A stretch of DNA of 64,000 nt from Clostridiales bacterium. GTDB taxonomy: Bacteria > Bacillota > Clostridia > Oscillospirales > CAG-272. Under the pieces are notes generated by a model, which was not told where the DNA came from, did not search any database, and saw only the letters and a list, made by a program, of their open reading frames with translations. Below are positions 1 to 64,000 of the stretch, in pieces. The translations under genes were made by a program, and so were the position numbers. Location of the stretch: the NCBI GenBank assembly GCA_012514145.1, contig JAAZAV010000010.1, forward strand, positions 1-64,000, written 5' to 3'. Every line of letters begins with the position of its first letter. Position 1 is the first letter of the stretch.

Positions 1-983
1 ATATAATTGAAGTGGCAAACAGAAGAATTATTAGTCGTATATGTAAATTAAAATCAAATTCTAAAATATTTTTATTTCATTTTAACAACATTGATAAATG
101 GTTTAGACAAGATGTTATAAGTGACCTGAGCTTAATTCGGCAGGCTATTTGCGCCGAACCGAATAAAAAAACGCGTAGGTATTTTTGGCTTTGCTTTGGG
201 GAAATAGTTAAAAAATATAGCAATACAAGGACTTCAACATTTAAGCTCCATATAAAAGAAAAACACAAAATTCTTGAAATGAAGAATAATGTTATTGACG
301 ATTTTATTGATAAAATATCAACAACGTATAGCCTGATTGGAATAAAAAAGAAAGCGCCTTTTCACTTGGACTGTGGTGATTCATTAGAAATAATGAAAAA
401 TTACCCGCCCGGTTCTTTCGACATTATATGTACATCCCCTCCTTATGGAGAGAATGCGACAACAGTAACTTATGGACAATTTTCTACATTGCAGCTTTTG
501 TGGATAGATAGCAGCGATTTCGGATATAGCAAAGATTTTTATAAAAACTATTCTAAAATTGACTCCATAAGCTTGGGCGGTTCAAAATCAAACAATAGCG
601 CTTTTTATTTCTCCCCTAAAGTCTCGGCATATATATCGCAACTTTCAGAACACAAACGAAAAAAGATTGTCCGTTTCTATTCTGACTATGAAAATGCTTT
701 TCGACTTATGGCGCGGTTGTTAAAACCAAATGGAAGTATGATTCTTACTCTTGGTAATAGAATGGTTGATCGAACTGAATTTCCATTTGTCGAAATAAAT
801 AAAGAACTTGCAAATCATTATGGGCTATCTATTGTCAGTGCAATTAATAGAAATATAATAAAAAAAAGAATGCCTTATCGTGTATCCAGATTAGCAGACG
901 GAAAGCCTGTTGAATCAATTTCAAAAGAAACAGTGTTGTTGTTTATTAAAGGAGGAGCATCCAATGCCGGAAGTAATAGCTAA
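1..983 (+). CDS. DNA methyltransferase (N4-cytosine/N6-adenine), 5' truncated by the window
   Basis: Modifies DNA using S-adenosylmethionine; probably the modification half of a restriction or defence locus. The visible frame contains the catalytic motif TSPPYGEN followed by TTVTYGQFS, typical of the N4mC/N6mA family. The TSPPY form favours N4-cytosine, but adenine is possible. The helical segment before it (WFRQDVISDLSLIR, then NTR and FKLH) is a usual spacer in this family. The AdoMet-binding FxGxG motif is not in the visible part. A GTG at base 12 is the first possible start, but it has no ribosome-binding site and the frame is open to the window edge, so I infer a 5' truncation. It overlaps the next gene by 20 bases, implying translational coupling. 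Base composition is AT-rich, unlike the genome downstream. Confidence 0.85.
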   Translation, partial: IIEVANRRIISRICKLKSNSKIFLFHFNNIDKWFRQDVISDLSLIRQAICAEPNKKTRRYFWLCFGEIVKKYSNTRTSTFKLHIKEKHKILEMKNNVIDDFIDKISTTYSLIGIKKKAPFHLDCGDSLEIMKNYPPGSFDIICTSPPYGENATTVTYGQFSTLQLLWIDSSDFGYSKDFYKNYSKIDSISLGGSKSNNSAFYFSPKVSAYISQLSEHKRKKIVRFYSDYENAFRLMARLLKPNGSMILTLGNRMVDRTEFPFVEINKELANHYGLSIVSAINRNIIKKRMPYRVSRLADGKPVESISKETVLLFIKGGASNAGSNS

Positions 984-3255
984 TATCCAGCAAGGAAAAT
1001 ATGAAGACGTTCTAGCTGCTGTACAAAGTCCAGTAATTACACTTACAGAACTAATAAAAAATGCTTCAGATTCCTGCCAAAACAATGAGGACCCCATTAT
1101 AGTTAAAATAGATACGACTCACCGTGTGATTACTATTACCGATTTTGGGAGAGGATTTTCAAAAGATGATTTAGATCATTTGGGCGAGGCAGGATATTCT
1201 TCAAAGATGATAGGAGACAATACACAATCTCCTATTGGCAATCCTTTAGCAGGAAGTAAGGGACTTGGACTACTTACAGCTTTTTTTATCTCAAATGTTT
1301 TAGAAATCGAAACATATTCTGAAGCTGATAGGAAGTCGTATTTTTTAGAGTGGAAAAAAGGAGCCCAACGGTATAGATATGAAGAAATTGAAAGCGAATC
1401 AGTCGGAACCGTTATAACATTGAAAGATGTTATTCCTGAGAAACTCCAAATGATTTTACTTCCAGAAGAAAAAGTGAAACTATTTATGGCGTCACTTCGC
1501 TTTTTTACGAACGACACCAATCTACCTCAAATTAAATTAATTATTGATGGAGTAGAAGAATCATTTTACCCACAAGAAACATTAGACGACTATTATTCTC
1601 GCAATAAGGGTTCTTCTAGTGGATTTATTGCAAAGGCTATTTTTAAATATACAGACAACAAAATTACGCTATCATATGAAGATAATATTTCTCATTTTTA
1701 TACTTTTTCCGATCAAGTAATTGATCTATCTGACATGGATAGTATTGAAGCTTTTGCAAGAGCAATTAAGGCACCTGAAAAAGGTGTAGCACCAATTAAA
1801 TCAATTTGCGAGTCTGACGTTTTTAAGCCAGATTATTTACCTATTCGACTACCAGCCTTTTCTGGGATTCTTTATACATGGAGACATAGAAAAAACGATG
1901 ACTTAGAACAATGGCCAGTCGGCGTAAGAATCTATATCAATAATTACAGCTTATATAGATATCTCGATAAAGAAAATGATTGGCTGAATTTATCCGAAGT
2001 TAGCCAGAATGTCAAGGCTACAAACTACAAGCTAAAGAATACATATGGGTTTTTAGACTTAACGGATTACAACGAAAATGAGGGAGACTTAAAAATATCA
2101 AAAGAACGAGATGACTTTGTGGATTCAATGGCAAAAAGGAAGTTCATTCATATAATGCGGGATGTAATTATAGGCGCTTTTACCCGAATTGATATGGCAA
2201 TTAAAAATCCTCCCGTGCAATCATTTTCATTGCGATTTTCCAATCCGACAGTCCGTTTGGGTGATAAGTTCGATTTAAGCGCAGCCATAATTTGCAGCAA
2301 CATTGGACTTGATGATATTGATTTAGAGTATGATGAAAACCAGCTTTCTATAAACGAAGATTTGTCTATATCCGCTACAAAACAAGGGGCATATGAAGTA
2401 AAGCTTTCTTATGGCGAGATAATGTATACTTTAGTTATTCATTTTAAGAATATAATTCCTGAATTTGATTTATCTAAAAGTTCCATTACCGTTTATAAAG
2501 GCAACTCATTTAATTTGAGAGATTATATTGTTGCAGAAAGTTGCAAAGATGTCACACCTGAAAGCATTGAAATAGTACCAGCACAAAAAGATACAATAAT
2601 AATAAATAACGATATTTTTGACAAAAGCAATGTCGCTGGCTCACATATTGTTTACTTCCGGTACGGAGAGTTTCAACGTACATTAGACATAAGTGTAAAG
2701 GAAATTGAGCGACAACCTGGAGCTGGTGCAAAATCACCTAGAATCAGCACGCTTTTTCCAAATTTGAATCTCTTGCGTAACTATTCAATTAAATTATCAG
2801 AATTGGTTGATGCAATCTCATCGTATTATGTCCAAGCTCCAACCCTTTGCATGGCTGCTATTCGCATATTGCTTGAATCCTCAGCAAAAGCGTTTCTCAA
2901 GGCAATGCATGATGAAGAAATTAATGATAGTTTTCAAAGTGTTGTCAATCGTGTACTCAACCTTCGTGATTGTCATGAAAAAAACCAAGATTATAAAAAA
3001 TGCTTCGATGTGAAAGGGCCTGATTTTATGGCTAGATTTAAAGAAATTTCAGATAGCTATGAGACTCGTCTTTCAAAAGATGTAAAAACTAATATCAATA
3101 CACATATCAAACAAATTGAACTTGATATGTTTGTTCATAATCCGGATATAATTGCAACCGCTGCGACAGTGTATAGATCCATGCAAATTTTCTCGCCATT
3201 GCTAAATTATATTTTTGACGTGTTGATTAATGTTTATGCCGTTATTACCACTTAG
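964..3255 (+). CDS. GHKL (MORC/MutL-like) ATPase with Ig-like repeats and a helical C-terminal domain
   Basis: A 763-residue ATPase of the GHKL fold (Hsp90/MutL/histidine-kinase superfamily). The N-box is E29-x3-N33-x2-D36, the G1 motif is D60-F-G-R-G64, and the G2 motif is GSKGLG at 97-102; a GT pair follows at 148-149. A beta-rich transducer-like part follows. Residues about 420-496 and 500-580 look like two Ig-like beta-sandwich repeats, and 590-763 is alpha-helical. ATG 964 is chosen because AAAGGAGG lies just upstream; an in-frame ATG at 910 lacks a site. It overlaps the methyltransferase. GHKL ATPases beside DNA methyltransferases are a described class of restriction-type loci (the prokaryotic MORC/MutL-like group), so a role in phage defence is inferred. 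No nuclease motif is visible. Confidence 0.8.
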   Translation: MPEVIANIQQGKYEDVLAAVQSPVITLTELIKNASDSCQNNEDPIIVKIDTTHRVITITDFGRGFSKDDLDHLGEAGYSSKMIGDNTQSPIGNPLAGSKGLGLLTAFFISNVLEIETYSEADRKSYFLEWKKGAQRYRYEEIESESVGTVITLKDVIPEKLQMILLPEEKVKLFMASLRFFTNDTNLPQIKLIIDGVEESFYPQETLDDYYSRNKGSSSGFIAKAIFKYTDNKITLSYEDNISHFYTFSDQVIDLSDMDSIEAFARAIKAPEKGVAPIKSICESDVFKPDYLPIRLPAFSGILYTWRHRKNDDLEQWPVGVRIYINNYSLYRYLDKENDWLNLSEVSQNVKATNYKLKNTYGFLDLTDYNENEGDLKISKERDDFVDSMAKRKFIHIMRDVIIGAFTRIDMAIKNPPVQSFSLRFSNPTVRLGDKFDLSAAIICSNIGLDDIDLEYDENQLSINEDLSISATKQGAYEVKLSYGEIMYTLVIHFKNIIPEFDLSKSSITVYKGNSFNLRDYIVAESCKDVTPESIEIVPAQKDTIIINNDIFDKSNVAGSHIVYFRYGEFQRTLDISVKEIERQPGAGAKSPRISTLFPNLNLLRNYSIKLSELVDAISSYYVQAPTLCMAAIRILLESSAKAFLKAMHDEEINDSFQSVVNRVLNLRDCHEKNQDYKKCFDVKGPDFMARFKEISDSYETRLSKDVKTNINTHIKQIELDMFVHNPDIIATAATVYRSMQIFSPLLNYIFDVLINVYAVITT

Positions 3256-3598
3256 CATAATTTAGCAAATCACAGCTTGTGTAAAAAAATAAGTTGTAGG
3301 AGTTATTCCTAACTACAAAAACTAGCATTTATCTTATATACCACGGCAACCCCATGGCAACAAAAAATCAGATAGCCCACACTGCCTGAATAATGAAAGT
3401 AACATAAATAATCCGTACCAAATCCCCTAAACATAATTGTTTAAGATTCTCTCGCGTGGAGCGAGTGGGAGTAAACAAAGTAGCGCCGCAAACCATTGTA
3501 AATACAGTGATTGCGGCGTTTTTCATTATCTTTGTAGTGCATTTTGAGTGCAAAAAGTTCATTTGTTAGGGATTTCAAACTATTAAATGTTCATTAAA
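3256..3598. other. AT-rich intergenic stretch with a terminator
   Basis: No gene is visible in these 343 bases. They hold a plus-strand terminator near 3484-3522 and a short dyad at 3294-3317 (TGTAG and CTACA arms). A segment at about 3453-3475 reads CTCTCGCG-TGGAGCGAG, which resembles no feature I can name. Confidence 0.5.
3484..3522 (+). terminator. Rho-independent terminator after the GHKL gene
   Basis: Arms CGCCGCAA (3484-3491) and TTGCGGCG (3511-3518) enclose a 19-base loop, followed by a run of T. It lies about 230 bases past the GHKL stop and would end the methyltransferase-GHKL transcript. Confidence 0.75.
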
Positions 3599-4261
3599 TT
3601 ATTCTGGCAACTCAAATTTAATCTTATATCCCTGTTCTACTATAACATCGTTATTTACTAGTTTTTCTATGATGGCTTTTGCATTTTCTAGCGATTTATC
3701 TAATATACCATGTTTTATCGCGCGCTCTTCCATAGCTTTTTTATTGAGGTCATCAAAATTTCTAACGTCTTCAACTTTAACGCGATTAAATAGACCGTCT
3801 TTTTCGTCTAATGTTTCTATTGTGCTTGTATCTATCTCATGAGAAAGAATTTCGGCTTTGGGTAATTTTATAATTATTTCTTTGTTTAAATCACTTGAAC
3901 TGACTATTATTTTGTCAATTATTACACCAGCCTTAATAGTGCCGTCCCATTTTGCGATAAATGATTTAGTTGTAAGTGGTATGTTTTTGCCAAATATTTT
4001 CTTGGGATCTTCAAACTTTCCTGAATTTGTATATAAATATTCAATTGTTGCAAGTTCTCCGATGTCTTTGATTTCTGCCTTAATTATATTGATAACAATT
4101 TCCGGTGTTAGTTCTTCATCAAACACAATAGGCTTATTTTGCTTATTTTGCTTATTTAGAATATCCGGATAAATCTTTAATAAAGCTATTGTTCCGATTA
4201 TAATAATAAGAATAACTAACAATAATGTATTTAGCTTTGACCTACTTTCTTTGGTTTTCAT
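3599..4261 (-). CDS. DUF4230 membrane-anchored protein
   Basis: A 220-residue protein with one N-terminal membrane segment (residues about 12-30, LLLVILIIIIGTIALL) and an outside domain matching DUF4230: a YEYLYT-like strand, IPLTTKSFIAKWDGTIKAG, IIIKLPKAEILSHEID and the closing EDVRNFDD helix region. The biochemical function of the family is unknown. AAAGGA lies upstream of ATG 4261, and a TATAAT box sits at 4338-4343 (minus strand). The gene is AT-rich and belongs to the accessory patch. It points away from the GHKL gene, and nothing links it to the defence pair except position. Confidence 0.75.
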   Translation of the reverse strand: MKTKESRSKLNTLLLVILIIIIGTIALLKIYPDILNKQNKQNKPIVFDEELTPEIVINIIKAEIKDIGELATIEYLYTNSGKFEDPKKIFGKNIPLTTKSFIAKWDGTIKAGVIIDKIIVSSSDLNKEIIIKLPKAEILSHEIDTSTIETLDEKDGLFNRVKVEDVRNFDDLNKKAMEERAIKHGILDKSLENAKAIIEKLVNNDVIVEQGYKIKFELPE

Positions 4262-4390
4262 AAGAAATCCTTTCTTTTTTAGTCCTTACAAATGATGTTG
4301 TAAATTCCGTTTCGGATTACTATTCATGTCTTAAGGCATTATATCATACCATAGACAGTCTTAATACACCTTGGAGTATTATAAGCACTG

Positions 4391-4770
4391 TTATGATTTT
4401 CTCCACTTATAGGTCGGTTCAAATCTTCCGCCGTCATCGCAAGTATACGGCCAATTTATTTTCCATTCAAAGTATTATAAGCTGATATTTCTTTCTTTTG
4501 CAGCTCATTGAAACGAAAAGCCCATTCACGCATGAAATCATTGATTTAGATTAAGTCAGTTAGCTCTTTTTTGTTAGTGGTATCAAACTCCGGATACCGA
4601 TATCTCCAGCGATCATACTCTTCCCGGCTTATTTCACCCGCTTCCAGTTTGTCAGCTTCCCGATGCCAAGCACAGAGCATCTCATGCAGTCGAGCAGCAT
4701 CCTTGTTTTTACGCACATCGCCCTTTAAGCAGACTTCCCCGTCGGCTTCATTAATTCTATGTTTGATTTT
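4391..4770 (-). pseudogene. Broken gene of unknown function (in-frame stop plus frameshift)
   Basis: Read on the minus strand from 4770, an open frame with no start codon (KIKHRINEADGEVCLKGD...) continues through YDRWRYRYPEFDTTNKKE to a stop at 4546-4548. The same frame resumes directly with INDFMREWAFRFNELQ and stops again after LNGK. Shifting by one base continues with INWPYTCDDGGRFEP and TYKWRKS to a stop at 4391. The protein-like quality across both breaks suggests a real gene decayed by a nonsense change and a frameshift. I do not recognise the family. The same frame upstream is closed, so the 5' end has been lost. Confidence 0.55.
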
Positions 4771-4827
4771 TTAATACAGTATACCAGAAATCTTCAAAAA
4801 AACAATAACGAAAGAATAAATCCTCAG

Positions 4828-4888
4828 GCATTCGGGCGGGTTGACCGCCTGAATGCTCAGACCGTAGCAATGAAGTTACGGTCTTTTT
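4828..4888 (+). terminator. Two stacked hairpins, the second a terminator
   Basis: A dyad GCATTCGGGCGG / CCGCCTGAATGC (4828-4856) is followed by GACCGTA / TTACGGTC (4860-4883) and TTTTT (4884-4888). The polarity is plus-strand, yet no plus-strand gene precedes it, so it probably survives from a lost gene. Confidence 0.6.
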
Positions 4889-4929
4889 GTGTCTATTGGA
4901 ATCGAATACTTTTTAAGAAATGATTTTAA

Positions 4930-5175
4930 CTAAAACCAAATTTTATGCATTGCTTTTAGAGACTCTTCAGTTAAGGGGTATCCTATAGATTCTCCAATAA
5001 CTGAATCAATCCCACAATAAGGGCAGATTGCAGTCCAATCCGGTTCATCTTCACACCAGTCATCAATTTCATCTGGCGAAAATATTCTGCCACAATAGAA
5101 ACAGCCGCATTTCTTTTCTTTCTCAAGCATCTTTTTATTAGCAAAAGAATATTTATGAGCTTCAAATCCATTCAT
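4930..5175 (-). CDS. Small zinc-ribbon protein
   Basis: An 81-residue soluble protein with two cysteine pairs, CFYC (with CG just before) and CPYC, separated by an acidic loop (DDWCEDEPDWTA). This is the pattern of a short zinc-ribbon found in small conserved cytoplasmic proteins. The C-terminus PLTEESLKAMHKIWF is helical. I prefer the ATG at 5175, which has GGAG nine bases upstream, over the ATG at 5190, which has no site. It lies just beyond the stop of the broken FRG gene on the same strand, so the two may once have been one transcript. Function unknown. Confidence 0.6.
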   Translation of the reverse strand: MNGFEAHKYSFANKKMLEKEKKCGCFYCGRIFSPDEIDDWCEDEPDWTAICPYCGIDSVIGESIGYPLTEESLKAMHKIWF

Positions 5176-5198
5176 AAAACTTGACTCCATTCTAAAGC

Positions 5199-5453
5199 TT
5201 AAAAAACCTTTCCATAGTCATCATAGTCACCACTACAAGCAAAACAAAGAACTGAAAGTGGATTGGAAGTAATATCTAACAGGCGTGCAGGAAGACCATA
5301 GTGTTGCATTTTTATTAATTTTTCGCTTCTGTAGATAATAGGTTTAAGCTTATAATTAACATTTTAATATCCTCGAAAGAAAAGTTCAGTTTTGTCTGGG
5401 CGTGGTACTTTTTTGAGTTCAGTAACAAAGTCTGAAATACTTTTTGTTGACAT
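5199..5453 (-). pseudogene. Decayed FRG-domain gene
   Basis: From ATG 5453 the minus strand reads MSTKSISDFVTELKK and ends the first block in FFRGY, immediately before a TAA. The same frame continues NVNYKLKPIIYRSEKL and then KMQHYGLPARLLDITSNP, the hallmark FRG-domain core, before stopping at 5199-5201 after 85 codons. FRG domains are normally about 100 residues inside 200-300-residue proteins and occur often in defence islands. Here the first FRG motif meets a nonsense codon, the stretch between EKL and KMQHYG is deleted, and the C-terminus is gone. Clearly a remnant. Confidence 0.7.
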
Positions 5454-5535
5454 GTTAATTTCCCCTTTTGTTTTCAAGGATTTTGATTTCTTAGGATATA
5501 ATAATCTTTAACTTGAATCCGCTTTTATCTTCGGT

Positions 5536-5570
5536 ATAACGCGACGGAGCTATGCGCCCCGTCGCGTTAT
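5536..5570 (-). terminator. Perfect dyad between the FRG relic and the aminotransferase
   Basis: ATAACGCGACGG and CCGTCGCGTTAT form 12-bp arms around an 11-base loop just past the aminotransferase stop. No long T run follows, so it may be an RNA 3' stabiliser rather than a classic terminator. It also marks the change from AT-rich to GC-rich sequence. Confidence 0.55.
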
Positions 5571-5581
5571 ATATCATAAAG

Positions 5582-6820
5582 TTACTTTCTGAATGCACTG
5601 TCCACCTTGTTGAAGGCGTCGGCGGCCTGTTTAATATCCTCGTCGGTCCAGCTCTCATTGAGGTGGAGGTTGAAGCAGATATCCATGACAGCCTTGGCGT
5701 TTGGTATGTCGAAGTCACGGTTATTGCTGCCCTTGTACTCGAGGGATGTCCAGGGGAAACCCTTGGTGCCGAATGCGCGGCGCTCGGTGAACCATGTCAT
5801 GAGGGAGGGCAGTGCTCCTCTGTAGGCAGGGTTAACAGGCAGTCCTTCCGCGGCGCAGGCGGCGGCGAACTCGTCCTTGGTGCAGCTCATGCCTTCGCCG
5901 TTGAAGGTAAGACGCAGGAACCATACAACCGACTCGGCGCCCTTCACAAGCTTCGGAAGCTCAACCGACGGGGGAAGGAGCTTGCCCAGCTTTTCTACCA
6001 CGGCTCTTCTGCGGGCGCCGAAGCTCTCGACTTTCTTGAGCTGCTCTCTGCCAACGGAGGCGGCAATCTCTTCAAGGTTGCAGTTGATGGCGGCAATCCA
6101 GTTTGTGGAGCCGGCGGGAAGACCGAAGGGCTTGCCTCTGTCGGCGACGCCGCGCACCTTGTAATAATCCTCCTCGGACTTTGTGAACACGATACCGCCC
6201 TGGCCGCCCGTATTGAAGTGTTTGCCGTACATGGTGGAGAACGCTCCGAAGCGGCCGAAGGTGCCCACGGGCTGTCCGTCCACCTTGGCAAAATGGGACT
6301 GGGCGCAGTCCTCTATCACAGGTATGTTGTGCTTGTCGGCGACAGCCATGATCTTCTTGATATCGGCTGGCTCGCCGGCGATATGGGCAATGATGATCGC
6401 GGCTGTAAGGGGAGTAATCAGGCTTTCGATCTCTTCCGGGCTGACATTGTAGGTTCCGGGCGTTACATCGGCTACAACCGGTATGCAGTTGCACATGAGG
6501 ATGGGCATCATTCCGCCGGGATCGGTGACGGCGCCCACAATAACTTCGGAAAAAGGCTCGGGATTTATCGCTCTGAGGGCTACATAAACGGAGTTTGTGC
6601 CGCCGTTGACGCCGTCGGCATAACCGCCGCCCATCTTCTCGGCGAATTCTTTACAGAGAGCTTCCTCTTCCGGCCCGTTGTAGCCTATGTTATTGCCTGT
6701 GGCAATAGCTTGATCAAAGAGATTAATGACGGCATTCTTTTCCTTTTCGTCCATTGCAAAACGATTGGTAAAGGGCTTTTTTACAGCCTTTTCTCCGCCG
6801 TTAATTGCGAGTATTTCCAT
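5582..6820 (-). CDS. DegT/DnrJ/EryC1-family PLP aminotransferase
   Basis: A 412-residue fold-type I PLP enzyme of the sugar-aminotransferase family. IEDCAQSHFA (about 169-178) gives the Asp that holds the pyridine nitrogen, and Lys200 in STMYGKHFNTGGQGG is the Schiff-base lysine. The N-terminal LAINGGEKAV motif is typical of this family. Substrate cannot be read; relatives amino-transfer nucleotide sugars or act in antibiotic and glycan synthesis, but no sugar-nucleotide genes are nearby. ATG 6820 has AAAGG upstream, and TATAAT lies at 6870-6875 on the minus strand. It appears monocistronic, ending at a dyad. The ceramidase-like gene upstream ends 85 bases away on the same strand. Confidence 0.8.
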   Translation of the reverse strand: MEILAINGGEKAVKKPFTNRFAMDEKEKNAVINLFDQAIATGNNIGYNGPEEEALCKEFAEKMGGGYADGVNGGTNSVYVALRAINPEPFSEVIVGAVTDPGGMMPILMCNCIPVVADVTPGTYNVSPEEIESLITPLTAAIIIAHIAGEPADIKKIMAVADKHNIPVIEDCAQSHFAKVDGQPVGTFGRFGAFSTMYGKHFNTGGQGGIVFTKSEEDYYKVRGVADRGKPFGLPAGSTNWIAAINCNLEEIAASVGREQLKKVESFGARRRAVVEKLGKLLPPSVELPKLVKGAESVVWFLRLTFNGEGMSCTKDEFAAACAAEGLPVNPAYRGALPSLMTWFTERRAFGTKGFPWTSLEYKGSNNRDFDIPNAKAVMDICFNLHLNESWTDEDIKQAADAFNKVDSAFRK

Positions 6821-6905
6821 TTTATGTACATCCTTTCAATTATTTTCGTCATCTTTTATTTTTTTATTTTATTATACCTTATGGCATCCGTGAATTCTAC
6901 ATCAC

Positions 6906-8243
6906 TTAAATTCTATCTTCGCGTATTTCACTGTTCTGTATCATGTCGGCTGCGTGTCCGACAATGATATCGTCCACTTCCGGAACAAAAGGTCCCGTCG
7001 TTCCGGCGTTGAGGAAGGTTTCCGCCTCATATCCCCCTTGAAGCAGAGCTTTCCTGTCGGGGATGTAGCACAGAGAGTAGTTGGTGTATGCGCAGGTGAT
7101 TATGGGGAACGGGAACAGGGATTTGATTCGCTTGCCTATGGCGGATAAAACCTCACAGGGGAGTGTGATCATAAAAAAGTCGGGAGCAAATCGGATACAG
7201 GTCATACGGAATATCATATAGGGCTTAAGCTCCCCACTGTCAATCTTTTTAAGGGCTGCAGAGGCGCTGTTTCTCCTGTATTGCGGCTCTTTTTCGTCAT
7301 TCGCTGTCTTCTCCCACCAGCTTCTGGGGTAGTATTCGGAGTGGAGCCTGATTTCATCAACCTTGATTGAAGGATTTTCCCTCAACGTATTGTGCGGCTC
7401 GGAGCCGAGAGTTGTGAGGATGTCTTTGTAAACGGGTTTTGATCCCTCATACATCTCATCGGTGTTAAGACTTACGAATCTCCCGTCCCTTCCGCTGCTG
7501 CGCGGCTTTATATCAGCCCCGCAACCCTGGAGGAACATTATCTCCGCCTCGGGGAAATCCCGTTTCAGCATCACCCTGACCGCTCCCGGATAGTCGGCGG
7601 TTATCATTAAGTTGCTTGGTCCGCAGCTTGTGGGATGGCAGGCGTAGCTCCAGATAATGCCCCGGACAGCGCCGCCTTCGTCGCGCAGCTGCATGACCTC
7701 GAGATCATTGTCCCTTGCCTTGTCGCAGTCGTAGGGTTTCCACAGAACTCCGCCTTCGGGGGTGGGGTGTCTTCTGCTTACTCCGAAGCGGCTTTGTCCT
7801 CTGTAACAGCTGAGACGGCCCTTAAACATGCTCCCTATGCAGGCTTCGGTTACATCTATTGTTTTTTCTCTCACAAGCTCGATGTAGTTACTGTTGATCT
7901 CTTTTCTTTCATCGTCGCTGTATACCGTGGAACCAAGGCTTATGTCTCCGTCTGCCGCCTTTATCCCCAACGCTCCGTGGGTGTGTGTATAGAAAAAGAC
8001 GATTGAATCACCGTCGATGCCGAAGCGCTCCGACAGTTCTTTTCTCATTTTCTCGGAAAAGACGACGTCTGCATACAGAAGGTCATAGGACAGCAGGAGG
8101 AGGGGGCGGTCTTCGCCTATGAGCAGAGCGGTTACGTACAGGTCATCATTGACACCGATGCTTTTTTCTGTCCTGGCGGCGAAGCCCATCTGCCAAACCG
8201 GGAAGGGCATGGTGATTTTTTCACTCTTTACGGCGTATTTCAT
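6906..8243 (-). CDS. Neutral ceramidase-like (alkaline, non-lysosomal) domain protein
   Basis: A 445-residue protein matching the N-terminal catalytic domain of the neutral/alkaline ceramidase family: FYTHTHGALG (metal-ligand histidines), SYACHPTSCG, ITADYPGAV and FLQGCGADIKPR. Family members cleave N-acyl bonds of ceramides, but many bacterial homologues without the C-terminal domain are uncharacterised and may act on other amides. No signal peptide is seen, so it is probably cytoplasmic. Start at 8243, because AAAGGAG lies eight bases upstream of MKYAVKSEK; a longer frame to 8309 has no site. Neighbours (aminotransferase, GH28-like enzyme) suggest use of glycans or sphingolipid-type amides, which is inference. 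Confidence 0.75.
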   Translation of the reverse strand: MKYAVKSEKITMPFPVWQMGFAARTEKSIGVNDDLYVTALLIGEDRPLLLLSYDLLYADVVFSEKMRKELSERFGIDGDSIVFFYTHTHGALGIKAADGDISLGSTVYSDDERKEINSNYIELVREKTIDVTEACIGSMFKGRLSCYRGQSRFGVSRRHPTPEGGVLWKPYDCDKARDNDLEVMQLRDEGGAVRGIIWSYACHPTSCGPSNLMITADYPGAVRVMLKRDFPEAEIMFLQGCGADIKPRSSGRDGRFVSLNTDEMYEGSKPVYKDILTTLGSEPHNTLRENPSIKVDEIRLHSEYYPRSWWEKTANDEKEPQYRRNSASAALKKIDSGELKPYMIFRMTCIRFAPDFFMITLPCEVLSAIGKRIKSLFPFPIITCAYTNYSLCYIPDRKALLQGGYEAETFLNAGTTGPFVPEVDDIIVGHAADMIQNSEIREDRI

Positions 8244-8756
8244 TGCGCTTGAACTCCTTTCGGTTTGTGATGTGTTTTGTATTCTTTCACCAATCGCCAT
8301 AATAGTCATATACTGTGTCGCTTACTGTGTCGCTGCCGGTAATAAGCATAGCAAATATGTCGAAGATTGTCAAGGTTGTGAATAACATTAATGTCGTATG
8401 TTCAGGATTTTATATGCTGACGCTCCGAATGGAGTATTATACCGAATCATAAACAGAAGTGAGTTCCGCCGATACATTGAAAATGGATATAAGGCATTCA
8501 GTCCGCATATCGTTCTTTGATATCAACAGAGAACGTTACGACGCATCCGCACTTGTTATTTCTTATCATATTTTTTGCCAAAAAACCTATTGACTATTAC
8601 CTCCAAAGTACCAAGTTTATTTTAATTATTAAGCCAAAACAGCTTATTATTAAAAAACTCCAGTATATTTTTAATAAAATAAAACAAGACTTTAGGTGGG
8701 TAGAAATTCAAAAATCTGCCCGCCTTTTTATTTCCGGAGCGGAGGTTTTGAGCGTT
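8244..8756. other. Intergenic stretch without a recognisable gene
   Basis: About 500 bases. A 12-base near-repeat (ACTGTGTCGCTT/G) occurs at about 8317-8340. The second half becomes AT-rich. I see no credible coding segment; the open frame from 8517 reads low-complexity sequence until the metallopeptidase-like part begins at 8757. Confidence 0.4.
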
Positions 8757-9074
8757 ATGTCAAATCCCACCTCACTCAGGGTGACTTTTGACGGCAGCGG
8801 GATTGTCTGTCAGCTTGAAAGAAAGCCGGTCAAAAATCTGAACCTTCGCATCCGCAAGGACGGCAGCGGGATTGTGTCGGCAAATGACCTTGTATCTGTA
8901 AATAAAGCGGACGAATTTGTGATAAGCAAGGTGGCATACATCATTTCTTTGCAATGCCGCAGCCCGAGTTGCTCTGCTATTTACTTGAAACACTTGTTCT
9001 TAGCAAGAGATTCTCCGATTACAGCCCGGTCTGTTAATGTCAGATGTGTACCTTTGGTTTCGTTTTCCGGTTAG
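8757..9074 (+). pseudogene. Truncated YgjP-type (DUF45, M48-like) metallopeptidase
   Basis: From ATG 8757 (GGAGG upstream) the frame reads SNPTSLRVTFDGSG, then LERKPVKNLNLRIRKDG and VNKADEFVISKVAYI, the N-terminal part of the YgjP/DUF45 metallopeptidase family (KNLxLRIRxDG, VSANxxV). After about 62 residues the similarity ends and the HExxH-containing catalytic half is absent, where full proteins have about 230 residues. A 17-base direct repeat (8790-8806 and 8859-8875) lies in the coding part. Judged non-functional. Confidence 0.55.
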
Positions 9075-9220
9075 TCTGTTCCTCATTTTGTTTATCAGAC
9101 TAAATGCTGCCACTTTTTTCCCCGATGTAAGCGCAATCGCAATTGCTGCTGTTGCAGTTACTTTGAGAATTTACTGAAAATTTTTATGGTAATTTTGCCG
9201 TGAAAAACACATTTTTCAAC

Positions 9221-9249
9221 TGTACATTGCGCCGCCGCTGTGGTATAAT
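9221..9249 (+). promoter_or_regulatory. Sigma-A promoter for the GH28-like gene
   Basis: TGTACA (9221-9226), 17-base spacer, TATAAT (9244-9249). Transcription would begin near 9256, leaving a leader of about 225 bases with no recognised riboswitch. Confidence 0.55.
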
Positions 9250-9482
9250 TATATTTAATTGATATTAAAGATCGAACATAACAATACAACCTGTCAAAAG
9301 TTGATTCACGCTGCGGTCTTAACTGCGCCGGCCGCGAATATAAAGTTGCCCGCGGCTGCATGCAGCGGTGGAAAAGTTTTACCCATTGTGGGCAGTGCCG
9401 GCGCCGGGCAGCGGAAGCGCAATAAAAATAAACAATAAGCGATATTCAGCAACTGACCAGACAGTTAACAGGAGGGCATGTA

Positions 9483-10820
9483 ATGTACAGATATCTTGAC
9501 GCAAACGATCCGCGTTTTGCCGCGGACAGCGATTCACAAACAATACAGAACGCGGTTGACGCCGCTGAGACAGGCGGTGTTTCAACGGTCAGCATTCCCC
9601 GCCGCTGCGCCAGAACGGGAAAAGACGAGTGGATAATCGACCGCACGATTCTTCTTCCATCGAATATCACAATAATACTTGACGATTGCCGTCTGACCCT
9701 GGCTCCGGGGGTATATCAGAACATTTTCCGCAACCGCAACATGTACACCGATATCTCCCTCAAAAAAGAGGGGCGGCAGTACGGCATTAAGATTATCGGT
9801 CACGGCGGCGCTACCCTTGACGGTGGTGAGGGCAACGACCTGCGGGAAAGCACCTCCGAAAAGGACGGACGGCCGCATGTCCGCTTCAACAATTTCGTGC
9901 TGCTGCACAATGTGCAGAATTTTGTGCTTGAGGGTTTCCGCTGCGTGAATATGCGCTGGTGGGCGCTCAATCACATCTGCTGCAGCCACGGCAGACTGTC
10001 GAATCTGGATTTCTTCAACGGAAGGCACGTGCCGAATCAGGACGGCATTAACTTCCGAATCGGCTGCTCTCACATGATCGTTGAGAATATAACCGGACGC
10101 ACCGGCGACGATACGGTGGCGCTGACAGCACTTCCGCTCTGCGGTGATTCAAAACTCGTCCTGGAGGACGGAAACATAGATATTCACGATATCACAATTC
10201 GCAATGTCCGTGCGGACACCCGCTGTTCGGTAGTGGCGCTGCGCAACAATGACGGCGCAAAGCTTTACCGCGTGGATATTGAGAACATCTCCGACGCCGG
10301 CGGCGGCGAGTATATTCCCTGGGATGTGGTACATCTGGGCGAAAACAACTACTACCGCAGGCGTACAGCCGAACCGGGCGAGACTTATGACATCAATGTT
10401 CGAGGCGTGTATTCCACCGCACGGGGCGCCGTCATACTCGGCGGCACGCTGAAAAACGCACGAATCAGCGATGTATATGCCGGCGGCGGCGCCATGCACG
10501 CAATATCAAGCTATCTGCCCACTCAGATTTTCGAAGAGAACGGCTGCGAAATAACCGGCGGCGTGACCCTCGAGAATGTGCTTTTCGACAACATCCACTA
10601 CGACGGCAAAGCGGCATATAAGAATCAGGGGTGGCTTATCGATACCACCGAAGAATATAACGGCTGCGCGCTCTACTTCCGCTCCATGCGCGAAAGCGAC
10701 TTCTTCAAGCGTGTCACCTTCCGGGATATCTATGCCGGGGAGGGCGCGGCGCTCTTTATGCCGCCGAAGAATGTTGAGAGTTTCGATCTGTCGGGCATGA
10801 CCCTGCAGAACGCCGAGTGA
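9483..10820 (+). CDS. GH28-like right-handed beta-helix protein (polygalacturonase family)
   Basis: A 445-residue parallel beta-helix enzyme. Central motifs NQDGINF and GRTGDDTVAL match the NxD and (G)DD acid pairs of glycoside hydrolase family 28; the coils before and after (for example GATLDGGEGN and FEGFRCVN-like turns) are beta-helix rungs. GH28 enzymes hydrolyse galacturonans and related acidic glycans. The usual HG and RIK motifs are not obvious, so the substrate may differ. There is no signal peptide, implying action on imported oligosaccharides. GGAGGGC lies upstream of ATG 9483. It converges on dapF with only 11 bases between the stops. Confidence 0.75.
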   Translation: MYRYLDANDPRFAADSDSQTIQNAVDAAETGGVSTVSIPRRCARTGKDEWIIDRTILLPSNITIILDDCRLTLAPGVYQNIFRNRNMYTDISLKKEGRQYGIKIIGHGGATLDGGEGNDLRESTSEKDGRPHVRFNNFVLLHNVQNFVLEGFRCVNMRWWALNHICCSHGRLSNLDFFNGRHVPNQDGINFRIGCSHMIVENITGRTGDDTVALTALPLCGDSKLVLEDGNIDIHDITIRNVRADTRCSVVALRNNDGAKLYRVDIENISDAGGGEYIPWDVVHLGENNYYRRRTAEPGETYDINVRGVYSTARGAVILGGTLKNARISDVYAGGGAMHAISSYLPTQIFEENGCEITGGVTLENVLFDNIHYDGKAAYKNQGWLIDTTEEYNGCALYFRSMRESDFFKRVTFRDIYAGEGAALFMPPKNVESFDLSGMTLQNAE

Positions 10821-10831
10821 CTTTAATCGGT

Positions 10832-11626
10832 TTACAGCGTTTCTCCGTCAAAGACGAACAGTGCCTCGCCGCCGAGAAGCGTCCTGCCGTCGGGCATAAC
10901 CCTGACCGTGAGGATTCCGCCGTCGGCTCTGACCTCGATATCGGTGTCATAACGGCAGCAGCCTATAGCGACAGCTGCCGCAGCCGAGGCTGAAGCGCCG
11001 GTTCCGCATGCCAGCGTCAGACCGCTGCCCCGCTCCCATACCCGCATGCGCAGAGTATTGCCGTCAATCACCTGAACCGCCTCGGCGTTCACTTTGTCGG
11101 AAAAGCGGGGGCAGTTCTCCGACAGCTCCCGAAGCGCGTCAAGTGGGAAACTCTCCGCCCGTTCACAGAAATGCACGGCATGCGGAGAGCCTGCGTCTAC
11201 GGGAATTACTTCCATGTTATACTCTCCCGCTGTGAATGTGAATGGCTCTGAAACCTTCACTATTCCCATGTCCGCGGTGATGCCGGCGAATTTTCCCTCC
11301 TCGGTTCTGATGTTCACACGCCGCAGACCCGCGTTTGTACGGAAGACGATTTCGGTCTTATCGGTATGTCCGCGGTCGAACACATAGCGTCCGGCGCAGC
11401 GTATTCCGTTGCCGCACATCTTTGCCTCACTTCCGTCGGCATTGAAGATGCGCATGACGAAATCCGCGTCCGAGCCGTCGGCAGGTTTGATGAATATCAT
11501 CCCGTCCGAACCCACGCCCCTGTGCCTGTCGGATAGCCTTGCCGTGAGTTCTGCCGCATCCTCCGGCGCTTCGCCCCGGACAAACAGATAGTCGTTGCCG
11601 CAGCCCTGCATTTTGGTGAAGCGCAT
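10832..11626 (-). CDS. dapF: Diaminopimelate epimerase
   Basis: Interconverts LL- and meso-diaminopimelate, the last step before lysine and the source of the peptidoglycan cross-link residue. 264 residues, a usual length. Both active-site cysteines are present: Cys71 in MCGNGIRC and Cys207 in LACGTGAS; the N-terminal KMQGCGNDY and the GSPHAV substrate loop also match. It starts two bases after the stop of the upstream unknown gene, so the two are cotranscribed from the promoter at 12267-12295. Confidence 0.95.
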   Translation of the reverse strand: MRFTKMQGCGNDYLFVRGEAPEDAAELTARLSDRHRGVGSDGMIFIKPADGSDADFVMRIFNADGSEAKMCGNGIRCAGRYVFDRGHTDKTEIVFRTNAGLRRVNIRTEEGKFAGITADMGIVKVSEPFTFTAGEYNMEVIPVDAGSPHAVHFCERAESFPLDALRELSENCPRFSDKVNAEAVQVIDGNTLRMRVWERGSGLTLACGTGASASAAAAVAIGCCRYDTDIEVRADGGILTVRVMPDGRTLLGGEALFVFDGETL

Positions 11627-11628
11627 GA

Positions 11629-12237
11629 TTAATTCCCGTTCTCTATGCCTTCAACCGTGAATGAGGCGAAGCGATTGATCCCCTCGCAGGCGGTTATGCC
11701 GACGTGAAAGCGCTCGGGAATGTCGTCGTTTTCGACGGTCAGGGTGTGAATCTGTCCGTCGCTGCCCGCCATCCGGGCGGTTATGCGCTTTCCTTCGACC
11801 GTCACTGTGAGTTCAAGCTCTTTCCCGGCTTCAACATCGAATTCCGCGAAGGCAATCTTTGTAACCTTTATCGGACGGGGAGCGCCCTCCGCTGCCGGTA
11901 TGATGTGCCAGATGTTTATGCCATTTTCATATGCGACTATCTCGAAATGCAGACCGTAGAAGTTGTGACCCGTCTCATCCGTTCGGAAATCGTCGGTAAA
12001 CACGATAAGCGGCGCTCCGAAGCTGTCAAAAGAGCAGCGGGTGCTCATTGTAACCTTGCCGCCGTACCGTTTGCTTGTAAGTATGCTTATGTAGTCATAA
12101 TCGCCGATGTTTTCGTTGTAGGCGTTGACGATATGTCCGTCCTCAACGCGGAAGCGGGTATCCGATTTCGCGGTAAGCGATGAAATATTGAAGAAATCCG
12201 CCGGAACTCCGCCGGAAAAATTATAATGTCTTTTCAC
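11629..12237 (-). CDS. Unknown protein, probable beta-sandwich (concanavalin-like)
   Basis: A 202-residue protein rich in predicted beta strands, with FRVEDGHIVNAY, VTMSTRCSFDSFG and GKELELTVTVEGKRI, the alternating pattern of lectin/glucanase-like jelly rolls. No catalytic motif or signal peptide is evident. GTG 12237 is preferred because GGAGGG sits six bases upstream; an in-frame ATG at 12255 lies before this site. It forms an operon with dapF (two-base gap). I do not recognise the family. Confidence 0.6.
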   Translation of the reverse strand: MKRHYNFSGGVPADFFNISSLTAKSDTRFRVEDGHIVNAYNENIGDYDYISILTSKRYGGKVTMSTRCSFDSFGAPLIVFTDDFRTDETGHNFYGLHFEIVAYENGINIWHIIPAAEGAPRPIKVTKIAFAEFDVEAGKELELTVTVEGKRITARMAGSDGQIHTLTVENDDIPERFHVGITACEGINRFASFTVEGIENGN

Positions 12238-12266
12238 TTTTTGCCCTCCACACATTGTTTTGCATA

Positions 12267-12295
12267 ATTATATCATCCGCACTGCCGTCAATCAA
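12267..12295 (-). promoter_or_regulatory. Sigma-A promoter of the unknown gene-dapF operon
   Basis: Minus strand TTGATT (12290-12295), 17-base spacer, TATAAT (12267-12272), leaving a short leader of about 20 bases. A small dyad CGCAT-GAAT-ATGCG lies at 12315-12328, between this promoter and aroB. Confidence 0.65.
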
Positions 12296-12361
12296 GCGGT
12301 TGAGCACATTTTAACGCATGAATATGCGAATATGACGTTTTTAATATAAGAAAGGCCGGAA

Positions 12362-13453
12362 ATGATTTCACTGACCGTAAACGCATCAACTGAATATGAT
12401 ATTCACATCGGCTGCGGGCTTCTCGAAAAATCGGGAAAGTATATCGCTTCCCTGCCCGATGTGCGCCGGGTCATGGTTGTCACCGACGATACGGTGAACG
12501 GCTTGTACGGCAGCTACTTTGTTGATTCGCTTCGGTCGGCGGGGATCGATTTTGATTGCTTTTCATTTGCCCCCGGCGAGGCTTCAAAGCGGCCGGAAAC
12601 GGTCATCGCTCTGCTGTCGGAGCTGGCGCGGAAGGGATATACCCGAACCGACCTTATCGCTGCTCTCGGCGGCGGAGTTGTCGGGGATATAGCCGGTTTC
12701 ACGGCGGCGATATACCTGCGGGGAATACGCTATATCGGTATTCCCACAACTCTGCTTGCCTGCGTCGATTCGTCGGTGGGCGGCAAGACCGGGGTTGACC
12801 TTGACGAGGGGAAAAACCTGGCAGGAGCCTTTCATAATCCCTCGCTTGTGCTCTGCGACCCCGATACCCTTCTGACACTGCCTGCCGAGGTGTTTTCCGA
12901 CGGTATGGCTGAGGTTGTCAAATACGGCGTTATATGCGACCGCGAACTGTTCGAAATGCCGGAAGCGGCTGACCGCGGCGGCATTAAACCCGACATGAAT
13001 TCGATAATAGCCCGCTGCATCGCCGCAAAGAAGAAATATGTGGAGGCTGACGAGCGTGACCGGGGCGTTCGGCGGCTGCTGAATTTCGGGCATACTGCCG
13101 GGCACGCAATCGAGGCATGTTCGGACTATACCATGTGCCACGGCCACGCGGTGGCTGCCGGTATGATGACCGCGGCTCGCTATGCTCAAAAGCTCGGTCT
13201 CTGTTCGACTGCTCTTGTCTGCCGGCTGGAGCGGATGCTTACCGGCTATGGTCTGCCAACAGAGTCACCATATGACCCTTCCCGGCTTTTGGAGACTGCG
13301 CTGCGCGATAAAAAACGGGGCGGAGATATCATAGACCTGATACTCCCCCGGGAGATAGGAAACTGCGAAATCTTCCCTACGCCTATCGGTGAGCTGTCGG
13401 TTTTTTTAGCCGAATCGGTAAACCGAAAACCCCGTGCGGGTGACACGCCGTGA
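12362..13453 (+). CDS. aroB: 3-dehydroquinate synthase
   Basis: Converts DAHP to 3-dehydroquinate, the second shikimate step, using NAD and a divalent metal. 363 residues. The NAD/substrate core GGGVVGDIAGF, the IPTTLLACVDSSVGGKTGVD stretch and the zinc-ligand histidines in LNFGHTAGHAIE and CHGHAV are all present. ATG 12362 has AAGAAAGG upstream. First gene of the shikimate operon; its TGA overlaps the GTG start of aroA, indicating coupling. No DAHP synthase is in the window. Confidence 0.96.
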   Translation: MISLTVNASTEYDIHIGCGLLEKSGKYIASLPDVRRVMVVTDDTVNGLYGSYFVDSLRSAGIDFDCFSFAPGEASKRPETVIALLSELARKGYTRTDLIAALGGGVVGDIAGFTAAIYLRGIRYIGIPTTLLACVDSSVGGKTGVDLDEGKNLAGAFHNPSLVLCDPDTLLTLPAEVFSDGMAEVVKYGVICDRELFEMPEAADRGGIKPDMNSIIARCIAAKKKYVEADERDRGVRRLLNFGHTAGHAIEACSDYTMCHGHAVAAGMMTAARYAQKLGLCSTALVCRLERMLTGYGLPTESPYDPSRLLETALRDKKRGGDIIDLILPREIGNCEIFPTPIGELSVFLAESVNRKPRAGDTP

Positions 13454-14739
13454 AGATTACTCTTATTCATCCGCCGGAGGGTGAGCGGGAGGTAATCGCG
13501 CCCCCATCAAAATCAATGGCGCACCGGCTGCTAATATGCGCCGCCCTCGCCGATGCTCCAATGTTTCTGCGCTGTTCCGCGTCGAACGCCGACATTGATG
13601 CGACAATAGGCTGCCTTCGCGCTCTCGGAGCTGTGATTGATGCGCGTGACGGCAGATTTTACGTTGAACCGATTGACAAAGATATCTATCCCGATTTCGA
13701 TACATCACGCACCCTCGACTGTGGGGAAAGCGGCTCGACTTTGCGTTTTCTGCTGCCGGTCGCCGCCTGTCTGGGAGCAGGAGCGAAGTTTGTAAGGCGC
13801 GGCAGGCTTTCTGAGCGCCCTCTTGAACCGCTTTACGGCGAGCTTATCCGCCACGGCGCTATTCTGCCCGACGATCCTTCCGGTGAGCCTCTGACACTTT
13901 GCGGGAAAATCGGGGCAGGCTGCTATACCCTCGCTGCCGATGTGTCGTCACAGTTCGTCAGCGGCCTGCTGATGGCGCTTGCCATGAAATCTTCCGGCGG
14001 CGAATCGACTCTGACGCTCACCGGCAATATTGAATCTGCCGGATATATCCGTATGACGCTTGCCGCCATGGAGCGCTTCGGCTGTCGGGTGAAATACTCC
14101 GACGACCTGCGTTGTTTTGAGATACCCGGTGCCGGCTATCTCTCTCCCGGATCGCTGAATGTGGAGGGCGACTGGTCGGCTGCGGCTGTGGCTCTCTGCT
14201 GCGGCGCTCTGTGCGGCGGCGTGACTGTCAGCGGACTTGACCCGCGCTCGCTGCAATACGACCGCCAAATCATTGATATTCTGCGGAATTTCGGGGCAGA
14301 TACGGTGATGACCGACACCGGCGCTTCGGTGCGTCCCGCGCCGCTTCACGGTATAACCGCCGATATGAGCCAGACTCCCGACCTGGCTCCTGCCGTCGCC
14401 TCCGTCGCCGCGTTTGCCGAGGGCGAGACTGTGCTGACCGGCGTTCAACGTCTGCGTCTCAAAGAGTGCGACCGCGCCGCCGCCATCGTTGAAATGCTGA
14501 CCCGCTGCGGGATTTACGCTGCCGAGTATGACGACCGCATCGTTATCCGCGGCGGCTCCCCGACATCATGTGAGCTTGACTGTCGGGGCGACCATCGAAT
14601 GGTAATGTGCGGCTGTCTGCTGGCTGCGGGCAGCGGCGGCGGGATGACCCTTGACGGCTGCGAGGCGGTTGACAAATCATGGCCGGGCTTCTTTGAAGAT
14701 ATGGAATCGCTCGGCGCGAAGTTCGAAATCGTAATGTGA
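13450..14739 (+). CDS. aroA: 5-enolpyruvylshikimate-3-phosphate synthase
   Basis: Joins PEP and shikimate 3-phosphate. 429 residues, normal length. Visible landmarks are PPSKSMAHRLLICAAL near the N-terminus, LDCGESGSTLRFLLP, SSQFVSGLLMAL and the C-terminal RLRLKECDRA and DHRMVM. GTG 13450 overlaps the aroB stop. The N-terminal SKSMAHR has Met where many enzymes have Ser or Thr. Whether it is a glyphosate-tolerant class cannot be told by eye. Confidence 0.96.
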   Translation: MKITLIHPPEGEREVIAPPSKSMAHRLLICAALADAPMFLRCSASNADIDATIGCLRALGAVIDARDGRFYVEPIDKDIYPDFDTSRTLDCGESGSTLRFLLPVAACLGAGAKFVRRGRLSERPLEPLYGELIRHGAILPDDPSGEPLTLCGKIGAGCYTLAADVSSQFVSGLLMALAMKSSGGESTLTLTGNIESAGYIRMTLAAMERFGCRVKYSDDLRCFEIPGAGYLSPGSLNVEGDWSAAAVALCCGALCGGVTVSGLDPRSLQYDRQIIDILRNFGADTVMTDTGASVRPAPLHGITADMSQTPDLAPAVASVAAFAEGETVLTGVQRLRLKECDRAAAIVEMLTRCGIYAAEYDDRIVIRGGSPTSCELDCRGDHRMVMCGCLLAAGSGGGMTLDGCEAVDKSWPGFFEDMESLGAKFEIVM

Positions 14740-15827
14740 GGAGCAACTTGAACGACCTGTTTTTACGAAATCTGCATATTGAAATATACGGCGGTTCCCA
14801 TGATGAGAAAATCGGCGTTAGATTGTCGGGACTGCCGGCGGGGGAGCGCTTTGACCGAGACATATTGCAGCGCTTCCTTGATCGGCGGGCGCCCTCCTCC
14901 CGTCTGCCCGGCACAAAGCGCCGCGAAGACGATGTGCCTGTTTTCCTGTCGGGCGTCGACGGCGACACTCTTAGCGGAGAGCTTTTGGAAGCTGTTATTT
15001 ACAACCGTGACGCGCGCCCGGGTGATTATCCGTCTGTTCCCGATGTTCCCCGTCCTTCCCACGCCGACTATGCCGCGATAATGAAATACGGCTCCTCTGT
15101 CGACCTGCGGGGCGGAGGACGCTTCTCGGGGCGGCTCACCGCTCCCCTCTGTGTCGCCGGCGGCATCGCTCTGCAGCTGCTCGAAAGGCGAGGCGTGTAT
15201 ATCGGCGCGCACATCGAGACGCTGGGCGGAATACATGACCTTCGGTTTGACCCTTTGAATCTCTGCCGGGAGGATTTTGAGGCGCTTCGCACCCGAACAT
15301 TCCCGGTGATAGACGAAGCGCAGGGCGAGAAGATGCTTGAGCTGATTGGTGAAATATCAGCGGAGGGCGACTCGGTGGGCGGCGTTGTGGAATGCGGCGC
15401 CGTCGGGCTTCCGGTCGGACTCGGCGAACACATGTTTGCCGGCATGGAGAACCGCATCGCGCACCTTGCTTTCGGCATACCGGCGCTGAAGGGTATAGAG
15501 TTCGGAGCCGGATTCGCCCTTTCCGATATGCGCGGCTCGGAAGCGAACGACCCCTTCCGCACCGACGGCAAACGGGTTTACACGACAAAAAACAACAGCG
15601 GCGGAATACAGGGCGGTATGACCAACGGCATGCCCCTCATCTTCCGGGGAGTGCTGAAGCCTACCCCGTCCATCGCCCTGCCGCAGGAAAGCGTCAGCCT
15701 GATCCGCATGGAGAACACCGATATTACAATCAGCGGCAGACATGATCCCGCCATACCCGTGCGGGCGGTGCCGGTATTCGAGGCTGTGGCGGCTCTTGCC
15801 ATACTTGATGCGATACTTGACAGTTAA
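14736..15827 (+). CDS. aroC: Chorismate synthase, divergent form
   Basis: Makes chorismate from EPSP using reduced FMN. 363 residues. Both catalytic histidines appear retained, in GGSHDEKIG (canonical GESHG) and RPSHADYA (canonical RPGHAD), and the C-terminal SGRHDPAIPVRAVPV is characteristic. The second signature, usually GGRSSARET, is altered to GGGRFSGRLTA. The GTG start overlaps the aroA stop; a TTG four codons later lies just after AGGAG and could be used instead. The position between aroA and chorismate mutase supports the call. Confidence 0.9.
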   Translation: MRSNLNDLFLRNLHIEIYGGSHDEKIGVRLSGLPAGERFDRDILQRFLDRRAPSSRLPGTKRREDDVPVFLSGVDGDTLSGELLEAVIYNRDARPGDYPSVPDVPRPSHADYAAIMKYGSSVDLRGGGRFSGRLTAPLCVAGGIALQLLERRGVYIGAHIETLGGIHDLRFDPLNLCREDFEALRTRTFPVIDEAQGEKMLELIGEISAEGDSVGGVVECGAVGLPVGLGEHMFAGMENRIAHLAFGIPALKGIEFGAGFALSDMRGSEANDPFRTDGKRVYTTKNNSGGIQGGMTNGMPLIFRGVLKPTPSIALPQESVSLIRMENTDITISGRHDPAIPVRAVPVFEAVAALAILDAILDS

Positions 15828-15837
15828 GGAGTCATCT

Positions 15838-16119
15838 ATGAACCTGGGAGAACTCAGAAAAGAGATAAACGAAATCGACAGACAGCTGGTTGAGTTATTT
15901 TCAAAACGCATGGCTGTCTCGGCGCGGATTGCCGAATACAAGCGCGAGTGCGGTATGCCTGTGCAGGACACCGACAGGGAGCGGGAGCTGCTTGCGCTGA
16001 TTGCCGACCTTGCCGGTGAAGAGCTCGCGGAATACGCAGTGGAGCTATACACTAAAATCCTCGCACTAAGCCGTGAGTATCAGAAACGGCTCATAAGCGG
16101 CGGCGAAGAGCACAAATGA
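15838..16119 (+). CDS. Chorismate mutase (AroQ class)
   Basis: Rearranges chorismate to prephenate. 93 residues, the size of a free-standing AroQ-type helical mutase: LGELRKEINEIDRQLVELFSKRM (helix 1, with the Arg and Lys of the active site), IAEYKRECGMPVQDTDRE and a third helix. ATG 15838 is chosen over an upstream in-frame ATG because AAGGAG lies seven bases before it. Its ATGA overlaps the start of the fused aroE-aroK gene, ten bases after aroC. Confidence 0.93.
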   Translation: MNLGELRKEINEIDRQLVELFSKRMAVSARIAEYKRECGMPVQDTDRERELLALIADLAGEELAEYAVELYTKILALSREYQKRLISGGEEHK

Positions 16120-17366
16120 GCCGTGACAGGGTTTTCGGACTGCTTGGCGGCAGGCTGTCACACAGCTGGTCGCCCGAGATCCACGCCTGCCTCGGCGGCT
16201 ATGAGTACCGGCTGTTTGAGCGCGGGGAGGACGAGATCGCCGGCTTCCTCCACTCCGACGAGTTTGAGGCGATTAACGTAACCATACCATACAAAAAGGC
16301 AGTGATGCCCTACCTCTGCGAAATCTCTCCGGAGGCGTGGCGCATCGGTTCAGTGAACACCATAACCCGGACTGCCGATGGACTGCGGGGCGACAACACC
16401 GACTATTTCGGCTTTTCATATATGCTCGACAGCGCCGGAATTGAGGTGCACGGCAAAAAATGCCTGGTGCTCGGCTCGGGGGGAGCGTCGGTCACCGCGT
16501 GTACAGTTATCGGCGACCGGGGCGGTGAGGCTGTTGTAATCTCCCGCTCGGGCGAAGACAACTACAACAATCTCGGGCGTCACATCGACGCCGACGTGAT
16601 AGTGAATACCACTCCGGTGGGCATGTATCCCGACTGCGGCAGCGCTCCCCTGTCGCTTGCCGGCTTTCGGCGGTTGTCGGGAGTTGTCGACATGATTTAC
16701 AATCCCCGGCGCACCGCTCTGCTTTTCGAGGCTGAAAGACTGGGAATCCCCGCCGCGGGAGGGCTTACAATGCTGGTCGCGCAAGCGGTGAAGGCAAACA
16801 GTCTGTTCTTCAGCCGCGCAGATGAGCCTGACAAAGCGATAATCGCCGATGTCACCGAGCGGATGCGGCTTATGAAATCGAATATTATCCTCATCGGCAT
16901 GCCGGGAAGCGGCAAATCCACCGCCGGGAGGGCACTGGCAGAGCGTCTCGGACGCCAATTCCATGATACCGACGAGGAAGTTACACGCCTGACCGGACGG
17001 ACTCCCGCCGACATTATTAAGGCTGACGGTGAAGCGGCTTTCCGCGCGGCAGAACACGAGGCTGTCTGCGGCGTGGGGAAGTTAAGCGGCTGTGTCATAG
17101 CCACCGGCGGCGGCGTGGTAATAAATGAGAAAAACCGCGACCCGCTGCGGCAGAACGGAATCATCGTCTTTCTCGAGCGTTCGATTGAAAAGCTGTCAAT
17201 ATCGGGGAGACCGCTCAGCGCCGCGTCTGGTATTGACGAACTGTATCGCCGACGGCTGCCCCTCTATCTTTCTTGGGCGGACTGCAAGGCGCTGTGCGAG
17301 GACGATGTTGATATCACAGTGCGAAATATAATTGATGCGTCGGGCATGACAGGTTTATTGAATTGA
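16116..17366 (+). CDS. aroE-aroK: Shikimate dehydrogenase-shikimate kinase fusion
   Basis: A 416-residue bifunctional enzyme. Residues 1-250 are shikimate dehydrogenase: Ser15 and Ser17 in LSHSWSP, Lys61 in NVTIPYKK, Asn81 in GSVNT and Asp96 in DNTD correspond to the substrate-binding and catalytic residues of AroE, and GSGGAS (about 120-125) binds NADP. Residues from about 255 are shikimate kinase: Walker A GMPGSGKST (261-269), DTDEEV, the Arg in AAFRAAE and GGGVV. The two would catalyse consecutive steps, dehydroshikimate to shikimate to shikimate 3-phosphate. Both active sites look intact. It ends ten bases before aroQ. Confidence 0.93.
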   Translation: MSRDRVFGLLGGRLSHSWSPEIHACLGGYEYRLFERGEDEIAGFLHSDEFEAINVTIPYKKAVMPYLCEISPEAWRIGSVNTITRTADGLRGDNTDYFGFSYMLDSAGIEVHGKKCLVLGSGGASVTACTVIGDRGGEAVVISRSGEDNYNNLGRHIDADVIVNTTPVGMYPDCGSAPLSLAGFRRLSGVVDMIYNPRRTALLFEAERLGIPAAGGLTMLVAQAVKANSLFFSRADEPDKAIIADVTERMRLMKSNIILIGMPGSGKSTAGRALAERLGRQFHDTDEEVTRLTGRTPADIIKADGEAAFRAAEHEAVCGVGKLSGCVIATGGGVVINEKNRDPLRQNGIIVFLERSIEKLSISGRPLSAASGIDELYRRRLPLYLSWADCKALCEDDVDITVRNIIDASGMTGLLN

Positions 17367-17376
17367 TTTTAATAAA

Positions 17377-17814
17377 ATGAAAATACTTGTAATCAACGGT
17401 CCGAATCTCAACCTGCTGGGGATACGGGAGCCGGATATCTACGGCAGAGGCACATATGCCGAACTATGCGCGCTCATCGGCGGATGGGCTGATGAACTGG
17501 AGATGAACTGCGAGCTTTTCCAGTCGAACCATGAGGGCGCAATTGTGGACGCCATCGGGCAGGCTTACGGCGTTTACGACGGCATTCTGATAAATCCCGC
17601 CGCCTATACCCATACAAGCATCGCAATACTCGACGCGCTGAAAGCCGTGGGACTGCCGACAGCGGAGGTGCATATTTCGGATATATCGGTGCGTGAGGAA
17701 TTCCGGCGCTTCTCATATGTGTCGCTGTATGCCTTTGTCACCATTGCCGGAAAAGGGTTTGACGGCTACCGTCTGGGACTTGAGGCATTAAAGGAACGAA
17801 TCAGGCAAAAATAA
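17377..17814 (+). CDS. aroQ: Type II 3-dehydroquinate dehydratase
   Basis: Dehydrates 3-dehydroquinate to 3-dehydroshikimate. 145 residues, typical of the dodecameric type II enzyme. GPNLNLLGIREPDIYG contains the substrate loop and the catalytic Tyr region; NPAAYTHTS and EVHISD with the downstream REEFRR complete the set. The ribosome-binding site is poor (TTTTAATAAA before ATG), so translation may depend on coupling to the fusion gene. Last gene of the shikimate operon. Confidence 0.95.
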   Translation: MKILVINGPNLNLLGIREPDIYGRGTYAELCALIGGWADELEMNCELFQSNHEGAIVDAIGQAYGVYDGILINPAAYTHTSIAILDALKAVGLPTAEVHISDISVREEFRRFSYVSLYAFVTIAGKGFDGYRLGLEALKERIRQK

Positions 17815-17863
17815 CGGCGGCACAGGAGTATGCATATGACGTTTTACGCCTGACGTTCAGCGT

Positions 17864-17892
17864 TTGACATTCATATATAAACACAATATACA
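17864..17892 (+). promoter_or_regulatory. Sigma-A promoter before the GH fragment and namZ
   Basis: TTGACA (17864-17869), 17-base spacer, TATACA (17887-17892), about 60 bases upstream of the GH fragment and therefore the probable promoter of namZ and the following lipoprotein gene. Confidence 0.7.
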
Positions 17893-17959
17893 GACATGTT
17901 CCAAACTTTATATCTATACGAAGTCATGAAAAACAGACAACAACGGCAAAGGGGGCATT

Positions 17960-18103
17960 ATGGATTATTCATATGTGCGGGGTTTCAACTATCAGCCGGG
18001 TTATGCCCGGAACAGCTATGAGGCATGGCGTTTCTATGACCCGGAGGACGAGCCGTGCGATTCGCCCGGGACACGAGTGTTTCAACGACTGCTGCTGAGG
18101 TAA
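17960..18103 (+). pseudogene. N-terminal fragment of a glycoside hydrolase-like gene
   Basis: A 47-codon frame with a good site (AAAGGGGG) starts MDYSYVRGFNYQPGYA and continues NSYEAWRFYDPED, which resembles the first residues of large TIM-barrel glycoside hydrolases (FNYQPGY and W-FDP motifs). It then ends in CDSPGTRVFQRLLLR, unlike the family. I infer an internal deletion that removed the enzyme and left the promoter, ribosome-binding site and N-terminus directly before namZ. It could be translated as a leader peptide; the stop lies five bases before the namZ start. Confidence 0.5.
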
Positions 18104-18108
18104 GATCA

Positions 18109-19278
18109 ATGAAAAACATCATTTATAACGGCTGTGACCTGCTTGGCACCCAAAAAGCGGATGCTCTCCTTGCCGGGCGTCGGCTGGGACTTGTCACAAA
18201 CATGTCGGGCGTCACTCGTATAGGCAATCAGCTGCGCACCACCGCCTCGGTTATGGCGGAAAAGTATAATCTCGCCGCTCTCTTCGGACCGGAGCACGGT
18301 ATCCGCGGCGCTGCCCAGGCGGGCGGATCCGACGGCGACTCCTATCTTGATCCCGAAACCGGAGTACCCGTATATGACCTATTCAGTAAAAAAGCGTCTG
18401 AGACAGATGAGCTGCTGAGCGGTCTAGACGCGCTGGTCTTCGACATTCAGGACATCGGTGTCCGCTACTACACCTATCAATACACCATGCTCAGCGCCAT
18501 GAAGCTGGCGGCCGCGGCAAATCTGCCCTTTATTGTGCTCGACCGTATAAATCCGCAGAACGGTCTGCGCGTCTTCGGCAATCTCATCGAAGGCAACTGC
18601 CTTTCGGGGGTCGGCGCGGTGAAGGGGCTGCCCGCAGTTCCCGGTATGACCATAGGAGAGCTGGCGCGCATGTTCAACGAGCTGCCCGGCGTCAGCTGTG
18701 AACTCAGCGTCCTCGCCTGTGAGGGCTGGCGGCGCGCCTTTGACGCTGACGACACGAATCAGCTCTTTGTTCCGCCGTCTCCCAACATGCCCACCCTTGA
18801 TGCGATTTATCTATATCCCGGCACCTGTTTCTTCGAGGGCACCAACCTTTCCGAAGGACGGGGTACAACAAAGCCCTTTGAGGTGTTCGGAGCTCCCTGG
18901 CTGGAGCCTCAGGCTGTAATCGACCGTATTAACGTTCTGCCGTCCGAAACCCGTGAACGCTTCTCCGGTGTTGTTTTTCGCCCCTGCGCCTTCACCCCCA
19001 CCTTCCACAAATATCAGGGGGAACTGTGTCAGGGCATACAGCTGCATCTCGCCGACCGCGCAAAATGCGACGCCTACACTCTCGGACTGTATCTCATCTG
19101 TATTATACGCGATATGTACCCCGATGTATGCAGCTTCAGCCGCTTTCTGCCCCACCTGGTCGGCACACGCCGTGTGCTGAGGTCAAACTTTGATCCCGCC
19201 GCCTACCTGGCACAGGCGGAGCGGGAGGCAGCTGAGTTCCTGCCGGTGAGGGATAAGTATCTGATTTACGATAATTAG
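18109..19278 (+). CDS. namZ: Exo-beta-N-acetylmuramidase, NamZ-type (GH171, DUF1343)
   Basis: The 389-residue protein matches the DUF1343 family, whose characterised member NamZ removes terminal MurNAc from peptidoglycan fragments. Motifs: LVTNMSGV, LFGPEHGIRG with the conserved Glu-His, VFDIQDIGVRYYTY, VLDRINPQNG, GMTIGELARMFN and EGRGTTKPFEVFGAPW. No signal peptide is visible, so it probably works on imported muropeptides. ATG 18109 has GAGG eight bases upstream. A solute-binding lipoprotein gene follows after 20 bases, and the two may form a wall-fragment uptake and breakdown unit (inference). Confidence 0.87.
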   Translation: MKNIIYNGCDLLGTQKADALLAGRRLGLVTNMSGVTRIGNQLRTTASVMAEKYNLAALFGPEHGIRGAAQAGGSDGDSYLDPETGVPVYDLFSKKASETDELLSGLDALVFDIQDIGVRYYTYQYTMLSAMKLAAAANLPFIVLDRINPQNGLRVFGNLIEGNCLSGVGAVKGLPAVPGMTIGELARMFNELPGVSCELSVLACEGWRRAFDADDTNQLFVPPSPNMPTLDAIYLYPGTCFFEGTNLSEGRGTTKPFEVFGAPWLEPQAVIDRINVLPSETRERFSGVVFRPCAFTPTFHKYQGELCQGIQLHLADRAKCDAYTLGLYLICIIRDMYPDVCSFSRFLPHLVGTRRVLRSNFDPAAYLAQAEREAAEFLPVRDKYLIYDN

Positions 19279-19298
19279 AACATTGTGAGGTAATTGTA

Positions 19299-20756
19299 AT
19301 GAAACTTCTTAAATCCGCTTCCGCACTGCTGCTTGCCGCTGCCATCCTGTTATCTGTCGGCGCATGCGGGGGCAGCTCCGGTTCCTCCTCTGCCGATACG
19401 ACCGGCACCGCCGCCGACGTTTCCGAAACCACAACCGGAACAACCGAGCTTCGCGACAATGTACCAGAGTTGGATTTCGAAGGCTATGAATTCCGCATAC
19501 TCACGAGCGCCACCACTTCCTCCTATACCGTTACGGTGTACGAGGAGCAGACCGGCGAAGTTCTCGAGGACGCAATGTACGAGCGTTGCAAGAACGTCTC
19601 CGAACGGCTGAACATCGTCTTTGCACCGGATAACGTACAGGCTAACTCGTCTTCGGCGCTCAGCACTATGAGGAACTTCGTCGCCGCAGGTGACGACGCC
19701 TACGACCTCTGCATGCAGCTGGGGCGCAGCTGCTTCGCAATGACCTCCGCGGGCTACTTCTTGGATATGAGTGAGCTGCCCTACATTGAAACCGACCGCC
19801 CCTGGTGGTTCTATGACATCAATTCACAGATAAATATCACCGGGCACGAGTACATCATGTTCAGCGCCCTGACACTGGGCGTTTATGACTTCATGAACGT
19901 TATGCTCTTCAACAAGAACATGGCTGCCGACTTCAATATGGAAAGCCCCTACAGCTACGTCGCCGACGGCACCTGGGTCTTTGATGTGTTTGCCGGCATG
20001 GCGCGTGAGGCGACCGCTGACCTGGATGGCGACGGAGAGATGACCAAGGCCGACCGCTACGGTCTCACGGGCCGCGCAAACAGCATGCTTGCCAACTTCA
20101 TAACCGGCGCCCGCCAGCGCACCGTGGAGGTGAATGAGGAAGACCGACCCACCCTTGCCATCGAGGGAAATCAGCGGATTTTCGATGTTTTCGATAAGGT
20201 CAGCGCCCTTGTCTGGGACGACGGCGTCTGGTACCCCAAGACCAACACCGAAAACAACTATTATGTCGCCTTCCCCTTCTTCGAGGACGGACAGGCGCTG
20301 TTCGCCGACCGCTCCTTCCGCTCCATCACATATCTGCGCAGTATGGAGGACGATTTCGGCGTCATTCCCTTCCCGAAGTACGATGAGGCACAGGATGAAT
20401 ACGGCACCATGACCGAGGCCGGTTCGCGGCTTATGGTTGTCCCTGCCACCGCCGGTCATCACGATGTAATCGGCGCCGCCATCGAAACCCTCTCCTTCTA
20501 TTCACACAAACTTGTTATTCCGGCATATTATGAGATCTCCCTCAAGGAGAAGTTCGCGCGTGATGTTGAGTCACAGGAAATACTCGATCTGGCAGTCAAA
20601 TCCCTCTTCTATGACATGGGCAACACCATGTTCTGCGGCTCGGTCAAGGACGGGGTCTTCAAGATTTTCTTTAGCGGCGGACGTGACCTTGCCTCCTCTG
20701 TCGCCTCTCAGACTCCTGCCTTTGAGGCTGCTGTCAAGGCCGCTCTGGGAGAGTAG
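19299..20756 (+). CDS. Extracellular solute-binding lipoprotein (ABC type)
   Basis: 485 residues. A lipoprotein signal ends at the lipobox SVGAC, followed by a Ser/Thr-rich linker and a large two-lobe binding domain. DLDGDGEMTKADRYG is a calcium-binding-type EF loop seen in clostridial family 1-like binding proteins. FGVIPFPKYDEAQDEYG and the C-terminal FARDVESQEILDL are shared with the other five paralogues in this window. It probably captures a sugar or glycan fragment outside the membrane, but no permease or ATPase is nearby. Cotranscription with namZ suggests muropeptides or wall sugars; this is inference. Confidence 0.85.
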   Translation: MKLLKSASALLLAAAILLSVGACGGSSGSSSADTTGTAADVSETTTGTTELRDNVPELDFEGYEFRILTSATTSSYTVTVYEEQTGEVLEDAMYERCKNVSERLNIVFAPDNVQANSSSALSTMRNFVAAGDDAYDLCMQLGRSCFAMTSAGYFLDMSELPYIETDRPWWFYDINSQINITGHEYIMFSALTLGVYDFMNVMLFNKNMAADFNMESPYSYVADGTWVFDVFAGMAREATADLDGDGEMTKADRYGLTGRANSMLANFITGARQRTVEVNEEDRPTLAIEGNQRIFDVFDKVSALVWDDGVWYPKTNTENNYYVAFPFFEDGQALFADRSFRSITYLRSMEDDFGVIPFPKYDEAQDEYGTMTEAGSRLMVVPATAGHHDVIGAAIETLSFYSHKLVIPAYYEISLKEKFARDVESQEILDLAVKSLFYDMGNTMFCGSVKDGVFKIFFSGGRDLASSVASQTPAFEAAVKAALGE

Positions 20757-20807
20757 TTCCGTATCCGCACATATTTCCCGGTTTTTCGATAAACATTTGA
20801 AAAACTA

Positions 20808-20836
20808 TTGACAAACCCCTCGGAATGTGGTATAAT
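20808..20836 (+). promoter_or_regulatory. Consensus promoter of tRNA-Gln
   Basis: TTGACA (20808-20813), 17-base spacer, TATAAT (20831-20836), a perfect match to consensus and about 40 bases before the tRNA. Confidence 0.85.
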
Positions 20837-20875
20837 ATCAAGCGTTCCGAGGGGAACTTTGTATAAGCTTAAAAT

Positions 20876-20949
20876 TGCGGAATTGTGTAACGGCAGCACG
20901 GCAGACTCTGACTCTGTTTGTGAGGGTTCAAATCCTTCTTCCGCAGCCA
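20876..20949 (+). tRNA. tRNA-Gln (anticodon CTG)
   Basis: A complete cloverleaf: acceptor TGCGGAA pairs with TTCCGCA, the anticodon loop CTCTGAC gives CTG (reads CAG), the T-loop is TTCAAAT, and CCA is encoded. It is the rarer CTG isoacceptor; a TTG version must lie elsewhere. It has its own promoter and terminator. Confidence 0.93.
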
Positions 20950-20981
20950 AAAGCCGTCGTACATTTGTGCGGCGGCTTTTA
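20949..20981 (+). terminator. Terminator after tRNA-Gln
   Basis: AAAAGCCGTCGTAC pairs with GTGCGGCGGCTTTT (with two G-U pairs), ending in a T run. Confidence 0.85.
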
Positions 20982-20995
20982 TTATTAAAATAGCT

Positions 20996-21055
20996 CCCCG
21001 GCTTGGGTGCGGTGCGAACCGTTTTATACGGTGGTATGCCGTAGCCAAGCCGGGG
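20996..21055 (-). terminator. Large dyad ending the minus-strand binding-protein operon
   Basis: CCCCGGCTTGG and CCAAGCCGGGG arms are separated by a stretch that itself folds (ACCGTTTTATACGGT). On the minus strand the hairpin is followed by a T-rich stretch. It lies 19 bases past the stop of the last lipoprotein gene. Confidence 0.65.
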
Positions 21056-21073
21056 TTGTTTGTTAAAATTCGT

Positions 21074-22564
21074 TTACGCGTCCAGCGCAAGGATGGTATC
21101 TACCGATTTGCTAAGGTTAGCCTCCCAGCCGTTTATTTTCGACGCGTGGTAGGATGCGAAGTTGGCGTTCTTTGTCTTCGCGAGATCATTCAGCAGGTTG
21201 AGCGTGCCAAGCATGTTGCCAAAGGTAATGTCGAAGTCGAACATTACATTCTTTCTCGCCAGCTTCAGCATCTCAGCCGACTCGTCATCGCGGACATACT
21301 TGACCAGCAGCGATACATCATAGTAAGCCGGAAGCACCGAGTAGTAACCCTCCTCGCCGAGAGCCTCCATTGCGGCGGCGACAGCTTCGAAGTTTTTGCA
21401 GGCAGCCGGCACACAGAAAAGTGATATGGAGTCGGCGGTACGGGTGGAATACTCTTCCTGAGCCTCGTCCCACTTAAAGAGCGGAAGCACGCCGAAGTCG
21501 TCCGTCATGTCGCGAAGATACAGCATGCGCCCGAGATGAGAGCAGTAGTAGAGGGAACGGCCTTCGGCAAAGCACCTTAGTGCATGCTCATGTGTTACCG
21601 AAATCTTGTCCAGCGGCGCAACGCCCTCGGTTTCGTAGTAGAAAGCGCATGTCCATGCGGCAATATCGGACAGCTTATCCATGTTGAAATCCCACTTGGG
21701 AATGCCGCCCTCATGCTTGGTCAGACGAATGCCGAAGGCGGACATGAACTCGTTTGTATGATTGGTAACATAGCCCATGCGGTCATCGTTGAAATTGAGT
21801 ATGCCGTCTCCGTTCATGTCATCGGCTGCGGCGCGGCAGTCGGCGCTGACGCGCTCACGGGTCCATGCGCCGTCCTTTACCGTATCGTAAATGTCATCGA
21901 TGCCCAGCGATTCGGCTATCTGCTTGTTATAGTAAATTATAAAGGTGCTGTTCATGTATGACAGACCGATATCTCCGGCAAGGAAATAGCTCCTGCCCGC
22001 CACCGAGCTGCTCTCGATGATGTCCTTATTCCACCAGGGATTGTCAAGTTCAATGTGAGGGGCGCCCGTCAGGTTGAGCAGCATGCCCTCAACGGCCAGG
22101 GCGGGAATATATGCGGCATATCCCACGACTATATCATATGTGCCGTCACCCGAGGTCACGCTTTCGCGCACCTTGTCCATGAACGCGGTCTGGTTTGACC
22201 AGTAGCCGTCCATGTTTATTGGGTTTACCACGACGTTCAGACGCTTTTCCACGCTGCGATTGCGCTGATAAATGGCGTCATTGAGCACGTCTCCGCTCTC
22301 CTCAAGTACGCCGATTTCGTTGATATATGAGGTGTTGGCTTCGTTCTCGCGGCAGAGGATCGAGATTTCGGCACCGCCGAAATCCATAGTCTCGGGCAGC
22401 GAGGTGAGCCGTGTTTCGGTCGGCTCAGTGGTTTCTTCCGGGATGTCGGCGGGAGTTGTGGTTGTCTCGGCTGCGCCGTCGGCGTCACCTCCTCCGCAGG
22501 CGCTGAATATGAGTGTGCCGGCAAGTAATAAAGCCGTCAGCAGAGATGGTATTGTCTTTTTCAT
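21074..22564 (-). CDS. Extracellular solute-binding lipoprotein
   Basis: 496 residues with a lipoprotein signal ending LIFSACGG, a Thr/Glu-rich linker and a sugar-binding-like domain. The EF-type loop DMNGDGILNFNDDRMGY and FGVLPLFKWDEAQEEYS are family marks. It is third in a minus-strand tandem of paralogues, 28 bases after the middle one. Its signal-peptide DNA is almost identical to that of the middle paralogue, although the mature proteins differ strongly. Ligand unknown; no permease is adjacent. Confidence 0.85.
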   Translation of the reverse strand: MKKTIPSLLTALLLAGTLIFSACGGGDADGAAETTTTPADIPEETTEPTETRLTSLPETMDFGGAEISILCRENEANTSYINEIGVLEESGDVLNDAIYQRNRSVEKRLNVVVNPINMDGYWSNQTAFMDKVRESVTSGDGTYDIVVGYAAYIPALAVEGMLLNLTGAPHIELDNPWWNKDIIESSSVAGRSYFLAGDIGLSYMNSTFIIYYNKQIAESLGIDDIYDTVKDGAWTRERVSADCRAAADDMNGDGILNFNDDRMGYVTNHTNEFMSAFGIRLTKHEGGIPKWDFNMDKLSDIAAWTCAFYYETEGVAPLDKISVTHEHALRCFAEGRSLYYCSHLGRMLYLRDMTDDFGVLPLFKWDEAQEEYSTRTADSISLFCVPAACKNFEAVAAAMEALGEEGYYSVLPAYYDVSLLVKYVRDDESAEMLKLARKNVMFDFDITFGNMLGTLNLLNDLAKTKNANFASYHASKINGWEANLSKSVDTILALDA

Positions 22565-22592
22565 AGGTAATACACCTTTGTTATATAATAGG

Positions 22593-24095
22593 TCAGATTA
22601 CGAGATACAATTCAACCAGCTTATCAAGTCCTGCTTGAGCGGCATCGGCTTTCGCGGCATACCATGAGGCGAAGTTGTTTGAATTTGCGCTTATAAATGA
22701 GCGCATGGTACCCATGCCGGCTATTGTGCTCGAGTAGACATAACCGAAGTTTGTATACGCAGACGCAGAGATTAAATCTAACAGCTGAGAGGTGCGGTCA
22801 TCGCGGGAGTATTTAACCTTAAGTGCCACCTCGTAGTATGCCGGTGTGACGCTTACGTAGTTGTAGTATGCCATTGCCTCGCAAACGGCTCCTATTTTAT
22901 CGGTTTGCTGGGAGGTTATTGGGGTAACGAAGACTGTTGAGCCGTTATGCACCAGTGTGCTGTATTCGTCCGACTCCTCATACTTGGGGAAATTGATTAT
23001 GCCGTAGTCTGTCTCCATGTCCCGCAGTTGGTCAGCGTGACGGAACCATACGGGGCAGAATAGGTAGTATCCACTGACAAATCCGGTTATATCGGTTTCA
23101 AATTTATCCGATGCTGCGATGGTGAATCCTATGTTGTTGTAATACATGTTATGGAACTTCTCGGCAAATTCCGCAGTGCGTTCATTGTTCAATGTCAGTC
23201 TTGGAATACCCTCGCTATCCTTGGTGGTCGTAGTGACCCGGCAGGCATATTGGAAATGCTCTACTGATTTTGATTTTGAGCCGAAAGCACCGAAACGGTC
23301 TCCCACGTTTACTGTGCTGTCGCCGTTCAGGTCGGAATAGGCGTCAAGCACAAGTGATGAGAACCGATCAAATGTCCACTCGCCGTTGAACACCAGGTCA
23401 TAGGGTTCATCTGCTCTGCCATGCAGACTCTCATACATCTCACGATTGTAATATATGCAGGCAAGAGACTTCATTCGCATCAGCGAAATATCGCCCAGAA
23501 GGAAATAGATACGGCTTTCGCCCACACCCATCTCAAGCATGTAATCCCTGTTCCACCAGGCGTTATCCCAGCCGATAAATTCATCGTCGGCGAAATTGTG
23601 GAAATAGCCCTCGGTAACCAGCTTTGTGGTATAGGACTGATGGGTAGAGCAAAGGTCATAGAGATTATCACCGGCAAGCACCACATTGCCTATATGCGCC
23701 GCCGTGTCGTTTGTGGAGTTGGAGAAACAGATGAGGTTCAGCTTCACATTAAGCAACTCCTCAATAGCCATATTGCGCGCGTAAACCGCGTCGTCCACCA
23801 CCTCGCCGTTCTGTTCGGCGTATATATCCTGGCGGTAAACCTCCTCCCCCACATATAGCAGATTCAGTACCTCGCCGCCGAAGTCAAGTTCCGGCAAACC
23901 AAGTTTTGCGTTCTCGCGGTTGATCTCCCCCGGCTCGGTTTCAGAGACGGTATCGGCTGTTTCGCTTCCGACAACCGTCTCATCAACAGCAGTCTCGGCT
24001 GCGCCGTCGTCATCGTTAATGCCTCCGCAGGCGCTGAATATGAGTGTGCCGGCAAGTATTAAAGCTGTCAGCAGAGATGGTATTGTCTTTTTCAT
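22593..24095 (-). CDS. Extracellular solute-binding lipoprotein
   Basis: 500 residues; signal with lipobox LIFSACGG, nearly the same as in the next paralogue (21074-22564). The loop DLNGDSTVNVGDRFGAF is a variant in which one expected Gly/Asp is replaced by Ser. YGIINFPKYEESDEYS matches the family. Ten bases separate its start from the stop of the first tandem gene, so the three are one operon. It is likely attached to the outer face of the membrane and feeds a transporter encoded elsewhere. Confidence 0.85.
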   Translation of the reverse strand: MKKTIPSLLTALILAGTLIFSACGGINDDDGAAETAVDETVVGSETADTVSETEPGEINRENAKLGLPELDFGGEVLNLLYVGEEVYRQDIYAEQNGEVVDDAVYARNMAIEELLNVKLNLICFSNSTNDTAAHIGNVVLAGDNLYDLCSTHQSYTTKLVTEGYFHNFADDEFIGWDNAWWNRDYMLEMGVGESRIYFLLGDISLMRMKSLACIYYNREMYESLHGRADEPYDLVFNGEWTFDRFSSLVLDAYSDLNGDSTVNVGDRFGAFGSKSKSVEHFQYACRVTTTTKDSEGIPRLTLNNERTAEFAEKFHNMYYNNIGFTIAASDKFETDITGFVSGYYLFCPVWFRHADQLRDMETDYGIINFPKYEESDEYSTLVHNGSTVFVTPITSQQTDKIGAVCEAMAYYNYVSVTPAYYEVALKVKYSRDDRTSQLLDLISASAYTNFGYVYSSTIAGMGTMRSFISANSNNFASWYAAKADAAQAGLDKLVELYLVI

Positions 24096-24105
24096 TTAAT
24101 CACCC

Positions 24106-25569
24106 TCAATTTGTCGTCAAGCCAAGATAGTCGAGCGTATTCTCCATGGCTGCAAGCATTTTGGATTCGATAGCGGCGATGCTTGTAACGATGTTCACAC
24201 CGGGAGTCATGAAACCGCTGGCTATTATACGCTGAGCCGCCGCCCAGTCGTAGATATGCTCAAGCTCGAAGCGGGCGGGAGAGTTGTATATAAGGTCGAG
24301 CATCTCGATTGAAGTCTCGTCCCGCACATATTTCTGATTGAGCAGCAGGGCGAAGTAGTCGTCGCGCACAAGCCGGTAGGATTCGGCGGAGAGGTTGGCC
24401 AATATGGCTCCGGCGCGCTCCGGGTCTGTATTGGTGACGGGAAGCACGGTGGGCTGAATCTGGTTGGTTATGAAGGAAATATAGCCCTCCTGCGCCTCGT
24501 CATATTTCGGGAAGGGGATTATGCCGTAGTCGGGTTCGATGTCGCGCAGAAGGCTGAGCTGTCCCACGCCCTGGGACATAAAGAGCATGTTGCCGGCTGA
24601 GAAAATCTCCGTATAGTTGTCGTTGACATGGCTGTAGGTCTTGTTCGAGAAGAAGGCGCAGTAGCGGTCATACACCGACTCGAACTTTGCCGATATGCCG
24701 TTGTAACTTGGCATACTGTCCTTATCCTTGGTGAAAAGCGATACATCGGCGCCATGCATGAAGCCGAACATGGTAGCAGTTGCGTAACCGCCGAAGCCCG
24801 ACATATCCCCGGCGTCAACTATACCGTTGCCGTTTGTATCTCCCGACACTTCACTGCCCATTTCTATGAAGCGGTCCATTGTCCAGGTACCGCCGTTCAC
24901 CAGATCGTAGGGGTTGTCGAGGCTGTAGGATTTCACAATATCTTTATTAAAGGATATGACGCTCTGGAAATCGTAGAGCTGTATGTTTATATCTCCAAAG
25001 GCGTAGAAAATCTTGTTGCCCAGCGAGATATCCTCTGTGGCTGTTGTGTTCCACCAGGGCTCCGTAAAGTCAAGCGTTGAAATGTCGCTCATATCCAGCA
25101 GATAGCCCTTGCTGAGGAAATTCTGCGTTGTGGTGGTGGAGTGCTGCCAGAAGGTGTCATACACGTCCTCTCCGGCGATGATTGCGTTTGACATTATGGT
25201 GTTGACATTGGCAAGCGTCTCCAGGGTATGGCTGATTTTCACATTCAGCTTCTGCTCAACATTGCGGGAGCGGTTGTAGATGTCGTCGTTGATAACCTCG
25301 CCGTTCAGTTCCTTTGCGTCGCAGAATGCGGTGACCGCCGTGGTTTCCTCATACTGCAGCATTCTGAAATTGTACCCGTCGAAGTCGCCCTCGGGCAGAG
25401 AAGCGTATATGTCAACGCTTTCCGCGACGGTGGTGTCGGCTTTGGTACTATCGGGAGCGCTCGTATCTGCCCCGCTGCCGCCCGCACCCGAACAGGACGC
25501 AAACAGAACGGATACCGAAAGCAGCAGCGCCGTCAATGAATGTCTTTGGTTATTATTTTCGAATATCAT
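24106..25569 (-). CDS. Extracellular solute-binding lipoprotein
   Basis: 487 residues; signal ends at the lipobox LFASC after an unusual polar N-terminus (FENNNQRHS). The calcium-type loop DTNGNGIVDAGDMSGFG and YGIIPFPKYDEAQEGY are present. First gene of the minus-strand tandem; AGGAGGAG lies upstream of ATG 25569, and the promoter is at 25610-25638. Ligand unknown. It differs enough in its signal from the two following paralogues to be an older duplicate. Confidence 0.85.
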   Translation of the reverse strand: MIFENNNQRHSLTALLLSVSVLFASCSGAGGSGADTSAPDSTKADTTVAESVDIYASLPEGDFDGYNFRMLQYEETTAVTAFCDAKELNGEVINDDIYNRSRNVEQKLNVKISHTLETLANVNTIMSNAIIAGEDVYDTFWQHSTTTTQNFLSKGYLLDMSDISTLDFTEPWWNTTATEDISLGNKIFYAFGDINIQLYDFQSVISFNKDIVKSYSLDNPYDLVNGGTWTMDRFIEMGSEVSGDTNGNGIVDAGDMSGFGGYATATMFGFMHGADVSLFTKDKDSMPSYNGISAKFESVYDRYCAFFSNKTYSHVNDNYTEIFSAGNMLFMSQGVGQLSLLRDIEPDYGIIPFPKYDEAQEGYISFITNQIQPTVLPVTNTDPERAGAILANLSAESYRLVRDDYFALLLNQKYVRDETSIEMLDLIYNSPARFELEHIYDWAAAQRIIASGFMTPGVNIVTSIAAIESKMLAAMENTLDYLGLTTN

Positions 25570-25609
25570 ATTGATGTGACTCCTCCTTATGAAAGAAATT
25601 TACAATTAA

Positions 25610-25638
25610 ACTATACACAATTGTCTACCGCATGTCAA
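25610..25638 (-). promoter_or_regulatory. Sigma-A promoter of the three-lipoprotein operon
   Basis: Minus strand TTGACA (25633-25638), 17-base spacer, TATAGT (25610-25615). Confidence 0.75.
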
Positions 25639-25886
25639 GCGCGATTCAAATAATCTGATGAATACCGACAGACAAAAACAGAAAAAGTGATTATAATAAA
25701 CGGTCTTTGGCTATTTGTCCTTTTTTACGGTATAATATCTCAATCGTCAGCAGTGTCACCGCAGTCTTCAGAGTGTTTCACTTGCCGGCTGCAGCGTCTA
25801 TTTCGGTTTCCACGCATAACCGACACGAAAATTATTGCAATCATGCGAAAAGCATGATATACTATGCAGCAATATATCTTTAGAAA
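25639..25886 (+). promoter_or_regulatory. Intergenic region with two plus-strand promoters
   Basis: TTGGCT (25708-25713)-N17-TATAAT (25731-25736) and TTGCAA (25835-25840)-N17-TATACT (25858-25863) both face the transglycosylase gene. The second spacer contains the dyad CATGC-GAAAA-GCATG, a possible operator. Confidence 0.6.
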
Positions 25887-26726
25887 ATGGTACTTAGTAT
25901 GAGCAAAACGATTCTTATCTTCCTTTTGATTTTTGGTATACCCTTAGTGGTTGTGTGCCTCTATCTTCTGGCAGCACTTGCAGCGGCGCTGTTTCTGTGG
26001 AGAAAGAGGAACATACGGCAGTGGCAGAATATACTGCGGGAGGAGCCGGATTTCACACCCTATGAGGACATCACCCCCGACACCATCCGTTTCATTGTCG
26101 CCATAGAGGATTATAAGTTCTGGAAACACCGCGGCATAAACCTTAGCAATATCTACTACAGCGCCAAGCACAATATCAAACGGTATCTGCGGATTATCTC
26201 CCGGGGAGACCATTCCGGCGATGTTCGCGGCGGCAGTACCATTTCACAGCAGCTTGTAAAGAACATGTATTTTAACTATCGTAAATCCTATTTCCGCAAA
26301 GTAATGGAGATGTTCATCACCCTATGGATGGAACGCAGCATCTCCAAGGAGGAAATAATGGAGCTGTATATGAATTTCGTGTTTTTCGGCAACGGACAAT
26401 ATGGGATACGACAGGCAGCCCGTTATTATTTTGATTGTGCGCCCGAAGAGATGACCGTGAGCCAATCGCTCTTTCTGCTTCCGCTGCTGTTTGCCCCCAC
26501 GATGCTCAATCCCTATCGGGTACCCGAAAGTTTTTTTAACTACCGACAGATTAAGGTAAACGAACTTGCCAAATATTCCGTGCTGCAGGAGCCCGAGCTG
26601 ACCCGGCAGCGAACAGAATACACGTCAGATTATCCGGCGGATAACTGGATCCCTCGCGCCCCTGCTAAGGGAACCGAAACGATACCCGTGTGTCATCCTC
26701 GTTCACTTACTGCCCCCGCACTATAG
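25887..26726 (+). CDS. Monofunctional peptidoglycan glycosyltransferase (GT51)
   Basis: 279 residues: a membrane anchor (about 8-37) followed by a GT51 domain that polymerises lipid II. VAIEDYKFWKHRGIN carries the catalytic Glu74, and GGSTISQQLVKNMYF the second conserved block; later come RSISKEEIMELYMNFVFFG and YGIRQAARYYF. No transpeptidase domain follows, so this is an MtgA-like enzyme, or a divergent one given the short C-terminus. ATG 25887 or 25899 could be the start; neither has a strong site. Confidence 0.85.
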   Translation: MVLSMSKTILIFLLIFGIPLVVVCLYLLAALAAALFLWRKRNIRQWQNILREEPDFTPYEDITPDTIRFIVAIEDYKFWKHRGINLSNIYYSAKHNIKRYLRIISRGDHSGDVRGGSTISQQLVKNMYFNYRKSYFRKVMEMFITLWMERSISKEEIMELYMNFVFFGNGQYGIRQAARYYFDCAPEEMTVSQSLFLLPLLFAPTMLNPYRVPESFFNYRQIKVNELAKYSVLQEPELTRQRTEYTSDYPADNWIPRAPAKGTETIPVCHPRSLTAPAL

Positions 26727-26808
26727 CAGCTGTCCGGGAATTGATTTGAGTTTAACGCTCAGAGGGGACCGAAGCAACTTTATTGACCATTCCCCAAGAT
26801 ATGTATAA

Positions 26809-26850
26809 GCAAATATAATTGCCTCCGGGTACGGAGGCAATTATATTTGC
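26809..26850. terminator. Perfect 18-bp inverted repeat, probable bidirectional terminator
   Basis: GCAAATATAATTGCCTCC (26809-26826) and its exact reverse complement (26833-26850) enclose six bases. It lies after the GT51 gene and just before the operator of the rhodanese gene. Confidence 0.65.
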
Positions 26851-26857
26851 GGCAAAG

Positions 26858-26898
26858 GTGATTTTATCACGGATGAACAGGCAATAATCGTGTATAAT
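26858..26898 (+). promoter_or_regulatory. Operator plus -10 box of the rhodanese gene
   Basis: Palindrome GTGATTTTATCAC (26858-26870), then GGA, and TATAAT at 26893-26898. The centre lies 29 bases before the -10, or about -41 from the predicted start, the class II activator position. There is no good -35, consistent with activator dependence. The same arrangement recurs at 27503 and 29913. Confidence 0.7.
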
Positions 26899-27020
26899 AG
26901 CCGCAGAAAAACACAGGAGGCGCTCCATATCAGATTAGAGCACGGTAATATAAACGCTATCGGCGCAGTGCTTTCTTGTGAGTTATGGGAACCACCAAAA
27001 CCTATTGAGGAGGAATCTTA

Positions 27021-27497
27021 ATGACAAAAATAATATCTCTGCTGCTTTCGATGGTGTTTCTGACCGGCTGTTCGGCTCCCGTGATCCAGGGAGAAAATCA
27101 GGGTTCCGGGGCAGGAACCGAACAGGATTCGGCGCAGGAACAGCAGCAGGAATCCAAAAACGAAACAATCAAAGAGGCAACATACCGTCAGATCACCATG
27201 AGTGAAGCCATCGTCATGATGGAAGAAGAAAGCGGCTATATTATTCTTGATGTGCGCACTCACGAGGAATTCAATGATAAGCATATCCCCGGCGCCATCT
27301 GCATTCCCAATGAAACAATAGGAACAGAGGACATTCCCGAGTTGCCAGACAAAGACCGGCTGATAATGGTATACTGCCGCAGCGGCAACCGCAGCAAGCA
27401 GGCGTCGAAAAAGCTTGCAGCCCTGGGTTACACAAATATCGTGGAATTCGGCGGCATCATTGACTGGCCGGGTGAAACAATATCGGGCGCGGAATAG
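27021..27497 (+). CDS. Rhodanese-domain lipoprotein
   Basis: 158 residues: signal with lipobox LTGC (Cys17), a Gln/Glu-rich linker (about 24-48), then a single rhodanese domain with active-site Cys119 in VYCRSGNRS and ILDVRTHEEFNDKHIPGA. It would bind sulfane sulfur (persulfide) at the cell surface. TTGAGGAGGAA before the ATG is a strong site. The shared operator ties it to thioredoxin and ferredoxin nearby. Confidence 0.88.
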   Translation: MTKIISLLLSMVFLTGCSAPVIQGENQGSGAGTEQDSAQEQQQESKNETIKEATYRQITMSEAIVMMEEESGYIILDVRTHEEFNDKHIPGAICIPNETIGTEDIPELPDKDRLIMVYCRSGNRSKQASKKLAALGYTNIVEFGGIIDWPGETISGAE

Positions 27498-27502
27498 GTT
27501 AT

Positions 27503-27543
27503 GTGATTTTATCACGGAAAGACAGCCGAGAATCTGATATAAT
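27503..27543 (+). promoter_or_regulatory. Operator plus -10 box of the thioredoxin gene
   Basis: GTGATTTTATCAC (27503-27515) followed by GGA, then TATAAT (27538-27543). The centre-to--10 distance of 29 bases is the same as at 26858. Confidence 0.7.
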
Positions 27544-27585
27544 ATAAATACAAAATAAAAAAATCAAATTCAGGAGGATTTAATA

Positions 27586-27891
27586 ATGTCAGCTATCAAT
27601 ATTACTAAGGATAATTTTCAGAACGAGGTCATCAACTCGAACAAGCCGGTTCTTCTGGACTTCTGGGCTCCCTGGTGCGGTCCCTGCCGCATGGTGGTTC
27701 CGATTATCGAAGAAATCGCCGGTGAACGTTCCGACATCAAGGTCGGAAAGGTCAATGTGGATGAGCAGCCTGAGCTGGCAAGCAAGTTCGGTATCATGAG
27801 CATTCCCACCCTGGTTGTTATGAAAAACGGCAAGATTACAAATCAGGCGATGGGCGCAAGAAGCAAGAGCGCTATCCTTGCGATGCTGTAA
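27586..27891 (+). CDS. trxA: Thioredoxin
   Basis: 101 residues, a complete small thioredoxin with WCGPC (Cys31, Cys34), the buried Asp in LLDFWAP and the cis-Pro loop SIPTL. It reduces disulfides and persulfides in the cytoplasm. CAGGAGG precedes the ATG. Single gene between a shared operator and a strong terminator; position beside rhodanese and CoA-disulfide reductase genes suggests a sulfane-sulfur or oxidative-stress role. Confidence 0.95.
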   Translation: MSAINITKDNFQNEVINSNKPVLLDFWAPWCGPCRMVVPIIEEIAGERSDIKVGKVNVDEQPELASKFGIMSIPTLVVMKNGKITNQAMGARSKSAILAML

Positions 27892-27912
27892 GGAGACGCA
27901 TATATAGGTTTT

Positions 27913-27957
27913 CGGTCTTACCCCCCGATACTAATCGGGAGGGTAAGACCGTCTTTG
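27913..27957 (+). terminator. Terminator after trxA
   Basis: CGGTCTTACCC / GGGTAAGACCG with an inner CCCGAT / ATCGGG stem, then a T-rich tail. Confidence 0.85.
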
Positions 27958-28069
27958 CGATTGTGATGTTGTTCTGGCGTATATAACTTACGTTCATAAA
28001 AGCGTACCGGTTATGACAATGTAAAAAATATAGGCGTTATTTCCGAATTTTTCCGCAAATTTATTGACA

Positions 28070-28100
28070 TCCGTTTTGCGGAGTGGTATATTATTTGGAA
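28070..28100 (+). promoter_or_regulatory. Promoter and dyad of the CoA-disulfide reductase gene
   Basis: TTGACA and, 17 bases on, TATATT form a sigma-A promoter. TCCGCAAA and TTTGCGGA flank the -35 box as an inverted repeat starting near 28052, a candidate repressor site. This unit lacks the GTGAT operator of its neighbours. Confidence 0.6.
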
Positions 28101-28147
28101 TACAACTAACCGATATTTTACCGGAAAAAGGAGGAAAACAACATATT

Positions 28148-29839
28148 ATGAAAATTGTAATCGTAGGCGGTGTGGCAGGAGGAGCATCTGCCGCGGCGAG
28201 AATCCGCAGGCTCAATGAACAGGCGGAAATAGTGGTTTTCGAGCGTTCGGGACATATATCCTACGCAAACTGCGGTCTGCCTTATTATATAGGCGATGTG
28301 ATAACCGATCCCGATGATCTTACGCTCCAGACTCCTGAAAGCTTTTGGCAGCGATTCCGGGTCAGCATGAAGGTAAATCATGAGGTAACCGCCATACATA
28401 CCGACAGAAAAACCGTTTCTGTTAAAAATCTTATAACAGGCGAAGTATTTGAGGAGAGCTATGATAAGCTGATCCTCTCACCCGGCGCCAGACCTGCTAA
28501 GCCCCGCTTTGTCGGTGTCGGGCTGGAAAAACTCTTTACACTGCGCACGGTTGAGGATGCTCTGCACATAAAGGAATACATCAACAAGCATAAGCCGAAA
28601 TCCGCCGTATTGGCAGGCGGCGGTTTTATCGGCCTCGAGCTGGCGGAGAACCTGCGCGAACTGGGTATGGATGTGACCATTGTTCAGATGCTGCCCCAGC
28701 TGATGGAGACCTTCGACCCGGACATGGCTTCCTTTATCCATGCGGAAATGCGGAAGCACGGCGTCAAGCTCGCCCTCGGCCAGGCGGTTGAGGGCTTTGA
28801 AGAAAAAGACGGCGGCATCGATGTACTTATCAAGGGCGGTTCACGCTTACATGCCGATATGGCAATGCTGGCTATCGGCGTCACTCCCGACACGGCTTTG
28901 GCAAAGGAAGCCGGTCTGGAACTCGGCATAAGAGGCAGTATTGTGGTCAACGACAGAATGGAGACCTCGGTTCCCGATATATATGCCGCAGGCGATGCCG
29001 TGCAGGTGAAGCACTATGTTACCGGCGCCGACGCCCTTATATCTCTTGCCGGTCCCGCCAACAAGCAGGGACGCATAATTGCCGACAATATCTGCGGCGG
29101 CGACAGCCGCTATTCAGGCTCCCTGGGAAGCAGCGTTATAAAGATATTTGATTTAACGGCGGCTACCACGGGCATAAATGAAACAAACGCCCGCAATGCC
29201 GGTCTGGATGTTGATACCGTGATTCTGTCTCCTCAGAATCATTCGGGTTACTATCCCGGCGGCAAGGTTATGACCATCAAGGTTGTCTTTGAGAAGGGGA
29301 CATACCGTCTGCTGGGCGCTCAGATCATCGGCTATGAGGGTGTTGATAAGCGGATCGATGTGATAGCAACCGCAATCCACGTCGGCATGAAGGCAACCGG
29401 GCTAAAGGACCTTGATCTCGCCTATGCTCCGCCCTATTCCTCTGCCAAGGATCCCGTGAACATGGCGGGCTTTATGATAGACAACATCTCGAAGGGTATT
29501 CTCAAGCAGTGGCATATAGAGGATGAACCCAACCTCCCGCGCGACGGAAGCGTCACGCTGCTGGATACCCGCACCGTGAAGGAATACAGCGGCGGATATG
29601 CTGAGGACTTCAAGAATATCCCCGTAGACGAACTTCGGGAGCGGATCGACGAAGTGGAAAAGGGCAAACCGGTGTATGTGATGTGCCAGAGCGGCGTTCG
29701 CAGCTACATTGCCTGCCGAATTCTGGAAGGGCTCGGATATGAAGCCTACAACTTCACCGGCGGCTATCGCTTCTACAGTGCGGTGATGAATGACCGTGCG
29801 CTTATCGAAGCGGCAACCGACTGCGGTATGGATAAATAA
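28148..29839 (+). CDS. CoA-disulfide/persulfide reductase with rhodanese domain
   Basis: 563 residues. An N-terminal FAD/NAD(P)H disulfide-reductase module opens with IVGGVAGGASAAAR and carries the single redox cysteine Cys42 in SYANCGLPYY; a C-terminal rhodanese domain has Cys513 in MCQSGVRS. This CoADR-RHD architecture reduces CoA-disulfide, CoA-persulfide or polysulfide with NADH. GGAGG lies 13 bases before ATG 28148; a longer frame to 28064 lacks a site. The next gene group (ferredoxin) starts 143 bases downstream. Confidence 0.9.
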   Translation: MKIVIVGGVAGGASAAARIRRLNEQAEIVVFERSGHISYANCGLPYYIGDVITDPDDLTLQTPESFWQRFRVSMKVNHEVTAIHTDRKTVSVKNLITGEVFEESYDKLILSPGARPAKPRFVGVGLEKLFTLRTVEDALHIKEYINKHKPKSAVLAGGGFIGLELAENLRELGMDVTIVQMLPQLMETFDPDMASFIHAEMRKHGVKLALGQAVEGFEEKDGGIDVLIKGGSRLHADMAMLAIGVTPDTALAKEAGLELGIRGSIVVNDRMETSVPDIYAAGDAVQVKHYVTGADALISLAGPANKQGRIIADNICGGDSRYSGSLGSSVIKIFDLTAATTGINETNARNAGLDVDTVILSPQNHSGYYPGGKVMTIKVVFEKGTYRLLGAQIIGYEGVDKRIDVIATAIHVGMKATGLKDLDLAYAPPYSSAKDPVNMAGFMIDNISKGILKQWHIEDEPNLPRDGSVTLLDTRTVKEYSGGYAEDFKNIPVDELRERIDEVEKGKPVYVMCQSGVRSYIACRILEGLGYEAYNFTGGYRFYSAVMNDRALIEAATDCGMDK

Positions 29840-29912
29840 TAAAATATAGATAATATACAAAGCCACGCTTTACTTTTGCGAAGCGTGGCTTTATAATGTC
29901 ATAAGACAATCG

Positions 29913-29953
29913 GTGATATAGTCACGGAAAAATAACCTTCTTTGTATTACAAT
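29913..29953 (+). promoter_or_regulatory. Operator plus -10 box of the ferredoxin operon
   Basis: GTGATATAGTCAC (29913-29925) followed by GGA, then TACAAT (29948-29953) as the -10. The 29-base spacing equals that of the two upstream sites. One position of the palindrome is imperfect. Confidence 0.65.
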
Positions 29954-29982
29954 CAGATGATTGATTTACAAGGAGGTTACAA

Positions 29983-30192
29983 ATGACTGCTGTCAGAAGT
30001 AAAAGAAAAGCATTTGTTGCTCAAAAGGACTGCGTTGCCTGCGGCTGCTGCGTCAAGGTCTGTCCTTTCGGAGCGATTCGGATTATCAAAGGCATTACCG
30101 CCCGGGTTGATATGGACAGATGCATCGGCTGCGGAAAGTGCGTAAAGGAATGCCCTGCCAGCATTATAGAGATTCGGGAGGTGTGTGAATGA
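29983..30192 (+). CDS. Small 2[4Fe-4S] ferredoxin
   Basis: 69 residues with two ferredoxin motifs, CVACGCCVKVCPFG and CIGCGKCVKECP, giving two four-iron clusters. A basic N-terminus (RSKRKAF) precedes them. It would carry electrons for the membrane protein encoded next, whose ATG overlaps its TGA. CAAGGAGG precedes the start. Confidence 0.9.
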   Translation: MTAVRSKRKAFVAQKDCVACGCCVKVCPFGAIRIIKGITARVDMDRCIGCGKCVKECPASIIEIREVCE

Positions 30193-30800
30193 CGAGCATT
30201 AGGAGTATGAAAAAACAGTGGTATGATTATCTCTGGATCTTTTCGCTGAGCTATCTGATTCTTGGCTTTATAAACATCATGTTCGCATGGCTCGGCTTGT
30301 TATGCTTCTTTATACCGCTGATTATCGCGATTATAAAGGGTACCAAGGGCTATTGCAGCCGCTACTGCGGCAGAGGTCAGCTGTTCAGTCTTTTGGGAGG
30401 GAGATTCGGGTTGTCACGCAAAAAGGATATTCCCGGGTGGATGAAAAGCAAGTGGTTTCGCTACGGATTCTTAGTATTCTTCTTTGCCATGTTCTTTCTT
30501 ATGCTCTGGAATACCTATCTGGTGTTTGCCGGAGCTCAGGACCTGAAGCAGGTGGTCACACTGCTGTGGACATTCAAGGTTCCGTGGAAGTGGGCTTATC
30601 ACGGAACGCTCTTTCACCCCGGCGTCGCTCAGTTTGCTTTCGGCTTCTACAGCGTCATGCTGACTTCCACCATCCTCGGACTGATTACAATGGTGCTGTT
30701 TAAACCGCGCAGCTGGTGCGTTTACTGCCCCATGGGTACCATGACACAGCTAATCTGCAAGGCTCGCAGCGGCAGAAACGGTGTGAAGTTGTCGAGCTGA
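30189..30800 (+). CDS. Iron-sulfur membrane protein (NapH/NosR-like)
   Basis: 203 residues with about four or five membrane segments. Two cysteine motifs remain, YCSRYCGRGQ and CVYCPMG, typical of the NapH/NosR/4Fe-4S membrane family, which passes electrons between quinol or ferredoxin and outer-face reductases. It lacks the extra ferredoxin domain, which is supplied by the overlapping upstream gene. Its electron acceptor is unknown. Confidence 0.78.
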   Translation: MTSIRSMKKQWYDYLWIFSLSYLILGFINIMFAWLGLLCFFIPLIIAIIKGTKGYCSRYCGRGQLFSLLGGRFGLSRKKDIPGWMKSKWFRYGFLVFFFAMFFLMLWNTYLVFAGAQDLKQVVTLLWTFKVPWKWAYHGTLFHPGVAQFAFGFYSVMLTSTILGLITMVLFKPRSWCVYCPMGTMTQLICKARSGRNGVKLSS

Positions 30801-30844
30801 ATCTTATATATAACCGTTGCCAGATATAAAAGCGAGGTGAGACA

Positions 30845-31798
30845 ATGATAATCAGCGCAAGCCGGAGGACGGATATTCCCTCTTTCTATTCGGAATGGTT
30901 ATTTAACCGAATCAAAGCCGGTTATGCTTATGTCCGCAATCCTATGAATCCACAAAGTATCAGCGAAGTGTCATTGTCTCCCGACCTGGTGGACGGCATT
31001 GTTTTCTGGACAAAGAATCCTTCGCCCATGCTGCACCGCCTTGACGAGCTGCGGGATTATGTTTACTATTTTCAGTTTACGCTGACCCCATACGGCACCG
31101 ATATTGAGAAGAACCTTCCGTCAAAGGACGACGTCATCATACCGGCGTTTCAAAAACTCTCTTCTCTCATCGGAAAGGAACGGGTGATCTGGCGCTATGA
31201 CCCGATACTGTTAAGCGACAGATACACGATGCTTTATCATATCGAGCATTTTCGTGCCTATTGCGGCAGGCTTGCCGGTTATACCGAAAAATGCACCATA
31301 AGTTTTCTTGACTTATACAGGAATATAAAGCGAAATATCGACCCCCTCGGCATTCGTCCGCTAACTTCGGGGCAGGCGGAGGAACTGACAGGGGGCTTCT
31401 GCGATATCGCCAAGGAGCACGGCATATATATCGACACCTGCGCCGAGGAAATCGATCTCGGCAGATTCGGAGTCGGTCATGCCGCCTGCATAGACAAAGA
31501 GCGCTTCGAACGCATCGGGAATTATAAGCTCAGCATCGAGCGGGACAAGAACCAGCGCGCCGCCTGCCGCTGTGTTTCGAGCATAGACCTCGGGGCATAC
31601 AATACCTGCGGAAACGGCTGTGTGTATTGCTATGCTAATTTCAATCAAACCCCTGTCGACAGGTGCCGCGGGGAATACAATCCGTCGTCTCCTTTGCTGT
31701 GCGGCGGGATTGACGAAAATGACATTATAAAGCCGCGGGAAATGAAGTCCTTCAGGGACGGTCGGTTGGATTTGTTTGAGCGGTGTGATATAAGGTAA
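30845..31798 (+). CDS. DUF1848 family protein
   Basis: 317 residues, a near complete match in outline: IISASRRTDIPSFYSEW at the start, VFWTKNPSPM, WRYDPI, and a C-terminal cysteine set, CRCVSSIDLG followed by NTCGNGCVYCYAN. The CxxxCxxC-like part suggests an iron-sulfur cluster. The family is uncharacterised; the name DUF1848 is all that can be given. AGCGAGGTGAG before ATG serves as the site. It may share transcription with the ferredoxin operon, 44 bases upstream. Confidence 0.85.
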   Translation: MIISASRRTDIPSFYSEWLFNRIKAGYAYVRNPMNPQSISEVSLSPDLVDGIVFWTKNPSPMLHRLDELRDYVYYFQFTLTPYGTDIEKNLPSKDDVIIPAFQKLSSLIGKERVIWRYDPILLSDRYTMLYHIEHFRAYCGRLAGYTEKCTISFLDLYRNIKRNIDPLGIRPLTSGQAEELTGGFCDIAKEHGIYIDTCAEEIDLGRFGVGHAACIDKERFERIGNYKLSIERDKNQRAACRCVSSIDLGAYNTCGNGCVYCYANFNQTPVDRCRGEYNPSSPLLCGGIDENDIIKPREMKSFRDGRLDLFERCDIR

Positions 31799-31904
31799 AG
31801 CGTGAAACTGAAATATATATTCTCTATTTCGTAAGACTAATTGATACTTATCAAACGCGGTATAAAAAAGATTTCGGCTAAACTTTTAACTGCATATTAT
31901 AATC

Positions 31905-32528
31905 ATGATCAACCTGAAATTAAAAGATTTTTTGAAATACGATATAATTTCCCACTACGACAGCCTCATCGACGAGGGTAACGACCCGGTTCATGATCCG
32001 GAACCGCTGCAAGATTACATGAATAAATGGGACGGGGCTGTCTTCATAGAACAGATGCGGCTTGACAAGGACAAAACCGTTCTTGAGATAGGTGTCGGAA
32101 CCGGCAGGCTGGCTGTCCGCACGGCGCCTATGTGCGGCGAGTTTTACGGCGTGGATATCTCACCGAAGACCATCGGGCGCGCCAAAGAGAATCTTGCCGG
32201 TTTTCCGAATGTCAAACTTATATGCGGGGATTTCCTGTCTTATGAGTTCGGACGGACTTTTGATGTTGTTTATTCCTCACTCACCTTCATGCATATTGAA
32301 GATAAACAGAAAGCCGTAAACAAAGCCGCCGGACTGCTCAATGACAAAGGACTTTTTGTGCTTTCAATCGATAAAAGCGACGGCGAGTTCATCGATTTCG
32401 GCAGCCGCAGGATAAGAATATACCCCGATACGGCGGATGCGATGGCGAAGCGCATAAAAACCGCCGGACTGACTATTCTGAATCGGTATGATACCGAGTT
32501 TGCGACAATTTTCACCGCACTGAAATAA
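31905..32528 (+). CDS. Class I SAM-dependent methyltransferase
   Basis: 207 residues. VLEIGVGTGRLA is the AdoMet-binding loop, YGVDIS the second strand, and DVVYSSLTFMHI a third. The substrate cannot be inferred. The start at 31905 has no clear ribosome-binding site, and the 106 bases before it contain no obvious promoter, so the 5' end is uncertain. Confidence 0.75.
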   Translation: MINLKLKDFLKYDIISHYDSLIDEGNDPVHDPEPLQDYMNKWDGAVFIEQMRLDKDKTVLEIGVGTGRLAVRTAPMCGEFYGVDISPKTIGRAKENLAGFPNVKLICGDFLSYEFGRTFDVVYSSLTFMHIEDKQKAVNKAAGLLNDKGLFVLSIDKSDGEFIDFGSRRIRIYPDTADAMAKRIKTAGLTILNRYDTEFATIFTALK

Positions 32529-32841
32529 TCGGAATATAAAATGGCAGGTCTGGGATTATGGCAAGGTCATCGATGCAAGTGTTTGTAAAAGGAATCAAGT
32601 AAACGCTTGAACTTTAAGACATCTGGAAATCTGAGTGATGATTGACCGCAGCAACAACCGCATAGTCACACTGAGCGATTTGACTCCCGAATTTTGATTC
32701 TGACTTTGCAGACGGTATGATTGTACAATGCACATTTTTTGAAAACACAAAAATTAAGCCATTTTTGAAAGGATTTGTCCTTCTCAATCGTATTGTTGGT
32801 GAAGTCACAAATGACTTACATTATTTCAGGAGGACAATTTT
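32529..32841. other. Intergenic stretch, no gene recognised
   Basis: About 310 bases with no coding frame I can support on either strand. The last 60 bases probably contain the promoter of the following secreted-protein gene. Confidence 0.4.
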
Positions 32842-33189
32842 ATGAAGAAATTGTTAATTGCTATCATTGCTGCCGCGCTGGTACTGGTCATCGGCGTTAC
32901 GGGCGTGTTCGCGGCATCATCGGAGAAGGGCAGGAATTACACCGACACCGACAATGACGGGGTGTGTGATGTTTGCCTTGCGGACGGCGGCGTCTGTCCG
33001 AACGGCGGGTTAAGACCGCTCGACGGTACCGGCAGGCAGAACGTCAGAGGCGCCGCCAATCGGGGAGCAGGATTTGTCGACGCTGACGGCGACGGTATCT
33101 GCGATTCCTGTCCGAACGGCGGAGTAAGACCGCTTGACGGCTCCGGCAGACAGAACGGCGGCAGAAGAGCGGGTATGAGAAACAAGTAA
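32842..33189 (+). CDS. Small secreted protein with duplicated calcium-type repeats
   Basis: 115 residues: a Sec signal peptide (cleavage likely after GVFA) and two copies of a 35-40-residue unit. Each has DxDxDGxCDxC (DTDNDGVCDVC and DADGDGICDSC), as in thrombospondin type 3 calcium loops, followed by CPNGG and RPLDGxGRQN. The cysteines could form disulfides or bind metal. CAGGAGG precedes the ATG. It heads a three-gene operon with an ECF sigma factor and its anti-sigma factor, so it may be the signal-sensing or output part of that system. Confidence 0.7.
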   Translation: MKKLLIAIIAAALVLVIGVTGVFAASSEKGRNYTDTDNDGVCDVCLADGGVCPNGGLRPLDGTGRQNVRGAANRGAGFVDADGDGICDSCPNGGVRPLDGSGRQNGGRRAGMRNK

Positions 33190-33201
33190 AAAGGAGCACC
33201 A

Positions 33202-33684
33202 ATGCGGAGCGAAGCGGAAGTTAATCGAGCCATTGATCTGTATGCAAATACTATCAGACGGATCTGTATGGTTCACCTGAAAAACTATGCTGATACGGAG
33301 GATATATTTCAGACGGTGTTTCTGAAATATATCCTCAGCTCCGTTGTTTTTGAAAACGATGAGCATGAGAAGGCATGGTTTATTCGGGTAACGATAAATG
33401 CATGCAAGGATTACTTAAAAAGCTTCTTTCGCAAGAACACGGTGGCTTTGGAAGAAGTAATACCGGCAGACGAGGACATGACCGAGGACAATCATGAGGT
33501 GCTGGAGGCAGTGCTCGGATTACCCGAAAAATACCGGGAAGTGATCTATCTTCATTATTATGAGGGCTATACAGGCGCGGAAATATCCAAGCTGCTCAAC
33601 AGAAAGGTCAATACGGTTTATACGCTGCTTAGTCGCGCCAAAGAAATGCTGCGAAATGCGCTGGGGGGTGCTGAAGTTGAATAA
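33202..33684 (+). CDS. ECF-type RNA polymerase sigma factor
   Basis: 160 residues. Region 2 (about 8-70) includes YADTEDIFQTVFLKY, the -10 recognition helix; region 4 (about 102-155) contains LPEKYREVIYLHYYEGYTGAEIS and a helix-turn-helix for the -35. AAAAAGGAG before the ATG. It is 12 bases after the secreted-protein gene and overlaps the anti-sigma gene. Confidence 0.92.
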   Translation: MRSEAEVNRAIDLYANTIRRICMVHLKNYADTEDIFQTVFLKYILSSVVFENDEHEKAWFIRVTINACKDYLKSFFRKNTVALEEVIPADEDMTEDNHEVLEAVLGLPEKYREVIYLHYYEGYTGAEISKLLNRKVNTVYTLLSRAKEMLRNALGGAEVE

Positions 33685-34423
33685 CAGAATCAAAGACGCC
33701 TTTGACGCCGTCAGGGCAGAAGACCGACTTAAGAGAAATACAAGAGAGTTTCTTGCGGCACGTACAGCCGGAACCGAAAAAGCACCGCGATTCAGAATAA
33801 GCGCAGTCGCCTTTGCGTGTCTCGCATTGGTATTCCTGAGCCTCGGAGGCTGGCGCTTTTATATGATGCCGGTATCTGCCATCAGTGTGGATGTGAACCC
33901 CTCTGTCGAACTCGGCATCAACCGATTTGACAGAGTTGTTGCGGTGGACGGCTGCAACGAAGACGGAGTCAAACTTGCCGCGGCCGTAAACCTGCGGAAC
34001 CTGAACTATTCCGACGCAATAGAAACCCTGCTCGAAAGCGAAGCGATGCAGCCATATATTGCGGAGGACAGACTTGTTTCCATAACGGTGTTGGGTTCCA
34101 GTGGGCAAAAGAGTGAAGAGATGATCACACGGATTCGCTCCTGCGGATATGCCGGATCACACGATGTGGAATGCCATTTAGGCAATCGCGCGGAGGCTGA
34201 TGCCGCTCATAAGGCGGGGATGTCATTCGGCAGATACCGGGCGTTTCTTGAGCTTCAGACGCTCGACCCCGACATAACGGCGCAAGATATGCAGGAATTG
34301 ACCATGCGGCAGATTCGCGACATGATAAACGAACTGTCCAATATTGCAGATGACCGCCCGAAAGGGAACGGATTCGGAGGACATGGCGGCAACGCCGGTT
34401 CCAGCGGCAGGCGAGCTGAATAA
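33677..34423 (+). CDS. RsgI-like anti-sigma factor
   Basis: 248 residues from a TTG start chosen for GGGGGG eight bases upstream (a GTG at 33668 is also possible). A short cytoplasmic part (NNRIKDAFDAV), one membrane segment (about 40-60) and an outside part beginning ISVDVNPSVELGINRFDRV, the RsgI middle-domain signature. It would hold the ECF factor inactive until an outside signal arrives. The Gly-rich tail (GFGGHGGNAG) is unusual. The start overlaps the sigma gene by eight bases. Confidence 0.82.
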   Translation: MNNRIKDAFDAVRAEDRLKRNTREFLAARTAGTEKAPRFRISAVAFACLALVFLSLGGWRFYMMPVSAISVDVNPSVELGINRFDRVVAVDGCNEDGVKLAAAVNLRNLNYSDAIETLLESEAMQPYIAEDRLVSITVLGSSGQKSEEMITRIRSCGYAGSHDVECHLGNRAEADAAHKAGMSFGRYRAFLELQTLDPDITAQDMQELTMRQIRDMINELSNIADDRPKGNGFGGHGGNAGSSGRRAE

Positions 34424-34620
34424 TATTGCTTTTTGAATTAACGGCATAGACATAAACCGCTTTGTGGCAGAGCGAGAGCGCTTCTGTCAAGGCAGGAAAT
34501 GATTTAGAAAACGCCCCGCCGCGCGGGATCGACCGGGGTGAGCAGGAGCTGTTCCTCACCGCCCCGGATGGGAACAGGACTATGATTTATAGTATGTAAG
34601 CGATGCTGCGGTTGAAATAA

Positions 34621-34666
34621 AATAAGGAGCTTCAAAAGAACATGTGTCTTTATGAAGCTCCTTATT
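34621..34666. terminator. Perfect 14-bp hairpin between convergent genes
   Basis: AATAAGGAGCTTCA and TGAAGCTCCTTATT with an inner AAAGA/TCTTT stem. It can end both the anti-sigma operon and the minus-strand lipoprotein gene. Confidence 0.8.
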
Positions 34667-34698
34667 GCGTTATATACTCGGAGTTATATTCATCGCAA

Positions 34699-36189
34699 CT
34701 AATTGAGCAATCCTACAATCTCGTCGATATTTGCCTGAACCGATTCCTTGTTTGCGGCGAACAGCGAGGCGAAATCCTCCTGCAAATTGTGGTATTGCAC
34801 ACGCATTTTTGTTCGCAGACCGCCGAAGTCGAATATATATCCCATGTCATATACCCGATTGTCGAAGATGAGGTCGAGCATCTCGGCGGAGGTGTTGTCA
34901 CGAGCCAGCTTGCCCTGGAGAAGCACATCGTAAAGGGCGGGCAGCAGGTCGCGCCGCCCCATATAGCCGTAATATTCCATGAATGTGCCCGTCTCGCCGA
35001 GCGATGCGTTTGAAGCGGGAACAGTAACATAGGTTATAGCCACAGATATTGAAGGTCCGTATAACTGCTCCTGACGCTCATCATAATACGGGTAGGGGAT
35101 GATGCCGAAATCCTGATCCATCTGGCGCATCTCGGGACCGTAGTAGAGACCGCCGAGACAGAAGAGAGTTTGTCCGCGGACAAACATTCCCGCTTCGTCT
35201 TCATTGGGCTTCTTCGAGCGCGCGTGACAATTATAGGAGGTCTGTTTATCCTGAAGAACGTCCGACAGCTTCATGATTTTTGTCATGGCATCGTCGGTGT
35301 AAATTGTTATCTCGGGTATGCCATCGGAGTTCAGTTCAGCGAGTCTGAGACCGAAGGAGTTGAGCAGCACCTCGGGGCAGTCATCGATATATGTGAAGCC
35401 GTATTGATCCTTATTGTCATACTCGCCGTTGCCGTCAATATCCGCCGCCGTTATCTTGCCGAGGTCGTATAGCCTGTCAAGCGTCCAGCTGCCGTCATTC
35501 ACCATGGCGTTGAGATCGCCGATACCGTAATCCTCCGCCATGTTTCGGTTATAGAACACAGCCGCCACCAGCAGATATGAGTTTATCGAAATATCAACCG
35601 CGGAGGCAATCTGTCTGCCGCCGAGACTCATGGCTTCGGCAAAACCTCCGTCCCACCAGGGATTGCTCATGTCGATATTTGGGATATCCGCGAAGTCACA
35701 GAAGCAGCCCGACAGACACACCTTGTTGTACTGGTGTGCCCGCATCAGAGCAAGAGCGTACACATCGTCGCCTGCCAGAACGGTCTTTGTGACCGCCGTA
35801 TACGCAGTCGCCTGACCGGAGGGATCGGCTGTCTCGGAGACCGTACAGTTCAGAAGCTGCTCGATTTCCCGATTGCGATTGAACGCCGCGTCGTTGAGTG
35901 CCTCGCCGTCAAGCGCCTCCACACATATGTCTGTGATCTCAAGCGGCGTGTAGCTGCACCAGTCTGAGGTGAATATGTGAAAGTCCCGCCCCTTCATATC
36001 CTCCGCCTCAACAGACGGGGGCTTCAGTCCGGTCCCTTCCGGTTCGGCGACGGTTTCGGCGGCGGTCGTGGTTACTTCCTCGCCGGCGGGAACCTGAGTG
36101 CTGCCGCCCGAGCAGCCGATCAAGAGCACCGATAATACAATCAGGACTGCCAAAAAAGCCGTAAAAATCCTTGTGTTTTTCATTTGCAT
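34699..36189 (-). CDS. Extracellular solute-binding lipoprotein
   Basis: 496 residues; lipobox LLIGC, then a Glu/Thr-rich linker. The loop DIDGNGEYDNKDQYGFTY and FGIIPYPYYDERQEQLYG place it with the other five paralogues. Two starts are possible, ATG 36189 (four bases from GGGGG) or ATG 36183 (ten bases). It ends 12 bases after the FGGY kinase gene begins its stop, so kinase and binding protein form an operon on the minus strand. That context suggests a sugar ligand. Confidence 0.85.
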   Translation of the reverse strand: MQMKNTRIFTAFLAVLIVLSVLLIGCSGGSTQVPAGEEVTTTAAETVAEPEGTGLKPPSVEAEDMKGRDFHIFTSDWCSYTPLEITDICVEALDGEALNDAAFNRNREIEQLLNCTVSETADPSGQATAYTAVTKTVLAGDDVYALALMRAHQYNKVCLSGCFCDFADIPNIDMSNPWWDGGFAEAMSLGGRQIASAVDISINSYLLVAAVFYNRNMAEDYGIGDLNAMVNDGSWTLDRLYDLGKITAADIDGNGEYDNKDQYGFTYIDDCPEVLLNSFGLRLAELNSDGIPEITIYTDDAMTKIMKLSDVLQDKQTSYNCHARSKKPNEDEAGMFVRGQTLFCLGGLYYGPEMRQMDQDFGIIPYPYYDERQEQLYGPSISVAITYVTVPASNASLGETGTFMEYYGYMGRRDLLPALYDVLLQGKLARDNTSAEMLDLIFDNRVYDMGYIFDFGGLRTKMRVQYHNLQEDFASLFAANKESVQANIDEIVGLLN

Positions 36190-36201
36190 TTTCCCCCTTT
36201 C

Positions 36202-37485
36202 TTATGATGCAGTTTCCGTGTGCGTGCGTAAGATAATCCCCGAATTCTGTGCGTATATCGCGGCGCCTGCAGCCGATTCCTCCTCGTATGGCGAGAGGAT
36301 AAGCGGCATGCCGAACACCCACTCGGCGGCGGCTCTCATTGCCGGATTGCGGCGCATTGCGTTACCCGAGCCGATTAACAGTGTATTCTCGCTTTCGCAG
36401 TCCCAAAGCCCGTACAGCTCCTCGGCTATGCCGCGGAACAGAGCCGCCGACACGGCTTGGGGAGTGAAATTGTCCTCGCTGAGACCGCTTATCGCTCCCC
36501 TTGCGCCCGGCATGATGCGCGAGCCTGAGAAGCGTGTGTCAAATTTTATATCACCGCCGCCGGTAAGAGCGGCTTTGTCGATGGCTTCAAAGAGATTGCC
36601 TGTATAACCCGGAACTGCCAGCTTTACCACATCCCGCAAAAAGCCTTCCCAGATAGCAAGCGCCCGTCCCCCGCATATGGAAGAACCCACCGCGATGAAC
36701 TTGTCGCCGTCCAGAGGACGCAGCTCCACTCCGGCGGGGTAATCATCGGCAGCGCGGTAGGGTTTTGTCGCATAGGAAATCTGACCGCCGGTTCCGAGAT
36801 TCAGCAGAACCACGCTTCCCTCCCCGCCTGAACCGAGCGCACAGATGTAAGAAGCCTGGTTATCGCCGATACTGCATATTACCGGAACACCCTGAGCCGT
36901 CTCGCCGACGATTGCCGCCGTTTTTGTCATCTCCGGAGAAAATTCGCTGAGCGCACCGCCGAAGGACGCCAGGTGAGAGATGTGGGTCAGCGGTTTCTTC
37001 CTGCCGGTGAGCGCCATGGCGCAGAGGTCGGCAATAGCGCAGAAGCTGACAGCCGAAGCCGGCACAAAACCGTTCAGCGTGTTGTAGAAGTAGGTGACCT
37101 CGCCAAAACCGGTGGACAAACGGGTCTTTTTATCATGGCTGAGTATTTCCGCATAGCTGAGACCACCGCTGCAGGGCAGATCGCCCCGTCCGTCCTGCCA
37201 GGTATAGACGGGCGACACACTGCCGCCATTTTCGTCCACATAGACTATGCCGTGCATCTGACCGCTGAGCCCCACCGCCTCTACATCCGGTTCATAAAGG
37301 TCTTCATACAGCCGCTTTACAACCTCAACTATACCTTCTGCGTCCTGCAGCCGCTCGCAGGGCAGCTGTTCCGAGGGCGGCAAACCATATGAGTTTTTGG
37401 CTCTAATCATTCGCAGCACCTTGCTGCCGTCCATAAGCACACCGCATATTGTGGTGGTTCCTATATCCAATCCGATAGTTTTCAT
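36202..37485 (-). CDS. FGGY-family carbohydrate kinase
   Basis: 427 residues with the actin-like ATPase fold: IGLDIGTTT (phosphate 1), GLSGQMHGIVY, SIGDNQASY and LNLGTGGQ. The QMHG and GDNQ motifs resemble the sedoheptulokinase and xylulokinase branches, but the specific sugar cannot be fixed. Divergent from the GH36 alpha-galactosidase and upstream of a binding protein, so it belongs to a sugar-use locus. AAAGGAAAA lies ten bases before ATG 37485; the promoter is at 37559-37587. Confidence 0.85.
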   Translation of the reverse strand: MKTIGLDIGTTTICGVLMDGSKVLRMIRAKNSYGLPPSEQLPCERLQDAEGIVEVVKRLYEDLYEPDVEAVGLSGQMHGIVYVDENGGSVSPVYTWQDGRGDLPCSGGLSYAEILSHDKKTRLSTGFGEVTYFYNTLNGFVPASAVSFCAIADLCAMALTGRKKPLTHISHLASFGGALSEFSPEMTKTAAIVGETAQGVPVICSIGDNQASYICALGSGGEGSVVLLNLGTGGQISYATKPYRAADDYPAGVELRPLDGDKFIAVGSSICGGRALAIWEGFLRDVVKLAVPGYTGNLFEAIDKAALTGGGDIKFDTRFSGSRIMPGARGAISGLSEDNFTPQAVSAALFRGIAEELYGLWDCESENTLLIGSGNAMRRNPAMRAAAEWVFGMPLILSPYEEESAAGAAIYAQNSGIILRTHTETAS

Positions 37486-37490
37486 CGCTG

Positions 37491-37519
37491 TTGACTTTTC
37501 CTTTCGGAGATGCTATAAT
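37491..37519 (+). promoter_or_regulatory. Promoter of the alpha-galactosidase gene
   Basis: TTGACT (37491-37496), 17-base spacer, TATAAT (37514-37519). Predicted start near 37526, inside the leader of the divergent kinase transcript. Confidence 0.75.
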
Positions 37520-37558
37520 TTTTGAAGAGTTTGATTTCAGAAGCCTTTAACTTTAATC

Positions 37559-37587
37559 AGTATACCATTGCTGCCGCCGCCTGTCAA
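37559..37587 (-). promoter_or_regulatory. Promoter of the FGGY kinase-lipoprotein operon
   Basis: Minus strand TTGACA (37582-37587), 17-base spacer, TATACT (37559-37564). Transcription to the left from about 37552 runs over the promoter at 37491-37519. Confidence 0.75.
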
Positions 37588-37628
37588 GCGGCATACTTAT
37601 TACATTTAATGCAAACGGGAGGACAACA

Positions 37629-39623
37629 ATGAAACCAGAAAAGCGCGATATGGCTCTGATGAACCGCCTGTATGCCTTCAACGGTCGCTCAGGCGAAAAC
37701 ATTCCCCTCAGTTTCACCTACGGCGGCGAGAAGATATCCGGTTTGCCCTGCGCAGAACTTGAGATTACCCGCCCCGACTCCAACCTGACCGTATACACCC
37801 TGACTGCCTGTTTACGCGGTCTGAAGGTAACTTACGAGCAGCGCGAGTACCGCGATTACCCGGTGGTTGAGTTCTTTGCCAAATTCACCTACGAGGGTGA
37901 CGGCATATCCGAAATTCTCGGTTATCCGCGAGCTTTCGATGGCATCATACCGATGAATAACGCCGTTTTAGAGTGGTCGAACGGCGATACCTGCACCGAA
38001 GAAGGTTACGAAATCACTGAGACAACTCTGACCGAGTCCTTCACTCTCTCGCCCTGGGACGGCACCTCCTGCAAGGGCGCCTGGCCCTACATGCGGCTCA
38101 TCGGCGATGATATGTGCGTCAACATCGCTGTGGGCTGGACAGGCAAGTGGGAGACAGTCTTTGCCCCCGAGGAGGGCGGCGTGCGGCTCTCCGCGGGTCA
38201 GAAGCTCTTTAATTCCCGGCTTATGCCCGGCGAAACTGCCGTCACTCCGCGAATCACCCTGATGGCAGCCGCGGGGGGACGGGAACGCGTCCGAAATCTC
38301 TGGCGCCGCTGGTATATTGACCACATCCTGCCCCGTGAGAACGGCAAGCCCCTGCCACCTAAGCTCTGTCTGCACAATATGAACATCGGCGGCACCGACG
38401 AGTTCACCGGAATCACCACCGAAAACCAACTGCTGGGCATCGATGAATACATTCGCCGCGGACTGAAGCCCGACCTTTGGTGGATCGATGCCGGTTGGTA
38501 TCCCTGCGGTCAGGAGCTGGCTGAAGACGGCGTTTGGCGCGGCGGCTCATGGCCGCAGACCGGTACCTGGAAAGCAGACGAACGGCGCATGCCCGGCGGT
38601 ATGGGCGACATCGGCCGCAAGTGCGAAGAGAATGACATTGGTCTGCTTGTCTGGTTCGAGCCGGAACGGGTACATCCCGGCACATGGCTTGACGTAGAAC
38701 ATCCCGAGTGGCTGCTATACGCCGACGGGAACCGGGAGGACGGCGGAAGCCGGCTGCTGAACCTGGGCAATCCCGAGGCATGGAAATGGCTGACCGACCA
38801 TGTGAACGGTTTTATCAAGGACTATCGCATATCGGTTTACCGTCAGGATTTCAACTTCGACCCCTGGAACAAGTGGACGGGCGGAGATTCCGAAGAACAG
38901 GAGCGCGTGGGCATAACCGAAAATCTCCACATACAGGGCTACATGAACTACTTTGACGCGCTGGTACTGGCGAATCCCGGGCTTTGGATCGACTCCTGCG
39001 CCTCAGGCGGCCGCCGCAACGACCTTGAAACCATGCGGCGCGCAGTACCTCTCCACTACACCGACGTAGGCTACGGCAATCACCCGGTAAAGCAGAAGCA
39101 GTACCGCCTGTTGAACGAATGGATCCCCTACTACCGCTCCCACACCTGGAGCTGGGACAATGATGAGGGCACTTATGAGCCTCGTGCGGGACGTCCGGTG
39201 GACGAGTTCACCTATCTGCACAGCATCGCTCCCTCCATAACCTCAATGGTAACATACGATGCCCCCGAGGAGGAAATGGAACTGGCGTTGAACATGGAGC
39301 CCATCTGGCGGCGCATGGCGCGGATTATGCTGGCGGGAGACTATACCCCTCTCACTCCCTGCCGAAAGCTGCCCGAGGATGTATATGCCGAGCAGTTCTG
39401 GGATGAGGATCATAACGAGGGCTTCGTGCGCATAATTGCCAATCCCCGTTTCTCGGGCAGCGTAACTCTGTACCCGGTTTATGAGGAGGGCGAGGTCTAC
39501 GGTCTTCAGAATGCGGTGACTCGAAAGCTCCGCATGATACCGGCAGACAAGCTCGCCGACGGCATAACCCTTTCCCCCGAGCCGAGAAGCGCGCAGGTCT
39601 GGTTCTACAATAAAATCAAGTAA
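37629..39623 (+). CDS. GH36-family alpha-galactosidase
   Basis: 664 residues, cytoplasmic. An N-terminal beta-sandwich is followed by the TIM barrel: WWIDAGWYPCG, WFEPERVHPGTWL, the nucleophile region YRQDFNFDPW and the acid/base region WIDSCASGGRRNDLETMRR. It releases terminal alpha-galactose from raffinose-type sugars or glycans. GGGAGG precedes ATG. The opposite sugar kinase and binding protein support a role in sugar use. Confidence 0.92.
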   Translation: MKPEKRDMALMNRLYAFNGRSGENIPLSFTYGGEKISGLPCAELEITRPDSNLTVYTLTACLRGLKVTYEQREYRDYPVVEFFAKFTYEGDGISEILGYPRAFDGIIPMNNAVLEWSNGDTCTEEGYEITETTLTESFTLSPWDGTSCKGAWPYMRLIGDDMCVNIAVGWTGKWETVFAPEEGGVRLSAGQKLFNSRLMPGETAVTPRITLMAAAGGRERVRNLWRRWYIDHILPRENGKPLPPKLCLHNMNIGGTDEFTGITTENQLLGIDEYIRRGLKPDLWWIDAGWYPCGQELAEDGVWRGGSWPQTGTWKADERRMPGGMGDIGRKCEENDIGLLVWFEPERVHPGTWLDVEHPEWLLYADGNREDGGSRLLNLGNPEAWKWLTDHVNGFIKDYRISVYRQDFNFDPWNKWTGGDSEEQERVGITENLHIQGYMNYFDALVLANPGLWIDSCASGGRRNDLETMRRAVPLHYTDVGYGNHPVKQKQYRLLNEWIPYYRSHTWSWDNDEGTYEPRAGRPVDEFTYLHSIAPSITSMVTYDAPEEEMELALNMEPIWRRMARIMLAGDYTPLTPCRKLPEDVYAEQFWDEDHNEGFVRIIANPRFSGSVTLYPVYEEGEVYGLQNAVTRKLRMIPADKLADGITLSPEPRSAQVWFYNKIK

Positions 39624-39639
39624 AATCTTCTTACATATC

Positions 39640-39668
39640 GGGGCACGGTCAAGGTTTGGCTGTGCCCC
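39640..39668 (+). terminator. Terminator after the alpha-galactosidase gene
   Basis: GGGGCAC (39640-39646) and GTGCCCC (39662-39668) form a short GC stem 17 bases past the stop. Confidence 0.6.
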
Positions 39669-39708
39669 TATGCTTTGTTAATTTTCAGTTAATATTTGTG
39701 CTCCATAC

Positions 39709-39737
39709 TTTACTTCATATGCCGATAGTGGTAGAAT
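39709..39737 (+). promoter_or_regulatory. Promoter of the tRNA-Arg leader transcript
   Basis: TTTACT (39709-39714), 17-base spacer, TAGAAT (39732-39737). Start expected near 39744, about 83 bases before the tRNA. Confidence 0.6.
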
Positions 39738-39743
39738 GGTAAG

Positions 39744-39826
39744 GCTGTGAACCACCGGGGGCGACCGGGGGCGACGAATCGGAGTGCCCCTAAAATAATC
39801 AGACGGTGTTCACCTAAGACCTATTG
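39744..39826 (+). ncRNA. Structured leader RNA upstream of tRNA-Arg
   Basis: An outer stem GTGAACCACC (39747-39756) with GGTGTTCAC (39805-39813), one bulged base, encloses an inner GGGGGC / GCCCC stem and a tandem 10-base repeat (ACCGGGGGCG at 39754 and 39764). It could be an unknown small RNA or a tRNA 5' leader. It lacks the conserved loop motifs of SRP RNA and of T-box elements. Confidence 0.4.
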
Positions 39827-39903
39827 CCGCTCTTAGCTCAGCTGGATAGAGTACCGGATTCCGATTCCGATGGTCGGGGGTTCGAATCCCCCAGAGCGGG
39901 CCA
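39827..39903 (+). tRNA. tRNA-Arg (anticodon CCG)
   Basis: Acceptor CCGCTCT pairs with AGAGCGG; loop TTCCGAT gives anticodon CCG (reads CGG); T-loop TTCGAAT; CCA encoded. The lowest anticodon-stem pair is a C-A mismatch. Confidence 0.92.
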
Positions 39904-39904
39904 G

Positions 39905-39947
39905 AAAGCACGAGACACGGAGCAAACCGAGACCCGTGCTTTTTTAT
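39905..39947 (+). terminator. Terminator after tRNA-Arg
   Basis: AAAGCACG (39905-39912) and CGTGCTTT (39935-39942) followed by more T. Confidence 0.75.
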
Positions 39948-39979
39948 TTACAATATAATAATACTTTTTGGAGGGAATT

Positions 39980-41443
39980 ATGAAGAAACAGCTGACAGCT
40001 CTTCTGCTGCTCCTCGCCATAATGCCGGTTCTTATGCTTGCGGCATGCGGCGGCGACCCGGGCAGCACACCCAATGCAGACAGCGATGTAACCGAATCCG
40101 CCGGCGAAACCACTGTTGCCGAAAGCACCCGTCAACCGCTGAACCTTCCCCAAGCCGACTACAACGGCTATGAGTTCCGCGTGCTGGAATATGAGCTATG
40201 CAACCATATCCAGTACTATGACTTCGACTGGTCCCGCGATATGGGCGGCGAGCTGATAAACGATGCGGTCATGAAGCGCAACCTTATCGTCGAGGAACGC
40301 TATAACTGCATCATCACCGCCAAGAACGACGCTAACGTCCTGACTCTGGCCAGGAACAGCATAACTGCCGGTTCGGATGACTACGACATCATGGAGCCCT
40401 ACATAAACAATGCCATGTCGATGTCGATGGACGGTCTGTTTTTAAATTTCTACGATATCCCCCTCATAGACATGGAAGCCGACTGGTGGGATCAGGTCAT
40501 TCAGAAGGATCTGTCTCTGATGAACCGCATCTATGTCATGACCGGCGACATAAGCATCTACGACGAGGAGCTAAACTACGCGGTCTACTTCAACAAGAAG
40601 GTCGTTGAGGACTACGAGATCGACGATCCCTACGAAACGGTGCACAATGACAACTGGACAATCGATACCATGATGACCAACGGGCGTCTCGTAAGCCGCG
40701 ACCTCGACGGCGACGGCAAGCGCACCGAGTTCGACTCATTCGGTGTGCTCACAGACCCGGGCATGCTCTGGCTCTTCTTCTACACCTCCGGTCAGTCTAT
40801 TGCAAAGCTGGACGCCGATGGTGAACCCTACTTCACCGCCGGTACACCGCGTGCCGCCGAGGTTACAGAGGGGCTTGTCAAGATGTTCAACGAAACCGAC
40901 ACAGTGCTCTGGGCCGGCAAGTGCTCAAAGACCTGGACTACTCTTGACCAGATTCTTATGGAGAACCGCTGCCTCTACCGTCCCGGGTCGATCTACGACA
41001 TTATCTACTACCGCAACATGGACGCCGATTTCGGCATTCTCCCCTACCCCAAGTATGACGAAAAGCAGGACGATTATTATCATATCATCGCCTCCCATGT
41101 TTGCCCGGGTATAGCCATCCCATCCACCAACACCGACACCGAGCGCACCGGTCTGCTGCTCGAGGCACTCGCCTATGAATCCCGCGATACGGTCACAGAG
41201 GCTTACTACGACGTAAACCTCTACACCAAACTGTCACGCGACAATGCTTCCGGCGATATGCTCGATATCATCTTCGCCACCAAGTGTTACGACGTCGCCA
41301 GAGTCTTCGGCTGGGGCAATACCGATTCGATTTTCTCAGGTCTTGCAACCTCCAGTCAGTCCTTCGCCACTCAGTGGGCTGCCAGAGAAGAATCTGCTGA
41401 AGCCGCGAAGGAAATCACCATGGAATTCTTCAGAGGGAAATAA
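39980..41443 (+). CDS. Extracellular solute-binding lipoprotein
   Basis: 487 residues from ATG 39980; GGAGGG lies just upstream, and a TTG 12 bases earlier would place that site inside the gene. Signal with lipobox MLAAC. Loop DLDGDGKRTEFDSFG and FGILPYPKYDEKQDDYY are family marks. Unlike the other plus-strand paralogue it stands alone, just after tRNA-Arg. Ligand unknown. Confidence 0.85.
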   Translation: MKKQLTALLLLLAIMPVLMLAACGGDPGSTPNADSDVTESAGETTVAESTRQPLNLPQADYNGYEFRVLEYELCNHIQYYDFDWSRDMGGELINDAVMKRNLIVEERYNCIITAKNDANVLTLARNSITAGSDDYDIMEPYINNAMSMSMDGLFLNFYDIPLIDMEADWWDQVIQKDLSLMNRIYVMTGDISIYDEELNYAVYFNKKVVEDYEIDDPYETVHNDNWTIDTMMTNGRLVSRDLDGDGKRTEFDSFGVLTDPGMLWLFFYTSGQSIAKLDADGEPYFTAGTPRAAEVTEGLVKMFNETDTVLWAGKCSKTWTTLDQILMENRCLYRPGSIYDIIYYRNMDADFGILPYPKYDEKQDDYYHIIASHVCPGIAIPSTNTDTERTGLLLEALAYESRDTVTEAYYDVNLYTKLSRDNASGDMLDIIFATKCYDVARVFGWGNTDSIFSGLATSSQSFATQWAAREESAEAAKEITMEFFRGK

Positions 41444-41472
41444 AACAGAGATACTTCAAAATACCGTAATTC

Positions 41473-41514
41473 GCACGAAAAGAGCTTGAACATCAAGTCC
41501 TTTTCGTGTAGAAT
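41473..41514 (+). promoter_or_regulatory. Nested dyad overlapping a promoter
   Basis: CACGAAAAG-AG-CTTGA-ACA-TCAAG-TC-CTTTTCGTG is a double inverted repeat. The -35 TTGAAC (41486-41491) lies inside it, and TAGAAT (41509-41514) follows after 17 bases. It may terminate the lipoprotein transcript, control the next gene, or both. Confidence 0.55.
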
Positions 41515-41605
41515 TATCGTATTATAGTATAGTATCCCTGTGCTCATGCCGGGATGTTTCGGGCTTGTGTCCGTGTGTCCCGGCTTTGTCAATCAGAGGA
41601 ACAGG

Positions 41606-42067
41606 ATGAATAAGAGGGGAATTGTTTATATCGCTGCCGCGCTTGCCTTTCTGATGTTTGTGTCCGGTTTTATATATTGTATTCCCATAGATATTTCCAC
41701 AGAGACAGCGGTTATATCCTCAGACGGTACAACGGAAGTTCCGGTCGCGCTTGATATTACTCTGCAAAAGCACATCTTCCGTCCGACCGATGTTTATGGC
41801 AGCATTGTTTTTAACGGCTTGCTCTATGTGGACAGTGCGTCGTTGGGTCATAAGTGGAAGACGAATGACAGCTTTATCGAACTGCTGAAAGCAAAGCTTA
41901 ACGGGCGGCTCAACTATAATCAGTTCGTTCGCTATGACCATAAAGGGCAGGTGGCGCTCATACTCGGCGACACTCTGCTCATGTATAGACTGCCCGACGG
42001 GAGTTACTATATGTGGCATACACATGAAGGAGGCGTCGATGAATATACCTTCGCAGACAGGTTTTAA
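41606..42067 (+). CDS. Membrane-anchored small protein, unknown
   Basis: 153 residues: one N-terminal membrane segment (about 5-24) and an outside domain rich in beta strands (VYGSIVFNGLLYVDS, QVALILGDTLLMY). No family recognised. AGAGGAACAGG precedes ATG 41606; longer frames lack a site. It is 38 bases before the flavin-binding gene and may be cotranscribed with it. Confidence 0.6.
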   Translation: MNKRGIVYIAAALAFLMFVSGFIYCIPIDISTETAVISSDGTTEVPVALDITLQKHIFRPTDVYGSIVFNGLLYVDSASLGHKWKTNDSFIELLKAKLNGRLNYNQFVRYDHKGQVALILGDTLLMYRLPDGSYYMWHTHEGGVDEYTFADRF

Positions 42068-42105
42068 TGTTAATCATTCAGAATATGTAACAGGGAGATA
42101 ATTCC

Positions 42106-42582
42106 ATGTCAATGAGACGAAGCGACCGTGAGGTTAAGTCCATCGAAGCTGTTCACGACATACTCACCCGCTGCGACACGCTGCGGCTGGGCATGAACGG
42201 CGGGAAGGGCTATCCCTATGTTATCCCCATGACCTTCGGCTCGGAGCTGAAGGACGGGAAAATAATAATATATCTGCATGCTGCCGGAGCCGGGCGCAAG
42301 TGGGATATTCTCACCTCCGATCCCCGGGTATGTATTGAAGCCGACCTTTATTATCAGGTAAAGAAGACCGAGGACGGCGAAATAACGGCAAACTATGAAA
42401 GCGTCATAGGCACCGGCATAGCTGAACAACTTACATCTCAGGCTGACAAGCTGGCGGCGCTGAAAATCATACTCGCCCATTATAAGGAGAGCGGCTTTCC
42501 TGTGTCAAGCTGCAGCGGGATGTCAAAAGTGGCGATTTTCCGCATCATACTTGACGAGGTCAGCGGCAAAGCGAACATATGA
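42106..42582 (+). CDS. Pyridoxamine 5'-phosphate oxidase-family flavoprotein (NimA-like)
   Basis: 158 residues with the split-barrel fold: RSDREVKSIEAVHDIL, YPYVIPMTFGSE, IIYLHAAGAGRKWDIL and VCIEADL, matching NimA-type FMN- or heme-binding proteins that reduce nitro-compounds or act as general oxidoreductases. Here the substrate is unknown. CAGGGAG precedes the ATG. Confidence 0.8.
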   Translation: MSMRRSDREVKSIEAVHDILTRCDTLRLGMNGGKGYPYVIPMTFGSELKDGKIIIYLHAAGAGRKWDILTSDPRVCIEADLYYQVKKTEDGEITANYESVIGTGIAEQLTSQADKLAALKIILAHYKESGFPVSSCSGMSKVAIFRIILDEVSGKANI

Positions 42583-42673
42583 AAACCACATGTGCCGTAA
42601 TCTGTCTGACATATCGGAACGCCGTATTCTTCAATATTCTTCAATATGACATACTTTTCCCCTGCCGGTTTTT

Positions 42674-42702
42674 TTGACAAATCAGCGGGTATATGATATA
42701 AT
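42674..42702 (+). promoter_or_regulatory. Consensus promoter of ahcY
   Basis: TTGACA (42674-42679), 17-base spacer, TATAAT (42697-42702). The leader is only about 27 bases, too short for an SAH or SAM riboswitch. Confidence 0.82.
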
Positions 42703-42735
42703 GCTCTCCAACATTCAACAACGGAAGGTAAAACA

Positions 42736-43977
42736 ATGAGCGATATCAAGGACATCAGTCTCGCCGCTTCGGGTTGGGACAAAATAAAATGGGTCGAGAG
42801 CTACATGCCGGTGCTTAAGCTCATCCGCGAGGAGTTCAGGCGCACCACCCCCTTCGCCGGCATGCGGATCTCCACATCGATTCATCTTGAGGCGAAGACC
42901 GCCTATCTTGCGCTGACTCTTCGGGAGGGCGGTGCAGATGTTCACGTAACCGGCTGCAACCCTCTTTCCACACAGGACGACGTTGCCGCCGCTCTTGCAT
43001 CGGACGGCATGGAGGTTTTCGCCCGACACGGCGTCACGGATGAGGAGTATGACGCTCATCTCCGCATGGCGCTGGCTCACAAGCCCCACCTTATGATTGA
43101 TGACGGCGGAGATCTCACAAATCTCATTCACGGCGACTGCCGCGGATACGGTGAGTGTCTGCTGGGCGGCTGCGAGGAGACCACCACCGGCGTTCACCGC
43201 CTGATTGCTCGCGAGAAGGCGGGACTGCTCGACTACCCCATGATAAACGTCAACGATGCAGACTGCAAGCATCTCTTTGACAACCGCTACGGCACCGGTC
43301 AGTCGACGCTCGACGGAATTATGAACTCCACCAACCTCATAATCGCCGGCAAGACTGTTGTTATCGCAGGCTACGGCTGGTGCGGACGCGGCGTGGCGAT
43401 GCGCGTGCATGGCATGGGCGGGCTGGTTATCGTCACCGAAATCGACCCTGTCAAGGGCATCGAGGCGGTTATGGACGGCTTCAGAGTTATGAAGATGGAT
43501 GATGCCGCACCCCTCGGCGACCTTTTCATCACGGTCACCGGCTGCTCGGACGTTATAACCGGCGAGCATTTCAAGGTCATGAAGGACGGCGTCCTTCTTG
43601 CCAATGCGGGCCACTTTGACGTCGAGATAAATAAAAATGATTTAGCGGCTCAGGCTGTTGAGGTATGGCAGCGCAAGCCAAATATTACCGGCTACCGTAT
43701 GGCTGACGGACGCATCCTGAATCTGCTTGCCGAAGGGCGTCTTGTCAACCTTGCCGCCGGAAACGGACATCCCGCCGAGATTATGGACATGTCCTTCTCG
43801 ATTCAGGCGCGCTGTCTTGAATACATTGCAAAGAATCACAAAAAGCTGGAGAACAGAGTTTATCAGGTTCCCCGCGAAATTGACATGGACGTTGCCAAAC
43901 TCAAGCTGGCTGCGGTGGGCGCCGAGACAGACACTCTCACCCCCGAGCAGGAAAAATACCTGGGTCTTGTCCTCTGA
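42736..43977 (+). CDS. ahcY: Adenosylhomocysteinase
   Basis: 413 residues. Splits S-adenosylhomocysteine to homocysteine and adenosine, keeping methylation going. SIHLEAKTAYLALTL, GCNPLSTQDDVAAAL, the NAD loop GKTVVIAGYGWCGRG and the substrate Lys/Asp in the DYPMINVND region are typical. The C-terminus is complete (PEQEKYLGLVL). Its consensus promoter suggests strong constant expression. A U32 gene follows after 13 bases. Confidence 0.95.
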   Translation: MSDIKDISLAASGWDKIKWVESYMPVLKLIREEFRRTTPFAGMRISTSIHLEAKTAYLALTLREGGADVHVTGCNPLSTQDDVAAALASDGMEVFARHGVTDEEYDAHLRMALAHKPHLMIDDGGDLTNLIHGDCRGYGECLLGGCEETTTGVHRLIAREKAGLLDYPMINVNDADCKHLFDNRYGTGQSTLDGIMNSTNLIIAGKTVVIAGYGWCGRGVAMRVHGMGGLVIVTEIDPVKGIEAVMDGFRVMKMDDAAPLGDLFITVTGCSDVITGEHFKVMKDGVLLANAGHFDVEINKNDLAAQAVEVWQRKPNITGYRMADGRILNLLAEGRLVNLAAGNGHPAEIMDMSFSIQARCLEYIAKNHKKLENRVYQVPREIDMDVAKLKLAAVGAETDTLTPEQEKYLGLVL

Positions 43978-43990
43978 GTCAGACATATAA

Positions 43991-45289
43991 ATGAGTAATT
44001 TACATCCAATTCCCGAGCTGCTATCCCCTGCGGGCAACCGCGAGAAGCTGGAGGCGGCTATCAACTTCGGTGCCGACGCGGTATATTTAGCCGGCACCTC
44101 CTTCGGTATGCGTTCGGCATGCGATAACTTCACGATTGACGAGTTGTATTCCTCCGTGGCTTATGCCCATGAGCGGGGCAAAAGGGTTTATGTTACGGTA
44201 AATACCATGCCGCGAACCTCGGAATACCCCGCCCTGCGCGAATATATCGCACAGCTGGGCGATATTTCCCCCGATGCGGTTATCGTATCGGATCTGGGCG
44301 TCATGGCAGAGGTGCGGCGCATAGCCCCTAAATTACAGATACACATGTCCACACAAGCCTCAGCAGTGTCAGCCGCTGTATGCAGAGAATATCACAAGCT
44401 GGGCGCTTCCCGTGTCATACTGGCGCGGGAGCTGACTCTCGATGAGATCCGCGATATCCGCGCCGGTGTCTCCGACGAGTTGGAACTTGAGACCTTTGTT
44501 CACGGCTCTATGTGCGTGTCCTGGAGCGGTATGTGCCTGCTATCCGCCCACCTTGCCGACCGGGACGCCAATAAGGGCAACTGTACTCAGCCATGCCGCT
44601 GGAACTGGCGGCTGAACACTCCGAAAACTATCTCTGTTTGTCAGGATTATGACCCTGTTGCAGCGCAGAACGCCGCAGGAACAGGAATATATGATATGGA
44701 GGAAGCCAAGCACGTCGGCGAGCGATATGTCATTGAAGAGGACGAATTCGGCAGTTTCGTAATGTCCGCCCGTGACATGAAGATGATCGCCCATCTTGAT
44801 GACCTGCGGGACGCCGGAATCGCCTCTCTGAAGATAGAAGGGCGTGTCAAATCGGCATACTATACAGCTGTTACCGCCAACGCGTACCGCATCGGTCTTG
44901 ACCGTCTCGCAGCCGGTCTTCCCTTCGATGAGAGACTGCACCGCGAGCTTGACAGCGTGTCCCACCGGGAATACGGCGAAGGCTGGTTCTACGGACGGCC
45001 TCAGCTCTGCACCGCCGCCGGCTATATCCGCGAGAAGGCTTATCTCGCCACTGCTCTCACCGATGTGGCACCGGGAGAACCGGCGTTGTTCATCCAGCGC
45101 AACAAGATAGTAACCGGAGAGACCGCCGAACTGCTCACGCCCGGCTGCTACGGCAAGCCCTTCACCGTAGGAGAACTGCGCGATGAAGATGGCGCAGTTA
45201 TTGAATCTGCTCCCCACCCCGCAATGCGCTTCACTCTGGCGCTGCCTTATGCAGTAAAGACGGGCGACATACTACGCGGGGGAAACTGA
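43991..45289 (+). CDS. U32-family protein, TrhP/YegQ-like
   Basis: 432 residues. PELLSPAGNREKLEAAINFGADAVYL opens the TIM barrel and the cysteine motif GSMCVSWSGMCLLSAHL plus RDANKGNCTQPCRW binds an iron-sulfur cluster. This branch includes TrhP, which hydroxylates uridine 34 of tRNA using prephenate as the carbon source; other branches act on rRNA. Prephenate is the product of the chorismate mutase in this window. Cotranscribed with ahcY. Exact RNA target cannot be told. Confidence 0.82.
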   Translation: MSNLHPIPELLSPAGNREKLEAAINFGADAVYLAGTSFGMRSACDNFTIDELYSSVAYAHERGKRVYVTVNTMPRTSEYPALREYIAQLGDISPDAVIVSDLGVMAEVRRIAPKLQIHMSTQASAVSAAVCREYHKLGASRVILARELTLDEIRDIRAGVSDELELETFVHGSMCVSWSGMCLLSAHLADRDANKGNCTQPCRWNWRLNTPKTISVCQDYDPVAAQNAAGTGIYDMEEAKHVGERYVIEEDEFGSFVMSARDMKMIAHLDDLRDAGIASLKIEGRVKSAYYTAVTANAYRIGLDRLAAGLPFDERLHRELDSVSHREYGEGWFYGRPQLCTAAGYIREKAYLATALTDVAPGEPALFIQRNKIVTGETAELLTPGCYGKPFTVGELRDEDGAVIESAPHPAMRFTLALPYAVKTGDILRGGN

Positions 45290-45305
45290 TCTTTTATAAT
45301 AACAA

Positions 45306-45338
45306 AAAGGACGCATGACTGTCTGTCATACGTCCTTT
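45306..45338 (+). terminator. Terminator after the U32 gene
   Basis: AAAGGACGCATGAC and GTCATACGTCCTTT form a stem with one mismatch. The first 21-bp direct repeat starts inside its right arm. Confidence 0.75.
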
Positions 45339-45353
45339 CGTTATGCGGTAATT
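45333..45353. repeat. 21-bp direct repeat, copy 1
   Basis: TCCTTTCGTTATGCGGTAAT (plus one T), identical to 47068-47088. The two copies bound an AT-rich segment of about 1.7 kb. Confidence 0.85.
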
Positions 45354-45789
45354 TTGCTTTAAAATGAATACATATAACCGAATATTTCCTCTTTGCGGGT
45401 AACGATTTATGTTACACCATTTTGTTGATACCGTGAGCAGTTTTGTTTTGAAGGATTTTTCAGTTTACACCTATTTTAAGTAAGAACTAAAAAGTTCTTT
45501 AATATGTGACTTCCAGGATTGTATCCTGAAAAGCTAATATCATTTGGTACCTGCCTCTGATTTGATCATTAGTATCTTTGTTGACTTTATTGCCATCTCG
45601 TTTCTGATGTTCGGCGATAATAAGGCGATAATAATTTGAAACACATCGTGCTGACATTGTTATTATTCTTTAGAACATCCACTGCATGAACTGTATTATA
45701 ATCAACATCAAGGTTTCAACCGCTATAATTCTGATTGGCAACATTACATGAAATACTTATATTTTTCAAGATTTTAGAAAGCTCTTGGC
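45354..45789. other. AT-rich stretch without a recognised gene
   Basis: Roughly 440 bases between the first repeat and the stop of the CFI-box gene. Minus-strand frames give short protein-like pieces broken by stops, none identifiable. A small dyad AAAGTTC/GAACTTT-like element lies near 45485-45500. Confidence 0.4.
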
Positions 45790-46857
45790 TCACCTAACCT
45801 TATCTTCGTAAGGTGTGTCTTCAACACCATCGGCATTTAGGTTAGCAACCATTCGATCAAGATTGCCCTTCCAGATTCGCTTAAACCAATCGGTTTGCCC
45901 AAACCATTTCACAAGAGCAGGACTTACTGTATAATATGTGTAGATAAGTAATCTGCCATACCAAGTTTCGGCGAGTTTATTGTCACGAAAACGGCGCAGA
46001 GTCCAAACTTGTGGGCAGTCATAAGAACCATAGACAGCTGTTGCAATATAACAACCGCCAGATTGTGCTTCCGGAGCATTTATCGGGATTTGATGTGAAG
46101 GATCAATCTCATTTATTAATCTATGATAACCCATAATTCTATTTGAGAGAATTCCAGGTGATGGTACTTTCCCGTTTTGTAAAATAAATGAGGCATGTTT
46201 AAGAGAAAGATGATAGAAAAAAAGCCTATGTTGTTTTAAATCTTCAGGGTATTTGTATGCAATATTTTCTAAGGTAGTACAGAACTCAAATCCGAGGTTG
46301 TTAAACAATGTTACTGTTTGAGACTTGTCATTCCATATTTCAATACCATAGCCATTTTTCTTTAGGTTGTAAACATAATTGCTTGTGGCCATTGATATAA
46401 GATCGTTGCTTATCTGCTGTATAATAACTTTTTGTTCTTGTTCCTTTGTAATATCGAAATTGTCATCAATAATTGAAATACTATTTTGTAAAACTTGAAA
46501 TGCTGCCTGTCTCTCGAAAATATCTGATTTCACCAACGATTGTTTTGCTTTACCATACGCGCTATAAAATATTGCTTCTATGTTGGTGGGGTCGTTCTGT
46601 TCAACCATATTGTAGTATTTTTCGGTTTCTTCCCAGTCTTCTTTCTGCTTAGCACGACGAGCATTTAACAGATATTTCTCAACAAAGGCAGTATTATCGA
46701 TTTTTACAGTACTCCCGCTAACATCAATGCTCCCTTCTATCATCATGCGTTTGGCTTCTTCAATGGAGTACTTGCATCCGCAATATTGACAGATAAATAC
46801 ACCGTCATGCTTGATAAGATCAATACTGCCGCACATTTCACAAGTTAATTTTCTCAT
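45790..46857 (-). CDS. Zinc-ribbon/TPR protein with CFI-box C-terminal domain
   Basis: 355 residues. The zinc ribbon has Cys6, Cys9, Cys23 and Cys26; residues about 60-130 are TPR-like helices (AKQKEDWEETEKYYNMVEQND). The C-terminus carries the CFI-box motif CYIATAVYGSYDCP followed by VWTLRRFRD and repeated Trp-rich helices, a domain of unknown role found at the ends of many bacterial proteins. AT-rich, unlike both neighbours, and bounded by direct repeats, so probably acquired. A possible promoter lies about 80-110 bases upstream. Confidence 0.8.
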   Translation of the reverse strand: MRKLTCEMCGSIDLIKHDGVFICQYCGCKYSIEEAKRMMIEGSIDVSGSTVKIDNTAFVEKYLLNARRAKQKEDWEETEKYYNMVEQNDPTNIEAIFYSAYGKAKQSLVKSDIFERQAAFQVLQNSISIIDDNFDITKEQEQKVIIQQISNDLISMATSNYVYNLKKNGYGIEIWNDKSQTVTLFNNLGFEFCTTLENIAYKYPEDLKQHRLFFYHLSLKHASFILQNGKVPSPGILSNRIMGYHRLINEIDPSHQIPINAPEAQSGGCYIATAVYGSYDCPQVWTLRRFRDNKLAETWYGRLLIYTYYTVSPALVKWFGQTDWFKRIWKGNLDRMVANLNADGVEDTPYEDKVR

Positions 46858-47035
46858 TTCAAATTCTCTCCAGATTAATATTATTTACTGCCTGCGCTTC
46901 AAAAGCAAACAGAAACATGACAAATCATACGGACGACTATACATCAAATTCTCTGTGTAACAAGTTACTCAATTAGCTTTTATGAATAATCCGCTACTAG
47001 CAATATTTACCTTACGCATTAATTAAAAATAAATA
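46858..47035. other. AT-rich stretch upstream of the CFI-box gene
   Basis: About 180 bases, probably the promoter region of that gene: minus strand TTGTTA and, 16 bases on, TATAGT. No other feature. Confidence 0.4.
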
Positions 47036-47069
47036 GAGCTGCAGCAAAATATGAATTTTGTTGCAGCTC
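47036..47069 (-). terminator. Terminator of the ribosomal supercluster
   Basis: GAGCTGCAGCAAAAT and ATTTTGTTGCAGCTC (one mismatch), followed on the minus strand by a T-rich tail, 23 bases after the rplQ stop. Confidence 0.85.
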
Positions 47070-47088
47070 CTTTCGTTATGCGGTAATT
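47068..47088. repeat. 21-bp direct repeat, copy 2
   Basis: Identical to 45333-45353; lies between the rplQ terminator and the rplQ stop codon. Confidence 0.85.
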
Positions 47089-47091
47089 CCT

Positions 47092-47472
47092 TTACTTCTT
47101 GTCCTTATCCCCGACGGGCTTAACTTCGCCTTCACCGATGAGCTTGATAAGAGCCATCTCGGCGGCGTCGCCGCGGCGCGGACCGAGCTTGTAGATAGCG
47201 GTGTAACCGCCGTTGCGCTCGGCATAAGCCGGACCGATCTGATCAAAGAGCTTCTTGACAACACTTTCCTTGGTGATGTATGACATCGCCATACGATAGT
47301 TTGCAAGAGTTTTCTTCTTACCGAGGGTGATATATTTCTCAGCCTCGCTGCGAACCTCTTTGGCGCGCGTGAGGGTGGTCTCAATAGAACCGTTTTCCAG
47401 CAGATAAGTTACCATACCGCGCAGCATCGCCTTGCGGTGCGCGGTTGGTCTGCCGAGTTTTCTGGTTCCCAT
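47092..47472 (-). CDS. rplQ: Ribosomal protein L17
   Basis: 126 residues of the large-subunit protein at the exit-tunnel side. [19 protein letters not shown] opens it and [16 protein letters not shown] closes it; the C-terminus is short (KDKK), as usual. Last gene of the alpha operon, 75 bases after rpoA, with GGAGG upstream and a strong terminator below. Confidence 0.96.
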
Positions 47473-47547
47473 GTTGCTTTACCTCCATGTATCCTGCCGA
47501 ACGAGCAGACGGCAGGCGTTTTTGAACTCGTATCGTAACCTAAATTC

Positions 47548-48498
47548 TTATTCTTCTTCCTTCTTCAGAGACAGACCCAGAGAATGAAGTTTCTGCATAA
47601 CCTCTTCCAGCGATTTCTTTCCGAGGTTTCTGACCTTTATCATGTCTTCTTCGGTTCTGTTCGTCAGATCTTCGACCGTATTTATGCCCGCACGCTTCAG
47701 GCAGTTGAAGCTGCGTACGGACATATCAAGCTCCTCAATGGTCATCTCAAGTACTTTTTCCTTAATGGTCTCTTCGCGTTCAACCATAATTTCGGTCTTC
47801 TTTGTTTCCTCCGAAAGGTTTACGAAAAGAGAGAGATGCTCAGTGAGAATCTTGGCTCCCAGCGAAACGGCTTTTTTGGCCGACACCGTGCCGTTGGTGT
47901 GAACTTCAAGGGTCAGCTTGTCGTAATCCGTCGAGGAGCCGACACGCGTATTCTCCACCGTGTAGTTCACATTGTAGACCGGTGTAAAAATTGAGTCTGT
48001 GTATATAATGCCGATCGTCGGAGCATTGTTCTGTTTGTTCTTCTCCTGCGACACATAGCCTCTGCCCTTCGCGAAGACCAACTCCATTGTAAAGCGGATG
48101 TTCTCCTGAACGGTAGCTATGTGAAGCTCGGGGTTGAGTATCTCGATATCGGCGTCCTGTTTGATATCGCCTGCCGTGGCATTGCATGCGCCGGTTACAT
48201 CGAGGATAACCGTCTTTGGCTCCTCGGTGTGAAGCTTTGCTATGATACCCTTGACATTGAGAACAATTTCGGTTACATCCTCTTTGACTCCGGGTACCGT
48301 AGAAATTTCGTGCAGTACGCCTTCGATGCGGATGCTGACCACCGCCACACCCTCGAGCGAGCTGAGAAGCACTCTGCGGAGCGAGTTGCCGAGAGTAGTG
48401 CCGAAGCCTCTCTCAAGCGGCTCTATGATAAACTTCCCCGTTTTACCGTCTTCGCAAAGATTTACAGTCGATATATTGGGCTTTTCTATCTCGATCAT
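47548..48498 (-). CDS. rpoA: RNA polymerase alpha subunit
   Basis: 316 residues. The N-terminal dimer domain ([24 protein letters not shown]) is followed by a linker and the C-terminal DNA- and activator-binding domain (about 240-305) with [16 protein letters not shown] and [12 protein letters not shown]. All expected parts are present. The gene sits in its usual place between rpsD and rplQ. Confidence 0.97.
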
Positions 48499-48693
48499 AA
48501 AATAAGTCCCTCCTGCATATGGGACAAGCCATACGGATTGATTAATATTTTTGCGAGCCCGTTTCTCAGACCCCGTCGTACTGCCGCCCTTTATACAGCA
48601 AATAAGGCGCGGTAATGCCCGGCCGGCCGCCGGTTCGGATACAGCGGCAGTCTGAGCTTGTCCCCTCTGTTTAACTGCGTACGGTTGAAGGGA

Positions 48694-49320
48694 TTACTTG
48701 GAATAGAGCTCGACGATAAGCTGCTCCTCAAAGGGCATGTCGACATCTTCGCGCTGGGGAAGAGCGACTACCTTAGCGGTAACATTCTCGCGGTCGATTT
48801 CAAGCCACTTCGGACTGATTCTGGAATCGAGTGTCTCGATGAGAGACTTAATCTTCTCGGAAGAGCGGCTGGCGTCACGAAGAGTGATGGTGTCGCCGAC
48901 CTTTACGATGAGAGACGGGATGGTAACCTTGTTGCCGTTGAGACGGAAGTGACCGTGAAGCACCAGCTGACGGGCTTCCTTGCGGGACTCTGCCATACCC
49001 ATTCTGTAGATCACATTGTCAATTCTGCGCTCAAGCAGGCTCAGCAGGTTCTCACCTGTAACGCCTTCCTGATTGTCAGCCTTGAGGAAGTATCTGTGGA
49101 ACTGGTTCTCAAGAATGCCGTAGTATCTCTTTGCCTTCTGCTTCTCACGAAGCTGAATGCCGTACTCTTTGCTCTTCTTTCTGGCCGCGCCGTGCTGACC
49201 GGGTGCTGAACCTCTTCTGTCAAGAGCGCATTTTCCGGACAGGCAGCGGTCACCCTTCAGGAAGAGCTTAACGCCTTCTCTGCGGCACAGTCTGCAAGCC
49301 GGACCTATGTATCGTGCCAT
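48694..49320 (-). CDS. rpsD: Ribosomal protein S4
   Basis: 208 residues. [15 protein letters not shown] contains the first Cys pair of a zinc site, and [20 protein letters not shown] the second; an S4 RNA-binding domain follows ([14 protein letters not shown]). Start at 49320 because GGAGG lies eight bases upstream and an in-frame ATG at 49335 would put it inside the gene. S4 binds 16S rRNA and usually represses this operon. Confidence 0.96.
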
Positions 49321-49455
49321 TATAATATCCTCCATTGCACCCGCACAACGGATGCATAATTATTGTATCTCTGCTGCGGACGCTTAGTTCGTCCGTGCCA
49401 ACTCTGACCCGATGCTGTTTAAACGGCACCGGGAATAATTCGTTGAGATGTCCGA

Positions 49456-49854
49456 TTAAACGCGGCGTCTCTTGGGGGGACGGCAGCCGTTGTGCGGAAT
49501 CGGGGTAATATCCTTGATGAGGGTGATCTCGAGGCCGGCAGCCTGGAGAGCTCTTATTGCGGACTCACGTCCTGAGCCCGGACCCTTTACGAAAACCTCA
49601 ACGGTCTTCATGCCATTGTCAATAGCTATTTTTGCAGCGGCATCGGCGGCGGTCTGAGCGGCGTACGGGGTGCTCTTTCTGGAGCCCTTGAAGCCAAGCT
49701 CACCGGCGGAAGCCCAGGATACGGCGTTGCCGTTGACATCGGTAATGGTGACAATGGTATTGTTGAAGGTAGCGCGGATATGAGCTGCGCCCTTTTCGAT
49801 ATTCTTGCGCTCGCGGCGCTTCTTGATAACCTTTTTAGCGGTAGCTGCTGCCAT
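49456..49854 (-). CDS. rpsK: Ribosomal protein S11
   Basis: 132 residues; [16 protein letters not shown] and [20 protein letters not shown], with the C-terminal [12 protein letters not shown] tail, are diagnostic. Small-subunit platform protein. It begins 16 bases after rpsM ends. Confidence 0.97.
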
Positions 49855-49870
49855 TTTAATCCGTCACTCC

Positions 49871-50239
49871 TTACTTCTTCTTGTTGGCAATGGTCCTGGC
49901 GGGTCCCTTGCGGGTTCTTGCGTTCGTCTTGGTACGCTGACCTCTTACCGGCAGACCCTTTCTGTGGCGGATTCCGCGGTAGCAGTTGATCTCAACCATA
50001 CGCTTGATATCGAGCGCAACATCGCGGCGGAGGTCGCCCTCGACCTTGTAATGGTTCTCGATCTCTTCACGGAGCTTGGCAACCTCATCCTCGGTAAGGT
50101 CCTTAGCGCGGATGTCCGGGTTGATGCCGGTCTTCGCGAGAATCTTACGGGAGCTGGTGAAGCCTATGCCGTAGATATAAGTCAGCGCGCATTCGATACG
50201 CTTGGCGTTCGGAATATCCACACCTGCTATACGTGCCAT
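49871..50239 (-). CDS. rpsM: Ribosomal protein S13
   Basis: 122 residues; [28 protein letters not shown] and the C-terminal [22 protein letters not shown] are typical. Head protein of the 30S subunit. AAGGAG precedes ATG 50239, 19 bases after rpmJ. Confidence 0.97.
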
Positions 50240-50258
50240 TATCTAATCTCCTTAGGGG

Positions 50259-50372
50259 TTAACCCTGTCTCTGTTTATGCTTCGGATTATCGCAGATAAC
50301 CATAACCCTTCCATGGCGCTTGATTATCTTGCACTTCTCGCATATTTTCTTTACGGAAGGCTTAACTTTCAT
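50259..50372 (-). CDS. rpmJ: Ribosomal protein L36
   Basis: 37 residues, [17 protein letters not shown] then [18 protein letters not shown]. The zinc ligands Cys11, Cys14, Cys27 and His32 are all present, so this is the zinc-binding form. AAAGGG lies upstream. It sits between infA and rpsM as in most Firmicutes. Confidence 0.95.
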
Positions 50373-50457
50373 TTTATTCTGCCCTTTCCATATTATGCGG
50401 CACAGAGCCGCTGTGTCCGGGCGTATTAACGCTGCACCGGACGGATAGTTCGTATGC

Positions 50458-50676
50458 TTACTTTGTTCTCCAGGTAATGCGACCCTTTGTCAGATCGTAG
50501 GGGGAGATTTCCACCTTGACCTTGTCGCCCGGGAGAATCCAGATATAGTTCATTCTGAGCTTGCCGGAGAGATGTGCTGTGATTATGTGCTCATTCTCTA
50601 GCTTAACCTTGAAGTATGCGTTTGGCAGTGCTTCAACGACCACTCCCTGCAGCTCAATTACGTCTTCCTTTGCCAG
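50458..50676 (-). CDS. infA: Translation initiation factor IF-1
   Basis: 72 residues: the frame reads [18 protein letters not shown], then the OB-fold [19 protein letters not shown] and [13 protein letters not shown] place the start at a CTG codon (50674-50676): the family normally begins M-(S/A)-KEDVIE, and the perfect site GAGGTGAT (50681-50688) lies eight bases before it. The only upstream alternative, a GTG at 50685, overlaps that site. IF-1 blocks the A site during initiation. Confidence 0.93.
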
Positions 50677-50707
50677 ATATATCACCTCTTGATTTGTCTG
50701 TACTGTT

Positions 50708-51487
50708 TCAGCCGATGTAGGTAAGCAGTTCGGGACCGTTGTCGGTTATCGCTATGGTGTGCTCATAATGAGCCGAAAGCGAATTGTCCTTTGTCAGCAC
50801 TGTCCAGCCGTCGTCAAGTACTTCGACTTCATGACCGCCGGCATTTATCATGGGCTCAAGTGCGATCGCCATTCCCGGCATCAGACGCTGTCCTCTGCCC
50901 GGAGTTCCGTAGTTCGGAACTTCGGGTGATTCGTGGAGATCCCGGCCTATGCCGTGTCCCACAAACTTCCGTACAACGCTGAAACCGTTGGCTTCGGCGT
51001 ATGTCTGAACCGCGTGTCCCACGTCACCGAGTCTCAGCCTGCCTTCAAGCATATCCGTCTTAGAGGCAGCCTTGATTGTCTCGTAGCCGCGGTAGAAGGA
51101 CTCGCGTGTAACATCGATAAGCCGCTGCGCTTCGGCAGATATAGCACCGCACGGAAAGGTGCATGCCGAATCGCCGTGGAAGCCGCGGAATATCGCGCCG
51201 ACATCGATCTTTACTATATCTCCCTCACGGATTATTGTATCCGGCGAGGGAATCCCATGAATAACCTGGTTGTTGATGCTGACGCATGCACTGCACGGAA
51301 AGCCGCCGTAGCCGAGGAACGAAGGAATTGCGCCGTACTTTTCGATTGTCGACCGAACGACATCATCGATATGCTTGGTGGAAACTCCGTCCTTTACCGC
51401 TTCGCCGCCTTTCAGAAGTGCTTCGCCGGTTATCTTGCCGGCTTCCCGCATCAACCTGAACTGCTCAGCCGTTTTCAGCCGGATCAT
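50708..51487 (-). CDS. map: Methionine aminopeptidase, type I
   Basis: 259 residues. Removes N-terminal Met. Metal ligands are in [21 protein letters not shown] (two Asp), [18 protein letters not shown] (His), ALEPMI and YEHTIAI (two Glu). Its ATG overlaps the adk stop. Confidence 0.96.
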
Positions 51488-52146
51488 CAGGCTTTCGCTC
51501 CTGCCTTATTAACCCAATCTTCGATGGCAGCCTTGACCAGCGCTGTGGTATCCGCCACCTCCTCCTGACCTTCGACGATAAGGAGACAGCCCAGCTTCTC
51601 ATAGAAACTCTTTATGGGCTCGGTCTGGTCATGGTAGACCTTAAGTCTTTCAATTACGACCTCGGGAGCGTCGTCACGTCTTACCGTGAGTTTCGCGCCG
51701 CACTTGTCGCAGCTCTCGCCGTCCTTTGACGGGTTATACACGATATGGTAGGATGCGCCGCAGCCCGAGCAGACGCGTCTGCCACTCATGCGCTCGACAA
51801 TTCTTTCGTCCGCGACCTCTATGGAGAGAGCGAAGTCGATCTTCACGCCGAGTTTGTTGAGCGCTTCGGCCTGGGGAATTGTACGGGGGAAACCGTCAAG
51901 AATAAAGCCGTTCTCAAATTCGGGCTTCTTAAGCGTCTCGGCCACTATGCCGATTACCGCTTCGTCCGGAACGAGCTGTCCCGCGTCTGTGTATGCCTTT
52001 GCGGCAAGACCCGCCTCGGTGCCGCGCTTGATTGCATCTCTGATCATAGCGCCTGTGGAAAGCTGGGGAATGGAATGTCTTTCGCTGATAAGCTCAGCCT
52101 GAGTTCCTTTGCCTGCTCCCGGAGCGCCAAGAAGAATCATCTTCAT
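51487..52146 (-). CDS. adk: Adenylate kinase (zinc-LID form)
   Basis: 219 residues. P-loop GAPGAGKGTQ, DGFPRTIPQAEAL, and a long LID with CSGCG and CDKCG, the four cysteines that bind zinc in many Gram-positive enzymes. Balances AMP, ADP and ATP. The sixth cysteine pattern is complete. Follows secY. Confidence 0.97.
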   Translation of the reverse strand: MKMILLGAPGAGKGTQAELISERHSIPQLSTGAMIRDAIKRGTEAGLAAKAYTDAGQLVPDEAVIGIVAETLKKPEFENGFILDGFPRTIPQAEALNKLGVKIDFALSIEVADERIVERMSGRRVCSGCGASYHIVYNPSKDGESCDKCGAKLTVRRDDAPEVVIERLKVYHDQTEPIKSFYEKLGCLLIVEGQEEVADTTALVKAAIEDWVNKAGAKA

Positions 52147-52257
52147 TTTACGGTCTCCTCCTTATGGTGATATTCAATTGGCATTTAGAATCACATCCGG
52201 TATGCGGCAGGCCGCGTGTTCTGCGACCTTCCGCTCCGGTTGACGGTATGATTATTA

Positions 52258-53547
52258 TCATTCAAGGAAGCCCTTGTAATGACGCATCGTCATCTGAGCT
52301 TCGATTTCGTGATAGGTCTCAAGCGCAACGCCTACAACGATCAGCAGCGAAGAGCCGCCGAACGCTATACTTCCCAGTGAGCTGCCGGTCGCCATGTTGA
52401 TAATCAGCGGGAACACTGCGATGAAGCCCAGGAATATTGCGCCGATGAGGGTAATGCGGTTCAGTACTCTTGTGATATAATCAGCGGTGGGCTTGCCCGG
52501 ACGGATGCCGGGTATGAAGCCGCCGTTCTTCTTCAGATTATTGGAAACCTCGATGGGATTGAAGGATATTGCGACATAGAAGTATGCGAACGCAATAATC
52601 AGAATGAGGAACATCACTACATAGAACCAGGAGTTGTAGCCCAGGAAGCTGAGCAGCTTTGCCCAGAAGGAGCCCTCTTTCGGAGTCGGGAAAAGGAGGG
52701 CTATGGTTGACGGCAGCGATACAATGGACGACGCGAAAATAATCGGCATAACGCCCGTCATGTTGAGCTTTATCGGAAGGACAGAGCTCTGACCGCCGTA
52801 CATCTTGCGGCCTACAACCTTCTTAGCGTAGCGTATCGGGAGTCGGCGCTCGGAGTTGGTAACGAATACTACCAAGCCGACTATTACCACTGCGACAACG
52901 ACTATTGCGATGTCTATGAGGACGCCCCAGATACCGTACTGCTGAACAAAGGATGCAAGCATTGCGACTATGGTAGTACCGCTGGCTACTATGTTGGCAA
53001 AGAGGATGAGTGAGATACCGTTGCCGATACCATTCTCGTTGACCTTTTCCGCCAGCCACATAACCAGCGCGGTACCCGCGCAATAGCAGGCTACGACCAC
53101 GCAGCCGGCGAAGATACCCTTATTGATAAGGATATTGTTGTTGCGCATGTACATGTAGTAGCCGATTGCGGTGATGAGACCGAGACCTACGGTTACGAAA
53201 CGTGTAATGGTGTTGATCTTCTTCTGGCCTTCGTCACCCGACTTCGAGAGTTTCTCGAGTGCCGGAATGGCGATGGTGAGAAGCTGCATTACTATCGACG
53301 AAGTGATGTAAGGTGATACGCCGAGGGCGAAGAGTGTTGCACGTGAGAACGCTTCACCGGACAGTATGTTCAGGTACTGGAATATCGAGCCGCTGCCCTG
53401 GTTGATAATGCTCGTGAGAGCATCACTCGAAATGTAGGGAACGGGGATAACTGCACCGATACGATACAGTACGATGATCAGCAGGGTGAATAACAGCTTC
53501 TTTTTCAGCTCGGGTATCTTCCAAGCGTTTCTCAGAGTCTGCAGCAC
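52258..53547 (-). CDS. secY: Protein translocase subunit SecY
   Basis: 429 residues, ten membrane segments. Forms the protein-conducting channel with SecE and SecG. PYISSDALTSI, GEAFSRATLFALGVSPYI, the cytoplasmic loop RRLPIRYAKKV, GFIPGIRPGKPTADYI and the C-terminal MTMRHYKGFLE are diagnostic. Its ATG lies directly after the rplO stop. Confidence 0.97.
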   Translation of the reverse strand: MLQTLRNAWKIPELKKKLLFTLLIIVLYRIGAVIPVPYISSDALTSIINQGSGSIFQYLNILSGEAFSRATLFALGVSPYITSSIVMQLLTIAIPALEKLSKSGDEGQKKINTITRFVTVGLGLITAIGYYMYMRNNNILINKGIFAGCVVVACYCAGTALVMWLAEKVNENGIGNGISLILFANIVASGTTIVAMLASFVQQYGIWGVLIDIAIVVVAVVIVGLVVFVTNSERRLPIRYAKKVVGRKMYGGQSSVLPIKLNMTGVMPIIFASSIVSLPSTIALLFPTPKEGSFWAKLLSFLGYNSWFYVVMFLILIIAFAYFYVAISFNPIEVSNNLKKNGGFIPGIRPGKPTADYITRVLNRITLIGAIFLGFIAVFPLIINMATGSSLGSIAFGGSSLLIVVGVALETYHEIEAQMTMRHYKGFLE

Positions 53548-53991
53548 TTAAATCACCTCGGCTTTTCCGCCCGCGGCTTCAATTTTTTCACGGGCGGCTG
53601 CCGAAAAGATGGCGGCCTTTACGGTCAGGGAGCGATTAAGCTCACCGTTACCGAGCACCTTGAGTCCGTCGTAGGGATTTTTGATTATACCTGCCTCAAG
53701 CAGAACGTTGATATCGATCTCGTCGCCGTTCTCAAATTTGTCATTGAGAGTAGCGATGTTGACGACAGCATATTTGGTTGCGAAGTTGTTGTAAAAGCCT
53801 CTCTTGGGGAGCTTTCTGTACAGCGGGAGCTGACCGCCCTCGAAACCGGGACGCACACCGCCGCCGGAACGGGCGTTCTGACCTTTATGTCCGCGACCGG
53901 CTGTCTTGCCGTTGCCGGACCCCGGACCTCTGCCTCTGCGCCAATTTACCTTGGTCGAGCCGGCAGCCGGAGATAATTCATGGAGTTTCAA
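53548..53991 (-). CDS. rplO: Ribosomal protein L15
   Basis: 147 residues: [41 protein letters not shown] and the C-terminal [19 protein letters not shown]. Large-subunit protein; last ribosomal gene before secY, touching it with no gap. Confidence 0.97.
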
Positions 53992-54012
53992 TTTGTCTTC
54001 CTCCTTAGCTTA

Positions 54013-54195
54013 TTACTCGGCAGCCTCGACCTCGGTCAGGTGACCGATGATCCTGAGCTTGCCCGCCAGAACGGCGTCGTTAGCAACGATGTTGCTGTCG
54101 CCGATACGGCGGAGTCCGAGAGAGTCTGCGGTCGCTTTCTGATTCGGCTTGCATGCGATGAGGCTCTTAACGAGTGTAACCTTTACCATTTCCAT
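54013..54195 (-). CDS. rpmD: Ribosomal protein L30
   Basis: 60 residues: VKVTLVKSLIACKPNQKATADSLGL then IVANDAVLAGKLRIIGHL. A small bacterial L30 without extension. Between rpsE and rplO. Confidence 0.95.
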   Translation of the reverse strand: MEMVKVTLVKSLIACKPNQKATADSLGLRRIGDSNIVANDAVLAGKLRIIGHLTEVEAAE

Positions 54196-54205
54196 TGAAG
54201 GTGCC

Positions 54206-54706
54206 TCACTTTCTGAAGGAATCTACGGATACGCCGCGGGTCTTGGCAACCTCCTCCGCGGTGCGGAGAGACTTCAGACCCTCGATGGTAGCCTTTGCGA
54301 TATTGATCTTATTGTTGGAGCGCAGGCACTTCGCACGGATGTTCGAAACACCGGCCGCCTCCAGAACCGCACGCACCGTGCCGCCTGCGATAATACCGGT
54401 GCCTTCGGGAGCCGGCTTCAGGAGAACCCTGGCCGCTCCGTATTCGCCGATAACCTCGTGGGGTATGGTGGTGCCCTTGAGCGATATGTTGATTATACTC
54501 TTCTTTGCATCTTCGAGACCCTTACGTACAGCTTCGGAGACTTCAGCTGCCTTGCCCTGACCGTAGCCTACTTTGCCCTTGCCGTCGCCGACGACCATGA
54601 CAGCAGTGAAGCGGCGGATACGTCCGCCCTTAACGGTCTTGGATACGGTTCTGATGCAAACGTTCTTCTCGATAAGATCGAGAGTTGCCGCATCTTGTCT
54701 ATTCAT
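54206..54706 (-). CDS. rpsE: Ribosomal protein S5
   Basis: 166 residues: [23 protein letters not shown] in the N-terminal half and [20 protein letters not shown] in the C-terminal half. Decoding fidelity protein. The ATG is preceded by GGAGGTAT, 16 bases after rplR. Confidence 0.97.
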
Positions 54707-54722
54707 AATTATAATACCTCCG

Positions 54723-55088
54723 TTAGAACTTCAGGCCGCCTTCACGGGCGCCCTCAGCGAGCTCGAGAACTCTGCCGTGATACAGATAGCCGCCGCGGTC
54801 GAATACCACGTTCTCGATGCCGGCCTCTCTGGCCTTCTCGGCTATACGTTTGCCGATCTCGCGAGCAGCGGTCTTGTTGCTGCCGTTCCCCTCAAACGCC
54901 TTCTCAAGCGTCGATGCGGAAACCAGCGTGACACCGCTGACATCGTCGATGATCTGCGCGGAGATATTCATATTGGAGCGGTAAACGCAGAGACGCGGTC
55001 TCTCGGGTGTACCGGAGATATGCGCTCTTACTCTCTTGTGTCTCTTCAGACGAGCTTTGTTTGTGTCCTTTCTGGATACCATTATCAT
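54723..55088 (-). CDS. rplR: Ribosomal protein L18
   Basis: 121 residues: [31 protein letters not shown] and the C-terminal [24 protein letters not shown]. Binds 5S rRNA. ATG 55088 or the internal ATG 55082 could be the start; the site is GGAG, five or eleven bases away. Confidence 0.96.
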
Positions 55089-55100
55089 CCGCTCCTTTCT

Positions 55101-55634
55101 TTATTTACCGGCCTTACCGGCCTTGCGGCGAATAGTCTCGAAGTCATACTTCACACCCTTGCCGAGGTAGGGCTCCGGGGGTCTCTTGGAGCGGATTTCC
55201 GCCGCAACCTGACCGACACGCTCCTTGTCGATACCCTTGACTACTACCGTGTTGGCATTGGGTACGTCGAAGGTCAAGCCGTCTTCCTCTTCGAACAGGA
55301 TGTTATGTGAGTAACCGAGGTCAAGCGTAAGGGTTTTGCCCGACTTGGCTGCTCTGTAGCCTACGCCGTTGATCTCGAGCTTCTTCTGATAGCCGGTGCT
55401 GACACCGACGACCATGTTGTTGAGCAGAGTCCTGGTCAGGCCGTAGAGCGGCTTAAACTCAACATCGGGACATGTGAGAACAAGCTTGCCCTCTTTTTCT
55501 TCGATTTTGATATTGCCGTTAAGCTGTTTATTGAGTTTGCCGAGGGGTCCGGTGACGGTTACAAAGTTGCCGCTCTCGACGGAAACCTTTACCTTCTCGG
55601 GAATCGCAATCGGCTCTCTTCCGATTCTAGACAT
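55101..55634 (-). CDS. rplF: Ribosomal protein L6
   Basis: 177 residues: SRIGREPIAIPEKVKV, VVGVSTGYQKKLEINGVGYR and the end KYDFETIRRKAGKAGK. Two L6 domains, complete. Lies near the factor-binding site of the 50S subunit. Confidence 0.97.
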   Translation of the reverse strand: MSRIGREPIAIPEKVKVSVESGNFVTVTGPLGKLNKQLNGNIKIEEKEGKLVLTCPDVEFKPLYGLTRTLLNNMVVGVSTGYQKKLEINGVGYRAAKSGKTLTLDLGYSHNILFEEEDGLTFDVPNANTVVVKGIDKERVGQVAAEIRSKRPPEPYLGKGVKYDFETIRRKAGKAGK

Positions 55635-55651
55635 TATCTCTTACCTCCCCA

Positions 55652-56047
55652 TTACCAAACAAAGGCGAGTACTTCGCCGCCGATGTTGGCATTTCTCGCT
55701 TCTCTGTCGGTCATAACGCCCTTGGAGGTCGAGACTATGGCAATACCGAGGCCGTTCAGAACGCGCGGCATATCCTCGGCGCTCGCGTAAACGCGGAGAC
55801 CTGGTCTGGATACGCGGCGAAGTCCCTGAATAACCTTCTGCTTGCCGTTGTACTTCAGCGTGATGCGGATGATACCCTGATTGCCGTTCTCAACGACCTG
55901 GTAGTTGCGGATGAAGCCCTCTTTAACGAGAACGTCCGCAATGGCCTTTTTGAGATTGGATGCCGGTATTTCTACCGTTTCGTGTTTTGCGCTGTTGGCG
56001 TTTCTGATGCGGGTTAGCATATCCGCAATTACGTCTGACATCTGCAT
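55652..56047 (-). CDS. rpsH: Ribosomal protein S8
   Basis: 131 residues from ATG 56047, nine bases after [44 protein letters not shown] and the C-terminal EVLAFVW. An in-frame ATG upstream at 56182 would give an unrelated N-terminus and has no site. S8 binds 16S rRNA and, in other bacteria, the spc mRNA. Confidence 0.96.
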
Positions 56048-56348
56048 GGATTTTATCCTCCCGTCATGCAAGTAATCAAATCTTGCTGCCGCACGACTCT
56101 GCCGCAAGGCTGATAATCGGCCTTGTCCGCATGAACCGCGCGGCCGTTGCCGACAGTCAAGCCCCCGGCTTCTTATCGGCATGGACCTTTGCGCACTTCA
56201 TTTATAATAAAAATTATGAAGATGCGTTCTGCACCTCTCGATGCTTATATGTTATATGGTGTGATTCCGTGTATATAATACCGTCCTGACTGCCGTTGTT
56301 CACGGCAATCCGGTTTTCGCACGGAACTTAACCGGCTGCGTATTGCTC
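56048..56348. other. Spacer between rpsH and rpsN
   Basis: A gap of about 300 bases, unusually wide within this cluster. A frame running into it from rpsH is not protein-like. Segments around 56280-56340 contain CGGTTTTCGCACGG-type short repeats; no promoter, terminator or RNA element is clear. Confidence 0.4.
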
Positions 56349-56534
56349 TTACCAGCTGGCCTTGCGTACGCCGGGGATCTCGCCCCTGTATGCCAGCTCG
56401 CGGAAGCAGATACGGCAGATGCCGAACTTACGCAGATATGCGTGGGGACGGCCGCAGAGTTTACAGCGGTTGTATTCTCTGGTTGAGAACTTCTGCTCTC
56501 TCTGCTGCTTGAGAATCATTGACTTTTTTGCCAT
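56349..56534 (-). CDS. rpsN: Ribosomal protein S14, zinc (type Z) form
   Basis: 61 residues: [20 protein letters not shown] then [21 protein letters not shown], the four cysteines of the zinc-binding form. Small-subunit protein. Lies between rpsH and rplE as in Firmicutes. Confidence 0.96.
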
Positions 56535-56552
56535 TTATTATTTGTCCTCCGC

Positions 56553-57092
56553 TTACTTCGCGAACGGTGCGCCCATCAGAGCGAGCAGCTCGCGAGCCTC
56601 TTCGTCGGTCTTCGCCGTGGTAACGAACGCAATGTCCATACCGCGAATCTTCTCAACCTTGTCGTATACTATCTCCGGGAAGATAAGCTGCTCCTTCAGG
56701 CCGAGGGAGTAGTTGCCTCTGCCGTCGAAAGCGTTGGGGTTAATGCCCTTGAAGTCGCGGACTCTGGGGAGCGAGAAATTGAAGAGTCTGTCTACAAACT
56801 CATACATGCGATCGCCGCGGAGGGTAACCTTCACGCCGATTTTCATGCCCTCGCGGAGCTTGAAGTTCGCAACCGACTTCTTGGAGATTGTAGCTACCGC
56901 TTTCTGACCGGTGATAGCAGATATCTCCTCAATAACCGTGTCGATTACCTTCACGTTCTCTTTTGCGTCGCCGCAGCCCACGTTGACAACTATTTTGTGA
57001 AGCTTCGGGATCTGCATCGGGCTCTTATAGTTGAACTTCTTCATGAGCGCGGGTGCGACCTCGGAAGTGTAGAAATCCTTAAGTCTTGCCAT
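56553..57092 (-). CDS. rplE: Ribosomal protein L5
   Basis: 179 residues: [34 protein letters not shown], and the C-terminal [24 protein letters not shown]. Contacts 5S rRNA. Confidence 0.97.
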
Positions 57093-57108
57093 TTAACTGC
57101 ACCTCCTA

Positions 57109-57429
57109 TCAGAGCTTGGCGCCGCACTTGGCGCAGACTCTGAGCTTCTTATCGTTCTCAACCTTGACCTTAGCGCGAACGCCCTTGCCGCACTTGTCGC
57201 AGAAGAGGAGAACCTTGTCGGCATATATCGGAGCGTCAACCTCGATGATACCGCCGGCATCACCCTGACGGCGAGGCTTTGTGTGCTTCTTAACGGTATT
57301 AACGCCGGATACTATTACTTTGCCTTCCTTGGGGCTGGTCGCGACGACCTTGCCCTTCTTGCCCTTATCGTCGCCGGAGATAACGATTACGCTGTCGTCA
57401 CGCTTGACGTGAAGCTTCTTGTTTTCCAT
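57109..57429 (-). CDS. rplX: Ribosomal protein L24 (zinc-ribbon end)
   Basis: 106 residues. The KOW part VISGDDKGKKGKVVA is followed by a C-terminal CDKCG ... CAKCG zinc ribbon, found in many Gram-positive L24 proteins. Helps start 50S assembly. Confidence 0.96.
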   Translation of the reverse strand: MENKKLHVKRDDSVIVISGDDKGKKGKVVATSPKEGKVIVSGVNTVKKHTKPRRQGDAGGIIEVDAPIYADKVLLFCDKCGKGVRAKVKVENDKKLRVCAKCGAKL

Positions 57430-57444
57430 CGTGATATCTCCTTC

Positions 57445-57813
57445 TTACAGTACTTCGGGAGCGAGAGAGAGAATCTTTGTGTATTCCTTCTCGCGGAGCT
57501 CTCTGGCTACCGGCCCGAATATACGGGTTCCTCTGGGGTTCTTGTCTTCAGCGATGATTACCGCCGCGTTGTCGTCGAACTTAACCGAGGAGCCGTCGGC
57601 GCGCTTAACGGTTGCCGCCGTGCGGACTACTACCGCCCTGACAACCTCGCCCTTCTTGACCTGACCGCCCGGGGAAGCCTTCTTGACCGAGCAAACTACT
57701 ACATCGCCTATCGCTGCGTAGCGTCTGCGGGTGCCGCCGAGAACCCGAATGCACATTAACTCATTGGCGCCGGTATTATCGGCGACCTTCATTCTGGATT
57801 GTTGCTGAATCAC
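57445..57813 (-). CDS. rplN: Ribosomal protein L14
   Basis: 122 residues: [21 protein letters not shown] then [12 protein letters not shown] and [17 protein letters not shown]. Standard length; binds at the subunit interface. Confidence 0.97.
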
Positions 57814-57861
57814 GGTGCTGTTTCCTCCTTACCGTGCGGTTACTTCTTTGTCGTAACCGTC

Positions 57862-58134
57862 TTATTTTGCCTTCTCGATGATGCCAACAAGGCGCCATCT
57901 CTTGGTCTTGGACAGGGGTCTGGTCTCCATGACCATTACCTTGTCGCCGATGTTGCACTCGTTATTCTCATCGTGAGCGTGCAGCTTAACCGTGCGCTTC
58001 AGCACCTTTCCGTATATGGGGTGCTTAACACTGTCAATAACTGCTACTACGATGGTCTTATCCATCTTATCACTTACCACCGTGCCTACTCTGGTCTTGC
58101 GCAGAGCGCGCTCGGTCTTTACCATCTCATCCAT
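57862..58134 (-). CDS. rpsQ: Ribosomal protein S17
   Basis: 90 residues: [19 protein letters not shown] and the OB-fold end [25 protein letters not shown] precedes ATG 58134; a further in-frame ATG lies three codons in. Small-subunit body protein. Confidence 0.96.
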
Positions 58135-58151
58135 GCTTTATCTCCTTCTGC

Positions 58152-58340
58152 TTACGCGTTCTTCTGGCGAAGCACGGTCATAACCCTGGCGATATCGCGC
58201 TTTACATCGGCGATCCTGTGGGGGTTGTCGAGCTGGTTGATTGAGTGCTGGAAACGGAGGTTAAAGAGCTCGCTCTTGAGCTCGCCGAGTTTGGCGTTGA
58301 GCTCTGCAGGGCTCATATCCTTGATTTCGCTTGCCTTCAC
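58152..58340 (-). CDS. rpmC: Ribosomal protein L29
   Basis: 62 residues: [21 protein letters not shown] then [16 protein letters not shown]. Near the exit tunnel; contact site for trigger factor and SRP in other bacteria. Confidence 0.95.
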
Positions 58341-58343
58341 GGT

Positions 58344-58787
58344 TTATACCTCCTCAGCCTCCGCAGCCTCTGCCGCGATGTCCTCTTTTTTGACGAACTT
58401 GCACTTAATCGGAAGCTTGTGGGCAGCAAGTCTCATTGCTTCCTTTGCATCCTCAATCGTAACGCCGTCCATCTCGAACAATACCTTACCCGGCTTTACA
58501 ACCGACACCCAGTATTCGGGCGAACCCTTACCGGAACCCATTCGGGTCTCAGCCGGCTTCTCGGTTACGGGCTTGTCGGGGAATACCTTTATCCAGACAT
58601 GGCCGCCGCGCTTGATATAACGTGTCATTGCGATACGGGCTGCCTCGATCTGATTGGAGGTGATCCATGCAGGCTCAAGCGCTACCAGACCGTATTCGCC
58701 GTAGGTGATGGAATTGCCGCGATGAGCCTTACCCTTCATCCTGCCGCGCTGCACACGTCTGTATTTAACTCTCTTGGGCATTAACAT
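58344..58787 (-). CDS. rplP: Ribosomal protein L16
   Basis: 147 residues: [40 protein letters not shown] and an Ala/Glu-rich C-terminus ([10 protein letters not shown]) a little longer than usual. Start at 58787 because GGAGG lies nine bases upstream. It overlaps the end of rpsC by 23 bases, because rpsC is extended. Organises the peptidyl-transferase centre. Confidence 0.96.
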
Positions 58788-59760
58788 TGTTATGCGCCTC
58801 CTTGTCTTGGGTATTTGCCGGCTGTGCCGTCTGCTGCGGACGCGGATACGCGCGGTTGCTGCCGCCCTGGTACGCGGGCGCGTTCTGCTGACCGCCTCTG
58901 TTAAATCCGCCCTGACGGCTGCCGCCCTCACGACGATCGCCGCGGCCGCCGCTCTGACGATTGCCGTAGCCGCCCTCGCGGCGATCACCGCGACTGCCGC
59001 CGTCTCTGTTGTAACCGCCCTCGCGTCTGTCGCCGCCGTCACGCCTGTCGCGTCTGTCGCGTCTGTCGCGTCTCTCGGGGCGCTTTTCGTTCTGTCTTGC
59101 CTCAATGGCTGCTCTGCCGCCGGTCTTGCTGCCGGAGAGAACCTCGCCCTTGTAGATCCAGACCTTAACGCCGATCTTGCCGTAGGTGGTCATTGCTTCC
59201 CAGAAACCGTAATCGATGTCGGCGCGGATGGTCTGAAGCGGAATGGTGCCCTCGTGGTAGTGCTCCGAACGAGCTATCTCGGCGCCGTTAAGGCGTCCCG
59301 CCACATTTACCTTAATACCCTTGGCGCCGGACCTCATGGTCCTGCCGATGGCGAGTTTGGTGGCGCGGCGGAAGGCAACACGGCGCTCCAGCTGAGCGGC
59401 TATGCTCTCGGCGACCAGCTGCGCGTCCATATCGGGATTGCGGATCTCGAGAACGTAAACCGATGCCGGCATGCCTGCCATCTCTTCAATCTGAGCGCGG
59501 AGCTTGTTGATCTCCTTACCGCCCTGACCGATAACCATACCCGGCTTCGCACAGTGAATGTAGACTCTCATGAGACGGGCGTCGCGCTCGATCTCGATCT
59601 TCGGAACACCGGCTGCCTGAAGCTGCTTCTTCAGTGTATTTCTTATGTTGTAGTCGGATACGATGGTATCACCGAACTTCTTGTCGGAGACGAACCATCT
59701 GGAATCCCAGTCCTTAATAACTCCTACACGCAGACCGTGCGGATTGACTTTCTGACCCAT
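58765..59760 (-). CDS. rpsC: Ribosomal protein S3 with an Arg/Gly-rich extension
   Basis: 331 residues against a usual 210-235. Residues 1-221 are ordinary S3: [12 protein letters not shown], the KH motif VIGQGGKEI (77-85) and [12 protein letters not shown]. Residues 222-331 form a low-complexity tail with RDRR repeats, three GDRREGG units and a Gln/Asn-rich end, 110 residues in all. The KH core and the RNA-binding part are intact. The tail codes over the start of rplP. Confidence 0.95.
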
Positions 59761-59778
59761 TTATGAATTTGCCTCCCC

Positions 59779-60120
59779 TTACTTCGCGTCTTTTTCTTTG
59801 ACGGCGATCGTTATGTGACTTGTACGCTTCATGATACGGTCCGCGCTGCCCTTCGCTCTCGGTCTGATGCGCTTGAGGGTGGGACCCGGGCATACAAAGC
59901 ACTCGGATACGTACAGATTCGCAGGATCCATTGATAAGTTGTTCTCTGCGTTGGCGCAAGCGCTCTTAAGCAGCTTGACCAGATACTCCGAAGCGGACTT
60001 CGGTGTGTTCTTCAGGATACCCATCGCAGCGGCAGTGTCTTTGCCTCTGATGAGGTCAAGCACTATTTTAACCTTGCGAGGTGAAATCCTTATATATCTC
60101 AGATGTGCCTTTGCTTCCAT
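59779..60120 (-). CDS. rplV: Ribosomal protein L22
   Basis: 113 residues: [25 protein letters not shown] and the loop [20 protein letters not shown]. Lines the exit tunnel. GGAGGA precedes the ATG, 17 bases after rpsS. Confidence 0.97.
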
Positions 60121-60137
60121 CAGTGTGCTTCCTCCTA

Positions 60138-60419
60138 TTACTTACCGGTGTTCGAGGTCTTGGAGCCTGCGTGACCGCGGAAGAGACGGGTCGGAGCAAA
60201 TTCACCGAGCTTGTGACCGATCATGTCCTCAGTGACATATACCGGAATAAATTTTCTGCCGTCATGAACGCCTATCGTGTGACCGACGAACTCCGGGAAA
60301 ATCGTGGAAGCTCTTGACCAGGTCCTTATAACCTTCTTCTCGTTCTTTGCGTTCATAGCCTCTATACGGCTGAACAGCTTGGCCTCGACGAACGGGCCCT
60401 TCTTAAGACTTCTGCTCAT
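60138..60419 (-). CDS. rpsS: Ribosomal protein S19
   Basis: 93 residues: [18 protein letters not shown] then [24 protein letters not shown]. Head protein of the 30S subunit. Confidence 0.97.
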
Positions 60420-60445
60420 TTTATTTTATGCCTGCCTCCTTCCGA

Positions 60446-61276
60446 TTATTTGCCGCCGCGGCGTCTGACGATGAACTTGTCGGTTCTCGCCTTCTTGTTG
60501 CGAGTCTTGTAACCGTGGGTCGGTTTACCCCAGGGAGTAACGGGAGACGGACGGCCGATGGGAGAACGGCCTTCACCGCCGCCGTGCGGGTGATCGCAGG
60601 GGTTCATTGCCGAACCGCGGACATGGGGGCGAATGCCTCTGTGGCGGGTCTTGCCGGCTTTGCCGAGCTTAACGGTGTCATGCTCGATGTTGCCGACGCC
60701 GCCGATGGTGGCCTTGCACTCAAGACGAACGAGTCTTACCTCGCCCGAGGGGAGGCGGATGTGAGCCATGCCGTCCTCCTTTGCAAGGAGCTGTGCGACA
60801 GCGCCCGCGGAACGGACGAGCTGACCGCCCTTGCCGGGGTAAAGCTCTATGTTGTGGATCTCTGTACCCTGGGGGATGTTAGCCAGCGGCAGGGTGTTGC
60901 CCGGCTTTATATCCGAATCGGGACCCGAATAGACGGTGTCGCCGTCCTTTAAGCCCACGGGAGCGATTATGTAATTCTTTACGCCGTCCTCATACTGGAT
61001 GAGAGCGATGTAGGAAGTACGATTGGGATCGTATTCAATACCCAGAACCTTGGCTGCAGCCTCGGTGCCGCGCTTGAAGTCGATGATACGGTATCTTTTC
61101 TTGCTTCCGCCGCCGCGATGACGAACGGTGATGCGGCCTTTGTTGTTGCGTCCCGCGTTCTTCTTGAGCGTATAGGTAAGGCTCTTCTCGGGAGTCTTCT
61201 TGGTGACCTCATCGAAAGAAGCCAGTGCCATGCCGCGTCTGCCCGCAGTCGTCGGCTTATACTTCTTAACTGCCAT
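60446..61276 (-). CDS. rplB: Ribosomal protein L2
   Basis: 276 residues: [24 protein letters not shown], and the C-terminal [21 protein letters not shown] with the conserved His needed near the peptidyl-transferase centre. Normal length. Confidence 0.97.
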
Positions 61277-61293
61277 TTTCTACTCGCCTCCGC

Positions 61294-61587
61294 TCAGTTC
61301 ATGCCATCGAAGAACTCGATGGTCTTGGAATCGGGCTTCAGAGTGACAATAGCCTTCTTCCATGCCTTTGTGTAGCCGGAGGTATAACCTCTTCTCTTCG
61401 GCTTGCGCTTCATGCTGATAGTGTTTACATCTGCTACCCGGACCTTGAACAGTTCCTCAATGGCAGCAGCGATCTCCGGCTTGGTGCAGCCCGGAAGAAC
61501 CTCGAACACATATCTCTTGTCGTCAATGGCAGCCATTGACCGCTCGGTGATTATCGGACGGATTATGATATCCTGAGCTCTTTTCAT
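61294..61587 (-). CDS. rplW: Ribosomal protein L23
   Basis: 97 residues: AQDIIIRPIITERSMA, KYVFEV-like strand (RYVFEVLPG) and the tip KPKRRGYTSGYTKAWKKA. Exit-tunnel protein. Its ATG overlaps the rplD stop by one base. Confidence 0.96.
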   Translation of the reverse strand: MKRAQDIIIRPIITERSMAAIDDKRYVFEVLPGCTKPEIAAAIEELFKVRVADVNTISMKRKPKRRGYTSGYTKAWKKAIVTLKPDSKTIEFFDGMN

Positions 61588-62210
61588 TATGCATATACCT
61601 CCTGGAGTTTTTCCGCAGAAGCCTTCGCCATAATGAACGTATCGCAGTTCAGAATGTCGTACACGCTGATGGTGTTGACCTGAGCGGTCTTGACGCCGGG
61701 AATGTTGGCGAAGGAGCGGATGACCTTGTCGTCAACGCTGTCAAGAAGGACGAGAGCCTTCTTCTTTGCGCCTACCGCCTTGAGCATGTCGACCATTGTC
61801 TTCGTCTTGTACTCGGCTGCCGTTATGGCGTCGATAACAATGATGTCGTTGCCTTCCGCCTTGGAAGACAGCGCGCTCCGTATAGCTATTTTCTTTACTT
61901 TCTTGTTCATCGAGACCCTGTAGGTTCTCGGCTTCGGTCCGAATGCCACGCCGCCGTGGGTCCACTGGGGAGAACGGGTCGAACCCTGCCTTGCGCGTCC
62001 GGTACCCTTCTGTCTCCAGGGCTTTCTGCCGCCGCCCGAAACCTCGGCGCGGGTGAGAGTTGAATGGGTGCCCTGGCGCTGGTTGAGGAGATATCCTCTT
62101 ACCGCGGCATGGAGAACAGCGGCGTTGATTTCCGCTCCGAATACCGCGTCGCTCAGTTCGATGCTGCCGACCTCTTTGCCGGCCATATCGACTATCTTAA
62201 AGTTAGGCAT
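61587..62210 (-). CDS. rplD: Ribosomal protein L4
   Basis: 207 residues: GGRKPWRQKGTGRARQGSTRSP is the tunnel loop; the N-terminus PNFKIVDMAGKEVGSIEL and the rest are of usual size. In E. coli L4 represses its own operon through the leader; whether it does so here is unknown. Confidence 0.97.
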   Translation of the reverse strand: MPNFKIVDMAGKEVGSIELSDAVFGAEINAAVLHAAVRGYLLNQRQGTHSTLTRAEVSGGGRKPWRQKGTGRARQGSTRSPQWTHGGVAFGPKPRTYRVSMNKKVKKIAIRSALSSKAEGNDIIVIDAITAAEYKTKTMVDMLKAVGAKKKALVLLDSVDDKVIRSFANIPGVKTAQVNTISVYDILNCDTFIMAKASAEKLQEVYA

Positions 62211-62228
62211 CGTTTATCCTCCTTCCGT

Positions 62229-62861
62229 TTACGCTTTAACGGTGTTGCGGACGAATACGATACCGCCCTTGGCTCCCGGAATGGCGCCCTTGATAGCGAT
62301 GAGGTTCTTATCCGCGTCGATCTTTACGATCTCGAGATTCTGCACCGTGACCTTTACGTTGCCGTACTGACCGGGCATCTTCTTGTTCTTATAAACTCTT
62401 GACGGGTCGGAGTTTGCCGCCATAGCGCCGACATGTCTGTGAACCGGGCCGGTACCGTGGGACATCTTCAGGATTGCCGCGCCCCATCTTTTGATTACGC
62501 CGGAGTAGCCGTGACCCTTGGATATGCCGGTAACGTCGACCTTTTCGCCTGCGGCAAAGATGTCACACGCGACGGTATCGCCGGTATTAAAGCCGGAAAT
62601 ATCCTCAAGACGGAACTCCTTAAGATGGCGCTTCGGCGCGAGACCGTACTTCTTAAACGCGCCCATATCGGGCTTGTTGACCTTGCGCTCCTCAATGTCC
62701 ATAAAACCTAACTGAATTGCCTCGTAACCGTCGGTCTCCACCGTCTTCTTGGCGGTGACGGTGCAGGGACCGGCTTCTACGACGGTTACGGGAATCATAT
62801 TCCCGGCTTCGTCGAAGACCTGCGTCATGCCGATCTTCTTGCCGATGATTGCTTTCTTCAT
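62229..62861 (-). CDS. rplC: Ribosomal protein L3
   Basis: 210 residues: [25 protein letters not shown]-like (GDTVACDIF) and [31 protein letters not shown]. It begins 97 bases after rpsJ, a wider gap than elsewhere. Confidence 0.97.
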
Positions 62862-62958
62862 TTGGATTTGTTCCTCCGTAAGTTATTGGTTGACGCTCAT
62901 TTCGCGCCAACATGACTGTGGAAAATGCGCTTCGGGGTTTCCTGCGGAAGTGTTAAAA

Positions 62959-63270
62959 TCAAAGCTTTACTTCGATCTCAACGCCCGCGGGAAGCTCGAG
63001 AGTCTTCAGCGCGTCCACAGCCTTCTGATTCGGCTTGGCCACGTCGATGATTCTCTTGTGGGTTTTGAGCTCAAACTGCTCGCGGCTGTCCTTGTATTTG
63101 TGAACAGCGCGGAGTATGGTGATGATCTCCTTCTCGGTGGGAAGCGGAATCGGTCCGGATACCGTTACGCCGTTGCGCTGCATGATATCGACGATCTTCG
63201 CCGCTGCCGTATCGACAAGCGTGTGATCATAACTCTTGAGCCTGATCCTGAGCTTTTCGTTGACTGCCAT
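62959..63270 (-). CDS. rpsJ: Ribosomal protein S10
   Basis: 103 residues from ATG 63270, seven bases after GGAGG; a longer frame to 63345 has no site. [19 protein letters not shown] and [17 protein letters not shown] are diagnostic. Also takes part in NusB-dependent antitermination in other bacteria. First gene of the supercluster. Confidence 0.97.
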
Positions 63271-63643
63271 TGGATTGCCTCCTGATATTATAATGTAGGG
63301 GGCACTGAAATAAGCCTGACACTGTGCCGGGTGTTTCCCGAACACCCCCGAAAAAAACGCCGCTCGTGCCGCTCTTTATTACAAAGGATGCTGTTGGGTC
63401 CGCATCCCGTCTTCCGAGCGCCCGACCGGTCTTTTCCTGCATATAAGGTGCGCCTCATATGCATATATGTCAGCTTATCCGCCCGCCCGATTTCGGTTGA
63501 ACCCCGTCCCGCCGAAGTCTGCCGCGTTCAACTCCTCGCGGGCCGCTTCACCGTGCCGGGTGTTTCATACCTTCGGACATACTCCACGAAAATTCCCCCG
63601 CCCCGGGATGGCGGGCAACCTTTCGCTTCTTCGCACATCAAAC
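63271..63643 (-). promoter_or_regulatory. Long leader of the S10 supercluster
   Basis: About 370 bases lie between the predicted transcription start and rpsJ. They contain stems such as GGGTGTT / AACACCC (63329-63347), a T run near 63351 and many GC-rich short dyads. No known riboswitch is recognised. Candidate site for ribosomal-protein or attenuation control. Confidence 0.45.
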
Positions 63644-63649
63644 GGCGAT

Positions 63650-63678
63650 ATTATACGTGTTTACAGATAAAAATGCAA
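63650..63678 (-). promoter_or_regulatory. Promoter of the S10 supercluster
   Basis: Minus strand TTGCAT (63673-63678), 17-base spacer, TATAAT (63650-63655). Confidence 0.75.
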
Positions 63679-63828
63679 TAGCTGTTTCCCTGTGTTAACA
63701 AAATGTTTACAATATAACCGCTTAATTTTCGTGACTGCGACGGTTTTTCGCTCATTTCTTTGTTGACATTGTATAGTTCTTGCCGGCATCAAATCCGCTC
63801 GCCATGGAGAATTTCGTTCCATCGAGTA

Positions 63829-63857
63829 TTGACATGCCTTTTGGCTGAGCATATAAT
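63829..63857 (+). promoter_or_regulatory. Consensus promoter of the partial gene at the right edge
   Basis: TTGACA (63829-63834), 17-base spacer, TATAAT (63852-63857), about 40 bases before the ATG. A second TTGACA at about 63763 lacks a partner. Confidence 0.8.
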
Positions 63858-63896
63858 ATAGATGAAGAAAACCTTACACGGAGGCTTGTTTTTATT

Positions 63897-64000
63897 ATGA
63901 GCGATATTCTGAAACCCCTGTATTCAAAAACCGGCGGGTTTATGAAGGGCATCTGTCATCCCGCCGGCGAATATGACCTTCTTCGGGCGGCGGGGTTGGG
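63897..64000 (+). CDS. Start of an unidentified gene, cut by the window
   Basis: The first 34 codons, MSDILKPLYSKTGGFM then GICHPAGEYDLLRAAGLG, follow GGAGG and a consensus promoter. The piece is too short to name. It is divergent from the ribosomal supercluster, about 250 bases from its promoter. No signal peptide is visible. Confidence 0.55.
   Translation, partial: MSDILKPLYSKTGGFMKGICHPAGEYDLLRAAGL

Follow-up and report, generated by a model that had tools for sequence, protein, structure and literature searches.

The first two genes of the window (the whole stretch of DNA analysed here, 64,000 nucleotides long) form, with a probability of about 0.6, a self-contained and horizontally mobile defence system in which modification is combined with an ATP-gated effector, a hybrid of restriction-modification (R-M) and abortive infection of the predicted GHKL-HEPN type. 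That the pair is an anti-phage system of this predicted kind is very probable.

A methyltransferase-ATPase pair at mobile loci

The window comes from a MAG of 2.82 Mb in 69 contigs, and its base 1 is the extreme end of contig C2. An open frame at positions 3-983 of the forward strand (326 aa) runs off this 5' end, carries TSPPYGEN and encodes a DNA methyltransferase of the N6/N4 aminomethyltransferase fold. It aligns with positions 142-440 of the 446 in the PADLOC model MTase_II (E 1.5e-46), indicating that the N-terminus is missing, and its motif IV region, DIICTSPPYG (421-453, same strand), is invariant in the aligned members of the long subfamily described below. The second frame (964-3255, same strand) encodes a GHKL ATPase and putative effector of 763 aa; its ATG at 964 is preceded by a ribosome-binding site, AAAGGAGGAG, at 949-958, and the two genes overlap by 20 bases (964-983), as the initial annotation had described.

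Alignment of the methyltransferase with complete relatives begins at about their residue 101, and the window copy has lost roughly the first 105 residues and, with them, motif I, which reads DPFHGSG in relatives; a search of the rest of the MAG for this missing part, run without a positive control, found none. The initial annotation had rightly seen that the 5' end was lost, while attributing this to the window, and had placed a missing nuclease or specificity gene upstream. The truncation is due to the end of the contig and not to the choice of window, and no upstream gene is conserved in the relatives, leaving the approximately 105 methyltransferase codons as the only loss.

We collected nine relatives, mostly through the ATPase: five at 59-70% identity, two from viral contigs and two divergent ones from genome searches. 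They come from a variety of Firmicutes, from mobile elements and from one phage contig. In all nine, a complete methyltransferase of about 414-421 aa, counted from the homologous start, lies directly upstream of the ATPase, with a junction that is an overlap of 8 or 4 bases or a gap of 1-2 or a few bases. That nine other loci carry this pair in this order argues against a chance pairing. No third conserved gene was found on either side of the pair across the nine relatives, and the flanking genes differ at every locus on both sides; since the neighbours differ every time, the functional unit, as read from these loci, is two genes starting with the methyltransferase.

The ATPases fall into a long subfamily of 757-770 aa (the window, L004-L008 and L043/L045), in which two Ig-like repeats separate the S5 domain from the C-terminal one, and a short subfamily of 612-643 aa (L032, L044 and L050), in which a variable low-complexity linker replaces these repeats. 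Pairwise identities of the two proteins are correlated (r 0.96 overall and 0.84 within the long subfamily, from pairs that are not independent and a small number of homologues). In the phylogenetic tree, the methyltransferases of both subfamilies form one clade (support 100/99), which lies apart from methyltransferases paired with MvaI/BcnI enzymes and from those paired with other GHKL proteins. M.MvaI and M.BcnI produce N4-methylcytosine, and by analogy with these relatives N4-methylcytosine is probably the product here as well.

Several features of the loci bear on mobility. In the first 5 kb, GC content is 33-35%, compared with mostly 50-60% further along the contig. Neighbours of the relatives include a resolvase, relaxases, a phage integrase, ArdC and three serine recombinases, as well as an EcoO109I R-M system, a YhcG nuclease, an InlB-type surface protein and plasmid mobilisation genes, and one relative lies on a phage-like contig. 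A survey of the phylum found the system in 3 of 398 genomes, these being the MAG studied here, a second genome with a full member and a third with only a C-terminal remnant; in one family already holding known members it was found in 3 of 397, two of the three having been found previously. Searches of plasmids and phages gave no significant match along the full length of the ATPase. Rarity, mobile neighbours and low GC fit, though they do not prove, a horizontally spreading defence module.

Further observations were made around these loci. Directly 3' of the window pair, a DUF4230 protein (E 9.5e-26; 3599-4261, minus strand) is transcribed towards it. At the border of the low-GC stretch that holds the pair lies a frameshifted remnant of an FRG-domain gene (5202-5507, minus strand; PF08867, E 3.8e-9 for 5202-5363); FRG genes are frequent in defence islands. 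In Blautia glucerasea (L005, 4769-8004), a C5-methyltransferase and an EcoO109I-type R-M system stand immediately 5' of the pair. Locus L030 (G191:C4) carries at 1510-1617 an orphan remnant, the last 35-39 or so residues of a long-subfamily ATPase, nearly identical to the L004 C-terminus and thus a decayed copy of the system.

Domain architecture of the ATPase

A profile search, on which the initial annotation had staked its GHKL assignment, matched the ATPase to HATPase_c_3 in Pfam (E 1.2e-8, exceeding the curated cut-off), and Foldseek and VIA searches with the ATPase model retrieved the ATPase modules of HSP90, MutL and SMCHD1. The N box (E29/N33/D36), the G1 box (D60-x-G62-x-G64) and the G2 box (G97-x-K99-G100-x-G102), all three reported as complete at the outset, are invariant in six of six aligned sequences. 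With a Bergerat fold and all three boxes present, the protein is a member of the GHKL ATPase superfamily. The GHKL and S5/middle domains cover residues 1-417 approximately (964-2214, plus strand), and VIA aligned model residues 15-417, of mixed model confidence, with the N and M domains of HSP90 (Z 15-16). Two tandem Ig-like repeats follow at about residues 418-580 (2215-2703, plus strand); the Big_3 match is below the cut-off in the window ATPase (E 0.0025) and covers two stretches in the closest relative, L004 (E 1.2e-7). Residues 592-763 (2737-3252, plus strand) are modelled as an all-helical domain. The ATPase is a paraMORC-like GHKL and S5 protein with Ig-like repeats and a helical C-terminal domain.

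The locus had initially been called a restriction or defence locus of MORC/MutL type. The GHKL-methyltransferase pairing and its R-M or defence-type mobile setting held up, considering the nine relatives, their common methyltransferase clade and the low GC; the MORC and MutL identities were dropped. The MORC S5 motif GhXhhpXXRhl has no match anywhere in the ATPase (in GVRIYINNYSL, residues 320-330, the ninth position is not R), and the MutL equivalog of NCBIfam reaches 22.7 bits when 391 are needed. Signatures of individual paraMORC types were also sought. The ExxxH of the paraMORC2 S5 domain is absent throughout the ATPase; the RE-fold nuclease of paraMORC3 or Shedu type (DUF4263) has no Pfam match, the C-terminal domain being modelled as all-helical; and the TIR domain of paraMORC4 was found neither in the ATPase by Pfam nor by name among the subset of neighbours scanned. 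More generally, no nuclease domain was matched by Pfam in the window ATPase or its relatives, and no DNase domain was recognisable, results that apply to the libraries searched.

Two of the three short-subfamily ATPases (L032, 5465-7384, and L044, 5959-7797) have NDYKG instead of DxGxG in the G1 box, which L050 retains. Because these two boxes are degenerate, ATP hydrolysis may be dispensable in some members.

The C-terminal domain and its nearest known relations

Modelled alone, the C-terminal domain reached a pLDDT of 85.7 and a pTM of 0.85. The top VIA match was the sacsin HEPN structure 3o10 (Z 9.1, rmsd 2.7 A over 114 residues of helical bundle), a Z of 9 being inside the range for which VIA warns about helical bundles. 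The structures at ranks 1, 3, 5 and 6 carry HEPN or HEPN toxin in their names, and we take those at ranks 2, 4, 9 and 11 to belong to the HEPN superfamily as well. These matches of the model suggest that the domain is HEPN-like by fold. Foldseek with the same model found nothing significant among PDB and viral models, and searches of Pfam and of PDB sequences with the domain returned nothing. The Rx4-6H RNase motif of catalytic HEPN members is absent from the whole ATPase, while R43, E47 and H134 (domain numbering) are invariant in 10 sequences. HEPN domains that lack the motif probably serve to bind RNA (PMC3710099), and the HEPN-like domain here may bind RNA rather than cut it.

The nearest described kind is the fusion of paraMORCs with Ymh HEPN domains. 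MORCs and paraMORC1-5 in R-M loci were defined by Iyer et al. 2008 (PMC2292703), and Anantharaman et al. 2013 (PMC3710099) reported the Ymh fusions, also from R-M loci, and predicted that these act in the manner of PrrC/RloC. The window pair shares with them the GHKL and S5 N-terminus, a helical C-terminus that aligns with HEPN and an adjoining methyltransferase, but differs in having no Ymh match, no Rx4-6H, no helicase or REase and, in its long subfamily, Ig-like repeats. In eight genomes, the Ymh HEPN model (PF09509) left the pair unmatched even when E values as high as 10 were allowed, under conditions in which control genomes were matched only below the cut-off.

The second relation is to PD-lambda-5, which protects against phages (Vassallo et al. 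2022, PMC9519451); it contains a methyltransferase, and its authors, who assayed it in an mrr-deleted host, describe it as R-M plus Abi in compacted form (PMC9519451). The C-termini of the short subfamily match PD-lambda-5_A in PADLOC (E 1.8e-11), and hhalign of a six-sequence PD-lambda-5_A profile against them gave P 5.8e-6 and a score of 41.4, compared with a maximum of 17.6 in 40 column shuffles. These profile comparisons demonstrate homology between the C-terminal domain of the short subfamily and the C-terminus of PD-lambda-5 protein A. A survey with the short-subfamily C-terminal profile recovered its own member alone. The window C-terminus scored 19.5 in hhalign against the PD-lambda-5 profile directly, and 24.2 over 17 columns against a combined sister and PD profile (null maximum 20.5). 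As the window subfamily barely reaches PD-lambda-5 by sequence, its link is indirect and runs through the short sister subfamily.

Both systems consist of two genes with a DNA methyltransferase, but the N-terminus of PD-lambda-5 protein A is ParB-like by eye (no useful Pfam match; one partial homologue annotated ParB-like), whereas that of the window ATPase is GHKL. In the PD-lambda-5 loci read, protein A is paired with a D12 adenine methyltransferase located 3' of it; the window methyltransferase matches MTase_II, not D12, and stands 5' of the ATPase. At L062 (4940-8463), the protein A gene is in pieces, with transposase-like genes within and around it, and the frame of the D12-type methyltransferase beside it is still open.

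Other systems share single parts. VcSduA, a GHKL-nuclease protein of paraMORC3 type, is a proven defence protein whose ATPase is required (PMC12137116); it has the same order of N-terminal GHKL ATPase and C-terminal effector, but its effector is a DUF4263 PD-(D/E)xK nuclease and it was tested as a single protein, whereas the window system is a pair with a methyltransferase. R-M systems of MvaI/BcnI type have related methyltransferases (about 25-31% identical in the plasmid members compared), which belong to another clade and are partnered by a small DNA-cutting REase instead of a GHKL ATPase. Hymenobacter and Rhizobium plasmids carry a related methyltransferase directly 5' of a GHKL protein, but at the C-terminus of this ATPase a second HATPase domain, resembling that of histidine kinases, takes the place of the HEPN-like one. 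These double-HATPase proteins (L035, 3905-7807, and L040, 3842-9275; in Rhizobium a third ORF of about 500 aa follows) are HEF_HK-like by resemblance (cf. PMC8011034), with no Pfam HEF_HK match listed.

Proposed function and alternatives

By analogy with the family, the methyltransferase would mark a specific sequence in the host DNA. The GHKL-S5 ATPase, which is probably dimeric, would clamp upon ATP binding as HSP90, MutL and SMCHD1 do, and would load on or sense DNA that is unmarked or otherwise foreign. In what is the weakest step, this ATP-driven closure would switch on the HEPN-like domain, which might then bind or cut RNA and so arrest either the infected cell or the phage, or relay a signal, with an outcome that would resemble abortive infection more than classical DNA cutting. 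The main weakness of the mechanism is that the HEPN-like domain is non-canonical. A more far-reaching version, which we put forward tentatively and consider rather doubtful, is that of a distinct two-gene class, where the methyltransferase licenses DNA, the HSP90-like ATPase switches on a HEPN-like domain that is non-canonical and relies on an alternative R/E/H site, and the C-terminal domain is an effector or docking module common to otherwise unrelated methyltransferase-paired systems of GHKL type and PD-lambda-5 type.

The GHKL protein might instead itself cut DNA through an unrecognised nuclease site, in a Type II-like R-M system resembling enzymes of the BbrUII/HgiDII family. The NCBIfam equivalog of that family does match the ATPase, PADLOC REase_II matches a sister protein (1.9e-7), and true REases (MvaI/BcnI) partner related methyltransferases. 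We nevertheless regard this as unlikely, since the matches are confined to the shared GHKL domain (28.9 bits for the equivalog, against a cut-off of 550) and the ATPases combine the lack of a Pfam nuclease domain with a helical C-terminus. The same lack of a recognised nuclease, together with a HEPN-like domain devoid of the RNase motif, the probable RNA-binding role of such domains and the S5/middle clamp architecture, would agree with a BREX-like barrier that is not nucleolytic, in which incoming DNA without the modification would be clamped by the ATPase and kept from replicating, with the C-terminal domain serving for dimerisation or nucleic-acid binding; given the degenerate G1 boxes of two sister ATPases, we judge this quite improbable.

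A housekeeping or DNA-repair pair of the MutL or HtpG family, with no role in defence, is very hard to reconcile with the data. The HtpG and MutL models do rank among the best curated matches, but they match the ATPase domain only and far under their cut-offs (34.5 bits of the 371 needed for the NCBIfam HtpG model), the same genome encodes a separate HtpG (601 bits), and the patchy, mobile distribution and the strict pairing with a methyltransferase also speak against it.

In conclusion, the hybrid of modification and ATP-gated effector remains our preferred reading. What is new is the two-gene GHKL-methyltransferase version, which is not listed in current catalogues, of a kind already predicted in 2013. 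The copy of PADLOC searched (2023) has no model of the whole ATPase, so that annotation with this copy would miss the system. The C-terminal domain in common ties the GHKL-methyltransferase family to PD-lambda-5, and a result on either would inform the other. The compact, intact pairs of Dorea sp. D27 and Blautia glucerasea offer a model in which to study the action of GHKL ATPases in restriction, which has been in question since the paraMORC predictions.
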